This document shows positions 1-64,000 of a DNA stretch of 64,000 nt, in pieces. A model generated the notes under the pieces. It searched no databases, was not told the origin of the DNA, and saw only the letters and a list, made by a program, of their open reading frames with translations. Both the position numbers and the translations under genes were made by a program. The first letter of the stretch is position 1; each line of letters begins with the position of its first letter. This stretch comes from Alkalidesulfovibrio alkalitolerans DSM 16529 (lineage in GTDB: Bacteria > Desulfobacterota > Desulfovibrionia > Desulfovibrionales > Desulfovibrionaceae): positions 1 to 64,000 of the forward strand of contig NZ_ATHI01000030.1 in the NCBI RefSeq assembly GCF_000422245.1, given 5' to 3'.

Positions 1-44
1 GAGAGGGGGAAACCCCCTTTTGGAAAAGGGGGTTTCCCCCTCTC
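1..44. repeat. Perfect 44-bp palindrome upstream of pheT
   Basis: Two 21-base arms (1-21 and 24-44) are exact reverse complements around a 2-base GG centre. Each arm mixes G-runs, A-runs and C-runs. It ends 23 bases before the pheT start, so it probably lies between pheS (outside the window) and pheT. In RNA it would form a very stable hairpin. It could be a processing or attenuation element, or half of a larger repeat cut by the window edge. The palindrome is seen; its role is inferred. Confidence 0.8.
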
Positions 45-67
45 CCCGGCTGCCGGAGGCTTTCCCC

Positions 68-2467
68 ATGCTGCTTTCCCTGAACTGGCTTCGTGAGTTC
101 GTGCCCTTCGAGGGCGAGGTGCAGGACCTGGCCGACAGACTGACCATGCTCGGCCTGGAGGTGGACGCGATCCACAGGCCCTTCGAGGCGCTGGAGCGCG
201 TCGTGGTCGGCCATGTGGTGGAGTGCGGCCGCCATCCCGACGCGGACAAGCTATCCGTGACCCGCGTGGACGTGGGCGACGAGGTTCTGGACATCGTCTG
301 CGGCGCGCCCAACGTGGCCAAGGGCCAGAAGGTGGCCGTGGCCCGCGTGGGCGCGACGCTGCCCGACGGCCTGACCATCAAAAAGGCCAAGATTCGCGGC
401 CAGGCCTCGCACGGCATGATCTGCTCCGAGCGCGAGATGGGGCTCGGCGAGGGGCACGAGGGCATCCTGGTGCTGCCGGACGCCGCGCCCGTGGGAGTGT
501 CCCTGGTCGAGGCGCTGGAACTCGACCGCGCCGTGCTTGAAATCGACCTGACGCCCAACCGCGCGGACTGCCTCTCGATCGCCGGGCTCGCCCGCGAGGT
601 GGCCCTGGCCTTCGGCCTGCCCTTCGCCCGCACCGCGCCGCGCCTTGTCGAGGACGATTCGGAGCGCGCCCAGGATCTCGTGCGCATTGAGGTCGCGGAC
701 GGCGAGCAGTGCCCTCTGTATCAGGCGCGCATCGTCAAGGACATCGCTATCAAGCCGTCGCCCGCATGGCTTCGCTACCGCCTCATCGCCATGGGACAGC
801 GGCCCATCAGCAACGTGGTGGACGTGACCAACTACGTGATGCTGGAGACGGGCCAGCCGCTGCACGCTTTCGACCTGGAGCTTCTCGAAGGCGGGGTGAT
901 CCGCGTGGATCTGGCCGAGGAGGGCATGGCCTTCGTGACTCTGGACGGCCAGGAGCGCAGTCTTCTCTCCTCCGACCTCCTGATCTGGGACGGCGCCAAA
1001 CCTGTGGCCCTGGCGGGCGTGATGGGCGGAGCCAACTCCGAGATCGGGCAGGGCTCGCGCCACATGCTGCTCGAATGCGCAGTGTTCAGGCCCGGGACCA
1101 TCCGCCGCACGGCGAGACGGCTCGCGCTTCACTCCGAGGCCTCGCACCGTTTCGAGCGCGGCGTGGATCAGCCGGGCTCGCGTCTGGCCTTGGACCGTGC
1201 GGCTGCGCTCATCGCCGAGCTTTCGGGCGGCAGACTGCTTTCGGGCGTGGCCCAGCACGAGCCCGCGCCCTTTGCGCGGCCCGTGCTGCGTTTTCGTCCC
1301 GCGCGGGCCAGGCAGGTGGTGGGCATCGACTTTTCGACCGACTTTTGCGCCACGACGCTCACGGGTCTTGGCTGCGGTATCGAGGGCCAGGACGGCGAGG
1401 AGTGGCGCGTGAGCGCGCCGTCGTATCGCCGCGACCTGGAACGCGAGATCGACCTCGTGGAGGAGATCGCGCGCGTGCACGGCATCGACCGCATCCCCGA
1501 GACCATGCCCGCCGTGGTGGGCGGCTCGGGCGCGCCCGTGGGCGGCGGCGACTTCGACTTCATGATGCGCCTCAAGCATTGGGCGCGCGGGGCCGGGCTT
1601 TCGGAGTGCGTCAACTACAGCTTCGTGGGCGAGGCCGACCTGAACGCCCTGAACCTGCCCGAGGAGGGCCGGGTGCGGGTGGCCAATCCGCTCTCCGAGG
1701 ACCAGGCGGTGCTGCGCACGGCCGTGGCCTCGGGCCTGGTCCGCTCGCTGGCGCACAACGTGGCCCAGGGCAACCCCGATCTGCGTCTTTTCGAGTACGC
1801 CAAGGTCTTCACGTACGACGAAACCTCGGACACCAAGACGCGCGAGGAACCGCGCCTGGCGCTGCTGCTGCACGGCGCGCGCTTTCCGTCCGGGCATCCC
1901 TGGCCCACGGCCGAGGAAGCCGACTACGCCGACCTCAAGGGGCTGGTGGAGGATCTGGCGCGGGCACTGGGCGTGAGGGGACTTTCTTTTGCCCGGATCG
2001 ACGGCCATGCCTGGCTCGAACCGTGTGTCGCCGTGTCCGCCGATGACCGGGAACTCGGCGTGATGGGCTTGCTCAAGCCTGCAATCGCTACCCGCGCCAA
2101 GGCGCGCTCCAAGGTCTGGATGGCCGAGCTTTCCGTGCCCGCGCTTCGCGCCGCCTGGTCGGTGCGCGACGTCTCCTTCTGCGAGCTGCCGCGCTATCCG
2201 GCTTCCTGGCGCGACCTCACGCTGGTCACGCCGTCGTCGGTGCAGGTGGGACAGGTGGTCCAGGCCATGCAGGGCGCGGGGGCAAAGCTGCTCGAAGGCG
2301 TGCGGCTGGTGGACAGCTACCAGCCCAAGGGCGCGTCCGAGCGCAACCTGACCTTCCGGCTGACCTACAGAAGCCTCGATCGAACGCTTACGGACAAGGA
2401 CGTGGACAAGGCCCATCAGGGCATCGTCCAGAAGGTGCTCGCCAGCCTGCCGCTGCGGCAGCAGTAA
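68..2467 (+). CDS. pheT: Phenylalanine--tRNA ligase, beta subunit
   Basis: This is the beta chain of the cytoplasmic alpha2-beta2 enzyme that charges tRNA-Phe. At 799 residues it has the usual bacterial length. Domains run in the expected order: an N-terminal EMAP-like tRNA-binding domain (about residues 40-150, with GHVVECGRHPDADKL), the B3/B4 editing region (about 210-370), the B5 domain (about 400-470), the catalytic-like core (to about 690) and a C-terminal ferredoxin-fold anticodon-binding domain (about 705-797). An in-frame ATG at 20 lies inside the upstream palindrome and would add 16 unrelated residues. The ATG at 68 opens directly into the conserved MLLSLNWLREF start, so I chose it. 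pheS should lie just upstream, outside the window. Confidence 0.97.
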   Translation: MLLSLNWLREFVPFEGEVQDLADRLTMLGLEVDAIHRPFEALERVVVGHVVECGRHPDADKLSVTRVDVGDEVLDIVCGAPNVAKGQKVAVARVGATLPDGLTIKKAKIRGQASHGMICSEREMGLGEGHEGILVLPDAAPVGVSLVEALELDRAVLEIDLTPNRADCLSIAGLAREVALAFGLPFARTAPRLVEDDSERAQDLVRIEVADGEQCPLYQARIVKDIAIKPSPAWLRYRLIAMGQRPISNVVDVTNYVMLETGQPLHAFDLELLEGGVIRVDLAEEGMAFVTLDGQERSLLSSDLLIWDGAKPVALAGVMGGANSEIGQGSRHMLLECAVFRPGTIRRTARRLALHSEASHRFERGVDQPGSRLALDRAAALIAELSGGRLLSGVAQHEPAPFARPVLRFRPARARQVVGIDFSTDFCATTLTGLGCGIEGQDGEEWRVSAPSYRRDLEREIDLVEEIARVHGIDRIPETMPAVVGGSGAPVGGGDFDFMMRLKHWARGAGLSECVNYSFVGEADLNALNLPEEGRVRVANPLSEDQAVLRTAVASGLVRSLAHNVAQGNPDLRLFEYAKVFTYDETSDTKTREEPRLALLLHGARFPSGHPWPTAEEADYADLKGLVEDLARALGVRGLSFARIDGHAWLEPCVAVSADDRELGVMGLLKPAIATRAKARSKVWMAELSVPALRAAWSVRDVSFCELPRYPASWRDLTLVTPSSVQVGQVVQAMQGAGAKLLEGVRLVDSYQPKGASERNLTFRLTYRSLDRTLTDKDVDKAHQGIVQKVLASLPLRQQ

Positions 2468-2534
2468 CCGGAGGTCCGCCGCCGTGCTCCTTTCCGCCGT
2501 CGCGCGTACGAAGGGGGCCGCTTGCCCGCTCAAA

Positions 2535-2556
2535 CCGGCCCCGCGCGCGGGGCCGG
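2535..2556. terminator. GC-only perfect palindrome after pheT
   Basis: A 22-bp perfect palindrome (CCGGCCCCGCGC and its complement) lies 70 bases after the pheT stop. The nearest T-run is at about 2590-2595, too far for a classical intrinsic terminator. It may be a T-less terminator or a transcript-stabilising hairpin between pheT and the merR-type gene. Confidence 0.4.
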
Positions 2557-2620
2557 ACGGGAATGCGCACGGCATCCTCTGGCCTCTGATTTTTTCCTTC
2601 CGCGAAGCCGGAGGCCGGGC

Positions 2621-2986
2621 ATGAGCAAGCGCGGCCTTGTGAAAACCCCGCCCGGCCAGCTATACATTCCGGGCATGGAAGCCCGAACGAGCCAAAAGAC
2701 CTACAAAATCGGGCAGGCGGCCAAGCTGCTCGATCTCAAGCCCTACGTGCTGCGCTTCTGGGAATCCGAATTCCCGCAAATCCAGCCCGTGCGCACGGAC
2801 TCGGGCCAGCGCATGTACACCGAGGAGACCATCGCCGTGGTCCGGCGCATCAAGCACCTGCTGTGGGACGAGGGGCTGACCATCGAGGGCGCGCGCAAGG
2901 CCCTGGACGGCGAAGTGCGCACCGTGCTCCTGCGCGACATCGAGGCCGAGCTCCTGGCCATCAAGGCCGATCTGGCCAAATTCTGA
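2621..2986 (+). CDS. MerR-family transcriptional regulator
   Basis: This 121-residue protein carries the MerR winged-helix DNA-binding domain: YKIGQAAKLLDLKPYVLRFW is the helix-turn-helix and GQRMYTEE the wing, followed by the second helical pair (VVRRIKHLLWDEGLTIEGARK). The C-terminal effector region is very short, about 25 residues after the HTH domain, with no metal-binding cysteines, so the inducer cannot be guessed. The ATG at 2621 has a GGAGG six bases upstream. A later ATG at 2676 would still keep the whole domain. It lies 153 bases after pheT on the same strand and could be in the pheST transcript. The target is unknown. Confidence 0.85.
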   Translation: MSKRGLVKTPPGQLYIPGMEARTSQKTYKIGQAAKLLDLKPYVLRFWESEFPQIQPVRTDSGQRMYTEETIAVVRRIKHLLWDEGLTIEGARKALDGEVRTVLLRDIEAELLAIKADLAKF

Positions 2987-3020
2987 TCCGGTTTCCCGCA
3001 GGGCTGCAGACTGGACCTAT

Positions 3021-3977
3021 TCACCCGTGCTCGGGCGCGTAGCGGCGAAGGCGGATCATGCCCCAGCGCCCCTGGCTCAAGGCCACCCCCGAAAGGATCA
3101 TGACTGCGGCCAGACATTGGAACGGCGTCAGGGTCTCCTCCAGGAAGAGCCAGCCGAAGACCACGGCCACGAGCGGAACGAGGTTTATGAAGGCCGAGAC
3201 GCGGGCTGCGGCCAGGCGGCTCAGTGCCCAGTTGTAGAGCCCGAAAGCGCCGAGCGTGACCAGACCCCCCAGAAAGAGCACGGCAAGGGCCGCCTCGGGC
3301 GGCCAGTCCCACGGCGCGGTGTCGACGCTGGTTGCGCCGGGAAGGAAGAAGACCGCTCCGACCATGGTCTGCATGGCTGTCAGGGACCACGGCCCGTAGC
3401 GGCCGGAGAGGCGTTTGACGAGCAGCATGGAGCCCGCAGCGCAGACCATGGCCAGAAATTCGAGCGCGTTGCCAAGGAGCGGGTCCGGGGCCGAGCCCGA
3501 GCCCCCGGCCGTGCCGGCCAGGGAAAGCCAGGCCACCCCTGCCATGGACAGGGCGAGCCCCGCCACGACGCGGCGGGTCAGGGCCTCGCCAAGGAACATG
3601 GCCGCGCCAAGGGCCACGAGCAACGGCACGAAGGAGGAGATGACCCCGGCCTGGGCCGACGTGGTCAGGCGCAGGGCGTTGGCCTCGAACAGGAAATAGC
3701 CGCAGGGCATGAGCAGGCAGGTCGCGGCCAGGAGTTTTAAGTCCTTGCGCCGCACGTTTCGCGGCAGCACGCGGTGTGCGAGCGGCAGAAGCAGGAGCGT
3801 GGCCAGGGTCATGCGCAGCCACATGAGCGACATGGGGGAAAAGGTCGCGAGCGCGATCTTGGCGGCGGAAAACGAGCCGCCCCAGAGCAGTGCGGCCGCA
3901 AGCGCCGCGAGCAGGGGCATGAGGGCCTGCCCTGAGGGCGCGGGGGGCGCGGGATGGACTGTGGATGTTGACGGCAT
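3021..3977 (-). CDS. EamA/DMT-family inner-membrane transporter
   Basis: A 318-residue polytopic protein with two EamA repeats of about five hydrophobic helices each. The first starts at LLAALAAALLWGGSFSAAKIAL (residues about 20-40). The second starts near LEFLAMVCAAGSMLLVKRL, each repeat ending in the usual GEAL/LEET turn. Drug/metabolite transporters of this type export small metabolites such as amino acids; the substrate is not predictable. The reading frame is open upstream for 74 more codons, but the ATG at 3977 has a GGAGG upstream and begins just before the first helix. The AraC-type gene upstream on the same strand ends 85 bases away and is the likely regulator. The gene converges with the MerR gene. 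Confidence 0.88.
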   Translation of the reverse strand: MPSTSTVHPAPPAPSGQALMPLLAALAAALLWGGSFSAAKIALATFSPMSLMWLRMTLATLLLLPLAHRVLPRNVRRKDLKLLAATCLLMPCGYFLFEANALRLTTSAQAGVISSFVPLLVALGAAMFLGEALTRRVVAGLALSMAGVAWLSLAGTAGGSGSAPDPLLGNALEFLAMVCAAGSMLLVKRLSGRYGPWSLTAMQTMVGAVFFLPGATSVDTAPWDWPPEAALAVLFLGGLVTLGAFGLYNWALSRLAAARVSAFINLVPLVAVVFGWLFLEETLTPFQCLAAVMILSGVALSQGRWGMIRLRRYAPEHG

Positions 3978-4062
3978 GGGTGCCTCCGTGGCGAGTGTCG
4001 GCAGGCAATAACGCTGCCGGATGCGGACGTCTTGCAGGATTGTTTTGCAGGAAATTGCGGCT

Positions 4063-4890
4063 TCAGAATTTTCTTGCCGCGTACTGGCCCGGGGTTGCGC
4101 CCACGTACTGCCTGAAGGTGGTGGTGAAATGGCTCTGGTCCACGAAGCCCGTGGCGGCCGCGACTTCGGCGAACGGCAGGCCTTCCCGAACCAGACCACG
4201 GGCGTGGTCGATGCGCAGTTGGGTGTGGAAGGCGTGCGGGGTCATGCCCGTGCTGCGTTTGAAGACCCGCAGGAGATGATAGCGTGAGAGCCCGACCAGA
4301 TCGGCTAGTTCCTCGAGGGATACCTTCTCGTCTAGGCGCGCGGCCAGGTACTCCTGCACGATCCGCATGGCCGCGTGCTCGCGCCCAGGCCGGGCGAGCC
4401 GCGCGGGGGCCTTGCCGTGGCGGGCCAGCAGCAGGGTGAAAGCCTCGATCAGGCACGATTCCTTTTCCAGCCGGTCGCCATCACGCTCCAGAAGATGCGA
4501 AAGGGCCATCAGGCCCCGCGTGGCTTCGGGCGAGGCGACGACAAAGCGCGTGAATTCGGGAACGCCGACGTCGCGGCCGCAGGTCTCGGCCGCGACGGTC
4601 CGCATCCAGTCCGCGCTGGCGTAGAAGTTGCGGTATGAGGGTCGGACTCCCTGCGCGGGAACGCCGCTGTGCACCTGGCCCGGGTTGATCAGCGCCAGTT
4701 GGCCCGGCTGGACAAAGGCGTCGCTGCGCCGGGGGCCCTGGCCGAAGCAGCCGCCTTTTTCCATGGCTACGATGGTGAAATAGTCGTGCGTGTGGTTGGG
4801 GAAGGCGTGGGGACTTTCGCGGACGATGGAGACTTCCAGCCCGTCCAGGCACGGATCCCGGTGGAATCGGATGTCGTTCTGCGGACGCAT
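4063..4890 (-). CDS. AraC-family transcriptional regulator with cupin sensor
   Basis: The N-terminal half is an AraC-type cupin ligand domain, with NHTHDYFTIVAME and the LINPGQVHSG turn at about residues 30-80 from this start. The C-terminal ~100 residues contain two helix-turn-helix motifs (VSLEELADLVGLSRYHLLRVFKR and the FAEVAAATGFVDQSHFTTTF stretch). At 275 residues the length is typical. The frame continues upstream to a TTG at 4950; the ATG at 4890 opens the conserved part, but its Shine-Dalgarno is poor, so the start is uncertain. The DMT transporter gene follows 85 bases downstream on the same strand. AraC plus DMT exporter is a common pairing, and control of that exporter is the simplest inference. 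Confidence 0.88.
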   Translation of the reverse strand: MRPQNDIRFHRDPCLDGLEVSIVRESPHAFPNHTHDYFTIVAMEKGGCFGQGPRRSDAFVQPGQLALINPGQVHSGVPAQGVRPSYRNFYASADWMRTVAAETCGRDVGVPEFTRFVVASPEATRGLMALSHLLERDGDRLEKESCLIEAFTLLLARHGKAPARLARPGREHAAMRIVQEYLAARLDEKVSLEELADLVGLSRYHLLRVFKRSTGMTPHAFHTQLRIDHARGLVREGLPFAEVAAATGFVDQSHFTTTFRQYVGATPGQYAARKF

Positions 4891-5039
4891 GGCGTTCGGA
4901 ATACCTCGATCCACACTCCTAACGGAAGAGGCAACATGCGTATTGTACAAAATTGAGCGCTGAAAGGCCGCAGGGGGCGCGCGTGCGTGCGCTGGCTGCG
5001 CCGATCCTGCGGGAGCGGGCGCGCTCAGTGCGGAAAATG

Positions 5040-5097
5040 AAAAGCGGGGAAGGGATGAGGGAGAACCCCGTCGCGGAGTTTCCCTCGTCCCTTCCCG
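5040..5097 (-). terminator. Intrinsic terminator of the aldehyde oxidoreductase gene
   Basis: Sixteen-base arms at 5047-5062 and 5081-5096 pair with one mismatch. Read on the minus strand, the hairpin is followed by CGCTTTTCATTTTC, a T-rich tail. It lies 24 bases past the stop of the oxidoreductase gene. Confidence 0.75.
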
Positions 5098-5119
5098 TGT
5101 GCGCCGCGTGGCCGGAGCG

Positions 5120-6835
5120 CTAGACCTTGGCGGCCTGAAGCTCTTCGGCGCTGAAGTCCCAGGTCACGTCATGCGGCGGCAGCTTCTGGCGGAACCAGCG
5201 CGGAAGCTGGTCGTGCACCTTGGTGAAGCCCGCGGCCTTGTTGAACTCCTGCTCGTCGGTCAAGATCTGCGTGCCCAGGGCGACCACGTCGTTGGGGGTC
5301 ACTGTCTGGCCGTACTTGGCAGAGATAAGGTCGCAGATGGTCTGCAGGGCGTCGGCCGTGTCGAGCACGGCGAAGGCCACGAAGAGGCAAAAGCCCGTGG
5401 AGTCGATGGCGGCCGTGGCGATCTGCAGGTTCTTGGAGAGCTCGGCCTGGCCTTCCTTGGAGTGCGGGGCCACGGTGCCGCCGCAGGAGAGCACGTTCTG
5501 GCACACGGCGTAGCCCGCGGTGTGGTCGCCGCCCTGGGGCGAAGTGGCGTAGGTCACGCCCACGCCCTTGACCGCGCGGGGATCGTAGGCGGGCAGGGAC
5601 TGGTTCTTGACCACGGGGATGCGGTCCACGCCGAAGGCGTCGGCCACGTAGGTCGCGCCGTTGCCCAGGATGCGGCCCAAGGGGTCGCGCGCGCCGATCT
5701 TCTTCAGCATCTCCAGGGCGGCCTTGCCGTCGCCCCAGGGGATGACCCCGGCCTCCATGTACATGGCCAGGGCGTTGCCCATCTCGATGGTGTCCACGCC
5801 GTACTCGTCGCAGTGGCGGTCGAGCAGGGCCAGGGTGTCCATGTCGTCGATGAGCAGGTTCGGTCCCATGGCCCACAGGGTTTCGTATTCGAAGCCCGAG
5901 GTCACGTACTCGCCCTTTTCGTCCACGAACATCTGCGAACACTGGATGGCGCAGCCTACGTGGCAGCCTTCCTTGGCCTTGCCGCCGCGCTTCTCGATGA
6001 GTTCGACCATTTTTTCGCCGGAGACCTGCGAGGCGCGGTCGAAGCGGCCGGTGCGGAAGTTCTTGGTGGGCAGGGCGCCCGCCTCGTTGATGATGTTGAT
6101 GAGGATGGCCGTGCCGAAGCCGGGCAGGCCCTGGCTGGTGATGGGGTGGGTGCGCAGGATCTCGGCCCAGCGCTTGCCCGCCTTCATGAAGGCGTCCTTG
6201 TCGGCGTAGGTCACGCCGGGCGCGCCCGCGTCGTCCACGATGATGGCCTTGACGCGCTTGGAGCCCATGACCGCGCCCATGCCGCCGCGTCCGGCCGAAC
6301 GCGCCGGGCGGCCCGCCATGTCCGTGAACTGGATGGTGGAGGCCTTGAGGCACATCTCGCCCGCCGCTCCGATCACGGCGCAGGCGGCCTTGCCGTACTT
6401 CTCGTCCAGGATCTTGGCGTAGTCGTAGATGCCCATGCTGCCGGTGGCCGGGGCGTCCTCGATGGTCACGCCGTCCTTGGAGACGCGGATGACCATGAAG
6501 GGCGCGTCCTGTTCGGGCTTGTCCTCCAGGATGATGCCCTGGATGCCGAGCTTGGCGAGCTTTTGCGAGACGATGCCGCCGGAGTTGGATTCCTTGATGC
6601 CGCCGGTGAGCGGCGACTTGGCCCCCACGGAGATGCGGCCCGAGGTGGCCGCCGTGGTGCCCGTGAGCGTGCCGGGCGCGATGACCAGCTTGTTCTCGCC
6701 GGAAAGGGGGTGACAGTCGGCCGGAACCTCGGACCGGATGACCCGCGAGGTCAGTGCGCGGCCGCCAAGGCCCGCGTAGGCCCCCGGCTTCTCGAAGGCG
6801 TGGGTGCGGGTGCGGGTGTTGATGCGAAGTATCAT
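5120..6835 (-). CDS. aor: Tungsten-type aldehyde:ferredoxin oxidoreductase
   Basis: A 571-residue member of the AOR family, which oxidises aldehydes to carboxylic acids with a bis-pyranopterin tungsten (or molybdenum) cofactor and reduces ferredoxin. The N-terminal pterin domain includes GLGGRALTSRV and the GTLTGTTAATSGRISVGAKS stretch. The [4Fe-4S] ligands are visible as CHVGCAIQC at about residues 293-301, with the distal cysteine in DSTGFCLF near residue 480. The protein is cytoplasmic, with no signal peptide. The ATG has AAGGAG ten bases upstream. The gene is divergent from the uncharacterised gene at 6972 and ends in its own terminator. In Desulfovibrio such enzymes recycle aldehydes during alcohol oxidation; the aldehyde substrate here is unknown. 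Confidence 0.95.
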   Translation of the reverse strand: MILRINTRTRTHAFEKPGAYAGLGGRALTSRVIRSEVPADCHPLSGENKLVIAPGTLTGTTAATSGRISVGAKSPLTGGIKESNSGGIVSQKLAKLGIQGIILEDKPEQDAPFMVIRVSKDGVTIEDAPATGSMGIYDYAKILDEKYGKAACAVIGAAGEMCLKASTIQFTDMAGRPARSAGRGGMGAVMGSKRVKAIIVDDAGAPGVTYADKDAFMKAGKRWAEILRTHPITSQGLPGFGTAILINIINEAGALPTKNFRTGRFDRASQVSGEKMVELIEKRGGKAKEGCHVGCAIQCSQMFVDEKGEYVTSGFEYETLWAMGPNLLIDDMDTLALLDRHCDEYGVDTIEMGNALAMYMEAGVIPWGDGKAALEMLKKIGARDPLGRILGNGATYVADAFGVDRIPVVKNQSLPAYDPRAVKGVGVTYATSPQGGDHTAGYAVCQNVLSCGGTVAPHSKEGQAELSKNLQIATAAIDSTGFCLFVAFAVLDTADALQTICDLISAKYGQTVTPNDVVALGTQILTDEQEFNKAAGFTKVHDQLPRWFRQKLPPHDVTWDFSAEELQAAKV

Positions 6836-6921
6836 CTGATCTGCTCCTTGTTGCGGTGTTGCCTCGGGCAGGGTACTTGGCTACTGATCCTACCTATACC
6901 AGCCGCTCGAAAAATGAATAC

Positions 6922-6941
6922 CTATGCCAGATGGGGCATAG
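6922..6941. promoter_or_regulatory. Inverted repeat between divergent genes
   Basis: CTATGCC (6922-6928) and GGCATAG (6935-6941) form a 7-bp inverted repeat with a 6-base spacer, in the 136-bp gap between aor and the divergent gene at 6972. It is placed like an operator acting on one or both promoters. No regulator gene lies beside it. Confidence 0.4.
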
Positions 6942-6971
6942 TAAGCGTCGATACGAGCACGGGGAATGCAG

Positions 6972-7565
6972 ATGACGATACGGATCGAGATCGCGGGAAA
7001 GGTTCCGGCAGGGTTCTTCGCGTCGCTTTTCACGGCCGGAGTGCGGCTTCGCATTGCGGGGCGGCGCAGTCTGGCCTGCTGGCTGACAGAGGACCTGGGT
7101 GTTGCGCCTGAGTATGTGGAGAAGAACATCGGGTCGGCTTTTCTGGACGGCCGCCCGGTGGACGACTTCGTCACGGCCATGGTCTCCCCCGGAGCCACGG
7201 TGGCCCTGGGCGCGGCCGCGCCGGGCCTGGTGGGCGTGAGCCTCAACCGGGGCAGTCCCCTGGCGTGTTTTCGCCACGACATCAGCCAGGGCCAGGCGGC
7301 TGCGGCGGGCGAAGCTGAGGTGGAGCCGGGCGAGGCGACCCTGAAGCTCTTCAATTTTCCGGCGCGCGAGCTTTCCGAGGCGCTGCTGCACAAGGGGGCG
7401 GGCGTGGCCGCGCGCGCCCTCGCGGTCTGGCTCGTGGAGCGGGCCGGGGAGTTCGAGCGGCACGGGCTCACGCTCGCCGCCGATGGCGCGCCCATACCCC
7501 CGCGTGAATTGGCCACGCGCCTTTCCGCCGCCGACGGAGAAGTGGACCTTCGTTTTGGACGCTGA
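6972..7565 (+). CDS. Uncharacterised protein divergent from aor
   Basis: A 197-residue soluble protein with no signal peptide, no membrane segment and no motif I can assign with certainty. The part LDGRPVDDFVTAMVSPGATVALGAA (about residues 58-82) has the rhythm of a beta-rich, possibly ubiquitin-like or MoaD/ThiS-like fold, but a C-terminal Gly-Gly is absent. The C-terminal half contains an Ala/Glu-rich stretch and a helix-forming region (ALAVWLVERAGEFERHGL). Two ATGs compete (6966 and 6972). The second has GGGGA six bases upstream, so I chose it. Head-to-head position with aor suggests a linked role, perhaps cofactor- or aldehyde-related; this is inference only. Confidence 0.7.
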   Translation: MTIRIEIAGKVPAGFFASLFTAGVRLRIAGRRSLACWLTEDLGVAPEYVEKNIGSAFLDGRPVDDFVTAMVSPGATVALGAAAPGLVGVSLNRGSPLACFRHDISQGQAAAAGEAEVEPGEATLKLFNFPARELSEALLHKGAGVAARALAVWLVERAGEFERHGLTLAADGAPIPPRELATRLSAADGEVDLRFGR

Positions 7566-7783
7566 CGCGAGCGCGGGAGGGCCGTTTTGAGCGTCCGAGG
7601 AAGGGATCGCGCCTCGCGCGGTAGGAAACCTTGCGCGCAGGATTGAGAAAAAGATCACGGATACCCCTTCCGGGGAGCGGTGTCTCTTGAAGGGCGGCAC
7701 AAAGTTCTGTTAGATGATGACCGCGCGGCCGACCGCCGCTGCGAGGCGAAAGCGCCCCAGAACCCACGGACAGGACGCGGCAG

Positions 7784-8532
<749 letters not shown>

Positions 8533-8545
<13 letters not shown>

Positions 8546-8576
8546 GGCTTCGGGTTCGCCCGCGCGCCGCTTTTTT
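8533..8576 (+). terminator. Probable intrinsic terminator of cysQ
   Basis: The last codons of cysQ (CGCGCGCGGC, 8533-8542) pair imperfectly with GCCCGCGCGCCGC (8558-8570), followed at once by TTTTTT (8571-8576). The stem overlaps the stop codon. Confidence 0.55.
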
Positions 8577-9118
8577 GCATACGGCTTGCCGGGAGGCGCT
8601 CCTGGCAGGCCGCTCGCTTCTTCGGACCTGCTGGACCCTCGCGGGCTCCGCAATTGAACCCCTCGCCATACACAGCTCCCCGGCTTTTCCGACTCTCGTT
8701 GCGCCCGGCCGCGTCTTCAGACGCGCGGAGAGGCGGAAGCGCCAGTTGGCCGTTACCAGCACGGTAGATGCGCGCTTTCAGGCGCGCGCGGAGGCGGAGA
8801 GTCTTTGTGGAGGGGGTAGCGTTTTTTATTCGAGCATCCGGCGCGTGTGGAGAAGGACATGGAAGGGCATCGAATGTTCGATCGTATGGCCGATAGCGAA
8901 TCGACGCATTTCGCTTGCCACGGCTGGAGCGGCCCAATATCCTGCTGGCGTTCGCGCGGCTCGCCAAGGCGCGCACGAAGCGGCACGGCGGGCGGACTGG
9001 GGATGGCCGAACCGGCTGGGGCAGATTGCCGCGCGCATCGCGTGGAGCCATGTTCGCGGTCGGTTGCAGGCGATGATTTGCGATGCGTGCCGCGTTGGAA
9101 CGCAAGGAGGGGAGAGCG
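8546..9118. other. Gene-free leader before the first lipase cassette
   Basis: This 573-base stretch has no convincing gene; the open frames in it are antisense or lack start signals. Two imperfect direct repeats of about 30 bases, each with its own small hairpin, lie at 8711-8739 and 8770-8801 and share TCAG, GCGCG and GGCGGA blocks. The 3' end from about 9026 is a leader sequence that recurs before the second cassette (10294-10315 and 10533-10602). It includes the strong GGAGG that serves the gene at 9119. Cassette expression probably starts in this region; I could not pick a clear promoter. Confidence 0.5.
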
Positions 9119-9661
9119 ATGCTCGAATTGGTGATCTGGTATCTGGCAGGGCTTTTGATCTGGGCCGTTTTCACGGTTCTGATCTACAAGTCCGTCTGCC
9201 TGCGCACGCAGAAGAAATGGCCGCGCCGCCTGGCCTTGGCGATCATGATTCTTCTGCCGACGTGGGACTTTGTTCTCGGCGCGGTGTTGTTCAAGCCCGC
9301 CTGCATGCTTTTGGCAAAGCAAGAATATTATGGCGATTGCGGGGAACTGGTGGGCTACGATTGTAGCCGCTTTAGTCTTGGATATAATCCAGATGATGTA
9401 TACGAAGTATGTCCATACAGAGTGGATAGAAAGAGGTATGTGGTTGGCTTGATGTCAGTTGTTATGTCAGACTATTATGATGTGAGATGTGGGAAACGTA
9501 TCGGAAGGAGGGATAATGTTTTTTTGAGAGAGTATTTTCCAATGTATTTATTTCCTTTCTTTACTTGGATCGCTGGTAGCGGTGGAGCTTTTGTGGAGTG
9601 TTATGACGGCAATCATTACAAAAAATTCAGAGGGATTATTTTAAACAGAGGGGAGAACTAA
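9119..9661 (+). CDS. Small membrane-anchored Cys-rich protein, cassette copy 1
   Basis: A 180-residue protein I do not recognise. Residues about 3-25 (VIWYLAGLLIWAVFTVLIYK) and 40-60 (ALAIMILLPTWDFVLGAVLF) form two hydrophobic segments, and a third lies near FPMYLFPFFTWIAG (about 140-153). Between them is a cysteine-bearing region (CGELVGYDC, CPYR, VRCG). The first ~80 residues are nearly identical to copy 2 at 10603, while the rest diverges. From about 9320 the DNA becomes AT-rich, unlike its surroundings. The lipase gene begins directly after the stop codon and takes its ribosome site from this gene's last codons, so the two are translationally coupled. An immunity or lipase-chaperone (foldase) role for the partner is plausible but unproven. 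Confidence 0.75.
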   Translation: MLELVIWYLAGLLIWAVFTVLIYKSVCLRTQKKWPRRLALAIMILLPTWDFVLGAVLFKPACMLLAKQEYYGDCGELVGYDCSRFSLGYNPDDVYEVCPYRVDRKRYVVGLMSVVMSDYYDVRCGKRIGRRDNVFLREYFPMYLFPFFTWIAGSGGAFVECYDGNHYKKFRGIILNRGEN

Positions 9662-10216
9662 ATGAAGTTCCTGACTGACGCTGAAAGGTATTCGGTACTT
9701 AGTCATTTCGCATATGTTTATCTTGATGACGGTAGTGGAAGTTTTGGTCTTGATCCCAATAGGTCTGTGTATGGCGAGAATGAGCCGAGAGAAGCATATG
9801 ATTCTCAGCTTTTCTCGGAAATAACCAAAGACTACAACATCCTTGCTGTGGAGGAGGACGGGGCCACGGGGCTTGCTGCGGTGTTGTTGCAGGACAAGTC
9901 CGATCCGTCGCGCAAGGTTCTGGCCTTTCGGGGCACGGAGATCGGCGGCAAGGTCGGCGGAAAGCCCGACGGAAATACCGACATGGGCGACATGTCGGCC
10001 AACGCCGCCATCCTCACCGGCCGCACTCCGGAGCAGGCCAAGGCCGCGTCGCGGCTGTTGGAGCGCTACCGCGAGGAAGGGCTCATCTCCGCCGAGGACC
10101 GCCTGGATCTGACCGGCCACTCCCTGGGCGGCTTCATCGCGGAATACGTGGCCGCCACGAACCCCGAGTCCGTGAACGCCGCCGTGACCTTCAACTCCCC
10201 CGGCGCGGCCGCGTGA
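9662..10216 (+). pseudogene. Truncated class-3-type lipase, cassette copy 1
   Basis: This 184-residue fragment is the N-terminal third of the lipase encoded in full at 11146. It keeps the FRGT oxyanion segment and the nucleophile elbow GHSLGG with Ser154, then stops at a TGA right after FNSPGAAA. The full copy continues there with HVGKVDP and supplies a candidate catalytic His at residue 227, so this copy is probably inactive. The first ~48 residues differ strongly from copy 2 and are AT-rich; from FSEIT onward the two are nearly identical. After the TGA the same frame stays open to 10456 and contains a peptide resembling part of the copy-2 tail, pointing to an internal deletion plus a stop. 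The ATG abuts the stop of the membrane-protein gene with no gap. Confidence 0.75.
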
Positions 10217-10602
10217 TTGTTCAGGCGGCGAATAGCGGTGAGTAAATTTTTTTGCTTGCAAAGTTCGCTTAAATCCAATATTCAGAAAGTAGCTTGCCGC
10301 GCGCATCGCGTGGAGAGCACCTGGGCGCGAGGCCGAGCCGCCGAGCCGCCGAGCCGCCGAGCCGCCGAGCCGCCGAGCCGCCGAGCCGCCGAGCCGCCGA
10401 GCCGCCGAGCCGCCGAGCCGCCGAGCCGCTGGGACGCGGGGGCGCTGGGACGTTGAGGCCGGACGGCAAGGCTGGACGGTAAGGCTGGGTCGCCGAGACC
10501 GGACGGCAAGGCACTGGGCAAGGCGTGTGGGGCCATGTCCGTGGCCGGTTGCAGCCGATGATTTGCGATGCGTGCCGTGTTGGAACGCAAGGAGGGAGAG
10601 CG
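10217..10602. other. Inter-cassette region with lipase remnant
   Basis: No independent gene is supported. Bases 10217-10456 continue the frame of the broken lipase. The part at 10241-10303 (AT-rich, encoding FF...SN...R.H) aligns without gaps to the copy-2 tail at 12352-12417 at roughly 57% by eye. Bases 10294-10315 repeat, exactly, the 22 bases at 9026-9047 upstream of copy 1; the next leader bases reappear only at 10533. So about 217 bp, including the 8-bp tandem tract, separates what is contiguous before copy 1. A short GGACGGCAAGGC motif occurs at about 10461 and 10501. Confidence 0.6.
10333..10428. repeat. Twelve perfect tandem copies of an 8-bp unit
   Basis: CCGAGCCG is repeated exactly 12 times (96 bp), starting after GAGG and ending before CTGGGACGC. 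As the unit is not a multiple of three, gain or loss of one unit shifts any frame passing through. In the frame continuing from the broken lipase it encodes RRAAEPPS four times. It lies 175 bases upstream of the start of the second membrane-protein gene. Tracts like this mutate by slipped-strand mispairing, so length variation is likely. Confidence 0.95.
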
Positions 10603-11145
10603 ATGCTCGAATTGGTGATCTGGTATCTGTCGGGGCTTCTGATCTGGGCCGTTTTCACGGTTCTGATCTACAAGTCCGTCTGCCTGCGCACGCAGAAGAA
10701 ATGGCCACGCCGCCTGGCCCTGGCGATCATGATTCTTCTTCCGACGTGGGATGTCGTTCTCGGTGCGGTGTTGTACAAGCCCGCCTGCATGCTCTTGGCG
10801 AAAGAAAAGTATTATGGCGATTGCGGGGAACTGGTGGGCTATGATTGTAGTCGATTTGAGCTAGTCTACAATACAGAAGATGTATATTCAACATGCCCAT
10901 ACAGAAGTAGTAGGTCGACCGCATCAGTAGGATTATTGTTCATAGCAATGGATGAGTATCGCGATATAAGATGTGACCGTGTTATAGGGAAGAGAACGAA
11001 TGTATTCTTGAGGGAATATTTCCCAATGTATCTTGTCCCGTTTTTTACCTGGGTGGCTGGCGGCGGGGGGGCTCTTCTGGCGTGCTTAGAGCGTGATGAT
11101 CATGTAACGTATAGCAATATCATCCAAAAAAGAGGAGGAGAATAG
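10603..11145 (+). CDS. Small membrane-anchored Cys-rich protein, cassette copy 2
   Basis: A 180-residue paralogue, exactly the same length as the protein at 9119. Residues 1 to about 82 (two hydrophobic segments, then YYGDCGELVGYDCSRF) are nearly identical to copy 1. Residues about 86-132 and the last 25 differ heavily (for example CPYRSSRSTASVGL against CPYRVDRKRYVVGL), while FLREYFPMYL and FFTW are kept. So variation is concentrated in a surface-type region following the membrane part. The ribosome site (GGAGGGAG) matches copy 1. The stop codon is followed immediately by the lipase ATG. The function is unknown; the specific partner or protector of the adjacent lipase is the leading inference. 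Confidence 0.75.
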   Translation: MLELVIWYLSGLLIWAVFTVLIYKSVCLRTQKKWPRRLALAIMILLPTWDVVLGAVLYKPACMLLAKEKYYGDCGELVGYDCSRFELVYNTEDVYSTCPYRSSRSTASVGLLFIAMDEYRDIRCDRVIGKRTNVFLREYFPMYLVPFFTWVAGGGGALLACLERDDHVTYSNIIQKRGGE

Positions 11146-12906
11146 ATGGACTTTATGGAAAGGTGCGGAGATTTCTCGTTGATCAGCAATTTCGCCTATG
11201 CTTATCTTTCTGATGATGACGAGAGAATCTACCTCGATATCAATGGGAAAGAGTACAGTGTAGATGAACCGCGAAAAGAGCGTGATTCTCAGCTTTTCTC
11301 GGAAATAACCCAAGACTACAACATCCTTGCGGTGGAGGAGGACGGGGCCACGGGGCTTGGTGCGGTGTTGTTGCAGGACAAGTCCGATCCGTCGCGCAAG
11401 GTTGTGGCCTTTCGGGGCACGGAGATCGGCGGCAAGGTCGGCGGAAAGCCCGACGGAAATACCGACATGGGCGACATGTCGGCCAACGCCGCCATCCTCA
11501 CCGGCCGCACTCCGGAGCAGGCCAAGGCCGCGTCGCGGCTGTTGGAGCGCTACCGCGAGGAAGGACTCATTTCCGCCGAGGACCGCCTGGACCTGGCCGG
11601 CCACTCCCTGGGCGGCTTCATCGCGGAATACGTGGCCGCCACGAACCCCGAGTCCGTGAACGCCGCCGTGACCTTCAACTCCCCCGGCGCGGCCGCGCAC
11701 GTCGGCAAGGTCGATCCGTCCGTGAAGGACAAGATCATCAACGTGCATGCGGCCGAGGGGCCGTCGCCGGTTTCCGGATTCGGCCCGCACGTCGGCAAGC
11801 GCATCGCCGTGCCCGGCTCGTCGCACGGCATTGCCGATCTGCGCACGAACCTGCAGGCCACCAAAGAGGCTGCCGAGCGCCACAACGCCGAGGTCGCGCA
11901 GACCGGCCAGGGAGCCATGATCGACCTTTCGACCCCCGAGGCCCTGAACCGTTTCACACAGGCGATGCAACGGCAGACCATGGAGCCGCGCATATCCACG
12001 GACGAGTTCGGGAACAGCATTCCGGGCGCCCACCACCGGGGATGGGCCTGGCAGCTTCTCGGCGATCCCGAGATCGTGCGGCGCGCTGCCGAGGCTGCGG
12101 CAAAGGGCGCGGACAGCGGCCCCGGCGCGGCCGAGACTCCCGCTGCGACGCGTCCGGGCGCAGCACGGCGGCCGGGCAGGGGCGAGGACGAGTCAGACAG
12201 CGGCGCGGCCCTTGAGCATGGCCACGGCCAGGGGCGGCAGATGCCGGACGGCGCGGGACAGGAAGCCGGGTCGAGTGAGCGCCTCTCCCTTTCCGGTCGG
12301 AACCGCGCGCAATGGCCGGGTGAGCGCACTGCCGCGGGCCGGACGCGGCAGGGCGATTTTTTTTGGCGCAAAGGTTCTGTTGAATCGAATGTTAATGAAA
12401 AGTTCTGGAGAGACCATGCGCCCGAGGGCCAGGCTCCGGGGCCGGGCAGCGCCGCACGTCCGGGTCGTGAATCCCCGGTGCAAAAGTTGCCAGGCGTGTC
12501 CGGCGAGCCAGGCTTGCCGAACCGGCCGGACATGACCGCGCAGCAGCCCAGGGCGCGCACGCTGGAGTACCGGCCGGACGAGGACAAGCAGGAGTCCTGG
12601 CCGTTTCCGTACAGGCCGGGCGAGGACGGACAGCGATCCGGGCCGCGCGCGCCGCGACCCGCGCCGGGCCAGGGGGATGCCGCAAAACTTCCCTGGTGGG
12701 CGGACGAGGAGCCGCCCGCCGCCAAGGGACAAGGCCGCGCGCCATTGCCCGCGCAGAACGTGCCTCCGGGCTACGCGGGCATGCTGATGCCGCCCCCGAT
12801 CTCCCTGCGCCGCGAGCGCGCCGAGGCAGGGGCGCTTGGCAACGGGGCCATGGCCACGGTGGATTATTTGCGGGAATTGTTCGCCGAGCAGTATCGCCGC
12901 CGCTGA
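11146..12906 (+). CDS. Large lipase-like alpha/beta hydrolase with variable N-terminus and low-complexity tail
   Basis: A 586-residue protein. Residues 1 to about 46 are AT-coded and differ from copy 1. Residues about 47-330 form a class-3-lipase/Mbeg1-like hydrolase: VAFRGT (about 84-89), the nucleophile elbow GHSLGG with Ser154, and a possible catalytic His227 in SSHGIADL. From about residue 330 the tail is Pro/Arg/Gly/Glu-rich and probably disordered, with a patch of AT-rich DNA encoding DFFWRKG...SNVNEKFWRDH (from residue 404). The last ~40 residues again look folded (TVDYLRELFAEQYRRR). There is no signal peptide. The long tail and the paired membrane protein suggest a secreted or delivered phospholipase-type effector; no secretion genes are in view. 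It could alternatively be an intracellular enzyme. Confidence 0.7.
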   Translation: MDFMERCGDFSLISNFAYAYLSDDDERIYLDINGKEYSVDEPRKERDSQLFSEITQDYNILAVEEDGATGLGAVLLQDKSDPSRKVVAFRGTEIGGKVGGKPDGNTDMGDMSANAAILTGRTPEQAKAASRLLERYREEGLISAEDRLDLAGHSLGGFIAEYVAATNPESVNAAVTFNSPGAAAHVGKVDPSVKDKIINVHAAEGPSPVSGFGPHVGKRIAVPGSSHGIADLRTNLQATKEAAERHNAEVAQTGQGAMIDLSTPEALNRFTQAMQRQTMEPRISTDEFGNSIPGAHHRGWAWQLLGDPEIVRRAAEAAAKGADSGPGAAETPAATRPGAARRPGRGEDESDSGAALEHGHGQGRQMPDGAGQEAGSSERLSLSGRNRAQWPGERTAAGRTRQGDFFWRKGSVESNVNEKFWRDHAPEGQAPGPGSAARPGRESPVQKLPGVSGEPGLPNRPDMTAQQPRARTLEYRPDEDKQESWPFPYRPGEDGQRSGPRAPRPAPGQGDAAKLPWWADEEPPAAKGQGRAPLPAQNVPPGYAGMLMPPPISLRRERAEAGALGNGAMATVDYLRELFAEQYRRR

Positions 12907-12932
12907 GAAGCGGCAGGGCAGGGGGCGACCCG

Positions 12933-13772
12933 TCAGATGTCCAGGAATTCCAGGCGCGGGGCGGTCTCGATGTGGCCCGCCTCGGCCAGCATGGCGAAGA
13001 ACACGGCCAGCCCCTCCTGCTCGCGCGGGCCGAAGTCGAAGACCAGGCCCTCGAAATAGGCGCGCATGGCCTGCTCGGAAAAGCCCCCCTGCCCGGCCGC
13101 GAGCCGGGCCACGACCTCGGGCCGTCCCGCGCTCCAGTCCTTGGCCGCGACGAGCGCGCGCGCCGCCTCGGCCACGGCCTGCGGCGCGGCCACGGCCGCC
13201 TGCCGCCGCGCGATCCACACGCCGAAGATGAAGGGCAACCCGGTCCAGTCCAGCCAGACGCTGCCAAGATCCCAGCGGTGGGGGTAGTCGGGATGGTCCG
13301 CGAGCCGAAGCGCCTCGTCGCCGATGGCCAAAAAGGCGTCGGGCCGCTCGCCGCCTTGCAGGGCGCGGGTCACGTCGCCTGACTCGTAGCGCGGCGCGAT
13401 GCCCACGCGGCGCTCCAAAAAGAGCCTGAGCAGGGCCACGGAGGTGTGGGTCTGAAAGCTCACGCGCACGGCCTTGCCGTCGAGCCGGGCCACGGGGTGG
13501 CGCGAGAGCAGGAGCACGCTCTTCACATGCCCCCGGCTACCGATGGCGAGCCTGGGCAGCAGCAGGTAGTCCTTGGCGGCCATGGCGTATTCGATGGACG
13601 AGCAGGCCGTGACGTCCAGTTCCCCGGCGCGCGCCAAGCGGTTCAGTTCCGCTGGAGGCCCGGAGACCACGGACAGCGGCCCGGCGACCTCTCCAGCCTC
13701 GATGGGATGATAGATGGGCAGGACGTTCAGGTAGCCGATCCTGCCCACGCGGATGGGCGCGGTCTGGCTCAT
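12933..13772 (-). CDS. mqnA: Chorismate dehydratase MqnA (futalosine pathway)
   Basis: A 279-residue MqnA/MqnD-fold protein. It opens with IRVGRIGYLNVLPIYHPIE, the usual MqnA N-terminus, and keeps the AELNRLARAGELDVTACSSIEYA and DWTGLPFIFGVW segments. MqnA dehydrates chorismate to 3-[(1-carboxyvinyl)oxy]benzoate, the first committed step of futalosine-type menaquinone synthesis. The frame is open far upstream, but the ATG at 13772 overlaps the end of mqnC by 4 bases, which is the normal coupled arrangement. It is the last gene of mqnE-mqnC-mqnA and converges with the lipase gene. Confidence 0.95.
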   Translation of the reverse strand: MSQTAPIRVGRIGYLNVLPIYHPIEAGEVAGPLSVVSGPPAELNRLARAGELDVTACSSIEYAMAAKDYLLLPRLAIGSRGHVKSVLLLSRHPVARLDGKAVRVSFQTHTSVALLRLFLERRVGIAPRYESGDVTRALQGGERPDAFLAIGDEALRLADHPDYPHRWDLGSVWLDWTGLPFIFGVWIARRQAAVAAPQAVAEAARALVAAKDWSAGRPEVVARLAAGQGGFSEQAMRAYFEGLVFDFGPREQEGLAVFFAMLAEAGHIETAPRLEFLDI

Positions 13773-14878
13773 TGCGCCCGGCCCGCCTCGCGCGCGTCGT
13801 CGTCGAAATCCTCGGGCGCGGGCGTGTAGTCCATCAGGCGGCGGCGGGGGGTGAACCCGGCCGCGCGCACCACGCGCCTGATCTCCTCCTCGGAGAGGCG
13901 GAAACGCACCCCGGCGGCCGCGACCACGTTCTCTTCCAGCATGGTCGAACCGAAGTCGTTGGCCCCGAAGAAGAGCGCGAGCTGCGCCACCTTGGCCCCC
14001 ATGGTCACCCAGGAGACCTGGAGGTTGGCGACGTTGTCCAGCACCAGCCGGGCCACGGCCAGGGTGCGCAGATACTCGGGCGCGGTCAGCGGACGGCAGC
14101 GCGAAAGGGCCGTGTTCTCCGGCTGGAAGGTCCAGGGGATGAAGGCCGTGAAGCCGCCGGTGCGGTCTTGCACCTCGCGCAGGCGCAGCATGTGCTCGAT
14201 GCGTTCGGCCTCGGTCTCCAGGTGCCCGAACATCATGGTCGCGGAGGTGCGAAGCCCCTCCTCGTGGGCTTCCTCCATGACCCGCAGCCAGTCGGCCGCC
14301 GGACACTTGTTGGGCGCGATCTCGCGCCGCACGCGGTCCACCAGTATCTCGGCCCCGCCGCCGGGGATGGAGTGCAGGCCCGCCGCCTTGAGCCGCCTGA
14401 CGACCTCGCGCGTGGTCAGGCCCGAAAGCCCCGCGAAGTGCACGATTTCCGGCGGGGAGAAGGCGTGGATGTGGATGTCGTGGCGCGCGGCGATGCGCGC
14501 GAGCATGTCCTCGTAGAAGGACAGCGGAAGATCGGGATGATGCCCGCCCTGCATGAGGATCTGCGTGCCGCCCACGGCCTTGGTCTCGACGATCTTGCGG
14601 TCGAGTTCCTCCTCGGAGAGGACGTAGCCGCCCGTGGCGTCCGGCGCGGCGAAATACGCGCAGAACTTGCAGCCGCAGACGCAGACGTTGGTGTAGTTGA
14701 TGTTGCGGTCCACCACGTAGGTCACGACCGGCTCGGGATGCAGATGCAGGCGGCGCAGATGGGCCAGGCGCGCCAGGGCGTGGAAGTCCTCCTCGCGCAG
14801 CAGCGCCAGCGCCTCATCGGCGTTCAGGCGCTCGTGGTCGCGGGCCTTGGCCCTGGCAACGTGCAGCAGGCTAGCCAT
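13769..14878 (-). CDS. mqnC: Dehypoxanthine futalosine cyclase MqnC
   Basis: A 369-residue radical-SAM enzyme with the CX3CX2C cluster motif at Cys66, Cys70 and Cys73 (NVCVCGCKFCAYF). Downstream are the family segments GGTQILMQGGHHPDL, HSIPGGGAEI and AFIPWTFQPENT, which separate MqnC from MqnE. It cyclises dehypoxanthine futalosine to cyclic dehypoxanthine futalosine. Its start overlaps the mqnE end by 8 bases and its end overlaps mqnA by 4, so the three are one operon in reverse pathway order apart from mqnA. It is cytoplasmic and oxygen-sensitive, as expected for the family. Confidence 0.96.
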   Translation of the reverse strand: MASLLHVARAKARDHERLNADEALALLREEDFHALARLAHLRRLHLHPEPVVTYVVDRNINYTNVCVCGCKFCAYFAAPDATGGYVLSEEELDRKIVETKAVGGTQILMQGGHHPDLPLSFYEDMLARIAARHDIHIHAFSPPEIVHFAGLSGLTTREVVRRLKAAGLHSIPGGGAEILVDRVRREIAPNKCPAADWLRVMEEAHEEGLRTSATMMFGHLETEAERIEHMLRLREVQDRTGGFTAFIPWTFQPENTALSRCRPLTAPEYLRTLAVARLVLDNVANLQVSWVTMGAKVAQLALFFGANDFGSTMLEENVVAAAGVRFRLSEEEIRRVVRAAGFTPRRRLMDYTPAPEDFDDDAREAGRAQ

Positions 14879-15968
14879 GCGCGGCCTCCTTGACGGTGAA
14901 GCGCGCTCCGCGCCGCACGGGCGTGAAGCCCGCGCCCCGGATCATGGCTTCGAGCTCGGCGCGCGAGAGCGCGGCCGCGGAGTCCGCGCCCGCCATGTGG
15001 CCGATCTTCTCCTCCACCACGGTGCCGTCCAGGTCGTTAGCCCCGAACCACAGCGCGGTCTGGGCCAGCTTGACCCCGAGCATGATCCAGTAGGCCTTGA
15101 TGTGCATGATGTTGTCGAGCATCAGCCGCGACACGGCGATGGTTTTCAGATCCTCCACGCCGGTCACGGCCTCGCGCACGCCGAGCAGGTTGTTCTTCAC
15201 CTGGAAGGAGAGCGGGATGAAGCAGGCGAAGCCGCCGCTTTCATCCTGCTGGCGGCGCAGCGCGTCCAGGTGCTCCAGGCGGTGGCGCACGCTCTCGACG
15301 TGGCCGTAGAGCATGGTGCAGTTGGTGGGGATGTTAAGCGCGTGCGCCTCGCCCGCGATGCGCAGCCATTCCTCGGCCGTGCTCTTCTTGGGGCAGATGC
15401 GGCTTCGCACCTCGGGCGCGAAGATCTCGGCCCCGCCGCCGGGCAGCATGGCCAGCCCCGCGCGCTTGAGGCGGGTCAGCACCTCGACGGTAGAAATGCC
15501 CTCAAGCCGCGCGAAGTGCGCGATCTCAACGGCCGTGAAGCACTTGAGCTCCGTGTCCGGCAGGGCCTTTTTCAGGGCCGTCAGCGCCTCTTCGAAAAAC
15601 GCGAGCGGGATGTCCGGATGACAGCCGCCCACGATGTGGATTTCGTCGGGTACGGGACCTTCCGTGGCCTTTTGCACGATGTCGTCCAGGGAGAGGCGAA
15701 AGGCCCCTTCCTGGCCGCGCTCGCGGGCGTAGGCGCAGAACAGGCAGCCGTTGATGCAGATGTTGGTGTAGTTGATGTGCCTGTTCAGGACGTAAAAGGC
15801 CTTGTCGCCGTGCAGGCGCGCGCGGACCATGTGGGCCAGCGCGCCCACGGCCGTGACGTCGGGGCAGGCGAAAAGGCGCTCGCCGTCCTCCATGGACAGG
15901 CGCTCGCCCGAGGCCGCCTTTTCGGCGACGTCGGCCAAGCCGAGGGAGCGATACCAGGAAATATCCAT
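14871..15968 (-). CDS. mqnE: Aminodeoxyfutalosine synthase MqnE
   Basis: A 365-residue radical-SAM enzyme with CX3CX2C at Cys71, Cys75 and Cys78 (NICINGCLFCAYARE), the HIVGGCHPDIPL segment, LPGGGAEIFAPEVR, and FIPLSFQVKNN, which is characteristic of MqnE. It joins the MqnA product to adenosine from SAM to give 6-amino-6-deoxyfutalosine. It is the first gene of the minus-strand mqn operon; a TTGACA promoter lies 33-61 bases upstream. mqnD is divergent, so four of the pathway genes are together. A futalosine hydrolase/MTA nucleosidase (MqnB) is not seen here. Confidence 0.96.
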   Translation of the reverse strand: MDISWYRSLGLADVAEKAASGERLSMEDGERLFACPDVTAVGALAHMVRARLHGDKAFYVLNRHINYTNICINGCLFCAYARERGQEGAFRLSLDDIVQKATEGPVPDEIHIVGGCHPDIPLAFFEEALTALKKALPDTELKCFTAVEIAHFARLEGISTVEVLTRLKRAGLAMLPGGGAEIFAPEVRSRICPKKSTAEEWLRIAGEAHALNIPTNCTMLYGHVESVRHRLEHLDALRRQQDESGGFACFIPLSFQVKNNLLGVREAVTGVEDLKTIAVSRLMLDNIMHIKAYWIMLGVKLAQTALWFGANDLDGTVVEEKIGHMAGADSAAALSRAELEAMIRGAGFTPVRRGARFTVKEAAHG

Positions 15969-16000
15969 GCGTGGCGTGTCCGGATGAGCAGTGTGGGGGG

Positions 16001-16029
16001 AACCTAGACCCGGCCGCGCGGCTTGTCAA
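16001..16029 (-). promoter_or_regulatory. Sigma-70-type promoter of mqnE-mqnC-mqnA
   Basis: On the minus strand a perfect TTGACA (16029-16024) is followed after 17 bases by TAGGTT (16006-16001), a 4-of-6 match to the -10 box. Transcription would begin near 15994, about 25 bases before the mqnE ATG. The box lies in the 99-bp gap shared with divergent mqnD. Confidence 0.6.
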
Positions 16030-16067
16030 CGAAGCTCCATGGGGCTACTGAACCCCCTGGAGGACCG

Positions 16068-16901
16068 ATGCGCACGCTCTCTCTCGCCATCTCGCCGTGT
16101 CCCAACGACACCTTCATCTTCGACGCCCTGATCCACGGTCGCCTGAACGCCGACGCATGCCCGCCGCTCTCGCCCGAACTGCACGACGTGGACCGCCTGA
16201 ACGCCATGGCGCGCCAGGGCGAGGCCGACGTCGTCAAGATCAGCCTCGCGGCCTATCCCGACTGCGCCGACGAATACGTCATCCTGCGCGCGGGAGCCGC
16301 GCTTGGCCACGGTGTGGGCCCCGTCCTCGTCTCGGGCGGCCATGCCTTGCCGGGCGAGCTTTCCAGCGCGCCCATCGCGGTGCCCGGACTCATGACCACG
16401 GCCAACCTGCTCTTGACCCTGACAGGCCTTTTTCTCGGTCCCCGCCTGCCCATGCGCTACGATCTGGTGCTCGACGCGGTCGCCTCAAACGAGGTCCCGG
16501 CGGGCGTGGTCATCCACGAGGGCCGCTTCACCTACGCCAAGCGCGGCCTGCACAAGGTCATGGACCTGGGCGCGTGGTGGGAGCAGGCCTTTGGCGTGCC
16601 GCTGCCGCTTGGCGTGATCGTGGCCAAACGATCGCTCGGGGCCGAGACCATCGGCCGCATGCAGGCGGGCATCCGGCGAAGCCTGGAGCACGCGCGGGCG
16701 CATCCGGCGGATTCGGCCGCGTTCGTGGCCCGCCACGCTCAGGAACTGGCACCCGAGGTGGTGGCCGCGCACATCGAGACCTTCGTCACCGACTACTCCC
16801 TTAATCTGGGCGAGGCGGGTGAGCGTGCCGTGCTGGCGCTGCTCGCCGAGGCATTCCTGCAGCAAGGGCGAGAGACGCCGCAAGGCGTCATCGCCCCGTG
16901 A
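16068..16901 (+). CDS. mqnD: 1,4-dihydroxy-6-naphthoate synthase MqnD
   Basis: A 277-residue protein with the MqnD hallmark start LSLAISPCPNDTFIFDAL and the EADVVKISLAAYP, GPVLVSG and GVVIHEGRFTYAKRGL segments. It cleaves cyclic dehypoxanthine futalosine to 1,4-dihydroxy-6-naphthoate. The frame is open upstream to 16023, but the ATG at 16068 has GGAGG five bases before it and starts at the conserved N-terminus. It is transcribed divergently from mqnE. A flavoprotein gene follows on the same strand after 91 bases. Confidence 0.95.
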   Translation: MRTLSLAISPCPNDTFIFDALIHGRLNADACPPLSPELHDVDRLNAMARQGEADVVKISLAAYPDCADEYVILRAGAALGHGVGPVLVSGGHALPGELSSAPIAVPGLMTTANLLLTLTGLFLGPRLPMRYDLVLDAVASNEVPAGVVIHEGRFTYAKRGLHKVMDLGAWWEQAFGVPLPLGVIVAKRSLGAETIGRMQAGIRRSLEHARAHPADSAAFVARHAQELAPEVVAAHIETFVTDYSLNLGEAGERAVLALLAEAFLQQGRETPQGVIAP

Positions 16902-16992
16902 GCCGCGCGCGGTTTGCATTTTCCGGTCTGAACGGGGTTTTGTTTTCGGGCGTATCCTGTATGATGGCTCCCAATGACATAAGGGAGGAGAC

Positions 16993-18363
16993 ATGGTGCA
17001 GGGCGCGCGCGAACATTTCGACATCGTGGTGCTGGGCGCGGGGCCCGGCGGAGGTGCGGCGGCCGCCGCCCTGGCCAAGGCCAAGAAATCCGTCGCCCTG
17101 ATCGAGGACTACGGCTTCGGCGGCACCTGCCCCCTGCGCGGCTGCAACCCCAAGAAGGCCGTGCTCGGCCCGGCCGAGGCCGCGCATCTGGCCTTGGGCC
17201 TTCGCGACAAGGGCGTGCTCGCGCCGCCAAAGCTCTCCTTTCCCGATCTGGCGCGCTTTCGCGACACCTTTGTCGCGGGCAAGGCCGAGTCCATCCGCAA
17301 GGCCTACGCATCCCTGGACATCGAGACGATTCAGGGCCGCGCCGTGTTCGCCGACCCAGACAGCGTGACGATCGTCTCCGGCGAGGGCGAAGGCCGAACG
17401 CTCGGCTTTGGCCACGCGGTCGTGGCCGTGGGACAGCGGCCGCGCCGCCTGGACGTGCCCGGCGAGGAGTTGATCGCCGCGTCCGACGATTTTTTGGCCC
17501 TGGCCGAGATGCCCGGCCGCGTCGTCTTCATCGGCGGCGGCTACATCTCCTTCGAGTTCGCCAGCGTGGCCCGGGCCGCCGGGGCCATGACCGCCATCGT
17601 GCACAGAAGCGCGCGGCCGCTACGCGGTTTCGATCCCGACATGGCGATGGTCGCCGCGGCCGGGATGCGAGCAACGGGCGTCGAGGTCGTGCTCGACGCG
17701 CCGCTTCGCTCCGTGAGCCGCGAGAACGGGGAACTCGTGGTCCGCGCAGGCGCGAGCGACGAGAAGGTCCTTCGCTGCGACCTGGTCGTGCACGGCGCGG
17801 GCCGCGTGGCGGCCGTGCAGGGCCTTGGCCTCGACAGAGCCGGAGTCGAGGCGGACGAGAAGGGCGTGCGGGTCACGCCGCACATGCGTTCCGTTTCCAA
17901 TCCGCGCATCTTTGCCGTGGGCGACTGCACGACCCAGCCTTTCGCCCTGACCCCCACGGCGGACTTGGAGGGCAGGATCGCGGCCCACAACATTTTGCAC
18001 GGTGACGAAAAGACCATGGACGCGCACGGCGTGCCACGCGTCTGCTTCTGCCTGCCGCCCATCTGCGCCGTGGGCGCACTTGAGGAGGAACTTGTCGCGC
18101 GCGGGGTGGATTTCGAGAAGAAGGAGACCGACCTTGCGGCCAGCTTCTCGTGGAAGCGGCTGGGCCAGGGGCACGCCGCCGCCAAGGTGCTCACGGAGCC
18201 CGGCGGCGGGCTGATCCTGGGCGCGCATGTGGCCGGGCACGGCGCGGACGAGATCGCCAACATCCTGGCGCTGGCCGTGCGGCAGGGCATCCCGGCGCGC
18301 GAACTGCGCGTCATGCCCTTCGCCTATCCTACGCTGGGTTATTATATCCGCTCAATGGTCTAG
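16993..18363 (+). CDS. Disulfide-reductase-like NAD(P)/FAD flavoprotein
   Basis: A 456-residue member of the glutathione reductase/dihydrolipoamide dehydrogenase family. It has the FAD-binding VVLGAGPGGGAAAAAL (about residues 12-27), a redox-type CX4C in GGTCPLRGCNPKKAV (about 44-58), a second dinucleotide fold VVFIGGGYISFEFASVA (about 178-194), and FAVGDCT near residue 313. Classical members read CxNxGCxPxK here and end with a catalytic HPT/HPS; this protein has CPLRGC and FAYPTLGYY (about 444-452), so the acid-base histidine is replaced by tyrosine. The substrate is therefore uncertain and it may not be a standard dithiol reductase. The ATG has GGGAGGAG upstream. The gene is followed by a piece of the dispersed palindromic repeat. 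Confidence 0.85.
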   Translation: MVQGAREHFDIVVLGAGPGGGAAAAALAKAKKSVALIEDYGFGGTCPLRGCNPKKAVLGPAEAAHLALGLRDKGVLAPPKLSFPDLARFRDTFVAGKAESIRKAYASLDIETIQGRAVFADPDSVTIVSGEGEGRTLGFGHAVVAVGQRPRRLDVPGEELIAASDDFLALAEMPGRVVFIGGGYISFEFASVARAAGAMTAIVHRSARPLRGFDPDMAMVAAAGMRATGVEVVLDAPLRSVSRENGELVVRAGASDEKVLRCDLVVHGAGRVAAVQGLGLDRAGVEADEKGVRVTPHMRSVSNPRIFAVGDCTTQPFALTPTADLEGRIAAHNILHGDEKTMDAHGVPRVCFCLPPICAVGALEEELVARGVDFEKKETDLAASFSWKRLGQGHAAAKVLTEPGGGLILGAHVAGHGADEIANILALAVRQGIPARELRVMPFAYPTLGYYIRSMV

Positions 18364-18391
18364 CAGGCCGTCCAAAAAGCCCCATCTGCCG
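18363..18391. repeat. Dispersed palindromic repeat, end fragment
   Basis: GCAGGCCGTCCAAAAAGCCC and the following ATCTGCCG match one terminal arm of the ~120-bp elements at 27310 and 50514. Only this end is present. It sits exactly between two convergent genes, overlapping the flavoprotein stop and touching the stop of the solute-binding protein. Confidence 0.6.
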
Positions 18392-19204
18392 TTAGTGGCC
18401 CGCGCCGGGCAGGAGGCGGGCCAGATCCTCTCCGGGCGGCGATCCGAACCATTGCGTGAAGATGCGCACGTACGCACCGTCGGACATGGCCCGCTCCATG
18501 CCCTGATCCAGGGCATGGAGAAGCTCTGCGCGGCCCGGAGCGAGGGCGAAGTACAGCGCCCCTTGGTGCAGCGGGCCGCCGATCTGGCGGACGCGCTCGC
18601 GCTCTTGCGGCGCGAGGTTCAGCCAGGCTGTGGAGTCCGTGCCGCAGAATGCGTCCGCCTCGCCGCGCAGCATGGCCGCAAGCGCCAGCGCCTCCGTTTC
18701 GTACAACTCGATGGGCGTGTGGCCTCGCTCGCGCAGGATGGATTCGTAGAGCGAACCGCGTTGCGTGGCCACGGCCTTCCCTTGCAGATCGTGGAGTCCC
18801 GACGGCCCGTGCGGATCGTCCGCGATGTCGGACGCGGCCAGAAGCACGACCCGAAAGGCGGCGAAAGGCAGGCGGCTGAAGGCGTAAACGGCCTCTCGCT
18901 CGGGAGTGCGGGCCATGCCCGCCGTCATGTCGGCCACGCCCAGAGCCACCATGCGCTGCACCGATTCCCACTGCGCGGGGACAGACACGATGCGGAAGCT
19001 CGAGCCCGCCAGGGCGTCGATGAGCACATCCAGAGCGAAACCCGAGGGCTGTGCGCCGTCCATGAAGGTGTAGGGCGGGTAGGCGGGGTCGAAGGCGAAA
19101 ATAATCGTCTTCTCTTCGGCGCGAACGGCCGGAGAGAGAGCGAAAATCCACAAGAGGGCGATGCCCGCGACAAGAAGCCGCCGCAGGCACGTCGATTGGC
19201 GCAT
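18392..19204 (-). CDS. Periplasmic solute-binding protein, family 3 type
   Basis: A 270-residue secreted protein. Residues 1-29 form a signal peptide (basic start, LLVAGIALLWIFALSPAVRA, then a cut before EEKT). The mature part opens with IIFAFDPAYPPYTFMDGAQPSG, the classic N-terminus of amino-acid-type (SBP family 3) binding proteins, and contains ADMTAGMARTPEREAVYAFS and the lobe-2 start LQGKAVATQRGS. No permease or ATPase gene is nearby, so it may be an orphan binding protein or the sensor of another system. The ATG at 19204 has a perfect GGAGG; the open frame extends further but without a sensible start. Confidence 0.88.
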   Translation of the reverse strand: MRQSTCLRRLLVAGIALLWIFALSPAVRAEEKTIIFAFDPAYPPYTFMDGAQPSGFALDVLIDALAGSSFRIVSVPAQWESVQRMVALGVADMTAGMARTPEREAVYAFSRLPFAAFRVVLLAASDIADDPHGPSGLHDLQGKAVATQRGSLYESILRERGHTPIELYETEALALAAMLRGEADAFCGTDSTAWLNLAPQERERVRQIGGPLHQGALYFALAPGRAELLHALDQGMERAMSDGAYVRIFTQWFGSPPGEDLARLLPGAGH

Positions 19205-19373
19205 GGATGTCCTCCGTGGGAGTTGTTTACCATGAACGTCCGCCAGAGGGGAGAGCCCAATACGGGTCGCAAAAAAATCCCTTTGCCGGTCTTGAAAACG
19301 TAACACACGCAGGGCAGAAGCGAAAAGCATGAAAAAGCTTGTCGCGCCATGCGCGGCCAAAGGATGAAAAGCC

Positions 19374-19721
19374 ATGACACACGACCAGAAGTCAGTCATC
19401 AAGGCCCACCTCCTGGAACGCCTCGAGGAACTCCTCGCTGTTTCGCCCCTGCGCGAGGTCACGGCCGAGACCTGCGCCGACGAGAACGAGTACGCCTCGC
19501 GTCTTTCGGAGCAGACCCTGAACGTGGCCCTGCGCGAGCGCGAGGCGAGGCAGATTCGAGAAATCAAGGAGGCGCTGACACGCATCGACTCCTTTGATTT
19601 CGGCCAGTGCGACGAGTGCGGCGAAGACATCGGCCTTGCTCGCCTGATGGCCAGGCCCACGGCGCTTCTTTGCGTGCGCTGCCAGGCCGAGTGCGAAAAG
19701 GGTATGGCGCACGCCATCTGA
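19374..19721 (+). CDS. DksA/TraR-family zinc-finger protein
   Basis: A 115-residue protein with an N-terminal coiled-coil-prone helical region (residues about 1-75) and a C-terminal C4 zinc finger, CDECGEDIGLARLMARP with a CVRC pair 17 residues later (Cys79 to Cys103 region). DksA-family proteins enter the RNA polymerase secondary channel and tune initiation, often with ppGpp. Canonical DksA has DxxDxA at the coiled-coil tip; here the tip reads ADENEYASR, so equivalence is uncertain. It is shorter than E. coli DksA (151). The ribosome site AAAGGAT lies ten bases upstream. It stands alone. Confidence 0.88.
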   Translation: MTHDQKSVIKAHLLERLEELLAVSPLREVTAETCADENEYASRLSEQTLNVALREREARQIREIKEALTRIDSFDFGQCDECGEDIGLARLMARPTALLCVRCQAECEKGMAHAI

Positions 19722-20116
19722 CAGGCTGCCGGGCCGCAGCGGGCTTCGCGCGTAGCGAACCCGGCCGTCCCGAAGGTCGAAGGTCGGGGGGTGAGAACGC
19801 CCTCGCGGTAGGCGCGCGTCGGCCGTGCGGCCGACGTAAGACGGCTGTTCTCGCGCTATGGATACTTCTTTTACGTTTCCTCCCTCCCTAGCTTTTCCCC
19901 CCGGCATACTTATTGTCAATTTTTGCATTAAAGTTAATGCATGCTGTCAATGTGTTTTTTTTGCCAGCAACATTTTTTCATTTCTGGTTTTTTGCCTTGC
20001 CTGCGATCAGTCGGCGGCAGGGGAGACATGTGGGCGAATAATGATTCGGCCCAAGCGCCTTGTCGCCGCAGCTTGTTCTGGCTACCTCGCGAGGGTATGC
20101 GGCAGGGGGCATTGCG

Positions 20117-20131
20117 TGGCAAGGGAATTGC
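20117..20131 (+). promoter_or_regulatory. Sigma-54 (RpoN) promoter-like site
   Basis: TGGCAA GGGAA TTGC fits the -24/-12 pattern, with GG and GC separated by exactly ten bases. Transcription would start near 20143, about 115 bases before the 53-residue gene at 20258. A palindrome at 20173-20187 lies in the leader. Confidence 0.6.
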
Positions 20132-20172
20132 GGCTAATCCATGATCATATGCTAGGCTGTCACGCATTCTTC

Positions 20173-20187
20173 ACTTGACAGTCAAGT
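20173..20187. promoter_or_regulatory. Palindrome in the leader of the 53-residue gene
   Basis: ACTTGAC and GTCAAGT are perfect 7-bp arms around one A. The element also contains TTGACA (20175-20180), but no good -10 box lies 17 bases on. It could be an operator or a leader RNA hairpin. Confidence 0.45.
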
Positions 20188-20257
20188 AAATTATGTTACC
20201 AATTGCGCAGACGCTCGGGCTCTGCCCGAACGAATCCACGCACACGGGAGGATCGCC

Positions 20258-20419
20258 ATGTCTGAGAACGCCAAGCGCACACAGGCGGAGAAGGCTGCGG
20301 GCGAACTGCTGATGGATCAGGCCAGAAAGCAGAACGACCGTGCGGCCATGATCTCGCGGCTGGCCACGGACACCATCCGCCAGAACCGCTACCTGACGGG
20401 TGAACTGACCCGCAAGTAG
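20258..20419 (+). CDS. Small basic protein of 53 residues
   Basis: A short gene starting at ATG 20258 with GGGAGGA eight bases upstream and followed by a strong terminator, so it is probably real although unrecognised. The protein begins MSENAKRTQAEKAAGELL and is charged, helical in pattern and free of cysteine, signal peptide or membrane segment; the end TGELTRK is basic. It stands alone between the DksA-type gene and trkA, behind a sigma-54-like site. That suggests regulated expression of a small cytoplasmic protein, perhaps a regulator or binding peptide. No function can be assigned. Confidence 0.65.
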   Translation: MSENAKRTQAEKAAGELLMDQARKQNDRAAMISRLATDTIRQNRYLTGELTRK

Positions 20420-20491
20420 CCGGTTTTGGTCCGGCCCCAAGCGGCGCACGGGAATCTCGTCCCGGCGCCGGAAGGGCTGCTCCCACCTCAG

Positions 20492-20536
20492 CGGCGGCGC
20501 GGAACCAGAAAGGGTTCGCGCCGCCTTGTTTTTTTC
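20492..20536 (+). terminator. Strong intrinsic terminator after the small gene
   Basis: GGCGGCGCGGAACC pairs with GGTTCGCGCCGCC across a short AGAAAG loop (one bulged G). The tail TTGTTTTTTTCC follows directly. Confidence 0.88.
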
Positions 20537-20651
20537 CTTACTCTCCTCGTGGCGCGAGCGCCGTTGCCAAGCTCTTTACGCGCCTTTCCCAAAAGCATAA
20601 GGACGTACCCTGTTCGGGGCCGCAAAGCACCCCGCACGACAAGGAGTGTGC

Positions 20652-22016
20652 ATGCGCATCGTCATCGTCGGCGCGGGCGAGGTGGGCTTTCACATCGCCC
20701 GTCGCTTGAGCAGGGAAGACAAGGAAGTCGTGGTCGTGGACAAGAACCCCGAGGCGCTTCGCCGCGTGTCCGAGCACCTCGACGCCCAGACTATCCTCGG
20801 TTCAGGATCGAGCCCGAAGGTGCTCATCGAGGCGGGCATCAAGGGTGCGGACATCCTCCTGGCCGTCACCGACTCCGACGACGCCAACATCATGTCCTGC
20901 CTCTTCGCCCGCGCCCTGGCTCCACAGATCACCAAGGTGGCCCGCATCCGAAACGAGGAGTACACCGAGTTTCAGGACGCCCTGGCGCGCGACATCTTGA
21001 ACATCAGCATGGTCATCAATCCCGAGGTGGAGACGGTGAAGACCGTCCTGAACCTCGTGAGGCTGCCCGGCGCGCGCGAGGTCAACGAGTTCGCGGATGG
21101 CCGCATCTCTATGGTCGGCGTCAGGGCCACGCCGGGCAGCGTCCTTAGCGGTCTGAAGCTGACCGAGGTCCGTTCGGTGCTTGGCGGGGTGGATCTCATC
21201 GTCGGGGCCATCGTGCGCGGATCGGAGCTCATCGTGCCCACGGGCCGCGACGTCATCAACGACGGCGATCTGGTCTATTTCGCCTGCGCCACGCACGACA
21301 GGCAAAAGGCCATGGAGCGTTTCGGCAAGCAGCAAAAGGCCGCGCGCAACATTCTCGTCGTGGGCGGCGGGGCCATCGGGCTTCGTCTGTGCCGCGCCCT
21401 GGAGAAGGAGCGCTACCGCGTCAAGCTCATCGAGACTTCGGCCGAGCGGTGCGAGCTTCTCTCGGCGCAACTCGACAACACGACGGTGCTGTGCGGCGAC
21501 GGCACGGACCAGGATCTTCTGCGCGAGGAGAACGCTTCGGCCATGGACATGGTCGTCGCTCTCACCGGCGACGACGAGACCAACGTCCTGACCTGCCTTC
21601 TGGCCAAGTCCATGGGCGCACGCCGGGCCATCGCCCGGGTCAACAAGTTCGCCTACGTGCCCCTCATCCAGGCCATCGGGCTGGACAACGTGGTCAGCAC
21701 GCGGCTTTCGGCCATCAACTCCATCCTGCACGCCATCAGGCGCGGCAAGGTCATCTCCACGGCCTTGCTGCAGGGCGACGAGGCCGAGATCATGGAGGCC
21801 ATCGCGCTCGAGCATTCGGCCATCGTGGACAGACCCATCAAGGATCTGGATTTTCCGCGCGGAGCGCTGATCCTGTGCGTCATGAGAGGCGACGAGGTGC
21901 GGGTTCCCACAGGCGATTTCGTCGTCAAGCCCAAGGATCGCGTGATCATCCTGAGCGCGCGCGAGGCCGTGCAGACCGTGGAGAAGTCGCTCATGGTCAG
22001 GCTGGAGCATTTCTGA
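20652..22016 (+). CDS. trkA: Trk potassium uptake regulatory subunit TrkA
   Basis: A 454-residue peripheral protein with two tandem RCK modules. Each has a Rossmann nucleotide-binding start: MRIVIVGAGEVGFHIARRL at residue 1 and ILVVGGGAIGLRLCRALE at about 233. Each is followed by a TrkA-C domain, around 145-220 and 370-452. The protein binds NAD(H)/ATP and gates TrkH. The ATG at 20652 is chosen because AAGGAG lies five bases upstream and the Rossmann motif starts there; a GTG at 20646 adds only two residues. Its stop overlaps the trkH ATG by one base. Confidence 0.96.
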   Translation: MRIVIVGAGEVGFHIARRLSREDKEVVVVDKNPEALRRVSEHLDAQTILGSGSSPKVLIEAGIKGADILLAVTDSDDANIMSCLFARALAPQITKVARIRNEEYTEFQDALARDILNISMVINPEVETVKTVLNLVRLPGAREVNEFADGRISMVGVRATPGSVLSGLKLTEVRSVLGGVDLIVGAIVRGSELIVPTGRDVINDGDLVYFACATHDRQKAMERFGKQQKAARNILVVGGGAIGLRLCRALEKERYRVKLIETSAERCELLSAQLDNTTVLCGDGTDQDLLREENASAMDMVVALTGDDETNVLTCLLAKSMGARRAIARVNKFAYVPLIQAIGLDNVVSTRLSAINSILHAIRRGKVISTALLQGDEAEIMEAIALEHSAIVDRPIKDLDFPRGALILCVMRGDEVRVPTGDFVVKPKDRVIILSAREAVQTVEKSLMVRLEHF

Positions 22017-23464
22017 TGCGCTTGGGCATGGTGCTCTTCGTGGCCGGGGCGCTGACCCTGTGCGTGGGGCTTTGCATGCTGCCTGCGCTGCTTGTCTCCT
22101 GGCTTTATGGAGGCGAGGATCTCGTGCCCCTGGGCGAGGGCTTCGCGGTCACCGCCGCCTTCGGCGGTGCGTTGACCCTTTTCTTTCGCCGTGCCGCCTC
22201 GGGTGCGTCCATGAACCATCGTGAAGGCATGGCCGTGACCGCCCTGACCTGGATGGCGGCCGGGCTCTTCGGCGCGCTGCCGTTCTATTTTTCAGGCCAG
22301 TTCGGGGGGCTGACCAACAGCGCCTTCGAGTCCTTCTCCGGCTTCACCACCACCGGGGCCTCCATCCTCACGGACATCGAGGCCGTGTCGAAAGGCCTTT
22401 TGTTCTGGCGCGCCCTGACGCATTGGCTGGGCGGCATGGGCATCATCGTGCTTTCCCTGGCCATCCTGCCGTTTCTCGGCGTTGGCGGCATGCAGCTTTA
22501 CAAGGCCGAGGTGCCCGGCCCCACTCCGGACAAGCTCAAACCCCGCATCAAGGACACGGCCCTGACGCTGTGGAAGGTCTATGTGCTGCTTTCGGCCGCC
22601 CAGGCCGCGCTGCTGCTCGTCTCGGGCATGGATATCTTCGACGCCCTGTGCCACACATTCGCCACCATGGCCACGGGCGGCTTCTCCACGCGCAACGCCT
22701 CGCTCGGGGCGTTTTCGCCAATGGCGCAGTACGTTTGCACCCTGTTCATGCTGCTCGCGGGCATGAACTTCGCCTTGCACTACCGGCTTTTCACGGGGCG
22801 GCCCGGCCCGGCCTGGCGCGACCCGGAGTGCCGCGCCTTCTTCGCCATTTTCAGCCTCGGCTTCGTCGTCATCGTCGCATGCATTTACGGCGCGTCCTAT
22901 GCGGGGGTGGAGGAGGCGGCTCGCCACGCGGCCTTTCAAGCGGCATCCATCCTGACCACCACGGGTTTCGCCACAGCGGACTACGAGTTGTGGGCGCCGC
23001 TCGCCCAGGTAGTGCTGCTGCTCTTCATGTTCGTGGGCGGCTCGGCCGGATCCACGTCCGGCGGCATCAAGGTCATGCGCTTCCTGGTCATGGGCAAGGC
23101 CGCGCTACGCGAGATAAAGCGCCTGATCCACCCGCACGGAGTCTACCAGGTCAAGCTGGGCGGGCGGGTGGTGCCCGAGGACGTGCTCTCGGGCGTGTGG
23201 GGCTTCTTCGTGTTGTGGCTGGCGCTGTTCGTCGTGGGGACGCTGCTCGTGGCGCTTTCGGGCGTGGACGTGCTCACGAGCATCGGTGCGTCCATCGCCT
23301 GCATGGGCAACATCGGCCCCGGTTTCGGGCTGGTCGGTCCGGCCGAGAACTACGCCTTCCTGCCGGACGCCGCCAAGTGGTCGCTCATGGGACTCATGGT
23401 CCTTGGCAGGCTCGAAGTTTTCACCATCATCATCCTGCTTGTGCCTGAATTCTGGAGAAAATAG
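22016..23464 (+). CDS. trkH: Trk/Ktr potassium channel subunit TrkH
   Basis: A 482-residue inner-membrane protein of the SKT superfamily. Several hydrophobic segments are evident from residue 1, and the pore loops are recognisable: SFSGFTTTGASIL (about 113-125), TFATMATGGFSTRN (about 216-229), SILTTTGFATADY (about 316-328) and SIACMGNIGPGF (about 426-437). Glycines of the selectivity filters are present in all four. The ATG overlaps the trkA stop (TGATG), so the two are coupled. Together they import K+ driven by the membrane potential. A dispersed palindromic repeat follows the stop. Confidence 0.95.
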   Translation: MRLGMVLFVAGALTLCVGLCMLPALLVSWLYGGEDLVPLGEGFAVTAAFGGALTLFFRRAASGASMNHREGMAVTALTWMAAGLFGALPFYFSGQFGGLTNSAFESFSGFTTTGASILTDIEAVSKGLLFWRALTHWLGGMGIIVLSLAILPFLGVGGMQLYKAEVPGPTPDKLKPRIKDTALTLWKVYVLLSAAQAALLLVSGMDIFDALCHTFATMATGGFSTRNASLGAFSPMAQYVCTLFMLLAGMNFALHYRLFTGRPGPAWRDPECRAFFAIFSLGFVVIVACIYGASYAGVEEAARHAAFQAASILTTTGFATADYELWAPLAQVVLLLFMFVGGSAGSTSGGIKVMRFLVMGKAALREIKRLIHPHGVYQVKLGGRVVPEDVLSGVWGFFVLWLALFVVGTLLVALSGVDVLTSIGASIACMGNIGPGFGLVGPAENYAFLPDAAKWSLMGLMVLGRLEVFTIIILLVPEFWRK

Positions 23465-23474
23465 CCCAGACCAC

Positions 23475-23592
23475 CCCAAAACCACCACCTGCGGCGTTGC
23501 CGCGAAGAGTCCAAGCCCTCGCGTATGTCTTGATACGCGTCGGGCCTGGATTCTTTTTGCGCCTTATATCTGGAGGCTTTGGAACGGTTTGG
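23475..23592. repeat. Dispersed palindromic repeat, diverged full copy
   Basis: This sequence aligns along its length to the reverse complement of the element at 50514, including a central CTCGCGTAT and GCGTCGG. It lies between trkH and the convergent glycosyltransferase gene, placed as a two-way terminator. Confidence 0.6.
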
Positions 23593-23616
23593 GAAATGCG
23601 GCTTCTCAACGCTTTG

Positions 23617-24642
23617 TCAGGCGGGTCGTGCCTTGGCGGCCGCGAGGTAGCGCAAGGCCAGCGGCGTGCCGGAAAGGACCTCGGCCCAGTGCAGGTACAG
23701 GGGCCGCAGGAATTCGCCGTGGATACTCCGCCGCGCGGCCAGACGCCGGGCCACCAGATCGGCCAGCGGTTGCGCCAAGAGCCAGCGGCCGAAGTCGCGG
23801 CCGCGCGCCACGTGGCTGTGGCGCTCGACCACGCGCGCGTGTCCGGCCCTGGCCACCCGCTCGCGCCGCGTCGCGTCGGGCAAGAGCTTCGCCACGAGCG
23901 CCGCAAGGGCGTCGGCGTCCCCCGGCGGATAGGTGAAGAGATGCTCGCCCGGCCTGAAGAGGTCGGTCAGGCCGTGCCCCACCTCGGGGGTCACGAGGCA
24001 TGACCCCGTGCCCAGTGCCTCCACGACGCGGAAGTTGAGATCACCGCGCTCGGCGATGTTCAGGACCAGCCGCGCCGTGGGAAAGAGTGCCCGATAGTCG
24101 CCCTGCATGACCACCAGCCCGGGCAGCCGTTCCTTGACCTCGGCCAGGAAGCGCACCCGGCCGGGCATGGTCTCGGGGTTCACGTTGCCCACGAAGAGCA
24201 GATCGCGCTCTTTGGCGCTCTCGGGCGCGGGCGGCGTCTTTTCGGGCTCCTTCATCGAGGGCGGCAGCCAGAATATCTGTTCCGTGCCAAGCCGCCCCAA
24301 AAAGCGCGGCATGTGGTCGCGCAGGCTCACGGCGCACAGGTCGAAGGCCTGGGCGTAGGCGGGGTACCAGGAGTGGATGTGGCTGTCCACGCAGTAGAAG
24401 CAGGTGGGGCAGGGGAAGGATTCGAGGCCGATGAGCGGCGGCGGCAGGCTGCGGTCCAGGTAGAGCACCATGTCGGGCTCCTCGCCGCAGCGCCGGACGA
24501 TATCCTCGTAAGAGAGGGTCTCGCCCGCTTCAAGCGGCACGGAGCGGGGCTTGAAGCCTTCCTCGATCACGCCGTGCCAGAAGAACATCCAGCCGACCCA
24601 GGCGATGACGGGCCGCTTGCCGTCTGCCCTGCGCGCGGTCAT
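23617..24642 (-). CDS. Glycosyltransferase, CgeB/GT-B type
   Basis: A 341-residue protein. The N-terminal half binds an acceptor-type domain (VIAWVGWMFFWHGVIEEGF and CFYCVDSHIHSWYP). The C-terminal half carries a group-1 glycosyltransferase domain of the CgeB kind: LLFVGNVNPETMPGR, LNIAERGDLNFRVVEALGTG and GEHLFTYPPGDADAL. It is probably cytoplasmic and uses a nucleotide sugar. Its start overlaps the stop of the GT2 gene by one base, so the pair acts in one pathway, likely surface or flagellar glycan synthesis; the product is not known. Confidence 0.82.
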   Translation of the reverse strand: MTARRADGKRPVIAWVGWMFFWHGVIEEGFKPRSVPLEAGETLSYEDIVRRCGEEPDMVLYLDRSLPPPLIGLESFPCPTCFYCVDSHIHSWYPAYAQAFDLCAVSLRDHMPRFLGRLGTEQIFWLPPSMKEPEKTPPAPESAKERDLLFVGNVNPETMPGRVRFLAEVKERLPGLVVMQGDYRALFPTARLVLNIAERGDLNFRVVEALGTGSCLVTPEVGHGLTDLFRPGEHLFTYPPGDADALAALVAKLLPDATRRERVARAGHARVVERHSHVARGRDFGRWLLAQPLADLVARRLAARRSIHGEFLRPLYLHWAEVLSGTPLALRYLAAAKARPA

Positions 24643-26258
24643 CAGGAATTCAGGCTCAGGCTGTCGAGCTTGGCCAACTCGCGCCGCGCCGTGTAGAATT
24701 TGTAGAAGAACTTCAGGTCGTTGCCCGCCACGTTGCCCTGGCGCGCGAAGTCCGCTTCGCTACGCAGCGAAACCCCCGAGCCGTGCTTGTGCACGCAGGT
24801 CACGGTGCCGCAGTAGCCCACGCGATGGCCCTTGAGGCCGAATTGCAGGTCGTGGTCCGTGTCGTCGATCTGCGAGGGCGAGTAGCGGATGTCGAACCAG
24901 GGACATTCGCGCAGCGCGCTGACGCGCATCATGTGCTGGCAGCCCATGACCACGCGCGTGGGCCTGACCACGTCGTACAGCCCGATGTCGTATTGCATGA
25001 AGGGCACGGGCAGGCTGACGCGGATGACCTCGTCCGTGGCGATGCTCACGTCGCGGTAGAGATACTGCAGCAGCCGGAACTCGCCGGGAAAGACCACCTT
25101 GCAGCCGACGTTGGCGATGCGCTCGTCGGCCTCGGCCACGGTCAGGAAGTGGGCCAGCCAGTCGGGCTGCAAATCCACGTCGTCGTCGAGGAAGGCCACG
25201 TAGTCCGAGGCCCAGGTGTCCTCGTGGCTGATGAGCCAGTTGCGGGCCGCTGGCGCGCCGATGTTCACCGGCAGTTCGATGACCTCGGTGTGGTTGTGGG
25301 GCAAAAGCTCGGCCAGCCGTGCGGCCACGCTCTGGCTATCGTCGGTGCAGCCGTTCAGGAGCAGCTTCACGCGGGCGTCGGCGATGTCGCATCTGGCCAG
25401 GCTTTGCAGGGTCTCCGCCAGTACCTCGGCCTTGTTGTAACTGTAGAGATAGATGCAGACCTTCTTTTGGCCGGGCAGGGAGCGGTCGGGCGTGAAGGGC
25501 GCGGCCAGCTCGGCCAGCCTGAGCCTGACAGGCCGTTGCAATCCGTCCAGGGCCAGCGACTTGGCGTAGAGTTCGCGCGCGCCCTCGGCGTCGCCCTGCA
25601 TGCGCAGCATCTCGGCTGCGCGGTTGAGAGTGAATGGGTCGTCGGCCAGGGGCTCGACTTCGGGCCACAGGAGGGCGGCGGCAGCCGCGTCGCCAAGGCC
25701 CGCCAGATGGTTGAAGAGCCGCTTGGTCCACAGAGGCTTGAGCTGCGTGGGGCACCTGAAGAGGCGCGTCACCTCGCCCGGCCGCTTGCCCTCGAAGAAG
25801 TCGAGGGACAGCAGCAGGTCGGCCGCGAGCACGTACATGGGATGCTTGTGCAAGAGGGCCGTGGCGGCTCGTCTGATCTCCTCGCCCTGGTGGCGCATGG
25901 AGCCCTTGGCCAGGGCTTCCTGGATCGCGGGCTCGGCGTTGGTGGCCGTGACCACGGAAAGCGTTCTGGCCGCATCGGGCGAAAGCCCGGACTGTGCGGC
26001 CAGGTTCAGGATCGCCGGGTCGAAGGGCGCGAGCCGCGCGGCCGTGAGCAGGGCATGGTCAAGAAGCTTCTTGGCTCGGCTCTGGGTCGGGATTTTGGCT
26101 TCGCCGAGCATGCGGTTGAAAAAATTGACGGCCAGGGGCAGGTCGGCCTGGAAATTGTTGAGATAGTTGAGATAGTACGCGCAGGCGCCCTCGACCGGCA
26201 GGCAGTCGAGTTCGCTGCGCAGGCCCGTGGCGGCCTGCTGCGTGGTGTGTGCGGCCAT
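24642..26258 (-). CDS. GT2 glycosyltransferase with helical N-terminal region
   Basis: A 538-residue protein. Residues about 1-270 are alpha-helical and TPR-like (for example DAEGARELYAKSLALDG). From about residue 277 a family-2 glycosyltransferase domain starts with KKVCIYLYSYNKAEVLAETL and includes GAPAARNWLI and the DXD-type FLDDDVDLQPDW at about 371-382, then a histidine-rich acceptor segment DIRYSPSQIDDTDHDLQFG. It transfers a sugar from a nucleotide donor. It is translationally coupled to the downstream GT-B gene. The protein is longer than simple GT2 enzymes because of the helical part. Confidence 0.82.
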   Translation of the reverse strand: MAAHTTQQAATGLRSELDCLPVEGACAYYLNYLNNFQADLPLAVNFFNRMLGEAKIPTQSRAKKLLDHALLTAARLAPFDPAILNLAAQSGLSPDAARTLSVVTATNAEPAIQEALAKGSMRHQGEEIRRAATALLHKHPMYVLAADLLLSLDFFEGKRPGEVTRLFRCPTQLKPLWTKRLFNHLAGLGDAAAAALLWPEVEPLADDPFTLNRAAEMLRMQGDAEGARELYAKSLALDGLQRPVRLRLAELAAPFTPDRSLPGQKKVCIYLYSYNKAEVLAETLQSLARCDIADARVKLLLNGCTDDSQSVAARLAELLPHNHTEVIELPVNIGAPAARNWLISHEDTWASDYVAFLDDDVDLQPDWLAHFLTVAEADERIANVGCKVVFPGEFRLLQYLYRDVSIATDEVIRVSLPVPFMQYDIGLYDVVRPTRVVMGCQHMMRVSALRECPWFDIRYSPSQIDDTDHDLQFGLKGHRVGYCGTVTCVHKHGSGVSLRSEADFARQGNVAGNDLKFFYKFYTARRELAKLDSLSLNS

Positions 26259-26346
26259 GAAAACGTCCTTTCGTGCGGTAAAAGGTCGCGAACAGGCCGT
26301 GATTTGCAGGATCGATGCCAGCCGCCGTATGGCGGCCCGGGAACGC

Positions 26347-26748
26347 TCAGTCCTGCGCGGGCAGGAACTGCGCCCAGACTGTGCGCCTGCGCGGGCCGTC
26401 GTACTCGCACAGGAAGATGCGCTGCCATGTGCCGAGCTTGATCGCGCCGTCCTCCACGATCACGAGCAGGGAGGTTCCGGTCAGGGTGGTCTTCAGGTGC
26501 GCGTCGGAGTTGCCCTCGGCGTGCAGGTAGTCGCCGTGCAGCGGGATGAGGCGCTTGAGCGCCACGATCATGTCGCGCTGCACCGAGGGGTCCGCTCCCT
26601 CGTTGATGGTCAGGCCGCAGGTGGTGTGGGGCGAAAAGAGCAGGAGCGCGCCATTTCGTCCCCCCAGCGCGGCCAGGGCTGCGGCCGCCTCGCGGGTAAT
26701 GTCCGCCATCTGCTCGCGCGCCGTGGTGGCTACGCTGAATGAATACAT
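26347..26748 (-). CDS. yjbQ: YjbQ-family (UPF0047) protein
   Basis: A 133-residue compact protein with all family signatures: LLFSPHTTCGLTINE (about residues 36-50), LHGDYLHAEGNSDAHLKTTL (about 70-89) and GTWQRIFLCEYDGPR (about 106-120). The conserved histidines and the acidic residues of the supposed metal site are intact. The family has thiamine-phosphate-synthase-like activity in E. coli, but its physiological job is not settled. The ATG overlaps the stop of the hemerythrin gene by one base, so the two are co-translated. Confidence 0.9.
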   Translation of the reverse strand: MYSFSVATTAREQMADITREAAAALAALGGRNGALLLFSPHTTCGLTINEGADPSVQRDMIVALKRLIPLHGDYLHAEGNSDAHLKTTLTGTSLLVIVEDGAIKLGTWQRIFLCEYDGPRRRTVWAQFLPAQD

Positions 26749-27155
26749 CAGGAAAGCCCCTGGGTCTTGAGGTATTCACCCAGGCGCACGTCCGTGCCCT
26801 GGATGTGGCCGATCCACCAATCGGTCAGGAAGTCGAGCACTTCCAGGGAGAGGTCTTCCTTGCCGTCGGCCGCGTCCACGAGGAAATCCACGGTTTTGTG
26901 CACGAAGGTCCGGTGCTGGGCCGTGTGGTGCTCCGTGTCGGGATAACCGGCCTCGGCCATCAGCCGCTCCTCGTCGGAGAAGTGGTAGAGGCAGTAGTCC
27001 GAGATTTCCCGGATGAGCCGCGAGAGGATGTCCCTGTCCCGGCCTGCGGTGAAAGCCACGTAGAGTTCGTTGATCAGTCCGGTGAGCTTTTTGTGCTGTT
27101 CGTCGATGCGCTCGATGCCCAAGCACATCCCGTCGTCCCAGCGAATTGCGCTCAT
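26748..27155 (-). CDS. Bacteriohemerythrin
   Basis: A 135-residue protein with the full hemerythrin diiron ligand set: IDEQHKKL, YCLYHFSDEERLM, HHTAQHRTF and WWIGHIQGTDVRL. It binds O2 reversibly at a non-heme diiron centre in the cytoplasm and in Desulfovibrio is linked to oxygen sensing, delivery or protection. The ATG at 27155 has GGGGAG upstream; the frame extends to 27251 but without homology. It is coupled to yjbQ. A dispersed palindromic repeat lies 155 bases upstream, at the end of cbiET. Confidence 0.94.
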   Translation of the reverse strand: MSAIRWDDGMCLGIERIDEQHKKLTGLINELYVAFTAGRDRDILSRLIREISDYCLYHFSDEERLMAEAGYPDTEHHTAQHRTFVHKTVDFLVDAADGKEDLSLEVLDFLTDWWIGHIQGTDVRLGEYLKTQGLS

Positions 27156-27309
27156 GCATGCTCCCCTTCGGCGGCTGATTCGGGGCAGGCGGCGAATGCG
27201 AGTGCCTGTCCGCATGGAATCGACTTTAGCAGCCGCCACGGTCCGGGGCAATCCTCGGCGCGGGCTTTTGGCCGGAGCGATCTACCGACAGGCCGCACCC
27301 CATCGCTCC

Positions 27310-27430
27310 GCAGGCCGTTACACATGCACCAGATGCAAGGCGTACGAAAAGTTCAAGACTGACGCGAACAAATGCGCGAGGGCTGGATTTTCGCGGTAAC
27401 GCGGCAGATGATGCTTTGGGGACGGCCTGC
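27310..27430. repeat. Dispersed palindromic repeat, full copy with intact ends
   Basis: The element is flanked by exact inverted ends GCAGGCCGT (27310) and ACGGCCTGC (to 27430). Its interior shares GAAAAGTTCAAG, GCGCGAGG and GCGGTAACGCGGCAGATG with the copy at 50514. It overlaps the cbiET stop and probably terminates that operon. Confidence 0.75.
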
Positions 27431-28631
27431 TAAGGTTTGGCCGCGCTGATGACAAAGACCGGGTTGTGCCCCTTGAGCCGGAGGCCAGGCCCCAGCGTCT
27501 CGGACTGGCTGACCTGCACCTGCTGGATGGCCGCGGGCCAGCCGAGGTCCGCGAACACGGCCTGGGCGCGGGACAGGGATTCGAGCAGCACGGCATGAGC
27601 CGTGATGCGGCCGCCGGGCCGCAGGCGTTGGCAGCAGGCGCGCAGCACTGCCTCGCCCTGGCCCAGGCCGCCGCCCAGAAAGACGCGGTCGGGGTCGGGC
27701 AGCGGGCCGAAGACCTCCGGGGCCTCGCCCAGCACCGGGCGCACGGACCACGCGCCCGTGCGGCGAATGTTCTCGCGCAGCATGGCGAGCCTGCCGGGGT
27801 CGCGCTCCACGGCCACCACCTGGCCCTCGCTGGCCAGCACGGCAGCCTCCACGGAGACCGCGCCCGAGCCAGCGCCAACGTCCCAGACCACGGATTCGGG
27901 ATCGATGGAGAGCGCGGCCAGACCCACGGCGCGCACCGGCCATTTGGTGATCATGTCCGCCTCGTGGGCCAGTTCCTCGTCCGGAATGCCCAGGCGAAGC
28001 GAAAGAGGGGCCTTGCGGCGGCGCTCAAGCACGGCCATGTTCAGGGGCGAGAAACGCTCCGTGGCCGCGTGCTGCAGGGTGTAAAGCCCCACGCGCTCCG
28101 AGGGCATCTCCAAATCCTCGAAGACCCACATGCCGTAGGCGTCGGCCCCGCGCTCCAAGAGCGCGGTCGCGATGGTCGCGGGCGTGTGCTCCTCGTCGGT
28201 GAACACGGCCACGCGCTCGTACCAGGTCATGGCCGCGAAGAGCGGCGCGTGGTCGGCGCGGCCGTGCAGGGACACGGCGCGGATGTCGTGCCAAGGCAGG
28301 CCCATGCGCGCGGCCGCCGTCTGCAGGGTGGTCACGCCGGGATGGATGCGCACGGCGTCGCGGCCCATGGTCTCCACCAGGGTGCGGCCGATGCCGTAGA
28401 AGAGCGGGTCGCCGTCGGCCAGCACCACCACGCGAAGGCCCTTTGCGGCGCGCTCGCTCACGGCCGCGATGAAATCCTTGACCGGCGCGGAGATGACCAG
28501 CCGCTCGCCGCCCGCCTCGGGAAAGGCGGCCAACTGACGCTTGCCCCCGGCCAGCACCTCGGCCCGCGCGATGGCCTCGCGCGTGGCTCCGCACAACAGT
28601 TCGGCATTAAGCCCCAGGCCCACGACCTCGA

Positions 28632-28635
<4 letters not shown>
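27430..28635 (-). CDS. cbiET: Cobalt-precorrin-6Y/-7 methyltransferase-decarboxylase CbiET (CobL-like)
   Basis: A 401-residue fusion. Residues about 1-200 are a tetrapyrrole methylase (CbiE, C5 methylation), with LADGDPLFYGIGRTL and HPGVTTLQTAAARMG. Residues about 215-400 are a class-I SAM methyltransferase (CbiT, C15 methylation and C12 decarboxylation), with VVWDVGAGSGAVSVEAA and FLGGGLGQGEAVL. The protein acts in the anaerobic corrin pathway in the cytoplasm. The start overlaps the cbiD stop by 4 bases. Gene order cbiA-cbiD-cbiET with overlaps makes one operon. The stop lies inside a palindromic repeat. Confidence 0.95.
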
Positions 28636-29746
<1,111 letters not shown>

Positions 29747-29750
<4 letters not shown>

Positions 29751-31219
29751 GAAGCGCAGGCCTCCACCAAGTGGCGGGCCAGGGCGGGGTTGGAGCAGAA
29801 GTGCAGGTGGATGTAGGAGGCCACTACGTTGTGCGCGGCAAATCCCTCGGGCTTTTCGCGCGGGCCCTTGCGATCCTCCACGGCATAGAGCCCGGCTAGG
29901 TCGTAGGCCTCGTCCGGGAGCACGGAGTAGTGGAACTCGTGGCCGCGCGCCAGGGTTCCGGCCGGGCCCAGGATGCAGTCGCGCGTGGTCGTGACCTGGC
30001 GGTAGCCGAGCGCGGCGAAGCGTTCGGCCATGCGCGCGGACAAGGGGAAGACGCCGGACATCATGCAGGTCGAGCCGCGCGCGTCCCTGATCGACTCCAT
30101 GAGATACATGAAGCCGCCGCATTCGGCGTAGACCGGGCGTCCGTCCTCGGCGAAGCGCTTGATCTCGCGCCGAAGTCCGGCGTTGTTGGAGAGGTCGAAG
30201 GCGGAAAGCTCGGGATAGCCGCCGCCCAGGTAGAGGCCGTCCGCGCCCTCGGGCAGCTTCTTGTCGCTAACGGGCGAGAAGAAGACGAGCTCGGCTCCGG
30301 CATCTTCGAGCAGCCGCAGGTTTTCGCGGTAGTAGAAGCAGAAGGCTTGGTCCTGGGCCACGGCGATGCGCGCGACGTGCGCCTTGGGTCGCCGTGAGAG
30401 AGGCGCGGCAGAGGCTGCGCCGGGGGTGTCCGGCTCCTCGTCGGCGCGTGGTTTCTCGCCGGAGTCGTCCGCGAAGAACAGCGGTCCAGGGATGTGCTCG
30501 TCGTCCGCGCTCCACGTCCTGTTCTCGTTCACGGGCTGCACGACCATTTCCGGCAGGCCGGACAGGAGGGCGTCAAGGTCGATTCCTGCCTCCACCCAGT
30601 CCGCGAGGCGGGCGTACATGTCCTCGCCGGTCTCCTGGCCCATGGAAAGGCCCAGGTGGCGCGCGGGCAGGCCGATCTCCTCGGCGCGCGGCAGCATGCC
30701 GATGAGGTTCAGCCCGGCCGCAGCCAGCGCCTCGGACGCGATCTCGCCGTGCGCGGCCGAGCCGACGCGGTTCAGGAGCACCCCGGCGAAGGCCACCTCG
30801 GGGTCGAAATCGATGTAGCCGCCGACCATGGCCGCCACGGAACGGGCCATGGACGAGGCATCGGCCACGAGCAGCACGGGCGCATGCAGCCATTTGGCGA
30901 TCTCGGCCGTGCTACCCGCCTCGGACGAACCGGAGAAGCCGTCGAAGAGCCCCATCACGCCCTCGATGACCGCGACGTCAGCCCCTTGCGCGTGGCGCGC
31001 GAAGATGTCCTCCACGCTGAAGCGGCCGCACATCCAACCGTCGAGGTTGTGGGAGGGGCGGCCGCAGGCGCGTTCGTGGTGGCTCGTGTCGATGAAGTCG
31101 GGGCCGCACTTGAAGGGCGCGACGCGAAGCCCGCGCCGCGCGAGCGCGGCCATCAGGCCCACGGCCACGCTCGTCTTGCCGCACCCGCTGCGCGTTCCGG
31201 CCACGACCAGGGATTTCAT
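29747..31219 (-). CDS. cbiA: Cobyrinate a,c-diamide synthase CbiA
   Basis: A 490-residue amidotransferase. The N-terminal P-loop domain has VAGTRSGCGKTSVAVGLM (about residues 5-22) and FKCGPDFIDTSHH. The C-terminal glutaminase domain carries the nucleophile in YAECGGFMYLME near residue 366. It amidates the a and c side chains of cobyrinate using glutamine and ATP. The linker around residues 235-290 is longer and richer in Pro/Glu/Arg than usual. Only 39 bases separate the ATG from the upstream secreted-protein gene, and no cobalamin riboswitch fits there. Confidence 0.94.
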
Positions 31220-31258
31220 GCCCGGCAGGATAGGCCAAACCCGCGCCGGGGGGAAGGG

Positions 31259-31666
31259 CTACATGATGCCGATTGCACGTGTCCCGACGGGAGGGGATGA
31301 GGGGCTGCCATTGGGCCGCGGAGCGTCGCTGTCCGGGAATATGTCCTTGCCGCCCGGTCTCTTCACGCCGTCGGTTCCTTCGCTGCCCGAAGCTTCGCCC
31401 GTGTCGCCCGTTGCGCCCGTTGCGCCGGTCTTGCCGCTGCCGGATGTGTCGTCCGTGCTCCCTGACGAACTTGACCCAGGCCGTGTGACAGTCGGGTTCA
31501 TGCGCTCTTCACAGGCCTTGAGGCACTCGGCGTTGTCGTCGCACCGTTGCTGACAAGGCGTCAATTCGTGCGGCCATTCACGCATGGCACATGCATCCGA
31601 CGGTAAAAGGAACAGGGCGGCACAGAAAAAAATGGCGAACGAGCTCGAAGTAAATGCTCTTTTCAT
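31259..31666 (-). CDS. Small secreted protein with collagen-like tail
   Basis: An unrecognised 135-residue protein. Residues 1-27 form a clear signal peptide (MKRAF, hydrophobic SFAIFFCAALFLL, cut after DACA). The mature start has a four-cysteine cluster (CQQRCDDNAECLKACEER), suggesting two disulfides. The rest is low-complexity Ser/Gly/Thr with Gly-X-Thr triplets (GATGATGDTG), like a short collagen-like stalk. The ATG at 31666 has AGGAGG upstream; the frame extends back to 31894 only by overlapping the next gene. It lies 13 bases after that secreted-protein gene, so the two are probably one transcript. Confidence 0.72.
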   Translation of the reverse strand: MKRAFTSSSFAIFFCAALFLLPSDACAMREWPHELTPCQQRCDDNAECLKACEERMNPTVTRPGSSSSGSTDDTSGSGKTGATGATGDTGEASGSEGTDGVKRPGGKDIFPDSDAPRPNGSPSSPPVGTRAIGIM

Positions 31667-31679
31667 CGCTAAACCCTCC

Positions 31680-32279
31680 TTATTGTGCGGGTTTGGTGGC
31701 TGGATCGGTTGGAGGCCAGGGAAGGCGTTGCGGAAAATCAGGACGCTCGCGGCCGCCAACGTTGTCAGGACGCTCGCGGCCGCCAACGTTGTCAGGACGC
31801 CACCCGGCATCGCCGAGATCGGTCGGAACGGTGATGATCGCCTGTTCCTCGATGAGTTGGTCGAGCGCGTCCGTGGATGCGAACGCCGCGCCATCGTTCC
31901 ATTCCACGTAGAACCAATCTGCGGGGGTGTTGCCTGGGCGCTCGCGTGTCAGGACGTATCCACGGTTTAGGTCTGCAGTACTCATGTCTTCCGGCGAATC
32001 GGGCGGGAAGAAAGGCGGTTGGGCAAAATGGTAGCCGTCGTTGCCGAAATGGTACCTGCGAACGTAGAATGAAAAAGACTGGTCCCCCGCAACGACCCGT
32101 GAAAATCCCCAGGGAATTTTTTTGTCGTTGATGCGCAGATGTCCGTGCCTTGCTTCGGAGCGAGTTCCTTTGGCGCTGTAGGTCAGGGAGTGCTCGACGA
32201 CGGGGCCTTGGTTTTCTCCGGCTGCGGTGGGGATAGCCAGAACACAGACGAGAACAGTGAGCAGGATCAAACGGGACAT
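31680..32279 (-). CDS. Secreted protein of unknown function with a duplicated 9-residue motif
   Basis: A 199-residue protein with a signal peptide (residues 1-20, LILLTVLVCVLAIPTAAG). The mature part is beta-rich and aromatic (WGFSRVV, SFSFYVRRYHF, WFYVEWNDG), with no cysteines, and I recognise no family. Near the C-terminus RPDNVGGRE occurs twice in a row, encoded by a 27-bp direct repeat at 31739-31792, followed by a Pro-rich end. It heads a two-gene unit with the collagen-like protein. The 200-base upstream gap is AT-rich and contains a 21-bp palindrome that may be an operator. Confidence 0.7.
   Translation of the reverse strand: MSRLILLTVLVCVLAIPTAAGENQGPVVEHSLTYSAKGTRSEARHGHLRINDKKIPWGFSRVVAGDQSFSFYVRRYHFGNDGYHFAQPPFFPPDSPEDMSTADLNRGYVLTRERPGNTPADWFYVEWNDGAAFASTDALDQLIEEQAIITVPTDLGDAGWRPDNVGGRERPDNVGGRERPDFPQRLPWPPTDPATKPAQ
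31739..31792. repeat. 27-bp direct repeat inside a coding gene
   Basis: Two adjacent 27-bp copies beginning AGGACGCTCGCGGCCGCC, with a third partial AGGACG after them. The length keeps the frame, so copy number can change without breaking the protein. Confidence 0.85.
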
Positions 32280-32385
32280 GGTATCCTCCCGTTGCGCGTT
32301 GGGGCGGAAGGGACGCTCATCCGCTGGGGTCTATCCGTGAAGCAGCGGAAGCGGGGGAACGGTTTTGCCGCCCGGCGGGTTGTTT

Positions 32386-32406
32386 AAATTGTATTTAATA
32401 CAATTT
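32386..32406. promoter_or_regulatory. AT-rich 21-bp palindrome, possible operator
   Basis: AAATTGTATT and AATACAATTT are perfect 10-bp arms around one T. It lies about 107 bases upstream of the secreted-protein gene at 32279 (minus strand) and about 85 bases past the end of the hydrolase gene. The form fits a dimeric repressor site. Confidence 0.5.
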
Positions 32407-32492
32407 ACAGACTTGTTGATTGTTGGTCAAGCAGCGCTTTTAAACTGAGAATCCGTTGGAAACCCTGAAGGATAAAGCGATTGATTCAAGGA

Positions 32493-33287
32493 TCAAATCA
32501 CGAGCCGGGCCAGGAAGCGCTCCAGCATGGCGTTGATCTGCTCCGGAGCTTCCAGGGTCTGGAAGTGGCCGCACAGCGCGGTCTGGGCGAAGTGCGCCTG
32601 CGGGATCAGGCGGCGCAGGGCCTGCGGGTCGGTGCGGTGCCTGTGCGCGCCGACGTAGAGAAACGGGCAGCGCACGGCGCGCGCGGCCTGCTCGTAATCG
32701 GAATCGCGGAAAAGCGCGAAGAGCGCCGTGGTCACGTGGCGCGGAGTCCTGGCCAGCCGCGCCATGATCTCGGCGCGGCGCGCGGGATCGTCCTCGGCTG
32801 CGAAGAGCGGCTCGAAGAATTCACGCGGGAAGGGAGCCTCGGGATCGCGGCCAAGCCGCGCCAGCAGCGGATCGAGCCACAACTCGAAGCCCGGCTGGGG
32901 AATCAGGGTGGAATCGAGCGCCACGACCCCGGCCACCATGTCCGGCCGCGAGGCCGCGAGCCGCACGGCCAGCGCGCCGCCCAGGCTGTGGCCCACTGCC
33001 ACCACGCGCGGCGCGCCGATGCTCCGGCACAGGTGCGCCAAGTCGTCGGTCAGGGCGTGGAAGGTGTAGGAGGCGTCCTTGGGCGCGTCGCTCTCGCCGT
33101 GGCCGCGCAGGTCCGGCGCGATGCAGCGGTGCGCGGCCGCGAAGCGTTCGATCTGCGGCGCGAAGAAGGAGCGGTCGCACGAATTGCCGTGGATGAAGAG
33201 GAGGGCTGGCTCGCCGAGCCCGATATCCGTATAGGAAAGGCGCAATCCCTTGCGCACGATTTCGTTCATTCGCGCAGGATACGCCAT
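32493..33287 (-). CDS. Alpha/beta-fold hydrolase
   Basis: A 264-residue single-domain hydrolase with the full triad layout. It has the oxyanion turn LLFIHGNSCDRSFF (about residues 29-42), DLRGHGESDAP, the nucleophile elbow GHSLGG with Ser near residue 100, and a C-terminal ALCGHFQTLEAPEQ supplying the histidine (about 243). It is cytoplasmic, with no signal peptide. An in-frame ATG six codons later (33269) could be the true start; neither has a strong ribosome site. The substrate is not predictable (ester, lactone or haloalkane type). It stands alone, and transcription reads toward the secreted-protein gene pair. Confidence 0.85.
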   Translation of the reverse strand: MAYPARMNEIVRKGLRLSYTDIGLGEPALLFIHGNSCDRSFFAPQIERFAAAHRCIAPDLRGHGESDAPKDASYTFHALTDDLAHLCRSIGAPRVVAVGHSLGGALAVRLAASRPDMVAGVVALDSTLIPQPGFELWLDPLLARLGRDPEAPFPREFFEPLFAAEDDPARRAEIMARLARTPRHVTTALFALFRDSDYEQAARAVRCPFLYVGAHRHRTDPQALRRLIPQAHFAQTALCGHFQTLEAPEQINAMLERFLARLVI

Positions 33288-33608
33288 TTCATGCCCGACT
33301 GCGAGCGTCTATGCCGCTTTCGTCGGGCCGCTTGCGTCTCGGAACACAAGCAGTTACAAGTCCGCCATCCGCGAGCGGCGGAAAACGCCCGCCGAAAACA
33401 CCCACGTCGTCCCTCCCGTGCGCCATGTCCAGCGATCGCGTCATCGCCGTCGCGCCGGACTTTGCGAACGGCCTGCCGGGATCGGCCCCCCTTGCCAGGG
33501 GCGGTGTCAGGGCTTGATGACCGCGCCCCCCTGGGATAGGACAAACGTGTCCCGTCCCGCTCCAACGAATTTCAGACGCTCCCGCGCGGGCGAAGGATAA
33601 CGAACGAC

Positions 33609-34961
33609 ATGCCGCGATACCCCGTCATTGCCATCGTGGGCCGACCCAACGTGGGCAAGTCCACGCTCTTCAACCGCCTGCTCGGCAAGAACGTCGCCAT
33701 CACCCACGACCGCTCCGGCGTGACCCGCGACCGCATCTACGGCGAGGGGACCTTCGGTGGCCGCCGCGTGGCGCTCGTGGACACGGGTGGACTGGAGATG
33801 GAGTTCGCGGGCGACGACCCGATCTCCGACGGCATCATGGCCCAGGCCCGCGAGGCGGTGTGGGAGGCGGCCGCGATCCTCATGGTCGTGGACGGCCGCG
33901 AGGGCGTGATGCCCCTGGACGAGCGCGTGGCCGCCACGCTGCGCAAATCCGGCAAGCCCGTGCTCGTGGCCGTGAACAAGGTGGACGGCCCGGAGTTGGA
34001 CCAGCACCTGACGGCCGAATTCCATGCCCTGGGCTTTCCCCTTGCGCCGGTCTCGGCGGCCCATGGCCACGGCGTGGCCGACCTCAAGGAGCGGCTGGAG
34101 TCCGAGCTTCTGGCGCACGTTGTCGAAGAGGACGAGAACGAGCCGGAAGTGGAGCGCGGGCTTCGCATCGCCTTTCTGGGCAAGCCCAACGCGGGCAAGT
34201 CGAGCATCGTCAACGCCATCCTGGGCGAGGCGCGCTGCATCGTCAGCCCCGAGGCCGGGACCACGCGCGACGCGGTGGATGTAACCCTGGAGCGCAAGGG
34301 CAAGCGCTACACCTTTGTGGACACGGCCGGGGTGCGCAAGCGCGCCCGCATCGACGACAGCCTGGAGCGCTTTTCCGTGACGCGCGCCCTGACCACGGCC
34401 AAGCGGGCCGACGTGGCCGTGCTGGTCATCGATGCCGAGCAGGGCGTCAACGTGCAGGACAAGAAGCTTCTTTCCTTCATCGAGGGCGAGAAGACGCCCT
34501 TCATGGTGGTCATCAACAAGGTGGACCTCTTCGAGCGCGAGGAGCGCAAGAAGCTCAAGAAGGCCGTGGAGGAGGAACTGCGCATGGTCGGTCACGCGCC
34601 GGTGCTCTTCACCTCCACGGTAACGGGCGAGGGGCTGAGCAAGATCCTCTCCACGGCGGAGAAGATCACGGCCGAGTGCGACATCCGCATCCCCACGGGC
34701 GAGTTGAACCGGGCCATGCGCGAGGCCCTGGCGCGCTATCAGGCCCCGGTCATCAAGCGCCGCCGAGCCAAGTTCTACTACCTGACCCAGGTGGAGACCA
34801 ACCCGCCGACCTTCGTTTTCTTTGTCAACAACCCGGAGCTGGTCAAGGACAGCTACAAGAAGTATCTGGAAAAGACCCTGCGCAAGCTTTTCGGGATCGG
34901 CACCGCGCCCATCCGCATCCACTACCGCGCCAGCCGCGACTCGGAGCAGAAGTGGGAATAG
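33609..34961 (+). CDS. der: GTPase Der (EngA)
   Basis: A 450-residue protein with two tandem GTPase domains. The first has GRPNVGKSTL (about residues 11-20), DTGG and NKVD. The second has GKPNAGKSSI (about 188-197), DTAG, NKVD. A C-terminal KH-like domain contains YRASRDSEQKW at the very end. Der acts in 50S ribosome assembly and is essential in most bacteria. The start is supported by the G1 motif lying eight residues in. A tRNA-Ser gene follows 86 bases downstream. Confidence 0.97.
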   Translation: MPRYPVIAIVGRPNVGKSTLFNRLLGKNVAITHDRSGVTRDRIYGEGTFGGRRVALVDTGGLEMEFAGDDPISDGIMAQAREAVWEAAAILMVVDGREGVMPLDERVAATLRKSGKPVLVAVNKVDGPELDQHLTAEFHALGFPLAPVSAAHGHGVADLKERLESELLAHVVEEDENEPEVERGLRIAFLGKPNAGKSSIVNAILGEARCIVSPEAGTTRDAVDVTLERKGKRYTFVDTAGVRKRARIDDSLERFSVTRALTTAKRADVAVLVIDAEQGVNVQDKKLLSFIEGEKTPFMVVINKVDLFEREERKKLKKAVEEELRMVGHAPVLFTSTVTGEGLSKILSTAEKITAECDIRIPTGELNRAMREALARYQAPVIKRRRAKFYYLTQVETNPPTFVFFVNNPELVKDSYKKYLEKTLRKLFGIGTAPIRIHYRASRDSEQKWE

Positions 34962-34990
34962 CAGCAAGCCGTGAAAAACGAATCCCGGCC

Positions 34991-35019
34991 TTGACAGGCA
35001 GGGGTGCGCAATTTAGGGA
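34991..35019 (+). promoter_or_regulatory. Possible promoter of tRNA-Ser
   Basis: A perfect TTGACA (34991-34996) is followed after 17 bases by TAGGGA, a weak -10. An 18-bp perfect GC palindrome (35026-35043) lies between it and the tRNA and may be part of the 5' leader. Confidence 0.45.
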
Positions 35020-35047
35020 AGTGTTCCCGCGGCGCGCCGCGGGCAAC

Positions 35048-35142
35048 GGAGAGGTGGCCGAGCTCGGCTGAAGGCGCACGCCTGCTAAGCGTGTATAGGG
35101 GCAAAACCTCTATCGTGGGTTCAAATCCCATCCTCTCCGCCA
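35048..35142 (+). tRNA. tRNA-Ser (GCU anticodon)
   Basis: GGAGAGG pairs with CCTCTCC at 35132-35138, followed by discriminator G and an encoded CCA. The anticodon loop CTGCTAA gives GCU, decoding AGC/AGU. The long variable arm (GTATAGGGGC...CCTCTATC) is the class-II form expected of tRNA-Ser. The TTCAAAT T-loop is intact. Confidence 0.96.
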
Positions 35143-35152
35143 CGCTGACAAT

Positions 35153-35184
35153 GCAAGGGACCCTCGCGGTCCCTTGCTTTTTTT
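35153..35184 (+). terminator. Intrinsic terminator after tRNA-Ser
   Basis: GCAAGGGACC and GGTCCCTTGC are perfect 10-bp arms around CTCGC, followed by seven T residues. Confidence 0.95.
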
Positions 35185-35332
35185 GCGCCGCAGCCGGGCC
35201 GTGCAAATTCCAAGGGGCGTGTGCGTGACGTTAAGTCTCGGGCCTTTCCAGGTGGTACCGGCGGGGCGAGCATTGTCACCGCGCGTCATCTCGGATAACT
35301 GCCTTGCGCACCAAACGAAAGGACGCCGCGAC

Positions 35333-35920
35333 ATGCAGTTTCAGACCACGGAGATCCCCGGACTGCTGCTCATTATGCCCCGCGTTTTTCAAGACGAGCG
35401 GGGCTATTTCCTGGAATCCTTCAACGCCGGGGCTTTTGCCAACGCAGGCGTGGCAAGGAGCTTCGTGCAGGACAACCACGCCCATAGCCGTCAGGCCGGG
35501 GTACTGCGCGGTCTGCATTTCCAGGCTCCACCGCACGCCCAGTCCAAGCTCGTCTGGGTCACGCGGGGCGCGGTCTTTGACGTGGTCGTGGACCTGCGCG
35601 CGGGGTCGCCCACCTACGGGAAATGGAAGAGCTTCCTCCTCACGGCCGAGAACTTCGCGCGGCTGTTCATCCCGCGCGGCTTCGCCCACGGCTACGCCAC
35701 CCTGGAGCCGGACACGGACTTCATGTACAAGGTGGATGGCTACTACAACCCTGCAAGTGAAGGCGGGCTGCGCTGGGACGATCCCGACTTGGCCATCGAC
35801 TGGCCCGTGGTCGCGCCCGTCCTTTCTGACAAGGACCGGGGTCTGCCATCGTGGCGTGGCTTCCAATCTCCTTTCAACTACGAGAATCCTGCGAAACCCC
35901 AAGAGGGCAACCATGTCTGA
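35333..35920 (+). CDS. rfbC: dTDP-4-dehydrorhamnose 3,5-epimerase
   Basis: A 195-residue cupin-fold epimerase with the RmlC signatures VFQDERGYFLESFN, QDNHAHSRQAGVLRGLHFQ (catalytic His within the last part), GAVFDVVVDLR and FIPRGFAHGYATL. It epimerises C3 and C5 of dTDP-4-dehydro-6-deoxyglucose on the way to dTDP-rhamnose. The ATG at 35333 has AAAGGA upstream. The end overlaps the start of manC by 8 bases. The other rml genes are not in view, so rhamnose synthesis is split across loci. Confidence 0.93.
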   Translation: MQFQTTEIPGLLLIMPRVFQDERGYFLESFNAGAFANAGVARSFVQDNHAHSRQAGVLRGLHFQAPPHAQSKLVWVTRGAVFDVVVDLRAGSPTYGKWKSFLLTAENFARLFIPRGFAHGYATLEPDTDFMYKVDGYYNPASEGGLRWDDPDLAIDWPVVAPVLSDKDRGLPSWRGFQSPFNYENPAKPQEGNHV

Positions 35921-37352
35921 GAACGCCGCCACCGCCCCTCGGACTTCGGGCCACGCCATCATCCTGGCGGGCGGATCGGGCACGCGTCTTTGGCCCGTCT
36001 CGCGCACCCTTTTGCCCAAGCAACTCATGCCGCTTGGCGGGGACAAAAGCCTGTTGCAGCAGACAGTGTTGCGTGCGCTTCGGGTCTTTGCGCCCAAGAA
36101 CGTATGGGTGGTGACCAACGAGGAGCACGTCTTCGAGGTGCGCGCCCAGCTTCGCGCCCTGGACCAGGCCCTGACCGCCCAGGTGCTGGCCGAGCCCGTG
36201 GGCCGCAACACTCTGCCCGCCGTCCTTCTGGGGCTTGACCGCATCGTGGCGGCGGACCCTGCGGCCTGCGTCGCGGTGCTGCCCTCGGATCACATGATCA
36301 GCGCGGACGAGGGCTTCGACACGGACATCCGCGCGGGCCTCGCCATGGCGGCGAAGGGATATTTCGTGACCTTCGGAGTCGAGGCCGCCAAGCCCGAGAC
36401 GGGCTATGGCTACATCAGGCGGGGCGAGCCCCTGGCCCCCGGCGTCTTCGAGGTGCTGCGCTTCGCCGAGAAACCCGATCTGGAGACGGCCCGCGCCTTC
36501 GTGGCCTCGGGCGAATACTTCTGGAACAGCGGCATGTTCCTATTCTGCGTCGCGGAGTTCATCGAGGCCGTGCAGCGCTTCCAGCCCGCGTTGGCCGTCT
36601 GGTGGAAGAACCGCGCCAAGACGCCCCTGGCCTCGGCCTACGCCTCGCTTCCAGACATCTCGGTGGACTACGGCATCGCCGAGAGGCTCACTCGCCAAGC
36701 CGTGGTCAAAGCATCCTTCGGCTGGGACGACCTGGGCAACTGGGAGGCCATCTACCGTCTCGACGACAAGGACGAGTGCGGCAACGCCGTGGAGGGCGAC
36801 GTGCTGGCCCTGGATTGCGAGAACAACCTTTTGCTCTCGCGCGGCGGCAAGCTCGCGGCCGTGGGACTCAGCGACATGATCGTGGTCCAGACGCGCGACG
36901 CTACGCTCATCTGCCCCAAGGACCAAGTGCAGCGCGTCAAGGACGTGGTGGGCATCCTGAAAGGCCAGGGCAGCCGCCTCGTGGAGGCGCACGTCACGGT
37001 CAACCGGCCGTGGGGCAGCTACACGGTGCTGGAAGAGGGGGAGGGCTACAAGGTCAAGCGCATCAAGGTCCATCCCGGTGCGCGGCTCTCGCTGCAGATG
37101 CACCACCACCGCGCCGAACACTGGGTCGTCATCCGGGGGTCGGCCGTGGCCGAAGTGGACGGCGTGGAACACCTGCTCTCCGCGAACCAGTCCATCGACA
37201 TCCCCATGGGCGGCACGCACCGTCTCTCCAATCCCGGCAAGCTGCCGCTGGAGATCATCGAGGTGCAAAGCGGCCCCTACCTGGAAGAGGACGACATCGT
37301 CCGCTTCGACGACGTGTACGGCCGCATCAAGCCCGAGTCGGAAAAGGGCTGA
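35913..37352 (+). CDS. manC: Mannose-1-phosphate guanylyltransferase/mannose-6-phosphate isomerase
   Basis: A 479-residue bifunctional protein. The N-terminal nucleotidyltransferase has IILAGGSGTRLWPVSR (about residues 16-31), PKQLMPL, and FGWDDLGNW. The C-terminal type-II PMI cupin has NRPWGSYTVLEEG, HPGARLSLQMHHHRAEHWVV and the metal ligands. It makes GDP-mannose from mannose-6-phosphate-linked intermediates for surface polysaccharide. It overlaps rfbC by 8 bases, so the two form an operon for nucleotide sugars of the cell surface. Confidence 0.95.
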   Translation: MSENAATAPRTSGHAIILAGGSGTRLWPVSRTLLPKQLMPLGGDKSLLQQTVLRALRVFAPKNVWVVTNEEHVFEVRAQLRALDQALTAQVLAEPVGRNTLPAVLLGLDRIVAADPAACVAVLPSDHMISADEGFDTDIRAGLAMAAKGYFVTFGVEAAKPETGYGYIRRGEPLAPGVFEVLRFAEKPDLETARAFVASGEYFWNSGMFLFCVAEFIEAVQRFQPALAVWWKNRAKTPLASAYASLPDISVDYGIAERLTRQAVVKASFGWDDLGNWEAIYRLDDKDECGNAVEGDVLALDCENNLLLSRGGKLAAVGLSDMIVVQTRDATLICPKDQVQRVKDVVGILKGQGSRLVEAHVTVNRPWGSYTVLEEGEGYKVKRIKVHPGARLSLQMHHHRAEHWVVIRGSAVAEVDGVEHLLSANQSIDIPMGGTHRLSNPGKLPLEIIEVQSGPYLEEDDIVRFDDVYGRIKPESEKG

Positions 37353-37680
37353 CGTCCCTGGCGGCCGGGACGGCCGGGACGGCGTCAGGCGTGCATGGCA
37401 GCCATGGCGTCGTATGTGTCCGCGAAACGTTTTCCTTGAGCAGGCAAGGCGGACGGTGATGCTTCCCTCGACTTTCCATACCCCCGAAAACGAGGCGGAA
37501 TGAGGGGATTTGAAAATGCGAGATGATTGTAACTTTTTTCACTATCTTGCGCGGAAGAGACACCTGGGGTCTGTGAAAAATTTCCTAATCCCTTGACACG
37601 GCGCGGTCTATTTGCGAATAAGCCGCTGTCTGACCAGTGGCTGGCTTCCGTTGATTTCCTTAACTTCATGGGGCGTGTGT
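37353..37680. other. Gap before the qrc operon
   Basis: These 328 bases hold no gene. The first part has overlapping GC inverted repeats (CGTCCC...GGGACGG) just past manC that could stop transcription weakly. The second part is AT-richer and ends in the qrc promoter at 37593-37621 and a 5' untranslated leader of about 50 bases. Confidence 0.5.
37593..37621 (+). promoter_or_regulatory. Sigma-70-type promoter of qrcABCD
   Basis: A perfect TTGACA (37593-37598), a 17-base spacer and GAATAA (37616-37621) at the -10 place. The start would lie near 37628, about 53 bases before the qrcA ATG. Confidence 0.6.
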
Positions 37681-38241
37681 ATGAAGCGGAAAAGTGGCTT
37701 TGACTCCGGAGCGCTGGCGTTCGCCTTTGTCGGCCTGCTCTTCGGTCTCGGCTTCGGCTGGTTCGTCTTTCCGGAACTCCTGTTCAGTAAAGTAACGCAA
37801 CCCACTCCCTTCAACCACAAGATCCACATGGAGATGGCGGGCATGTCGTGCACCGACTGCCACTATTTCCGCGAGGATGGCTCCTTCAACGGCCTGCCCA
37901 CGACGCAGAGTTGTGCCGACTGTCACGCCTTCACCACCGGTGGGGACACCCCGGCGGACATCGCCATCGACAAATTCGTGACCGAATACGTCGAACCTGG
38001 CATCGAAGTGAAGTGGGAGGTCTATCAGTACCAGCCCGACAACGTTTTCTTCACCCATACCGCCCACCAGCATCTCGAGTGCACCGAGTGCCACCCCGAT
38101 GTGGGCAATTCTGAGACGACCCCGGTGCTGTATCGCAACCGGATCACCGGCTACAGCAAGGACACGATGAAGATGTGGCAGTGTGAGCGCTGCCATGCCG
38201 AAAACGGCGTCAGCAACGCCTGCTACATCTGCCACAAGTAA
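37681..38241 (+). CDS. qrcA: Qrc complex multiheme cytochrome c subunit QrcA
   Basis: A 186-residue membrane-anchored cytochrome. Residues about 10-30 form one hydrophobic N-terminal anchor (ALAFAFVGLLFGLGFGWF). The periplasmic part has five CXXCH heme motifs (CTDCH, CADCH, CTECH, CERCH, CYICH). Published QrcA is described as hexaheme; I see only five standard motifs here. QrcA accepts electrons from the periplasmic type-I cytochrome c3 and passes them to the rest of the complex. It is first in qrcABCD, 12 bases before qrcB. The ATG at 37681 opens just before the anchor. Confidence 0.92.
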   Translation: MKRKSGFDSGALAFAFVGLLFGLGFGWFVFPELLFSKVTQPTPFNHKIHMEMAGMSCTDCHYFREDGSFNGLPTTQSCADCHAFTTGGDTPADIAIDKFVTEYVEPGIEVKWEVYQYQPDNVFFTHTAHQHLECTECHPDVGNSETTPVLYRNRITGYSKDTMKMWQCERCHAENGVSNACYICHK

Positions 38242-38253
38242 AGGGGTAAGGGT

Positions 38254-40395
38254 ATGAGTCTGACACGCAGAGGATTTCTCTTCGTTCTGGGCGCAGGCGC
38301 AGGCGTGACCCTGAGCCCCGTGATGTGGAAACTGACGGACGACGTGTCCATCTGGACCCAGAACTGGCCGTGGATTCCCCGGCTGCAGTACGGTCCGCTG
38401 GACAGAAAGCCCGCACTTTCCAAGTCCTTCGCCGGCGGCTCCCCGATCCGGGTGCTGACCGTGGGCGGCCGCCCGTCCATCGCGCTGGGCAATCCCGACC
38501 ATCCGCTGTCCCAGGGGGCGCTTTCGGCCATGGCCGCGCCCGAGGTGCAGATGCTGTACCGGCCCTCGCGCATCGCCGGACCGCTCAAGAAGACCGCCGC
38601 TGGCGGGCACGAGCCCATTTCCTGGGAGGACGCCGCCGCGCTGCTGGCCGAAAAGGCCAAGGAAGCCGGTTCCTCCACGGCGGTAATCACCGGTGACATC
38701 AACGGCACCACCCGCGAGGTCTTCTCGGCCCTCCTGGGCAACCTCGGGTCCACCGAGATGTATCCCATGCCCTGCGAGCAGCAGACCGCCGCCATGGCCT
38801 GGAACGGCCTGATGGGCGGAAGCGGCCTGCCCGGCTTCGACATCGAGAACAGCGACTGTGTGCTGGCGTTGGGCGCCGACCTGCTTGAATCCTCGGGCAC
38901 CCCGGTGCGCAACGCCAAGGCGTTTTCCAAGGCTCGTCCCATGGGCGAAACGCCGAAGACGACCTGGATCGCCTGCGGCGCTCTCAAGAACCGCACTGCC
39001 GCCGTGAGCGACATCTTCGTGGCCGTGCCTCCGGGCGGCGAAGGCATCTTCGCCCTGGGTCTCGCCAACCTGCTCATCGCCTCCGGCGCCTGGACCATGG
39101 CTCCGGACTTCGAGACCTTCAGGTCGGTCGCCGCTGCCTGGACCCCCGCCCGGGTGCAGGAGGCCATCGGCGTGGCGCCCGAACAACTTGCCCTGGTCGC
39201 CGAAACCTTGAAGAAGGCCCGCCGTCCCCTGGTCGTGCCCGGCGCGGCCCCCGGACAGGGAGGCTCCCCCGCCGCCTACGCCGCGGGCTTGGCGCTGAAC
39301 GTCATCCTGGGCAACGTCGGTCAGCCTGGCGGCATCAGGCCGCTTCCGAGCCTGCCCGGAGTGGTTTCCGGGGCAATGACCCGCGAGGCCATGCTGGCCA
39401 AGGATCTGGTCGCGTGCCTCAAGGCCGTGGCCGCCGGAACCAAGGCCGCGCCCAAGCTGCTCATGGTGTACGAGGCCAACCCCCGCTACGCGCTGCCCGA
39501 GGCCGAGGCCATGAACGCCGCCCTGGACAAGGCGGGTTTCGTGGTCAGCTTCTCCTCCTTCATGGACGAGACCGCCGCCAAAGCCGACCTCGTGCTGCCC
39601 AACCCGCTCTCCATCGAACGCTTCGATGACCTGGAGACGCCCTACGGCTCCGGCTTCGTCTCCTACACCCTGGGCATGCCCGTGACAAAACCGGTTGTGG
39701 ACGCCAAGTCCTCTGCCGACGTCGTTCTCGGACTGGCCAAGAAGCTGGGCATGGACCTGGGTTTCTCCTCCTTCGAGGCTGTGCTCGAAGCCAAAATGGC
39801 GGCCGTCGAGGCCACGCCGGGCTTCATCGCCGGTCAGACCACGCCCTGGGACGCCATAGCCAAGGGAATCGAGCCCGTCGGCGCGGCCGTGGCCAGGGGC
39901 CTGAAGAGCGGCAAGGCCTTCGTGAGCGTACGCACCGTCGGCAACGAGGACGTGTACCTCGGCGCCTCGTCCCTGGCCAGGATCGTCGCGGTCAAGCCCG
40001 ACGGCCTGCTTCTCGCCCCGCAATTCCTGCTCAACGTCGGCACGCAGAACGTTGCGCTGCCGCCGCACAATACGCCGACCATCCGCCGCAACGAGCTTGT
40101 AGGCAAGGACCTCATGGTCTCCCTCAACGGTCAGACCGCCTCCGCGGCGGGACTCAAAGCGGGCGACCGGGTGAGTGTGACGTCTTCGGCGGGTTCGGTG
40201 AAAGGCAGGGTCTACATCGACGAATCCGTCATGCCCGGCGTGGTCTCGGCCCCCCTGGGCTTCGGCCGCACGGTCGGTGACGAGTTCTCCAAGGGCAAGG
40301 GCGACAACCTCTTCAAGGTTCTCACGGTCACCGAGGAAGCCGGCACCGGCAAGCCCACCTGGGCGTCTGTCGCGGTGCGGATCGCTAAAGGCTAA
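38254..40395 (+). CDS. qrcB: Qrc complex molybdopterin-oxidoreductase-like subunit QrcB
   Basis: A 713-residue protein of the DMSO-reductase family fold. It starts with a twin-arginine type signal (LTRRGFLFVLG, residues 3-13). It lacks the N-terminal Cys cluster typical of catalytic family members, and no metal-ligating Cys/SeCys/Ser site is obvious. This agrees with what is known of QrcB, a periplasm-facing subunit without Mo. Segments such as LVVPGAAPGQGG and NVGTQNVALPPHNTPTIRRN belong to the family fold. It probably has a structural role between QrcA and QrcC. Its end is 17 bases before qrcC. Confidence 0.93.
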   Translation: MSLTRRGFLFVLGAGAGVTLSPVMWKLTDDVSIWTQNWPWIPRLQYGPLDRKPALSKSFAGGSPIRVLTVGGRPSIALGNPDHPLSQGALSAMAAPEVQMLYRPSRIAGPLKKTAAGGHEPISWEDAAALLAEKAKEAGSSTAVITGDINGTTREVFSALLGNLGSTEMYPMPCEQQTAAMAWNGLMGGSGLPGFDIENSDCVLALGADLLESSGTPVRNAKAFSKARPMGETPKTTWIACGALKNRTAAVSDIFVAVPPGGEGIFALGLANLLIASGAWTMAPDFETFRSVAAAWTPARVQEAIGVAPEQLALVAETLKKARRPLVVPGAAPGQGGSPAAYAAGLALNVILGNVGQPGGIRPLPSLPGVVSGAMTREAMLAKDLVACLKAVAAGTKAAPKLLMVYEANPRYALPEAEAMNAALDKAGFVVSFSSFMDETAAKADLVLPNPLSIERFDDLETPYGSGFVSYTLGMPVTKPVVDAKSSADVVLGLAKKLGMDLGFSSFEAVLEAKMAAVEATPGFIAGQTTPWDAIAKGIEPVGAAVARGLKSGKAFVSVRTVGNEDVYLGASSLARIVAVKPDGLLLAPQFLLNVGTQNVALPPHNTPTIRRNELVGKDLMVSLNGQTASAAGLKAGDRVSVTSSAGSVKGRVYIDESVMPGVVSAPLGFGRTVGDEFSKGKGDNLFKVLTVTEEAGTGKPTWASVAVRIAKG

Positions 40396-40412
40396 GCCAA
40401 AGGAAGCGAGAG

Positions 40413-41204
40413 ATGGCTGCAAAGATAGATTACAAGATCAGGTGGGGTATGGCCATCGACCTGGACAAGTGCACGGGCTGCGGCGCATGCACCGTGTCTT
40501 GCCAGGTGGAGAACAACAACGCCCCCAACGTCGACGGCACCGACAAACTGCGCATCGTCAACTGGCTTTCCATATACCGGCTTGAGAACGGCAAGTCCTT
40601 CCCCGACGCTGACGTGGCCTACCTGCCGCTGCCCTGCATGCAGTGCGGAAACCCTTCCTGCGTGCCGGTCTGTCCGGTCATCGCCACGGAGAAGGGCGAG
40701 GAGGGCGCCATCGTCAGCCAGATCTCGCCGCGCTGCATCGGCTGCCGGTACTGCATGGCCGCGTGCCCCTACCACGTCCGGACCTTCAACTGGTTCGATC
40801 CGGTCTGGCCCAAGGGCATGGAGAAGACCCTCACGCCCTTCACCTCCACCAGGCCGCGCGGCGTGGTCGAGAAGTGTCACTTCTGCCACCATCGTTGGAC
40901 CTTCGCCAAGGAAAAGGCCCGCGTGGACGGCATGGACCCCTACAAGCTGCCCGAGGATGCCTACATTCCGGCGTGCGTCGAGATGTGCCCGAGCGGGGCC
41001 ATGGTCTTCGGCGACCTGAAGAATCCCGAGCACAAAGTGTACGAACTGGCCCGCAGCCCTCACGCGCGCAGGCTTCTGGAGAAGCTCGGCGGCGAACCGC
41101 AGGTGTACTACATCAGCCGTCGCGAATGGGTGCGCAACCTGATGGACAACCATCTGCCCGGCGAGACCGGCCACGGCAAGGCGGAAGGAGGCAACCATGG
41201 CTAA
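40413..41204 (+). CDS. qrcC: Qrc complex iron-sulfur subunit QrcC
   Basis: A 263-residue ferredoxin-like protein with sixteen cysteines in four groups: 20/23/26/30, 75/78/83/87, 108/111/114/118 and 155/158/188/192. The arrangement is that of the NrfC/PsrB/DmsB electron-transfer subunits and can hold up to four clusters. It carries electrons from the heme and QrcB side to QrcD. There is no signal peptide of its own; export together with the Tat-targeted QrcB is likely. It overlaps qrcD by 8 bases. Confidence 0.95.
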   Translation: MAAKIDYKIRWGMAIDLDKCTGCGACTVSCQVENNNAPNVDGTDKLRIVNWLSIYRLENGKSFPDADVAYLPLPCMQCGNPSCVPVCPVIATEKGEEGAIVSQISPRCIGCRYCMAACPYHVRTFNWFDPVWPKGMEKTLTPFTSTRPRGVVEKCHFCHHRWTFAKEKARVDGMDPYKLPEDAYIPACVEMCPSGAMVFGDLKNPEHKVYELARSPHARRLLEKLGGEPQVYYISRREWVRNLMDNHLPGETGHGKAEGGNHG

Positions 41205-42459
41205 GCCCATCGATCACGAACTCTTCCCCGAGGGCGTCGAGCGCTGCGCGCTGTCCAAGTTCCTGGTCTGGATGGCCTTTTGGACGGTCGTCTTCCTGGC
41301 GGGAATCTATGCGGCCTATGTCGTCTTCGCCAATGGCCTGGGCGTGACCGGTCTGAACAACTACTTCGCCTTCGGTCTGTACATTACCTTCGACTTGGCG
41401 GTCATCGCCTTGGGCGCGGGTGCCTTCTTCAGCGGCCTCCTCAGGTACATCCTGAAGATGGACGAGTTGAAGAACATCATCAACCTGACCGTCATCGGCG
41501 GCTTCTTCTGCTACTCGGGCGCCATGCTCATCCTGACCATGGAACTCGGCCAACCGCTGCGCTCCTGGTTCGGTTTCTGGCACGCCAACGTCCACTCCAT
41601 GCTCACGGAAGTCATTTTCTGCATCAGCTGTTACCTGGGCGTGCTGATCATCGAGTTCCTGCCGAACATCCTGGAGCAGCGGCAACTCAACCGGATCGCC
41701 TTCCTGCGTCACTTCGCCCACAACATGCACGTCTTCATGCCCCTCTTCGCGGGCCTGGGCGCTTTCCTCTCCACCTTCCACCAGGGCTCCCTGGGCGGCA
41801 TGTACGGCGTCATGTTCGCGCGTCCCTTCGCCTTCCGCGAAGGCTTCTTTATCTGGCCATGGACCTTCTTCCTCTTCGTCATGTCCGCTGCGGCCTCCGG
41901 TCCCTGCTTCTCGGTGCTCATCGTGAAATGTGTGGAGCTTTGCTCTGGCAAGAAGATGGTCTCCTGGAAGATCAAGCAGCTCATGGGTAAGATATCGGGC
42001 GCAATGCTCGCACTGTACCTCTTCTTCAAGCTCATCGACACCTACGACTGGGCCGTGAACCTGCTGCCCACGCTGGGCTTCACGTTCGACCAGATGTTCT
42101 ACGGCATCATCTACGGCAAGTGGCTGTTCTGGCTCGAATTGTTCGTGCTCGGCGTCATCCCGGCCGTCATCCTGCTGACCCCGCGCTGGCGCAACACGCC
42201 CTTCCTGTTCTGGTCGGCCTGCATCATGAACTGCCTGGGCATCTCACTGAACCGCTACACCATCACCGTGCAGGCCCTGGCCGCGCCCGTGATGCCCTTC
42301 GACACTTGGCAGATCTACGTACCCGCGTGGACCGAGATTCTGCCTTCGGTCATGGTCATCGCCTACGGCGTGCTCATCGTTTCCCTGGCCTACCGTTACC
42401 TGCCGGTCTTCCCGCAGGAGATCCAGCTGAACGCACCGGGGAACAAGGAAGCCGCCTAG
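41197..42459 (+). CDS. qrcD: Qrc complex NrfD-like membrane subunit QrcD
   Basis: A 420-residue integral membrane protein with about ten hydrophobic helices, of the NrfD/PsrC family. Segments include LVWMAFWTVVFLAGIYAAYVVF, the long ISCYLGVLIIEFLPNILEQ stretch, FMPLFAGLGAFLSTFHQGSLG and the final FWSACIMNCLGISLNRY. It holds the menaquinone site and couples quinone reduction to energy conservation. It follows qrcC with an 8-base overlap. A strong terminator ends the operon. Confidence 0.95.
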   Translation: MAKPIDHELFPEGVERCALSKFLVWMAFWTVVFLAGIYAAYVVFANGLGVTGLNNYFAFGLYITFDLAVIALGAGAFFSGLLRYILKMDELKNIINLTVIGGFFCYSGAMLILTMELGQPLRSWFGFWHANVHSMLTEVIFCISCYLGVLIIEFLPNILEQRQLNRIAFLRHFAHNMHVFMPLFAGLGAFLSTFHQGSLGGMYGVMFARPFAFREGFFIWPWTFFLFVMSAAASGPCFSVLIVKCVELCSGKKMVSWKIKQLMGKISGAMLALYLFFKLIDTYDWAVNLLPTLGFTFDQMFYGIIYGKWLFWLELFVLGVIPAVILLTPRWRNTPFLFWSACIMNCLGISLNRYTITVQALAAPVMPFDTWQIYVPAWTEILPSVMVIAYGVLIVSLAYRYLPVFPQEIQLNAPGNKEAA

Positions 42460-42482
42460 TTGTCTCTTCGCTCATGATTCCA

Positions 42483-42513
42483 AGGGCCCGCTTCTGGCGG
42501 GCCCTTTTTTTTG
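42483..42513 (+). terminator. Intrinsic terminator of qrcABCD
   Basis: AGGGCCCGC and GCGGGCCCT pair across a TTCTG loop and are followed by a run of T (TTTTTTTT). Confidence 0.93.
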
Positions 42514-42665
42514 GTGGCTAAAGACAGGGGGCGTGGGGCGCTATCTGGCGCATATGGCTTGAGCGAAATATATCCCGTTGACTTCGCGGCCCCTGAGGGT
42601 ACAACGAAATGCATCGTCGTCACGATGGCGGCGGTTTCGGGCGGGTTCGAAAGCGGGAGTGGGGC

Positions 42666-45197
42666 ATGGGACAGGCTGCGACTGACGCCGATCAGATTCC
42701 GGTCACTAAGCGATCCCTCTTTTCCTGGGTGTGGGAAAGCAGCCTCAAACTACAGATACTGCTTCTCGTCGTCATCGTCGTCACCGTCTTTGCCCGCGTC
42801 CTGCCCCTCGAATTCCAGAAGAAGATCATCAACACGGCCATCGGCCAACGCAACCTCGACCTTTTGCTGCTGTATTGCGGCTATTATCTCGCCGCAGTGG
42901 TCACGGCCGGGGTCCTGAAATACGTCATCAACGTCATTCAGACGCATCTGGGCCAGACCACTCTGGCCACCCTGCGCAAGAAGCTCTATGATCACATCTT
43001 GAAGCTGCCGCTCAGCTATTTCCGCAAGACCCAGCCCGGCATGGTCGTCTCCTCGTTGGTCACTGAGATCGTGCCCGTAGGCGAGTTCGTCGGCATGGCC
43101 CTGGCCGTGCCGCTGACCAACATCCTGACCCTGCTCGGTTTCGGCATCTACCTCTTCTATCTCAATTGGCAGATGGCGCTCATCACCATGGCCATCTACC
43201 CCATCGTCCTGCTGGTCATCCCGCGCCTGCAACGCAAGACGAACGAGGTCAACAAGAAACGCGTCGATGCGACGCGCGAGATTTCCTCGAACATCGCCGA
43301 AAGCATTTCCGGCATCCACGAGATCCATGGCAACGGCTCGTACGGCATCGAGAGCCGCCGTTTCGGCGCGCAGTGCGACACGCTGGAACGCTATCGCATC
43401 GTCTGGACCCTCTACAAGACAGGCGTCAAGGCGATCAACAATCTTCTCGTCAACCTCGCGCCATTCCTGCTTTTCCTGGTCGGCGGCTACTTGATCATCC
43501 AGGGCCGCTTCGATCTCGGCGCCTTGGTCGCCTTCCTCTCCGCGCAGGAGAAGCTCTTCGAGCCTTGGAAGGAGCTCATGGAGTTCTACCAAGTCTATCA
43601 GGACGCCTCGGTGCGCTACTCCAGGACAATGGAGTATTTCGACTTTCCCTCCGAGCACGTGCTCGTGGTCGCCGGGCGTGCTCCCTTGCAGCTCGAACCG
43701 CGCGTGGAGATAGAGAACCTCTCCTTCGAAGTCGAGGGTGGCATCCGTCTGCTGCACGACATCAATCTGACCGTGGAACCGGGCGAGCAGCTCGCCCTGG
43801 TAGGCTTTTCCGGTTCAGGCAAGAGCACGCTCGCCCTGTGCGTCGGTCAACTCTACAAATACACTTCCGGCTCCCTGCGCCTGGGCGGCCATGAGGTCAG
43901 CAGCCTCTCCAAACAGGACATGACCGAGAACTTGGGCTTCGTCTCGCAAAGCCCCTTCATCTTTACGGGAACCATCAAGGACAACCTGCTCTATGCGTGC
44001 GAGGCCGCCCTGCACGGCGCACCAGGGGTGGAGGGCGAAAACCTGCCGTCGCTCGACGACCAGATCGCGGTGTTGCAACAGGCGGGCATTTTCGTGGACG
44101 TGCTGCGCTTCGGCTTGAACGCAGTGCTCGACGAGACTGAGGACGAACGCCTCTCCGAGCGCATCATCCGCATGCGCGAAAGCTTCCGTCGGGATTACGG
44201 CGAGGCTTTGGCCGACATGGTGGAGTTCTTCGACGAGGGCCGCTATCTGGTCCATTCCAGCGTCGCCGCCAACCTGATTTTCGGTGGCGCACGCGATCCC
44301 GACTGGGCCGCGGACAAGTTGGCCGAGAACCATGAATTCACGGCATTTCTCGACGCAACCCAGACGCGAGGCCCGCTGCTCGCTTTAGGCGCGGAGATCG
44401 CCCGCACCACCGTGGACATCCTCGGTAACATGCCCAAGGACGCGGTGTTCTTCGAGCAGAGCCCAATCCCGGCCGAAGCCATCGAGGACTACAAGGAGAT
44501 CGCGAGGCGGCTTGAGCGCGGCCGGGTTGCCGACCTTCCGCCCGAAGACCGCACCCGGTTGCTCGATCTGGCCCTGGCCTTCGTTCCCGGACGGCACAAG
44601 ATGGTCGCCATGCCTCAGGTGCTCGAACGCATGCTCCTAGAGGCCCGCGCGGCTTTCCGTGAAAACGTCGAGGCCAGGCATCCGGGAGCTTTCACTTTCT
44701 ATCGTATGGACGAGTACCTGGGCTCACAGACCATCCTGGACAACATTCTGTTCGGCAAGGTGCGCAGTCAAAATCCCCAGGCTCAGGAGAGGATATCCCA
44801 GAGCATCATCCAGCTTCTCGTGGAGGAGGATCTTCTCGAATCCGTCGTGGCCATCGGCATGCGCTTCCAGGTCGGCAGCAAGGGCGACAAGCTCTCGGGA
44901 GGCCAACGCCAGAAGCTGGCCATCGCCCGCTGTTTCCTTAAACAACCGCGCCTGATGATCCTCGACGAGGCCACCTCGGCCCTGGACAACAAGTCGCAGG
45001 CGCGCATCCAGAACATCCTGGAGACCCGTTACAGGGGCCGCAGCACGGTCATCGCGGTGGCGCACCGCCTGGACATCATCATCAATTATGACAAGGTGGC
45101 GGTCATGAAGGCGGGCAAGATCGTCGAATGCGGCAGCTACCCCGAACTCATGGCCAAGAAAGGGAGCCTTTATGAACTCGTCCACGGAAAGAAATGA
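42666..45197 (+). CDS. ABC exporter with a large insertion in the ATPase domain
   Basis: An 843-residue half-transporter. Residues about 30-310 form an ABC type-I exporter membrane domain. The ATPase domain has Walker A SGSGKST near residue 382 and a Q-loop region FVSQSPFIFTGTIKDNL (about 425-441). The signature LSGGQRQK comes only at about 743, Walker B LMILDEATSALD at about 763, and the H-loop VAHRLD later. A normal ABC ATPase has about 100 residues between Walker A and the signature; here there are over 360. The extra ~230 residues (about 445-675) are helical and charged. A second DN-loop-like stretch (GSQTILDNILFGK) occurs just before the signature. The start is the ATG with GGGAGTGGGG upstream. 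The next gene begins inside its last codons. The substrate is unknown. Confidence 0.88.
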   Translation: MGQAATDADQIPVTKRSLFSWVWESSLKLQILLLVVIVVTVFARVLPLEFQKKIINTAIGQRNLDLLLLYCGYYLAAVVTAGVLKYVINVIQTHLGQTTLATLRKKLYDHILKLPLSYFRKTQPGMVVSSLVTEIVPVGEFVGMALAVPLTNILTLLGFGIYLFYLNWQMALITMAIYPIVLLVIPRLQRKTNEVNKKRVDATREISSNIAESISGIHEIHGNGSYGIESRRFGAQCDTLERYRIVWTLYKTGVKAINNLLVNLAPFLLFLVGGYLIIQGRFDLGALVAFLSAQEKLFEPWKELMEFYQVYQDASVRYSRTMEYFDFPSEHVLVVAGRAPLQLEPRVEIENLSFEVEGGIRLLHDINLTVEPGEQLALVGFSGSGKSTLALCVGQLYKYTSGSLRLGGHEVSSLSKQDMTENLGFVSQSPFIFTGTIKDNLLYACEAALHGAPGVEGENLPSLDDQIAVLQQAGIFVDVLRFGLNAVLDETEDERLSERIIRMRESFRRDYGEALADMVEFFDEGRYLVHSSVAANLIFGGARDPDWAADKLAENHEFTAFLDATQTRGPLLALGAEIARTTVDILGNMPKDAVFFEQSPIPAEAIEDYKEIARRLERGRVADLPPEDRTRLLDLALAFVPGRHKMVAMPQVLERMLLEARAAFRENVEARHPGAFTFYRMDEYLGSQTILDNILFGKVRSQNPQAQERISQSIIQLLVEEDLLESVVAIGMRFQVGSKGDKLSGGQRQKLAIARCFLKQPRLMILDEATSALDNKSQARIQNILETRYRGRSTVIAVAHRLDIIINYDKVAVMKAGKIVECGSYPELMAKKGSLYELVHGKK

Positions 45198-45708
45198 CCG
45201 TTGCGAGAGCAGGGAAACCTGCGAGTTCCAGCAGAACATCGACGTCTTCCGGCAGATAGCCTTTTTCGCCGGGTTGCCGCTGGAGCCGTTGAAGGTTCTA
45301 GCCTATCTGGCGGAACGCACCACCTTCAAGCCCGGCGAATGCCTGTTCCACGAGGGCGAGGCGGATGGCCAGGCCTTTTACATCCTGTCTGGACGGGCTC
45401 GTTTGGAGCGCTCGGGGGATGGGGCCGGCACGAAACTCACGAGCTACGGCCCGGGGGACTTTCTGGGCGGGTTGGCGCTCCTTGGCGACATGCAGCGCCT
45501 GTTTTCCCTGTGCGCGGAAAGCGAGGTCGAAGCCATGGTCGTAACACGCGAGAAGTTCGCCAAGACCCTGGCGCAGTTTCCGGAAATCCAGTCCCGATTG
45601 ATGGAGAACGTAGTCGATCTCGTGCGTGATTGGGAGAAGAGCTTCTTTTTCGATCACGCAGGCGCGTGCCAGGCATGCGCCGAGCATATCGGCGTAAGCC
45701 TGGTCTAG
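45172..45708 (+). CDS. Cyclic-nucleotide-binding-domain protein
   Basis: A 178-residue protein with one cNMP-binding (CRP-type) domain, about residues 30-150: FFAGLPLEPLKVLAYLAERTT, the GECLFHEGEADGQAFYILSG beta-roll and GPGDFLGGLALLGD. There is no C-terminal helix-turn-helix, so it is not a transcription factor of the CRP kind. A C-terminal CQAC pair could be redox- or metal-related. It overlaps the ABC exporter gene by 26 bases and is certainly co-translated with it. This suggests it senses a nucleotide or small ligand to control the exporter. Confidence 0.85.
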   Translation: MNSSTERNDRCESRETCEFQQNIDVFRQIAFFAGLPLEPLKVLAYLAERTTFKPGECLFHEGEADGQAFYILSGRARLERSGDGAGTKLTSYGPGDFLGGLALLGDMQRLFSLCAESEVEAMVVTREKFAKTLAQFPEIQSRLMENVVDLVRDWEKSFFFDHAGACQACAEHIGVSLV

Positions 45709-45718
45709 GGGGAGGAGC

Positions 45719-46366
45719 ATGGCGAGGGTTGAAATTCGGTCGGCGTGGCGCGCGTCGAGGTGTTTGATGCTTACGGCGGCGCTTCTTCTCCTTTTCACGG
45801 GAGTCGGTCACGCGCAGCGGCAGGCGCCCAAAGGCATTGCGGGCGTCACGCTCGGCGAGCACATCGAGCAGGCCGCGGACAAGGTGCGCAAGGAGACGGC
45901 TGGCGTGCCTTGGGGGCTTGGCCATCTGGAGCGGGCGGAAACCTTGCCGCTGCCCGGCTTTCGCAGCGGGTACGTCGAATACGGAACCTGCGCGCAGCCG
46001 GGCCGCATCGTGCGCATCAAGCTGAACTACGAAGACGAGTCCCTGCGCTTATTCAACACGCTGCTCGACGCCTTGAAAAAACGTTATGGTCAGCGGCCCG
46101 AATGGCGAGGCGACGCCTTCGGTACGCTCAAGGTCTGGAAATGGAGCATCCCGGATGGGAAAGGCAACAGCGTCAGTCTCATCCTGCAAAACTATCAGGG
46201 CGATGACGACAGCTATTCCGAGGGCACGTCGATCAGGCTCGGCGTTCGCAACTGGATCGACGACGAGATAGCCTGCGCCCGCAAGCGCGTCGAGAGGGAA
46301 CCCGCGCGTCCCGCGCCGACGGACGGCCGGGCGCGCGACCTTGACTGGCTGCTGCCGACGGACTAA
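45719..46366 (+). CDS. Secreted protein of unknown function
   Basis: A 215-residue protein with a signal peptide (basic start, LMLTAALLLLFTGVGHA, cut before QRQA). The mature part opens with PKGIAGVTLGEHIEQAADKV, a pattern common in small periplasmic proteins that begin with a GxTLG loop. There are two cysteines, no heme or lipobox. The C-terminal ~25 residues are Pro/Arg-rich. The ATG has GGGGGAGGAGC directly upstream. It lies 10 bases after the cNMP protein in the exporter operon and may work with it in the periplasm. Confidence 0.72.
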   Translation: MARVEIRSAWRASRCLMLTAALLLLFTGVGHAQRQAPKGIAGVTLGEHIEQAADKVRKETAGVPWGLGHLERAETLPLPGFRSGYVEYGTCAQPGRIVRIKLNYEDESLRLFNTLLDALKKRYGQRPEWRGDAFGTLKVWKWSIPDGKGNSVSLILQNYQGDDDSYSEGTSIRLGVRNWIDDEIACARKRVEREPARPAPTDGRARDLDWLLPTD

Positions 46367-46444
46367 CGGCACGCATCGGCGCGTCGTGCGGCCCTGGATT
46401 TTCCGTAAACAGGGGCCGCCCGCGAAAGGAGCAAGACCAGCGCA

Positions 46445-46882
46445 ATGGATACGGTCGTCAGGTGTTCGTTCACGCTGGCCAACAGGCTGGGCGAACTCGA
46501 AAGCCTGCGCGAGAGGCTGGAACGCTTCGCCGACGAGGCAGGTCTTGGCCCGCGCGGGCTGTTCGAGATCAACCTCGTGCTGGACGAGTTGGTGACCAAC
46601 ATTATCAGCTACGGGTACCCGAGCGAGGAAACGCATTTCATAGACCTTTCCCTGAGCGTCGAAGGCGACGAACTGACGGCCGTAATCGAGGACGCGGGCA
46701 TACCCTTTGACCCGCTTTCGGCCAAGTCGCCCGATATCGACGCGCCCATCGAGGAGCGCGGTGTGGGCGGCCTTGGCATCCATCTGGCCCGGAACATGGT
46801 CCGGGAGATGCACTACGAGCGGCGTGACGGACGAAACGTTCTGACGCTGAAAAAGCGCGTGGATCGCGCGCGAGGAGTTTGA
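46445..46882 (+). CDS. RsbW-type anti-sigma factor serine kinase
   Basis: A 145-residue GHKL-fold ATPase with the N-box EINLVLDELVTNIISYGYP (about residues 41-59), the G1 motif IEDAGIPFDP and the G2 motif GVGGLGIHLARN. Such kinases bind a partner protein and phosphorylate the serine of a STAS-domain antagonist. The antagonist is the next gene, 7 bases downstream, so the two form a partner-switch module. The target may be a sigma factor or another protein, since no sigma gene is adjacent. The same strand and tight spacing link them to the ABC-exporter genes. Confidence 0.88.
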   Translation: MDTVVRCSFTLANRLGELESLRERLERFADEAGLGPRGLFEINLVLDELVTNIISYGYPSEETHFIDLSLSVEGDELTAVIEDAGIPFDPLSAKSPDIDAPIEERGVGGLGIHLARNMVREMHYERRDGRNVLTLKKRVDRARGV

Positions 46883-46889
46883 AACAGCC

Positions 46890-47222
46890 ATGCGCATGAG
46901 CGAGGAGACCAACGGAGACGTGGTGGTGCTGTCCGTGGCGGGCAGGCTCGATTCCAATACTTCCGGGGAGTTCGAGGATCTTCTTTTGGAGCGCATACGC
47001 GGCGGCACGCGCAAGCTCGTGCTGGACTTCCAGGCCCTGGAGTACATTTCGAGCGCTGGACTGCGGGTGCTGCTCAAGGCCACCCGTGAGGTCAAGGCTC
47101 AGGGTGGCAAGATGGTCATCTGTCAGGCAAGGGATTATATCCAGGAAGTCTTCGATCTCTCCGGATTCACGGCCGTGTTTTCCCTTTCGCCCGACATAGC
47201 CGGGGCCTACGCGCAATTCTAG
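46890..47222 (+). CDS. STAS-domain anti-sigma factor antagonist
   Basis: A 110-residue single STAS domain. The phosphoacceptor region is LEYISSAGLRVLLKA (about residues 50-64), where the second serine of ISSAG is the usual target. VVLSVAGRLDSNTSGEFED is the N-terminal strand-helix. It would bind and release the kinase encoded just upstream depending on phosphorylation. The start codon is 7 bases after the kinase stop. No phosphatase gene (RsbU/SpoIIE type) is in view. Confidence 0.9.
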   Translation: MRMSEETNGDVVVLSVAGRLDSNTSGEFEDLLLERIRGGTRKLVLDFQALEYISSAGLRVLLKATREVKAQGGKMVICQARDYIQEVFDLSGFTAVFSLSPDIAGAYAQF

Positions 47223-47240
47223 GGTCTCGCACCGTTGGCG

Positions 47241-48446
47241 TCACCCCTGGCCATCCACATGCCAGGCCAGGGCGCGGGACAAAAGCGTATGCCCCGGGTC
47301 CACGAGCAGGCCGGTCGCCTTGGCTGTATCCTCGTTGAAGGCGGACACGCTGGATGGCCTGGAGCAGCCCTTCCAGGAGAGAGCGAAGGGCACCGGAGCG
47401 GCGTGGTGGGTGCGCAGGGCGAGAGGCGTCAAATGGTCGCAGGTGGTCAGGAAGACAGCCTCCTCGTCCCACAGCGCGCGTGTCAGCGGATCGAGCACCA
47501 GGGCGTCGAAGCGCCGGATGGCCTCGACCTTGCCCGCCACGTCGCCGCCATGGCCGCATTCGTCCGGTCCCTCCAAATGGACGTAGACGAAATCGCCGCG
47601 CTCCAGAAAGCGTAGCGCCGCTTCCACTTTCCCCGCGTAGTTGGTGTCCAGAAGGCCAGTGGCTCCGGGCACCTCGATGACCTCCATGCCCGAGGCGCGG
47701 CCAAGCCCACGCACCAGATCCACAGCCGAGATCACCGCTCCCTTGAGCCCGAAGGCTGCCTCGAAGCGCGGCAAAGCCAGCGAACGGCCCTGGCCCCAGG
47801 GCCAGACCGCATTGGCGCGCGTCGCGTTGCCGGACATGCTCCGCAATATTTCGCTAGCCTCGCGCACGATGCGCCAAAGCGCCGGACTTTTGGCGTATTC
47901 GGTCAGATCCGGGGCGATCCCCTGGTCCGTGATGTCGTGGGGGGGGCGGATGGTCAACCCCGCGTCGGCCGTGGCCGCGCCGCCGCGTTGCACCAGCAGG
48001 TGGCGATATTGCACGCCCGGATGCAGGGTGAAGGTTTCGTCGTCCAGGCGCTTCTTGAGTGCGGCGATGAGTTCCGCCGCCGCGTCAGTGGCGATGTGCC
48101 CGGCCGAGTAGTCGCGCATCACGCCGTTCTCGTCGAATCCGTCCGTGGTCACCAGGTTCAGCCGCCAGATGAGGTCGTCGGGCTCGGTGTCGAGTCCCTG
48201 CGCCGCAGCCTCGATGGGGCCGCGCCCGGTATGGTGCGTGGCGGGGTCAAAGCCCAGAAGCGACATGTTGGCTACGTCCGAGCCCGGCGGCATGCCGTGG
48301 GGCACGGTGCGGCAAAGCCCCACGATTCCTTCCCGGGCCAGCCGGTCCATGATCGGGGTGTCGGCGGCCATGAGCGGCGTCTTGCCACCCAGAGATTCCA
48401 CGGGCCAGTCGCCCATGCCGTCGGCGATGCAGACCACGAACTTCAT
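47241..48446 (-). CDS. apgM: Cofactor-independent phosphoglycerate mutase, archaeal type
   Basis: A 401-residue alkaline-phosphatase-superfamily enzyme. The metal-binding serine motif is GSDVANMSLLG near residues 55-65. VVCIADGMGDWP opens the protein, and HLEGPDECGHGGD plus TTCDHLTPLALRTHH carry the C-terminal metal ligands. It interconverts 3- and 2-phosphoglycerate. The ATG at 48446 has a perfect GGAGG. It converges with the STAS gene, whose stop lies 18 bases away. In related genomes it often sits beside hom; here other genes lie between. Confidence 0.92.
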   Translation of the reverse strand: MKFVVCIADGMGDWPVESLGGKTPLMAADTPIMDRLAREGIVGLCRTVPHGMPPGSDVANMSLLGFDPATHHTGRGPIEAAAQGLDTEPDDLIWRLNLVTTDGFDENGVMRDYSAGHIATDAAAELIAALKKRLDDETFTLHPGVQYRHLLVQRGGAATADAGLTIRPPHDITDQGIAPDLTEYAKSPALWRIVREASEILRSMSGNATRANAVWPWGQGRSLALPRFEAAFGLKGAVISAVDLVRGLGRASGMEVIEVPGATGLLDTNYAGKVEAALRFLERGDFVYVHLEGPDECGHGGDVAGKVEAIRRFDALVLDPLTRALWDEEAVFLTTCDHLTPLALRTHHAAPVPFALSWKGCSRPSSVSAFNEDTAKATGLLVDPGHTLLSRALAWHVDGQG

Positions 48447-48654
48447 GCGTCCTCCAGGCGCCGCGATTCGGCGCACGGCGCACCCTAGCGCAAGGTGGGC
48501 CGGGAAGGAAGCGCATTGGTCCGGGGGGCCCGTGTATTCATGCCGCCTTGGACGTGATTCGGCATTTGATTTGTCTTGAAATGCAACGTGTTACCGTTGC
48601 CAAGAAGGCGCGCGGACTTGACGCCGGGGCCAAAAGGTGGTCAAGCTCGCCCGC

Positions 48655-50403
48655 ATGCACGCTGAGGATAACGTCGGATCGCCTCGCGCGCCTCGTTCGG
48701 AAGCCGCCCTGATTGCGGCGCGCGCGATCGAGGCGCTGGCGCAGCATGTGGCCGTTTGTGACGCCTCGGGGCGTGTGGTGCTGGCCAACGCGGCCTGGCG
48801 CGGTTTCGCGAGTACGCAGCCGGACGGAGAGTGTTTCCGGCCGATTGTGGGCGAACCCTGCCGGGGCGTCCGTCTGCAAAGCCCCGATGGCCCTGTCTGG
48901 ATGGGTGAACAAGAGATTTCGGACGTCATTGCGGGCAGGGCACCGGAGTTCTCGCTTCGCTATCCCGTCTCCACAACGCTTGGCACGCGCTGGTTCGCCA
49001 TGCGCGTGACCCCGCTGGGGCTGCCCGAAGGACCGGGCGCGCTCGTGGTGCATGAAGACGTCACGGAGTGTGCCGACCTCGAAGACGAATTGACGCATCA
49101 CGCCCTGCACGACCGCCTCACGGCGCTGCCCAATCGCGCCCTGCTCCTGGACCGTCTGAACATGGCCGTGAAACGCGCCAAACGGCGAGGCACGGCGAAC
49201 TATGCGTTGCTCTACCTCGATATCGACCGCTTCAATGTGGTCAACGAATCGCTTGGTCACGTCTCCGGCGACATGCTGCTCATGGCGCTTGCGCACCGGC
49301 TGCTCGGTGTGACCAAGGAGATGGACACTCTGTCTCGCTTCGGCAGTGACGAGTTCGCGCTCCTTCTGGAGGACGTGGAAAGCCCCGGCGCAGTTGGCGA
49401 GGTCGCCGAGCGGGTTCTCGAACGCGTGCGTCAGCCGTTCAGTCTCAAGCGCCGTTCCGTCGTCGTCACCATGTCCATCGGCATCGTCCTTGGCTCCACG
49501 GACTACGAAAACGCAGGCCAGGTGCTGCGCGACGCCGAGACGGTCATGCACAGGGTGCGCGAGGGCGGTGGCGGACGCTACGAGATTTTCAGTGAGGCCA
49601 TGCGCGTGAGCGCGGGCAAACGCTTGCAACTGGAGATGGACCTGCGCAAGGCCCTGGACGCGGGCGAGATCGGCGTCCACTACCAACCCATCGTCTCGCT
49701 TGCGGACGGCCAGCTTCGCGGCATGGAAGCCCTGGCCCGCTGGCGGCATCCCGAACTCGGCATGGTTCCGCCCATGGAGTTCATCCCCGTGGCCGAGGAG
49801 ACCGGGCAGATCGTCTCCCTGGGCCATTTTGTCCTGCGTCGGGCCTGCACCAAACTAGCCGAGTTGCAGCGCCGCTATCCCGGCGTCGAGGCGTTGACCA
49901 TGAACGTCAACATCTCCGGCGCGCAGTTCGCCCGGCCCGAGTTTGCCGACGAAGTGCGCGAGGTCATCGAGGAGACGGGAATCCGGCCGGGCAGCCTCAA
50001 GCTCGAACTGACCGAGAGCGTGATCATGGCCGATGCCCGCAAGGCCGTGGACTCCATCCGCGCCCTGCGCGATCTGGGCGTGCACGTGGTCATCGACGAC
50101 TTCGGCACGGGCTACTCCTCGCTCTCCTATCTGCAGCGCTTCCCGGTAAGCTGCCTGAAGGTGGACCGCAGCTTCGTGCTGACCATGGCGGACACCAAGG
50201 GCAACCGCGAGATCGTCAAAACGATCATCAAGATGGCGCACAGCCTGGGGCTCGAAGTGGTGGCCGAGGGCGTGGAGCAGGCCGAGCAGCTTGAAATCCT
50301 CGCGGGACTGTCCTGCGAGAGCGGGCAGGGTTTTCTCTTCTCCAAACCGCTGGACGATCAGGATCTCGACATTCTTCTGCACGAGCGCCTGGGATCGGTC
50401 TGA
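48655..50403 (+). CDS. PAS-GGDEF-EAL cyclic-di-GMP protein
   Basis: A 582-residue cytoplasmic protein. Residues about 20-135 look like a PAS sensor (HVAVCDASGRVVLANAAW). Residues about 145-310 are a GGDEF domain whose signature reads GSDEF, so cyclase activity is doubtful or changed. Residues about 325-575 are an EAL phosphodiesterase domain with the signature MEALARWRHPELG, the NVNISGAQF segment, LTES and DDFGTGYSSLSYL, all intact. It most likely degrades c-di-GMP, possibly activated by GTP binding to the GGDEF domain. No membrane segment is present. The start is ATG 48655; a GTG at 48637 is possible. Related to motility or biofilm control. Confidence 0.9.
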   Translation: MHAEDNVGSPRAPRSEAALIAARAIEALAQHVAVCDASGRVVLANAAWRGFASTQPDGECFRPIVGEPCRGVRLQSPDGPVWMGEQEISDVIAGRAPEFSLRYPVSTTLGTRWFAMRVTPLGLPEGPGALVVHEDVTECADLEDELTHHALHDRLTALPNRALLLDRLNMAVKRAKRRGTANYALLYLDIDRFNVVNESLGHVSGDMLLMALAHRLLGVTKEMDTLSRFGSDEFALLLEDVESPGAVGEVAERVLERVRQPFSLKRRSVVVTMSIGIVLGSTDYENAGQVLRDAETVMHRVREGGGGRYEIFSEAMRVSAGKRLQLEMDLRKALDAGEIGVHYQPIVSLADGQLRGMEALARWRHPELGMVPPMEFIPVAEETGQIVSLGHFVLRRACTKLAELQRRYPGVEALTMNVNISGAQFARPEFADEVREVIEETGIRPGSLKLELTESVIMADARKAVDSIRALRDLGVHVVIDDFGTGYSSLSYLQRFPVSCLKVDRSFVLTMADTKGNREIVKTIIKMAHSLGLEVVAEGVEQAEQLEILAGLSCESGQGFLFSKPLDDQDLDILLHERLGSV

Positions 50404-50513
50404 AGTCTTGCCGCGCTGGCGGCATGCCGGTGCGGTCGATTGTCGTTCTCACGACTTTACCGTGTCGTCCTCCCTGGCTATAGACGTGTCAATCTGTTGA
50501 AAAGTCCCATTTC

Positions 50514-50637
50514 GCAGGTCGTTCAAAAAGCGCCAGATACATGGCGCGAGAAAAGTTCAAGGCCGACGTGTAGTAAAGAATACGCGAGGATTTGAACTTT
50601 TTGCGGTAACGCGGCAGATGGTGCTTTTTCAACGATC
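50514..50637. repeat. Dispersed palindromic repeat, full copy
   Basis: The two halves are imperfect inverted repeats: GTTCAAAAAGCGCCAGAT... at the left pairs with ...ATGGTGCTTTTTCAACG at the right, and AAAAGTTCAA with TTGAACTTTT inside. It lies between the c-di-GMP protein and the CDF gene, just before the CDF ribosome site. Confidence 0.75.
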
Positions 50638-50649
50638 AGGGAGTCCCGC

Positions 50650-51588
50650 ATGCACCACGATCTGCGCCGCTATGCCTGGCTGTCCATCGCCGCCTCGCTG
50701 GTCGGGCTCGTGCTCAAGTTCGGTGCCTGGCACGTCACCGGCTCGGTGGGACTTTTCTCCGACGCCGTGGAGTCATTGGTCAATCTCGCGGCCGGAGTGG
50801 CCGCGCTCATCGCCCTGAGCGTCGCCCGGCTGCCGCCGGACCGTCGCCATGCGTTTGGCCATGGCAAGGCGGAATATTTCTCCAGTGCGCTCGAAGGCGT
50901 GCTCGTGTTGGTGGCGGCCGTGGGCATCGCCTGGGCCTCGGTGCAGCGGTTCCTCGATCCGCGCGAGCTTGACAATCTGGGCCTCGGGCTTGTGGCCGTG
51001 GTCGCGGCCGCAGCCGTCAACTGGGGCACGGCGCGGATTCTGCTCAGAGCCGCGAGCGAGCACGACTCCATCACCCTTGAAGCCGATGGCAGACATCTGC
51101 TGACCGACGTCTGGACCTCGGGCGCCCTGGTCTTGGCGCTATGCATCCTGCTTGTGGCACCCGGCCTGGCGTTCCTCGATCCGCTTCTGGCCATGCTCAT
51201 GGCCGCAAACATCGCCCGCACGGGCGTGGACCTCGTGCGGCGCTCGGCGGGCGGGCTCATGGACCATTCCCTGCCCGAGGAGGAACTGGACGTCATCGCC
51301 CAGGCGGTGCGCCGCCGCGCGCCGGCGCGTACCGAGATCCATGCCTTGCGCACACGCAAGTCCGGGCGGCAGCGCTTCGCCGATTTTCACATGCTCTTGC
51401 CGGGAGAAACCACGGTCAAGGAATCGCACGATGTTTGTTGCGCCGTGGAAGACGAGGTGCGGCGGGCCCTGCCGCGCCTGAATCTGACCATCCACGTGGA
51501 GCCTTTGGAGGAGCAGGCCGGAGGCGATCCGGACATGCCGGACAGACGATGCCCCGCAGCCGAGGTGGAGGACGAGGCTACTGAATGA
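50650..51588 (+). CDS. Cation diffusion facilitator (CDF) metal exporter
   Basis: A 312-residue six-helix transporter. The metal-site residues are visible in GLFSDAVESLVN (TM2, about residues 36-47) and HDSITLEADGRHLLTDV (TM5, about 138-154). HAFGHGKAEY between TM2 and TM3 is the usual histidine loop. The C-terminal cytoplasmic domain (about 205-290) has HALRTRKSGRQRFADFHM. CDF proteins export Zn, Fe, Co or Mn in exchange for protons; the metal cannot be told. The ATG has AGGGAG upstream. Its 3' end overlaps the convergent response regulator by 11 bases. Confidence 0.92.
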   Translation: MHHDLRRYAWLSIAASLVGLVLKFGAWHVTGSVGLFSDAVESLVNLAAGVAALIALSVARLPPDRRHAFGHGKAEYFSSALEGVLVLVAAVGIAWASVQRFLDPRELDNLGLGLVAVVAAAAVNWGTARILLRAASEHDSITLEADGRHLLTDVWTSGALVLALCILLVAPGLAFLDPLLAMLMAANIARTGVDLVRRSAGGLMDHSLPEEELDVIAQAVRRRAPARTEIHALRTRKSGRQRFADFHMLLPGETTVKESHDVCCAVEDEVRRALPRLNLTIHVEPLEEQAGGDPDMPDRRCPAAEVEDEATE

Positions 51589-52015
51589 CGCCGAGCTCGC
51601 GCAAGCGGCGCAGAAGTACGTCTTTCTTGACCGGTTTGACCAGGTAGCCGGACGCCAAGCCCTCGAAGTGGGAGTCCCAGATCACCTGCGGATCGTCCAC
51701 GGCAGTGACCATCAAGGCGGTGACGCGTCCGTCCCTGGGCAGGCGGAGCCGGTCTTCGGCTTCGCGCAGCAGCCGCAGGGTCTCAAGCCCGGTGCGGCCC
51801 GGCATCATCAGGTCGAGCAGGACCAGGGAGTACGGCTTCTTCGTCTCGATGGCCGAAGTGAACATGGCGAGTGCCGCGAAGCCGTCCGGTGCCTCGTCGC
51901 ATTCGCCATGGGGCGCGAGCAGCGCCGAGAGCAAAAAGCGCATGTCCGGGCTGTCGTCCACGACCAGGAATCTTGAGTTCGGTGATGCGCCGTCGATCAT
52001 GCGTTTTCCCGTCAT
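51578..52015 (-). CDS. Receiver-only response regulator
   Basis: A 145-residue protein made of a single CheY-like receiver domain. The acidic pocket is VVDDSPD (about residues 18-24), the phosphoacceptor Asp is in LVLLDLMMPG (about 67), and the conserved Lys is in YLVKPVKK (about 126). There is no output domain. It may act like CheY/Spo0F by protein contact. No histidine kinase is adjacent. Two nearby ATGs (52015, 52000) are possible. It converges with the CDF gene with an 11-base overlap. Confidence 0.85.
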   Translation of the reverse strand: MTGKRMIDGASPNSRFLVVDDSPDMRFLLSALLAPHGECDEAPDGFAALAMFTSAIETKKPYSLVLLDLMMPGRTGLETLRLLREAEDRLRLPRDGRVTALMVTAVDDPQVIWDSHFEGLASGYLVKPVKKDVLLRRLRELGVIQ

Positions 52016-52116
52016 TCGCGTTCGGGGCCCGTCTTCCTGCCCACGGTGAACGCCGTGCATTTTTTGCCGCACCCCGGCCGCTCCCGGCTAGGCGCCTTCT
52101 TTCGAGGGCGTCTGGC

Positions 52117-53406
52117 CTAGAGGATGCGGTAGTGGACCGTGGGCGCGACCGTGAAGTCCATGACGTCGATGGCCGTGATGGCCTCGCGCACGCGCCTAGC
52201 CCGTGCCGAGTGCGTGATGATGACCAGCGGCACGTCGGGCGAGTTTTCGCTTCCCTTCTGGATGGCCTGGGCGATGGAGATGTTCTGGTCGGCCATGACG
52301 CGGGTGATGGCCGCCATGACGCCTGGTCTGTCCGCCACTTGGAAGCGGAAGTAGTACTGGCTCTCGGCCTCGTCGGGGTCGAGGATCGGGGCCAGGGGCA
52401 GCGGGTTCTCGGGAAACCCGGTGTTGTTGGGCTTTCTCGCGTCGCGGGCAATGGCCATGATGTCGGCCAGCACGGCGCTGCCCGTGGGCATCTCGCCCGC
52501 GCCCTGGCCGTGGAGCATGATCGGCCCCACGGCGTTGCCCTCCACGCGCACGGCGTTGTAGTTGCCGCCCACGCGCGCCAGGAGGTAGGTGTGCCGGATC
52601 AGGGCCGGGAAGACGCCCGCTTCGAGCTTGCCGTCCACCTCGCGCACCTGGCCGATGAGCTTCAGCCGGTAGCCGAACTCGCGCGCGAACTCGATGTCCT
52701 CTCGGGCCACGTCGCGGATGCCGCGCACGGGCAGGCGGGCGAGGGGATAGTGCAGGCCGTAGGCCAGACGCGTGAGCAAAACGAGCTTGTGGGCCGTGTC
52801 CACGCCGTCGATGTCGAAGGACGGGTCGGCCTCGGCGTAGCCCAGGGCCTGGGCCTCGGCCAGGGCCGTTTCGAAATCCAGGCCGTTGGTCGTCATCTCC
52901 GAGAGGATGAAGTTGGACGTGCCGTTCATGATCCCGGTGAGCTTCAGGATGCGGTTGCCCGCAAGGGATTCCTTGAGGGCCTGGACCACGGGCACCCCGC
53001 CCACGGCCGAGGCCTCGTAGTACAGGCAGCGATCGGCCTCGCGGGCCAGGGCGAAGAGTTCCTGGCCATGCTCGGCGAGCAGGTGCTTGTTGGCCGTGAC
53101 CACGTGCTTCCTGGCGGCAAGCGCGCCCTCGATTACCCGTCTGGCCGCGTCGAGCCCGCCCATGAGTTCGCAAACGACCTCGATCTCGGGATCCTCGATC
53201 AGGTCCTCCAGGCGGTCCGTGAGGACTGTCCCCTCAGGCAGGGTCACGTTTCGCGGCCGCGAAACGTCGCGCACCACGACGCGCTTGATGGTGACCTTCC
53301 TGCCGATGCGCCGTTCGATGAGATCGGCGTTCTCGGCCAGGATGCGCACCAGACCCTGGCCGACCGTGCCGAGCCCCGCGAGGCCGATGACGATGCTCTT
53401 GTCCAC
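52117..53406 (-). CDS. hom: Homoserine dehydrogenase
   Basis: A 429-residue enzyme. It starts at GTG with the Rossmann motif IGLAGLGTVGQGLV at once. The catalytic domain has VVTANKHLLAEHG, YYEASAVGGVPVVQALKESL, GIMNGTSNFILSEM and AEADPSFDIDGVDTAHK. The C-terminal ~80 residues are an ACT domain (FQVADRPGVMAAITRVMADQ) for threonine feedback. It reduces aspartate semialdehyde to homoserine for threonine and methionine. The GTG has GGGGGCTAG upstream and follows the aminotransferase stop by one base, so they are one operon. Confidence 0.96.
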   Translation of the reverse strand: MDKSIVIGLAGLGTVGQGLVRILAENADLIERRIGRKVTIKRVVVRDVSRPRNVTLPEGTVLTDRLEDLIEDPEIEVVCELMGGLDAARRVIEGALAARKHVVTANKHLLAEHGQELFALAREADRCLYYEASAVGGVPVVQALKESLAGNRILKLTGIMNGTSNFILSEMTTNGLDFETALAEAQALGYAEADPSFDIDGVDTAHKLVLLTRLAYGLHYPLARLPVRGIRDVAREDIEFAREFGYRLKLIGQVREVDGKLEAGVFPALIRHTYLLARVGGNYNAVRVEGNAVGPIMLHGQGAGEMPTGSAVLADIMAIARDARKPNNTGFPENPLPLAPILDPDEAESQYYFRFQVADRPGVMAAITRVMADQNISIAQAIQKGSENSPDVPLVIITHSARARRVREAITAIDVMDFTVAPTVHYRIL

Positions 53407-53407
53407 G

Positions 53408-54580
53408 CTAGCCCCCGAGCGCCTTCTTGATGCCGCGTACGGCCTGGTTGATGCGCTGACGGTTCTCCACCAAGGCGAAGCGCACGTGGTCGTCGCCGTA
53501 ATGGCCGAAGCCAAGGCCCGGGGCCACGGCGGCATGGCCCTGTTTGAGCAGGAGCTTGCTGAATTCCACCGAGCCCAAGTGCCTGAATTCCTCGGGAATG
53601 CGCGCCCACAGGAACATGGTCGCCTTCGGGATGTCCACCTCCCAGCCGATGCGGTTCAACCCTTCGCACAGGGCGTCGCGGCGGTCCTGGTAGACGTCCA
53701 CGATGTGGCGCGGGCATTCGGTCGGCGAGTTGAGGGCCGTCACGGCCGCGATCTGGATGGGCTGGAAGATGCCGTAGTCGAGATAGGACTTGATGCGTGT
53801 CAGGGCCTGGACCATTTCGCGGTTGCCGCAGCAAAAGCCCACGCGCCACCCGGCCATGGAGTAGCCCTTGGTCAGGGAGTAAAATTCCACGCCCACGTCT
53901 TTGGCGCCCTTGGCCTGGAGGAAGGAGGGTGGCTCGTAGCCGTCGAAACCGAAATCCGCGTAGGCTAGGTCGTGGATGACCATAAGCTTGTTTTCTCGGG
54001 CGTAGTCCACAATGGCCTGGAAGAAGTCGATGTCCGCAAGCTCGGTGGTCGGGTTGTGCGGATAGTTGATGACCAGCAGCTTCGGTTTGGGCCAGGTCTG
54101 CTGCGTGGCGATGGCCAGATCCTTAAAGAAGTCGCGGTCCTTGCCGATGGGGATGCGGCGCACATCCGCGCCCGCGATGATGGCCGCGTACGGGTGGATG
54201 GGATAGGCCGGATCGGGCGCGAAGACCACGTCGCCGGGAGCGAGCGTGACGAGCATCAGGTGGGCCAGGCCCTCTTTGGAGCCCATGGTGACCACGCACT
54301 CCTGGTCGGGATCGAGTTCCACGCCGTAGCGCCTGAGATACCAGTTGGCCACGGCCAGGCGCAGCCCCTTGATGCCTTTGGAGGCGGAATAGCGGTGGTT
54401 GGCAGGCTTTTGCGAGGCCTCGCAAAGCTTGTCCACGATGTGCTGCGGCGTGGGCACGTCGGGGTTGCCCATGCCCAGATCGACGATATCCTCGCCCTGG
54501 CGACGCATCTGCATCTTGAGCTCGTTGACCGTGGCGAAGACGTAGGGAGGCAGGCGCTGCAATCGCGCGAACTGTTCCAT
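53408..54580 (-). CDS. alaC: PLP-dependent aminotransferase, AlaC type
   Basis: A 390-residue fold-type-I aminotransferase. [13 protein letters not shown] is the N-terminal signature, the PLP pocket has [12 protein letters not shown] and [11 protein letters not shown], and the Schiff-base lysine is in [14 protein letters not shown] (about residues 234-247). The sequence resembles alanine/glutamate-pyruvate transaminases (AlaC) more than aspartate transaminase. Coupling with hom suggests a role in aspartate-family or alanine metabolism. The gene lies 149 bases after fliI on the same strand. Confidence 0.88.
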
Positions 54581-54729
54581 GACAGACGCTCCTTGGGATC
54601 GGGTTCCCCGACGGGCGGCCGGGGCAGAGTTCCCGTGAATGGGGCACAGTAGCGGGAAGCCTCGCCGCAGTCAAAGGGGGAGGGCGCACGAAACGGACGA
54701 ACGGCTAGGAGAACGGGACGAAAGGATTC

Positions 54730-56163
54730 TCAGAGCTTGCGGAAGGCCGGAGGCTTTTGCTGCGCGGCCACGGGCGCCGCGTTGGATGCCTGCCCGCCCT
54801 TTTGGCCCTTCGCTTGTCCCTGCGGCGTCTGTTTTTTGGCGAAGGAGGGATCGGCCAGCGCGGCCAGCGCGATGAGCTTTTCCATGGATTCGTCCAGGGG
54901 AGAGGTTTCTTCCACGAGCTGGCGCAAAAAGGCGTTGATGGGACCGACCATGGTCATGGCTTGGTCGATCTCGGGGTTGGAGCCCTTGGCGTAGGCTCCG
55001 ATGTTGATCATGTCCTCCACCCGGCGGTAGGTTGCCAAGCTCTTGACCACGACGCGTCCGGCCGCCTGTTCCTGGCGCGTGGTGATGTCCGTGCGCAGCC
55101 GCGACACGGAGCGCAGCACGTCGATGGCCGGGTAGTGCCCCTGGTCGGCCAGCTCGCGCGTGAGCACGATGTGGCCGTCGAGGATGGCGCGGGTGGCGTC
55201 GGCGATGGGCTCGGTCAGGTCGTCGCCGTCCACGAGCACAGTGTAGATGCCGGTGATGGAGCCCTTCATGCTGCGGCCCGCGCGCTCCAAGAGTTTCGGC
55301 AGGGCGGAGAAGACCGAGGGCGTGTAGCCGCCGCGAGTGGGCGGCTCGCCCGCGGCTAGCCCCACCTCGCGGCCCGCCATGCAGAAACGGGTCACGGAGT
55401 CCATCATCAGGAGCACGTCCTTGCCTTGGTCGCGGAAATACTCGGCCATGGCCGTGGCCGCGTAGGCGCAGCGCATGCGCACCAGGGGCGACTGGTCCGA
55501 GGTGGCCACGACCAGCACCGAGCGGGCCATGCCCTCTGGGCCCAGGTCGCGCTCCATGAACTCCACCACCTCGCGGCCGCGTTCGCCTACCAGGCAGATG
55601 ACGTTGACGTCGGCCTTGGTGGTCTTGGCCATCATGCCCATGACCGTGGACTTGCCCACGCCCGAACCGGCCATGATGCCCACACGCTGACCCTTGCCCA
55701 GTGTCAAAAGCGCGTTGACCGCGCGCACACCCACGTCGAGTCGTTCCGTGATGCGTGGCCGTTCCAGCGGGTTTGGCGGATCGCAGTACAGCGGATAGAA
55801 GTCGCTGGGCACGATCTGGCCGCCGTGGTCCATGGGCTCGCCGAAGGCGTTCACGGCCCGGCCGAGAAAATGTGACCCCACGGGCATCAGCGGCGGAGTG
55901 GAGGAATTCTGGATGAGCGAGCCCGGGCGGATGCCGCGCGGGTCGGAGTAAGGCATGAAGAGCAGCGCGCCGTCGCGAAAGCCGACGACCTCGGCCGCGA
56001 TGCCTTCGCTGTGCTTGTCCTCGGGCAGAAGACGGCAGATGGAGCCAAGCGGGGCCTTCAGCCCCCGTCCCTCGGCGATGAGCCCTACGACCTTGGTGAC
56101 CTTGCCGAAGGACTGGGCCGGTTCGAGACCGGAGAGCAGCTTGAGGCAGCCGCGCGGGTCCAC
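54730..56163 (-). CDS. fliI: Flagellar type III export ATPase FliI
   Basis: A 477-residue F1-beta-like ATPase. The Walker A is GIMAGSGVGKSTVMGMM (about residues 161-177), Walker B is VLLMMDSVTRF, and GRSMKGSITGIYTVLVDGDD is the FliI signature. It energises export of flagellar rod, hook and filament proteins. It begins at GTG with AAGGACGG in the fliH end, 3 bases after the fliH stop. The last ~35 residues are a Gln/Lys/Ala-rich tail that is longer than usual and probably disordered. It is the last gene of the operon seen here; fliJ is not next. Confidence 0.96.
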   Translation of the reverse strand: MDPRGCLKLLSGLEPAQSFGKVTKVVGLIAEGRGLKAPLGSICRLLPEDKHSEGIAAEVVGFRDGALLFMPYSDPRGIRPGSLIQNSSTPPLMPVGSHFLGRAVNAFGEPMDHGGQIVPSDFYPLYCDPPNPLERPRITERLDVGVRAVNALLTLGKGQRVGIMAGSGVGKSTVMGMMAKTTKADVNVICLVGERGREVVEFMERDLGPEGMARSVLVVATSDQSPLVRMRCAYAATAMAEYFRDQGKDVLLMMDSVTRFCMAGREVGLAAGEPPTRGGYTPSVFSALPKLLERAGRSMKGSITGIYTVLVDGDDLTEPIADATRAILDGHIVLTRELADQGHYPAIDVLRSVSRLRTDITTRQEQAAGRVVVKSLATYRRVEDMINIGAYAKGSNPEIDQAMTMVGPINAFLRQLVEETSPLDESMEKLIALAALADPSFAKKQTPQGQAKGQKGGQASNAAPVAAQQKPPAFRKL

Positions 56164-56166
56164 GGA

Positions 56167-56949
56167 TCAGCCGTCCTTGGCGGCCGCGCCGGATTCGGGC
56201 GTTCCGTCGGGGAAGGCCGGGCCGTGGCCCGGATCGCTTTGCTCCAGCAGGTCGAATATCTTGGCGACCTCGGCGAAACGCGTCGCGATGGAGTTGTCCA
56301 CCACGCCCTCGCTCGACTCGATGATCAGTCCGCCCAGCGTCAGGGATTCGTCGGGCTTGACGCGGTAGCCGCGCAGTTCGGGGAAGCGGTCGCCGACGTG
56401 GGCTAGAATCGCCTGCACCAGTTCGGCCTCCTCGGGTTTGGCACGGATGGTGAGGCCGCGCAGGGAATCGATGGTTTCCAGGCTCTCGTCCAGGAGGCTT
56501 TCGAGGATCTCTCTGCGCCGTGTGGACATCTCTACGGCCATGGTCTTTTCCACGGCCAGTCGGATCAGGGCCAGGAAGTCGGTCCGCTGCGCGGCCCAGA
56601 CGGTCCTGGCCTGGGAGGCCACGGCGCCAAGCGCCTGACCCACGGCCTCGGCCAGGGCGGTCTGCTCCTGTTCCACCTGGGCGCGCGCCTCGGCCAGTCC
56701 CTGCTCGAAGCCCTCGCCGTGCGCCTTCTCGCGCAGGGCCTCGGCATCGGCCCTGGCCTGCTCGATGATCTCGCGCGCCATGGCCTGCGCCTTTTTCTTG
56801 ACGCGCTCAATGAGTTCGTTGGTCGTTTCATCGTCCCACACGGGCCTGCGCTTGCCCTCGATCTCCTGGATCGTGGACATGGCCGGTCCGGGCGAGTCCA
56901 CACCCATGAACACGCGGCCCGTGATCTTGCCCAGGCTAGATGAAGACAT
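56167..56949 (-). CDS. fliH: Flagellar export regulator FliH
   Basis: A 260-residue protein with the usual FliH form: a charged coiled-coil (residues about 50-115, EQARADAEALREKAHGEGFE and following) and a C-terminal FliH/HrpE-like domain (about 140-240, with IRAKPEEAELV and YRVKPDESLTLGGLIIES). It binds FliI as a dimer and links it to the C-ring. It overlaps fliG by 14 bases and leads into fliI. The C-terminal Pro/Gly/Ala tail is variable in the family. Confidence 0.92.
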   Translation of the reverse strand: MSSSSLGKITGRVFMGVDSPGPAMSTIQEIEGKRRPVWDDETTNELIERVKKKAQAMAREIIEQARADAEALREKAHGEGFEQGLAEARAQVEQEQTALAEAVGQALGAVASQARTVWAAQRTDFLALIRLAVEKTMAVEMSTRRREILESLLDESLETIDSLRGLTIRAKPEEAELVQAILAHVGDRFPELRGYRVKPDESLTLGGLIIESSEGVVDNSIATRFAEVAKIFDLLEQSDPGHGPAFPDGTPESGAAAKDG

Positions 56950-57943
56950 CGCTCGAACCCCGGCCCACGATGACCCGGCCCTCGGCTTCCAGCCTGCGCA
57001 CGGCCTTGACGATATTCTGCTGCGCGCCTTCCACGTCGGACAGGCGTACCGGGCCCATGATCTCCAGATCCTCGCGGATCATGGTCGCGGCGCGCTCGGA
57101 GAGGTTCTTGTAGAACTTGTCCTTGAGGTCGTCCGAGGCGCCCTTGAGCGCGAGGGTCAGTTCGTCGTTGGAGATGTCCTTGAGCAGTTCGCGGATGGAG
57201 CGGTCGTCCAGGGCCTTGATGTCCTCGAAAACGAACATGAGGTTCCTGATCTCCTCGGCCATCTGCGCGGACTCCTCCTCGATCTCGGAGAGGACTTCCT
57301 CCTCGGTCTGCCGGTCCACGGAGTTCAGTATCTCGGCCACGGAATTGACGCCGCCGACCTTCTTGCCTTCCTTGCCGCCCATGGCGATGAGCTGCGATTG
57401 CAGCACTTTGTCCACTTCCATGAGCATCTCCTCGGCCACGGCTTCGAGCTTGGCCAGGCGCATCAAGACCTCGGCGCGCACGCCCGCGGGCAGGTTCTGG
57501 AGCAGCTCGGCCGCCTGGTCGGGCTGCAAATGGCCGAGGATGAGGGCCAGGGTCTGGGGATGCTCGTTGCGAAGTATCTGGGCCAGGATGCGCGGGGAGA
57601 CGTTTTCGAGCTCGCGGAAGGGCGCGGGGCCGGATTCGAGTTCGAGCTGGTCCATGATGTATTTGGCGGTGTCGCCGTCCAGGGACTTGGTCAACAGACG
57701 CTTGACCTGATCCGCGCCGCCCATGAGCAACTCGTGTCCGTAGGCCAGTGTCTCGTTGTACTCGCGCAGCACTTCCTCGACTTGCTCCTTGGGCACGGAC
57801 TCCATCTGGAGCATGGCGCGCGAGACATTGGTGATCTCGCCGCGTTCCATGCGCTTGAAGACCTCGGCCGTGAATTTTTCGCCCAGGGCCAGGAGGATGA
57901 TGGCCGATTTCTGGGAACCGCTGAAGCTTTTCTGCTCCACCAT
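56936..57943 (-). CDS. fliG: Flagellar motor switch protein FliG
   Basis: A 335-residue C-ring protein with the three FliG domains. The N-terminal part (SGSQKSAIILLALGE) binds FliF. The middle domain has HPQTLALILGHLQPDQAAELL, including the EHPQ motif near residue 127. The C-terminal domain has FVFEDIKALDDRSIRELLKD, the charged torque helix that meets MotA. It forms the rotor and sets switching. The ATG lies right at the fliF end (1-base spacing) and the stop overlaps fliH by 14 bases. Confidence 0.97.
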   Translation of the reverse strand: MVEQKSFSGSQKSAIILLALGEKFTAEVFKRMERGEITNVSRAMLQMESVPKEQVEEVLREYNETLAYGHELLMGGADQVKRLLTKSLDGDTAKYIMDQLELESGPAPFRELENVSPRILAQILRNEHPQTLALILGHLQPDQAAELLQNLPAGVRAEVLMRLAKLEAVAEEMLMEVDKVLQSQLIAMGGKEGKKVGGVNSVAEILNSVDRQTEEEVLSEIEEESAQMAEEIRNLMFVFEDIKALDDRSIRELLKDISNDELTLALKGASDDLKDKFYKNLSERAATMIREDLEIMGPVRLSDVEGAQQNIVKAVRRLEAEGRVIVGRGSSDVFI

Positions 57944-59545
57944 TTATGCGGCCTCCTGCTTGAGCCAGATCTTGAGCACGGCCACGGCCTGATCCATGTC
58001 CTGCTCGGAAAGCTGAAGTGCCTGGGCCTTGGCGTTCTCCAGGCGGCGCTGTAAGTCCAGCGCTTCCTCCTCGACGCCTTCCTCCAGGGCCAGGCGTTCT
58101 TCCACGCCGGGCAAGCCCACGAGTTCCTCCATCTCTTCCTCGGCCACGCGGGGCTTGATGAGCGCCAGGATCACCGGGCGCACGACCATGATGAGGAAGA
58201 GGAAGATCAGCAGGCCGTTGAGGAACGGTTTGCCCAGGCGCTGCATGTACTCCATCATCGTCTGCAGGAGGCTCGGTTCGGCGAAAAGATCAGGCTCGCC
58301 GAAGGACACGGACGTGACCTCGATGGAGTCGCCGCGCGCCGGGTCGAAGCCCACGGCGTTTTGCACCAGTTGCCGGATTTGGGCGAGTTGCTGCTCGGAA
58401 CGCGGCGCGAAGACCCTCTCTCCGTCCGCACCGACCTCCTGATACGTTCCATCCACGATAACCGCGATGGTCAGGCGTTTCAACTCTCCCACGGAGTCCA
58501 CGATCTGGTAGGATTCCTTGTTGATCTCGAAGTTCGTGGTCCGCGTCTCGCGGTTGGATTCCTGGGTTGAGAGGGAGCCGTTGAAGCCGTCGCCCCGGAA
58601 GTTGGGGTCGGGCACGCCGCCTTCGATGTTGGCCCGGCCAAGCGTGGACTCCTCGGAGCGGGTCTCGGAGCGCACCACGGCCGAGGCCGGATCGTAGACC
58701 TCGCGAGTGATGGTCCGCTGCGAGTAGTCCACGTCGGCGTTGACGCGGGCCACGATCTTGCCGGGCGCGCCGGTGATGGGCAGGAGAAGCTGCTCGATGC
58801 GGCGTTCGAGCGTCTTCTCGATGTTCATCCGGTATTCCATCTGAGCCATGCTCATGCCCGCCATGGAGTCGTCGGCGTCTGGCTGGTAGAGCACCTGGCC
58901 GCGCGTGTCCGCGATGGTGATATTGGATTTGGAGAGCCCTTCCACGGCCGAAGCCACGAGGTTGGAGACGGCCATGAGTTGTTTTTGGCCGAGCTTTTGG
59001 CCCTCGCGCATCTGGAGGATGACCGAGGCCGAGGGTGGCATGTCGTCCTCGATGAACAGGGATTTGGCCGGGATGGAGAGATGCACCCTGGCCCGCTCAA
59101 CTTCGGGGAACTCCATGATCGTGCGCGCCAGTTCGCCTTGCAGGGCGCGCTGGTAGTTGATGCGCTGCACGAAGTCGGTCTGGCCGATCTTCACGTCGTC
59201 GAAAAGCTCGAAACCCAGGCCCTGGCCATGCACCGCGCCTTCGCCCGCGATCTTCAAGCGGACCTCGTAAACCTGATCGGATGGGACCAGGATGCTCGAT
59301 CCGTTGTCGTCGAGCTTGTAGGGGATCTTCTGTGCCTGGAGCATGGACACCACGCGATTGGCGTCCTCGGAGTGGAGGTTGGAATACAGGATCTTCCAAT
59401 CCGGCCTGTTGAGGAAATAGATCATCAGGATGAAAGCGAAGACAACTGATGCCGCCAGGCCGCCGATGAGGATGCGCTGCGAAACGGTGCGCTTCTGCCA
59501 GTAGCCGCTCAGCTTGGCGAGTGTGTTGTCGATGAACGGGGCCAT
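57944..59545 (-). CDS. fliF: Flagellar MS-ring protein FliF
   Basis: A 533-residue protein with two membrane helices, at about residues 26-45 (LIGGLAASVVFAFILMIYFL) and 443-463 (GLLIFLFLIMVVRPVILALI). The large periplasmic part has two ring-building domains (NRPDWKILYSNLHSEDANRVV and the ERARVHLSIPAKSLF region). The C-terminal cytoplasmic tail binds FliG. It is the base on which the flagellar body is built. fliG begins directly after it. It lies 60 bases after fliE. Confidence 0.97.
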   Translation of the reverse strand: MAPFIDNTLAKLSGYWQKRTVSQRILIGGLAASVVFAFILMIYFLNRPDWKILYSNLHSEDANRVVSMLQAQKIPYKLDDNGSSILVPSDQVYEVRLKIAGEGAVHGQGLGFELFDDVKIGQTDFVQRINYQRALQGELARTIMEFPEVERARVHLSIPAKSLFIEDDMPPSASVILQMREGQKLGQKQLMAVSNLVASAVEGLSKSNITIADTRGQVLYQPDADDSMAGMSMAQMEYRMNIEKTLERRIEQLLLPITGAPGKIVARVNADVDYSQRTITREVYDPASAVVRSETRSEESTLGRANIEGGVPDPNFRGDGFNGSLSTQESNRETRTTNFEINKESYQIVDSVGELKRLTIAVIVDGTYQEVGADGERVFAPRSEQQLAQIRQLVQNAVGFDPARGDSIEVTSVSFGEPDLFAEPSLLQTMMEYMQRLGKPFLNGLLIFLFLIMVVRPVILALIKPRVAEEEMEELVGLPGVEERLALEEGVEEEALDLQRRLENAKAQALQLSEQDMDQAVAVLKIWLKQEAA

Positions 59546-59605
59546 GTCCTCTTCCTCCGATGAGATTGTGCTTCGGATCGATGCGCGGGCTTAGTCGGAA
59601 CTTCG

Positions 59606-59941
59606 TTACATCTGCATGCGCATCAGTTCCTGATACGCAGTCATGACCTTGTTACGCACGGCCGTGGTGAGGTTCACGGCCAGTCCCGCCTTTTGCAGGT
59701 GGATCATCAGTTCGTGCACGTTGGTGTTCTTGCCGGTGGCGAACTCCTCGACCATGCTCGCGCCCTTGAGTTGCATCTCGTTGACGTCCTTGAGCGAGGA
59801 GTTGAGCGTCTCGGAGAACGCTTGGGGTTTGGCGGCCTGGGACTGGACCTTCGAGGATATCTGCTGGGCGGTCTTTTGCACGGCCTGCATGTTCTGGCCG
59901 TAAGCCTTGAGCGCCGCGCTGCCGATGGAGGTGATGGCCAT
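59606..59941 (-). CDS. fliE: Flagellar hook-basal body complex protein FliE
   Basis: A 111-residue small protein of normal FliE length. The C-terminal family signature is clear: LMIHLQKAGLAVNLTTAVRN followed by KVMTAYQELMRMQM. It joins the MS-ring to the proximal rod and is exported by the type III apparatus. It follows flgC by 15 bases. The N-terminal half is Ala/Gln/Lys-rich and poorly conserved, as usual. Confidence 0.95.
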   Translation of the reverse strand: MAITSIGSAALKAYGQNMQAVQKTAQQISSKVQSQAAKPQAFSETLNSSLKDVNEMQLKGASMVEEFATGKNTNVHELMIHLQKAGLAVNLTTAVRNKVMTAYQELMRMQM

Positions 59942-59956
59942 TGTCGTTCTCCCTCG

Positions 59957-60397
59957 CTAACCCTGCCCGATCAGCAGAGCCTTGTTGTACATGGTCTTGG
60001 CGGACTCGATGGCAGCCGCGCCCGCCTCGTAGGAACGCATGGACGTGATCATGTTGGCCATCTCCTCGACCACGTTGATATCGGGAAAGCGTACGTAGCC
60101 TTCCTCGTTGGCGTCTGGATGCCCAGGGTCGAAGACCATGCGGAAGGGACGTTGATCGTTGACGATGCCAACAACCTTCACGCCTTTGAGTTCGCGGTTG
60201 TTCTGGTTCCACATCTCCGTGGCGAAGGGCGAATAAACGTCCGAGGTTTCCATGACCACGGATTTGCGGACATAAGGGCCGCCCTCCACGGTGCGCGTGG
60301 TGTTGATGTTCGCCAGGTTCATGGAGATGACGTTCAGGTGCGAGCGCTGGGCTCCAAGGCCCGAAGCTGCGACGTCGAGCGCGGTCAGGAAGTCCAT
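59957..60397 (-). CDS. flgC: Flagellar proximal rod protein FlgC
   Basis: A 146-residue rod protein. The N-terminal rod signature is ALDVAASGLGAQRSHLNVI followed by SMNLANINTTRT, and the C-terminal segment is FPDINVVEEMANMITSMRSY with EAGAAAIESAKTMYNKAL. It starts on the base after the flgB stop. It is exported and builds the rod with FlgB, FlgF and FlgG. Confidence 0.96.
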   Translation of the reverse strand: MDFLTALDVAASGLGAQRSHLNVISMNLANINTTRTVEGGPYVRKSVVMETSDVYSPFATEMWNQNNRELKGVKVVGIVNDQRPFRMVFDPGHPDANEEGYVRFPDINVVEEMANMITSMRSYEAGAAAIESAKTMYNKALLIGQG

Positions 60398-60805
60398 TTA
60401 CTTGCTCCCTTCGGTGATGATCTTGTTCACGCCGGTGAAATAGCGCTGCATGATCGTGGTCAGGGTGTTGTATTGCAAGGTGTTCTTGGACATCGTGGCC
60501 ATCTCCTTGTCGAGATTCACGCTGTCCTCTCCGTAGATGTATCGCGGCTTGAACACCTTCTCGGCCTGTCCCTCGAAGGAGTTGGGATCGAAGACCGCGG
60601 GCATGTGGCCCTGCTCGGTCCTGGTCATGCGGCCGTGGGCGTCCTGGTTCAGGGCTCTTTGCAATTCCTTCTCGAAGGCGATCTCGCGCGGCCGGTAGTT
60701 GGGCGTGGCGATGTTGGCGAGGTTGGCCATGACGAGGTTTTGACGCTCCAACTGGAGGTCCATGACCTTGGCGGTCAGTTCTATGTGTGGTCTCGTCAGC
60801 TTCAT
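60398..60805 (-). CDS. flgB: Flagellar proximal rod protein FlgB
   Basis: A 135-residue rod protein, first gene of flgBC-fliEFGHI. The rod signature is RQNLVMANLANIATPNYRPR (about residues 21-40), and the C-terminal helix is VNLDKEMATMSKNTLQYNTL. The ATG at 60805 has GGAGAAC upstream; the frame extends upstream but without homology. The divergent gene at 61136 has a sigma-54-like site in the 330-base gap between them. A clear promoter for flgB itself was not found. Confidence 0.95.
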   Translation of the reverse strand: MKLTRPHIELTAKVMDLQLERQNLVMANLANIATPNYRPREIAFEKELQRALNQDAHGRMTRTEQGHMPAVFDPNSFEGQAEKVFKPRYIYGEDSVNLDKEMATMSKNTLQYNTLTTIMQRYFTGVNKIITEGSK

Positions 60806-61025
60806 GCCGTGTTCTCCTTGGTCTTGCGCCGAAATTCGGTTTGGGCGGCCGCCCCGGCGGGGCTGGCGCCGCAACGGGATAAGCAAGGGGCGTTCCAAGT
60901 CCGTATCTGCCTGGGATTGCTGACCTTGGATTCGGGATGGGCGTTTGCCCAGGGGCGTCACGCGTCGTTTTCAGGAAGTTGGACGAAGGGATGACGCACG
61001 TCCTGCCTGGGTGGGCGAAACAGGT

Positions 61026-61040
61026 TGGCACACGGGTTGC
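61026..61040 (+). promoter_or_regulatory. Sigma-54 (RpoN) promoter of the TPR gene
   Basis: TGGCAC ACGGG TTGC is a consensus -24/-12 element with GG and GC exactly ten bases apart. Transcription would start near 61052, about 84 bases before the ATG at 61136. The site lies in the 330-base gap between flgB and the TPR gene; the rest of this gap (60806-61135) shows nothing else definite. Confidence 0.75.
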
Positions 61041-61135
61041 AAAACGCTGTTCGCCGCCATTGGGCGGAAAAAATTTCGTTTCTGCCGCCGAAAGGGCGCG
61101 ACGAATGCCAAGATCATCCAGCGGAGGAAGGAGTC

Positions 61136-61702
61136 ATGAGTCACCTGGATTACGAGATCAACAAGGAACTGGGCGAATGCTACCTGTTCATGGGCGACCT
61201 GGACAAGGCTGAGGAGTATTACCGCAAGGCCGCGGGCTCCAACGGCGTGCACCCCGATCCTTACCTGGGCCTGGCCACCATCGCCGTGCAGCGCGGCGAT
61301 CTTGACAAGGCGCTGACGCTCTACAAGAAGGCCGACAGCATCGAGGCCAACGACAAATCTCTCGCGGGCATGGCTCTGGTCGAGTCCGAGACCGGCCAGC
61401 ACGAAGCCGCCTTCGGCCACTTTGCCGCGGCGCTCGACAAGAATCCCGCGAACATGATCGCGCTCTTCGGGCTGATCCGCATGGGCCACGCCACGAACAG
61501 GCTGGCCGAGGTCGTGCCGTACCTCGAAGCCTATCTGGCCCAGGATCCCGAGAAGCACGAGATCCGTTACTCCCTGGCCGGGTGCAGGCTGTGCCTGGGC
61601 GATGCCGAGGGCGCGGCCGAGGATCTGCGCCGCATCCTCGACGCCGATCCGCAAAACGTGCCGGCCAGCGAATTGCTCGCACAGATCGGCCAAGCGGCCT
61701 GA
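61136..61702 (+). CDS. TPR-repeat protein
   Basis: A 188-residue protein made of tetratricopeptide repeats from residue 8 on: GECYLFMGDLDKAEEYYRKA, ATIAVQRGDLDKALTLYKKA, ALVESETGQHEAAFGHFAAA, YSLAGCRLCLGDAEGAAEDL. No signal peptide or other domain is present, so it is a cytoplasmic protein-binding scaffold. The ATG has AAGGAG upstream; the frame runs back to 61025 through the promoter, so that start is rejected. A sigma-54-type promoter and the divergent flagellar operon suggest a role in motility or RpoN-dependent regulation, by inference. Confidence 0.85.
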   Translation: MSHLDYEINKELGECYLFMGDLDKAEEYYRKAAGSNGVHPDPYLGLATIAVQRGDLDKALTLYKKADSIEANDKSLAGMALVESETGQHEAAFGHFAAALDKNPANMIALFGLIRMGHATNRLAEVVPYLEAYLAQDPEKHEIRYSLAGCRLCLGDAEGAAEDLRRILDADPQNVPASELLAQIGQAA

Positions 61703-61729
61703 TCCGCGACGCGAAACGATTCCTTCCCC

Positions 61730-61777
61730 CGGCGTCCCGCCCGCGCCCGTGACGGTGCGGGCGAGGGCGGGACGCCG
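61730..61777. terminator. Long GC hairpin after the TPR gene
   Basis: CGGCGTCCCGCCC at 61730 and GGGCGGGACGCCG ending at 61777 are perfect 13-bp arms, with a smaller CCCG/CGGG stem inside. No T-run follows. It could stop the TPR transcript or act as a leader structure before purH. Confidence 0.5.
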
Positions 61778-61874
61778 TCCGCCGCCTGCGCCGAAATCAC
61801 GGCGCCGAGGCGCGTCTTGCCTTTGGCCCCTGATTTGGGCATGTTCCGCCCAAACGCACGAAGGGGGTTCTCGC

Positions 61875-62474
61875 ATGGACATGCTGCCCATCAACCGGGC
61901 GCTTTTGAGCGTCACGGACAAGGCCGGACTGGCCGATTTCGCCCGTTTTCTGGTCGACCGGGGGGCAACGCTCGTGTCCACGGGCGGCACCAAAAAGCTG
62001 CTCGCCTCGGAAGGCCTGCCGGTCACCGGCGTCAGCGAAGTGACGGGCTTTCCCGAGATCATGAACGGCCGCGTCAAGACCCTGCACCCGCACATCCATG
62101 GGGGCATCCTGGCGGACAAGGACAACCCGGAACATCTGGCCGTTCTTGCCGAACTCGGCATCGCGCCGTTCGACCTCATCTGCGTCAACCTCTACGATTT
62201 CGCCGACGCCGCCAGGCGCGAACTCGAACTCAAGCAGGCCGTGGAACAGATCGACGTGGGCGGTCCGACCATGCTCAGGGCCTCGGCCAAGAACTTTCAT
62301 TCCGTGCTTGTGGTTCCCGATCCCGCGTTCTATAAGCGGATCATGGAGGAGCTTTCCGAAAACGGCATGAAGGTGGGGCTGGGGCTTCGCCGCGAGATGG
62401 CCGCCGAGACATTCCGCCGCATCAGCCGCTACGACGCCTTGATCGCGGATTACCTGTTCCAGCACGAGGTGTAG
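61875..62474 (+). CDS. purH: Stand-alone IMP cyclohydrolase (PurH N-terminal domain)
   Basis: A 199-residue protein equal to the N-terminal MGS-like domain of PurH only. It has RALLSVTDKAGLADFARFL, STGGTKKLLASEG, GFPEIMNGRVKTLHPHIHGG and the IDVGGPTMLRASAKNF segment. This domain closes the ring of FAICAR to give IMP. The usual C-terminal AICAR formyltransferase domain (about 310 residues) is missing, and the stop is followed at once by hflX, so the formylation step must be made by a separate gene. The ATG has AAGGGGG upstream. It seems co-translated with hflX. Confidence 0.93.
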   Translation: MDMLPINRALLSVTDKAGLADFARFLVDRGATLVSTGGTKKLLASEGLPVTGVSEVTGFPEIMNGRVKTLHPHIHGGILADKDNPEHLAVLAELGIAPFDLICVNLYDFADAARRELELKQAVEQIDVGGPTMLRASAKNFHSVLVVPDPAFYKRIMEELSENGMKVGLGLRREMAAETFRRISRYDALIADYLFQHEV

Positions 62475-62477
62475 GCC

Positions 62478-64000
62478 ATAGCCGACAAAGTCCTTGGTCA
62501 TACCGACGGGCTCAAGCCCAGTCAGATAAAGGCCCTGCAACGTCTTTACGGTCGCAGGCTGCCCGCAGTGGGCGGTCTTTCGCCCGATCAGGCCCGCGAG
62601 CTCGCCGTGCTCTCGCACGGCATGGGCCGCCAGATCGGTCTGCTTGTGGACCGTCAGGGCAGGCCCAGAATGGTCATTGTGGGCCAGGCCTCCTCCATCA
62701 TGATCCCGGAGTTGGGCCGTGTGCGCGCCACGGGCGGCCGTCTGCGCGGCCTGCGTCTGGTGCACACCCACCTGGGGCCAGACGGCCTTTCCGAGGAAGA
62801 CCTGATGGACATGGTCTTTCTGCGCCTGGACTCGGTGCAGGTGTTGACCGTGAGTCCGGACGGCGCGCCGCTTCAGGTGCAGCACGCGCACCTTCTGCCC
62901 GGCGGCGGAGGCAAGGGCTACGACGTGGGCCCGCTGGTGCGCTTCGACCGGGAGACCACGGATTTCGCGGCCATGGCCCAGGCCCTGGAGGACGAACTCG
63001 CCCGGGGCGACGCGGCCCGCGCGGCCCCCGGAGCAGCGCGGGGCGTGGGCCGTGAGGGCAGGGCGCTTTTGGTGCACGTTTCAAGTGACTCCCGGACACA
63101 GCAGGAGGCGAGTCTGCGCGAGCTCACGGCCCTTTCCGAGACGGCCGGGCTTACCGTGGCCGCCACGCTCACGCAGCGGGTGCACGAGGTCAATCCGCGC
63201 ACCATCCTGGGCAAGGGCAAGCTGGCCGAACTCGAGGTGCTGGCCCTGCAATCCGGGGCAGACCTCATCGTCTTCGACTGCGAGCTGACCCCGGCGCAGC
63301 TTCGGAACATCGGCGAGGCCACGGAGCGCAAGGTCGTCGACCGCAGCCAGCTGATCCTGGACATCTTCGCCCAGCACGCCAAAAGCAGCGCAGGCAAGCT
63401 TCAAGTGGAGCTGGCCCAGATGCAGTATCGCCTGCCGCACCTCGTGGGGCGTGGCGAGGCATTGTCGCGTTTGATGGGTGGCATCGGAGGCCGGGGGCCG
63501 GGCGAGACCAAGCTCGAAATCGACCGTCGCCGCGTGCGCGAGCGCATCACCCGGCTCAAGCGCGAGCTTGCCGAGTTGCGGAAGCGGCGCGGCCTGCGGC
63601 GCACGCGACGGGCCAAGGCCGAGGTGCCCGTGGTGGCCCTGGTGGGCTACACCAACGCGGGCAAGTCAACGCTTTTGAACACCCTCACCAAGGCGGCGGT
63701 ACTGGCCGAGGACAAACTCTTCGCGACCTTGGACCCCACTTCGCGGCGCATCCGTTTCCCGCGCGAGCGCGAGATCATCATGACCGACACCGTGGGCTTC
63801 ATTCGCAGCCTGCCCAAGCAGTTGCAGGAGGCCTTTCGGGCCACGCTCGAAGAGCTCGAATCGGCCGACCTGCTGGTCCACGTGGCCGATACCGGGCATC
63901 CCGAGGCCTTCGAGCAGATCGAGGCTGTGGAATCGATCTTGCACGACATGGAGCTCGACCACCTGCCGCGCATCCTGGCGCTCAACAAGTGGGACGCCCT
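62478..64000 (+). CDS. hflX: GTPase HflX, 3' end outside the window
   Basis: The open frame from 62478 to the window end (507 codons) encodes HflX. The N-terminal nucleotide-binding domain carries the glycine-rich [20 protein letters not shown]. The GTPase domain has Walker [16 protein letters not shown], the [14 protein letters not shown] switch and NKWD at the end. HflX binds the 50S subunit and rescues or recycles ribosomes under stress. The conserved start [15 protein letters not shown] is preceded only by ATA (62478), with GAGGTG seven bases upstream. The first regular start codon in frame is a GTG at 62568, which would cut 30 conserved residues. So either AUA is used or the base is an error. 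Confidence 0.92.

Follow-up and report, generated by a model that had tools for sequence, protein, structure and literature searches.

The window, a 64,000-nucleotide stretch of the Alkalidesulfovibrio alkalitolerans DSM 16529 genome (contig NZ_ATHI01000030.1), carries two overlapping genes which, like all features described below, lie on the forward (+) strand. One (42666..45197) encodes an ABC exporter half-transporter of 843 aa, recognized from its translation and from the Pfam ABC_membrane and ABC_tran domains; its ATG at 42666 is in frame with the longest open reading frame, which opens at 42609, and its stop codon occupies 45195-45197. The other (45172..45708) encodes a 178-aa protein with a cNMP-binding domain (PF00027, E 8.5e-18). 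The genes share 26 bases (45172-45197), and a likely ribosome-binding site for the cNMP gene, AAGGGAG (45160..45166), is located inside the ABC gene. The preliminary description of this locus spoke of two genes fused by overlap. The open reading frames, motifs and overlap coordinates confirm the pair and the overlap; here the genes are separate, and no fusion exists. Since the same pair was found again in many other genomes, a local sequencing or assembly error is excluded.

Upstream, a terminator-like hairpin with an 11-pair stem and a T run (42482..42506) follows the preceding operon. Transcription of the ABC gene therefore probably begins anew. The region of this hairpin holds 7 terminator-like sites versus 4.5 (sd 2.2) in shuffled sequences, a count that by itself is no evidence.

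An exporter with intact ATPase motifs and an unusual spacing

The transmembrane domain of the exporter covers residues 32-298 (42759..43559; PF00664, E 2.1e-37, 129.7 bits versus a cut-off of 28). It is followed by a Walker A motif, GFSGSGKST (residues 380-388, 43803..43829), the Q-loop glutamine Q428, the ABC signature LSGGQ (residues 743-747, 44892..44906), a Walker B motif, LMILDE (residues 763-768, 44952..44969), and the H-loop histidine H800. We compared these positions in 64 aligned Desulfobacterota-type members. All 64 carry LSGGQ, Q428 and H800, D767 and E768 of Walker B are invariant, and Walker A occurs in six variants, every one ending in GKST. Judged by its motifs, the catalytic set is thus complete in 64/64 of these proteins, which argues for ATP hydrolysis in this group.

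The distance from Walker A to the signature is 363 residues. We measured the same distance at 36 loci from the genome of the window and its relatives. The motif pair was present in 34, comprising 3 family members and 31 ordinary ABC sequences, and in 31/31 of the latter the spacing was 104-111. These 31 sequences represent 29 distinct genes, as the window's genome contributed two of its genes twice; the 28 distinct ABC_membrane exporters among them have spacings of 104-106, and the remaining gene, encoding the ABC protein L118, has 111. Thus, the exporter departs from the spacing of about 100 residues that goes with a single helical subdomain, and the excess is about 259 residues. The wide gap between residues 380 and 743 and the normal value of about 100 had both been pointed out in the preliminary description, and both hold; the insertion it reported does lie inside the ATPase domain, its size being larger than the 230 or so residues given there.

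The exporter shares its transmembrane fold, core nucleotide-binding domain (NBD) and catalytic motifs with the MsbA/ABCB-type (type IV) exporters (TIGR02203, TAP, P-gp, Sav1866), and differs from the 28 measured here in its spacing and, as described next, in two extra copies of the helical subdomain. Its score against the MsbA lipid A exporter model TIGR02203 is 326.1 bits, below the equivalog cut-off of 602.

Triplication of the helical subdomain

In ABC transporters, the helical subdomain links ATP hydrolysis to the membrane domain. The motif spacing of the ordinary exporters examined here indicates a single one in each NBD. In the exporter of the window, copy 1 (residues 418-484, 43917..44117) was placed by profile matches and includes Q428 and the stretch TIKDNLLYA. 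Copy 2 (residues 519-586, 44220..44423, VEFFDE...SVAANLIFG) was recognized by hhalign and by a structural match, and has neither a Q-loop glutamine nor a signature. Copy 3 (residues 676-742, 44691..44891), again placed by profile matches, runs into the true signature. The AF2 secondary structure places a linker helix after copy 1 (residues 494-511, 44145..44198) that resembles a second one (residues 651-671, 44616..44678) preceding copy 3. Alignments also revealed that copy 2 has a segment of its own (residues 590-645, 44433..44600), for which no counterpart was seen in the alignments of copies 1 and 3. A DN-loop-like pattern therefore occurs three times (TIKDNLLYA 436-444, SVAANLIFG 532-540 and TILDNILFG 689-697), so that there are two extra stretches where one had previously been noted.

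Profile comparisons with hhalign related all three copies to one another: copies 1 and 2 with E 2.8e-6 (score 33.2, probability 88%), copies 1 and 3 with E 3.5e-5 (28.1, 72%) and copies 2 and 3 with E 1.7e-8 (43.9, 95%). The top score among 66 control comparisons inside the same alignment was 19.0, below all three copy pairs. Identity between copies is 14-18%, and longer versions that include the linkers gave weaker E values (1.5e-5, 1.3e-4 and 1.9e-7). Each copy also matched a profile of ordinary NBDs, in every case within the stretch from Q-loop to signature: copy 1 with E 2.8e-13 over 27 columns at the Q-loop end, copy 2 with E 1.8e-6 over 63 columns reaching the signature, and copy 3 with E 1.9e-5 over 32 columns at the Q-loop end. 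Invariant across the 64 sequences are Asn 440/536/693 and Arg 504/661/755. By hhalign, the two linker segments resemble one another (E 1.3e-5), whereas neither gave a direct sequence match to the true signature helix (E 0.059 and 0.15); the length of the repeated unit is accordingly approximate.

At the level of sequence profiles, these comparisons show that the insertion is made of the helical subdomain of the NBD itself, repeated twice more in degenerate form. We had considered a foreign inserted domain, and dropped this idea once three tandem copies, scoring above the controls, appeared in the family alignment. Thus, of the inserted regulatory domain proposed in the preliminary description, the location inside the ATPase stands, while profiles and structure identify the material as the NBD's own subdomain repeated. 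In a tree built without the triplicated columns, the triplication needs one change of state; the branch joining all triplicated proteins, L157 included, has a support of only 8.

Structure predictions were then compared with known folds. The full-length AF2 model has a pLDDT of 83.8, with about 90 in the insertion, and the TAP1 NBD (4k8o) aligns with it over 250/254 residues, indicating that a complete canonical NBD is present beside the extra part. Folded alone, the insertion (residues 486-676) reached a pLDDT of 92.6. Among 342 re-aligned chains, the three best were all CFTR NBD1, matching within residues 492-570 with Z 5.3-5.5 (the next row had 3.1), and the value of 5.5 lies under the level of 8 that the tool itself advises. 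One of these structures, 5tfi, superposed 72 residues at 2.5 A, and linker helix 2 falls in the range superposed on another CFTR NBD1 structure, 5tf7. Foldseek returned no match for the insertion alone at E <= 0.001. The structure prediction suggested earlier as a check on the insertion yielded a modest CFTR NBD1 match from one search and nothing at the chosen E value from the other.

Insertions between Q-loop and signature, either coiled coils or other domains, are known from UvrA and Rad50/SMC, which are soluble ABC ATPases. The same region is enlarged here; what differs is that the NBD's own subdomain is repeated, and in a membrane exporter.

The cNMP partner, its neighbours and its distribution

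The 178-aa partner shares the cNMP_binding domain (PF00027) with the CRP/FNR regulators. It differs from them in that a search for a DNA-binding domain or helix-turn-helix found none, PF00027 being the only model over the Pfam cut-off, as had been expected for this protein. It also differs in being paired with or fused to a transporter, and in its phosphate-binding-cassette region, GDFLGGLALLGDMQRLFS (residues 95-112, 45454..45507). This region carries Arg109, and Gly100 at the place of the ribose-binding glutamate E72 of CRP; the glutamate-arginine pair of a canonical cAMP receptor is thus incomplete. Among 97 distinct cNMP proteins of the clade, the glutamate is present in only 2 and absent in 95, and the arginine is kept in 70. 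Gating by a nucleotide signal, as first put forward for this exporter, is therefore unproven in that form. GE...RTA-type cassettes are present in the cNMP proteins of S. meliloti and L157, which suggests from sequence that the ancestor of the subunit may have bound a ligand. The genome of the window has two class I adenylate cyclase matches and no match for class III. TIGR03896 (cyc_nuc_ocin), by its name a bacteriocin-type transport-associated cNMP family, matches weakly (E 3.6e-6); at 26.6 bits versus a cut-off of 161, the protein is not a member.

Downstream, the window encodes an RsbW-like, kinase-type ATPase (HATPase_c_2, 46445..46882; PF13581, E 1.3e-24) and a STAS-domain protein of the anti-sigma-factor-antagonist type (46890..47222; PF01740, E 1.9e-21; TIGR00377 over its cut-off), which together match the kinase and STAS components of a partner switch. 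In 70 loci, an RsbW-like gene lies within 3.5 kb downstream on the same strand in 42, a STAS gene lies downstream in 46, and both are found within 3.5 kb in 40, leaving 30 without the pair. Another neighbour cluster occurs at 26/80 loci among the matches listed, and the one protein scanned as its representative has SpoIIE and MASE10 domains, SpoIIE being the phosphatase type of such switches. Binding of a STAS protein to an ABC ATPase is known from MlaB-MlaF, a precedent for a small regulatory-fold protein on such an ATPase; the ABC class differs, and any binding here is putative.

Relatives of the exporter were found in Desulfobacterota-type genomes, in one genome of another group and in Alphaproteobacteria, where the scan covered plasmid records. 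A search of viral contigs yielded no relatives, and the top-ranking viral structures were mostly ordinary ABC and SMC/Rad50-type proteins. PADLOC models for ATPase and cNMP/TIR proteins were matched only in part. The scan of named genomes took in 80 of 188 loci among the matches listed. Within these, the cNMP gene adjoins the transporter in 75, overlapping it in 74, and is not beside it in 5. It is adjacent in three rhizobial relatives (S. meliloti, R. etli and Mesorhizobium), and in Azospirillum, Ruegeria and Sulfitobacter the two parts lie on one polypeptide. The association of the transporter with a small cNMP-fold protein thus takes the form of overlapping genes here, neighbouring genes in rhizobia and a fusion in three alphaproteobacteria, and the genetic link reported earlier is upheld by this family search. 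The Walker A Lys, Walker B Glu, Q-loop Gln and H-loop His are missing from every one of the six alphaproteobacterial sequences checked. The three copies still align in them and the cNMP domain is kept (adjacent in 3, fused in 3). With the ATPase motifs lost, ATP-driven export cannot be what the family as a whole does.

The S. meliloti 1021 relative (pSymB 841723-844996) may be SMb20813, a candidate assignment. SMb20813 is named as the msbA homologue in PMC10945364. We rejected MsbA2 as its identity, since its neighbours differ from the msbA2 operon as outlined in PMC3687685, where msbA2 (SMb21191) belongs to an operon of four genes, with SMb21188 (an acyltransferase) and two glycosyltransferases at its start.

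Possible roles of the enlarged ATPase and its partner

A literature search at title and abstract level, with subscription papers mostly outside its reach, found no description of the triplicated anatomy or of the cNMP fusion. The earlier statement that no characterised example is known agrees with the family libraries and literature searched, where no described family of known function was found of which this exporter would be an ordinary variant. Together, the observations point to a branch of ABC transporters that has not been described so far and is probably regulated.

We lean slightly towards an exporter with a triplicated helical subdomain whose activity is controlled by a cNMP-fold subunit bound to the additional copies. 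The ABC protein would work as a homodimer-type, MsbA/ABCB-like type IV exporter. The Q-loop belongs to copy 1 and the signature follows copy 3, whereas copy 2 has neither. A canonical NBD could be assembled from the core together with the equivalent of one helical subdomain, and the roughly 250 extra residues would pack alongside it as an enlarged helical lobe. We hypothesize that the cNMP-fold subunit docks on this lobe and tunes the coupling between NBD and membrane domain. Its signal in this clade is probably not cAMP bound in the classical way; a protein partner, for which the neighbouring RsbW/STAS pair would be the obvious candidate, or a non-canonical ligand is more likely. A lipid- or glycan-like component of the envelope is the probable substrate, because the nearest family model is MsbA and glycosyltransferase genes neighbour the relatives in rhizobia and Sulfitobacter, a proposal resting on neighbours in other organisms.

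The same anatomy might serve no signal gating at all, the extra subdomains and the cNMP protein only helping an otherwise ordinary lipid or glycan flippase to assemble or to stay stable. The absence of the cassette glutamate in 95/97 proteins, the intact ATP motifs and MsbA-like core, and the 5/80 listed loci where the cNMP gene does not adjoin would fit such a role. However, conservation of the pair across phyla with three fusions, the cassettes that suggest a ligand-binding ancestor, and the regulatory-type neighbours in 40/70 loci speak against it, and we consider it somewhat unlikely. It is quite improbable, in our view, that the ABC protein is primarily a switch, sensor or gated channel-like protein and not a pump, with the nucleotide state of its NBD read by the cNMP subunit and RsbW/STAS, and hydrolysis dropped in Alphaproteobacteria: the degenerate ATPases that keep three copies and the cNMP domain there, and the partner-switch genes adjoining the module, would agree with this, whereas the full catalytic set in 64/64 Desulfobacterota-type members would not. 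We give very little credence to an unrelated helical domain whose three DN-like stretches arose by convergence. The low identities between copies, the empty Foldseek search and the CFTR match at only Z 5.5 would be expected of such a domain, but all three copy pairs exceed the 66 controls, the copies match ordinary NBDs, and the top structural match is CFTR NBD1 over the same segment.

Our preferred model of a regulated exporter can be extended to a separate ABC branch in which the triplicated subdomain acts as the receptor of the cNMP subunit, descended from a ligand-gated ancestor, rewired to a phosphorylation partner switch in sulfate reducers, and ATPase-dead and cNMP-gated in Alphaproteobacteria. 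We regard this scenario as unlikely; if true, the alphaproteobacterial form would be an ABC-fold counterpart of cyclic-nucleotide-gated channels. The finding offers a hypothesis of function for "Crp/Fnr family" proteins that have no DNA-binding domain and sit beside this transporter. A lineage with three helical subdomains, kept where the ATPase died and tied to a cNMP protein, would open the regulation of ABC motors from outside their core to study.

Three tandem helical-subdomain copies in the exporter NBD

The ABC exporter gene (42666-45197, + strand), translated into 843 residues, is directly followed by the cNMP-domain gene (45172-45708, + strand; 178 residues). The two genes share 26 bases, and a good ribosome-binding site for the cNMP gene lies within the exporter gene. 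The first residue of Walker A in the exporter is 380, and that of LSGGQ is 743. We compared this spacing with that in 36 loci, taken both from relatives and from the genome that holds the window; a motif pair was obtained from 34 of them. Three of these belong to the triplicated family, and the 31 ordinary sequences (29 distinct genes, because two from the window's genome were counted twice) show a distance of 104-111: 104-106 in the 28 distinct ABC_membrane exporters and 111 in L118, another ABC protein. The unusual spacing and the overlap noted in the preliminary description were confirmed, but its insertion size of about 230 residues was not, the excess being about 259 residues.

The exporter NBD has a triplicated anatomy, as the family alignment shows three tandem copies of one segment. 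Copy 1 (residues 418-484) carries the Q-loop and TIKDNLLYA, copy 2 (residues 519-586) has the sequence VEFFDEGRYLVHSSVAANLIFG, and copy 3 (residues 676-742; FTFYRMDEYLGSQTILDNILFG) continues into LSGGQ. Profiles were built from 64 sequences, the window protein plus 63 taken from the 80 named loci of relatives: 72 had a closed frame of at least 780 residues with no X, and nine more were then removed at 88% identity. Profile-profile comparison matched copy 1 with copy 2 (E 2.8e-6, score 33.2, probability 88%), copy 1 with copy 3 (E 3.5e-5, score 28.1, 72%) and copy 2 with copy 3 (E 1.7e-8, score 43.9, 95%), the top score among 66 controls being 19.0 (E 0.0047). With the copies lengthened by linkers, the E values were 1.5e-5, 1.3e-4 and 1.9e-7, respectively. 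Every copy aligns within the Q-loop-signature stretch of an ordinary-NBD profile, copies 1 and 3 at the Q-loop end (E 2.8e-13 over 27 columns and E 1.9e-5 over 32) and copy 2 over 63 columns reaching the signature (E 1.8e-6). The linker segments following copies 1 and 2 match one another (E 1.3e-5); their comparison with the true signature helix gave no sequence support (profile E 0.059 and 0.15).

AlphaFold2 modelled the full exporter with a pLDDT of 83.8 overall and about 90 within the insertion. After re-alignment of 997 PDB chains, the NBD model matched TAP1 (4k8o) at 2.4 A, and because this match spans 250 of 254 residues, the whole canonical NBD is predicted to be present, with the extra part alongside. 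Folded alone, residues 486-676 reached a pLDDT of 92.6. Foldseek returned no match for this segment at E <= 0.001. The top three of 342 re-aligned candidates were CFTR NBD1 (5tf7, Z 5.5; 5tf8, Z 5.4; 5tfi, Z 5.3), matching within window-protein residues 492-570 (for 5tfi, at 2.5 A over 72 residues). Z dropped to 3.1 in the row after these, and P-glycoprotein was also listed, with its residues 478-549 (Z 2.3). We take the matched CFTR and P-glycoprotein ranges to run from the Q-loop to the signature helix. The CFTR Z scores are modest and insufficient by themselves, and this modelled likeness is consistent with the sequence result.

Catalytic motifs, phylogeny and distribution

The ATPase motifs are intact in the window clade: 64/64 aligned members keep Walker A, LSGGQ, the Gln of the Q-loop and the His of the H-loop, with no variation at the Walker B Asp and Glu. 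Three copies, each with its Asn, can also be aligned in six sequences from Alphaproteobacteria (S. meliloti, R. etli, Mesorhizobium, Azospirillum, Ruegeria and Sulfitobacter), none of which has the Walker A Lys, the Gln of the Q-loop, the Walker B Glu or the His of the H-loop. These four residues are retained in L157 (genome G482), an open frame of at least 885 residues within the locus, its start unsettled, in which three copies are visible and which a 153-residue cNMP frame adjoins. In a quick-method tree of 24 triplicated and 28 ordinary proteins, with the triplicated columns omitted, one change splits the two groups, the dividing branch having a support of 8 and L157 and L118 forming long branches. 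Support is 98 for the grouping of the 23 triplicated proteins other than L157 and 100 for that of the six from Alphaproteobacteria.

Counting the window's own genome, the insertion was matched in 11 of 39 relatives and, across the phylum, in 20 of 297 genomes. A scan of GTDB species genomes found at least 188 relatives; record titles of the best 80 (L034-L113) name sulfate-reducer lineages, Syntrophobacterales, "Deltaproteobacteria" and one Candidatus Aminicenantes (L065). The L065 member is 58% identical to the window protein, and its presence on that contig reflects either contamination or recent transfer. L065's genome and G482 are the two matching genomes both among the 199 of the phylum of L065's genome and among the 142 of the class of G482. 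Among plasmid records, 242 matched the insertion, and every genus listed is alphaproteobacterial, with Rhizobium and Sinorhizobium predominating; a search with the Azospirillum sequence matched 261, newly adding Ruegeria and Sulfitobacter.

The cNMP partner and the genomic neighbourhood

The exporter and the cNMP protein are genetically linked and, in some members, fused, in agreement with the pairing put forward in the preliminary description. The cNMP gene adjoins the exporter in 75 of the 80 named loci (the best 80 of at least 188) and overlaps it in 74, overlaps on the longest reading frame being upper bounds; it is absent beside the exporter in L038, L088, L097, L108 and L113. The two genes are also neighbours in S. 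meliloti, R. etli and Mesorhizobium, and glycosyltransferase genes are found close by in all three. A single polypeptide with the cNMP domain at its C-terminus occurs in Azospirillum thermophilum (1020 aa), Ruegeria (1035 aa) and Sulfitobacter (1034 aa), which is the strongest evidence that the exporter and the cNMP protein act together. Such ABC-fold proteins of Alphaproteobacteria, which combine degenerate ATPase motifs with a C-terminal cNMP domain, are encoded at L161:4501-7560, L162:4501-7605 and L164:4516-7617.

Judged from its sequence, cAMP binding by the window cNMP protein is doubtful. Among 97 distinct proteins of 106 adjacent cNMP proteins, the position that we assume to be CRP Glu72 holds Glu in 2, Gly in 56, Ala in 13, Ser in 13 and others in the rest, and that presumed to be Arg82 holds Arg in 70. 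GE...RTA-type motifs are retained in the S. meliloti and L157 cNMP proteins. The window's genome has class I adenylate cyclase matches at two places and no match to the class III family; the former are very long open frames of 1334 and 1362 aa (G000:C11:83360-84376 and G000:C31:233605-234597).

The gene order in the window is ABC, cNMP, a 215-residue protein, RsbW-like and STAS. The 215-residue protein (45719-46366), between the cNMP and RsbW-like genes, has no match in Pfam or NCBIfam; relatives of it are also found close to this module in other genomes, several of them encoded on the opposite strand about 2.7-3.5 kb downstream. Of the 70 loci whose downstream sequence extends to 2.5 kb or more, 42 have an RsbW-like gene, 46 a STAS gene and 40 both, counting same-strand genes no more than 3.5 kb downstream; a few other loci (L053, L064, L080, L107 and L112) have the two genes on the other strand, 3-6 kb upstream. 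One cluster of neighbours, present at 26/80 loci, is represented by a MASE10-SpoIIE phosphatase-type protein, assigned by domain matches, beside the module at L037:6853-8307 (- strand). A PAS-GGDEF-EAL protein (c-di-GMP turnover type) is encoded near the module at 48637-50403.

A terminator-like hairpin (42482-42506) divides the gene pair from the upstream genes; its support comes from its length and T run, because the count of such sites in its region (7) is close to that in shuffles (4.5, sd 2.2). The hairpin follows four genes at 37666-42459 encoding a multihaem cytochrome c and molybdopterin-type, ferredoxin-type and NrfD membrane subunits (Pfam), which we take to resemble the quinone reductase complex QrcABCD. 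Further upstream (35850-37352) is a glycan-precursor enzyme of the mannose-1-phosphate guanylyltransferase / mannose-6-phosphate isomerase type.

Proposed mechanism, substrate and novelty

We hypothesize that the enlarged helical lobe carries the cNMP-fold subunit, which would tune coupling between the NBD and the membrane domain. In the window clade, textbook cAMP is a less likely input than a partner protein (STAS/RsbW) or a ligand of an unusual kind. Because of the MsbA-like core and the glycan genes in other organisms, our guess for the substrate is a lipid or glycan; the MsbA model TIGR02203 is the exporter's best NCBIfam match, yet it scores 326 bits against the 602 required. The consulted passages of PMC3687685, PMC12239276 and PMC10945364 do not describe this NBD anatomy, and as far as literature searches reach, we found no description of an ABC exporter branch with such a layout.
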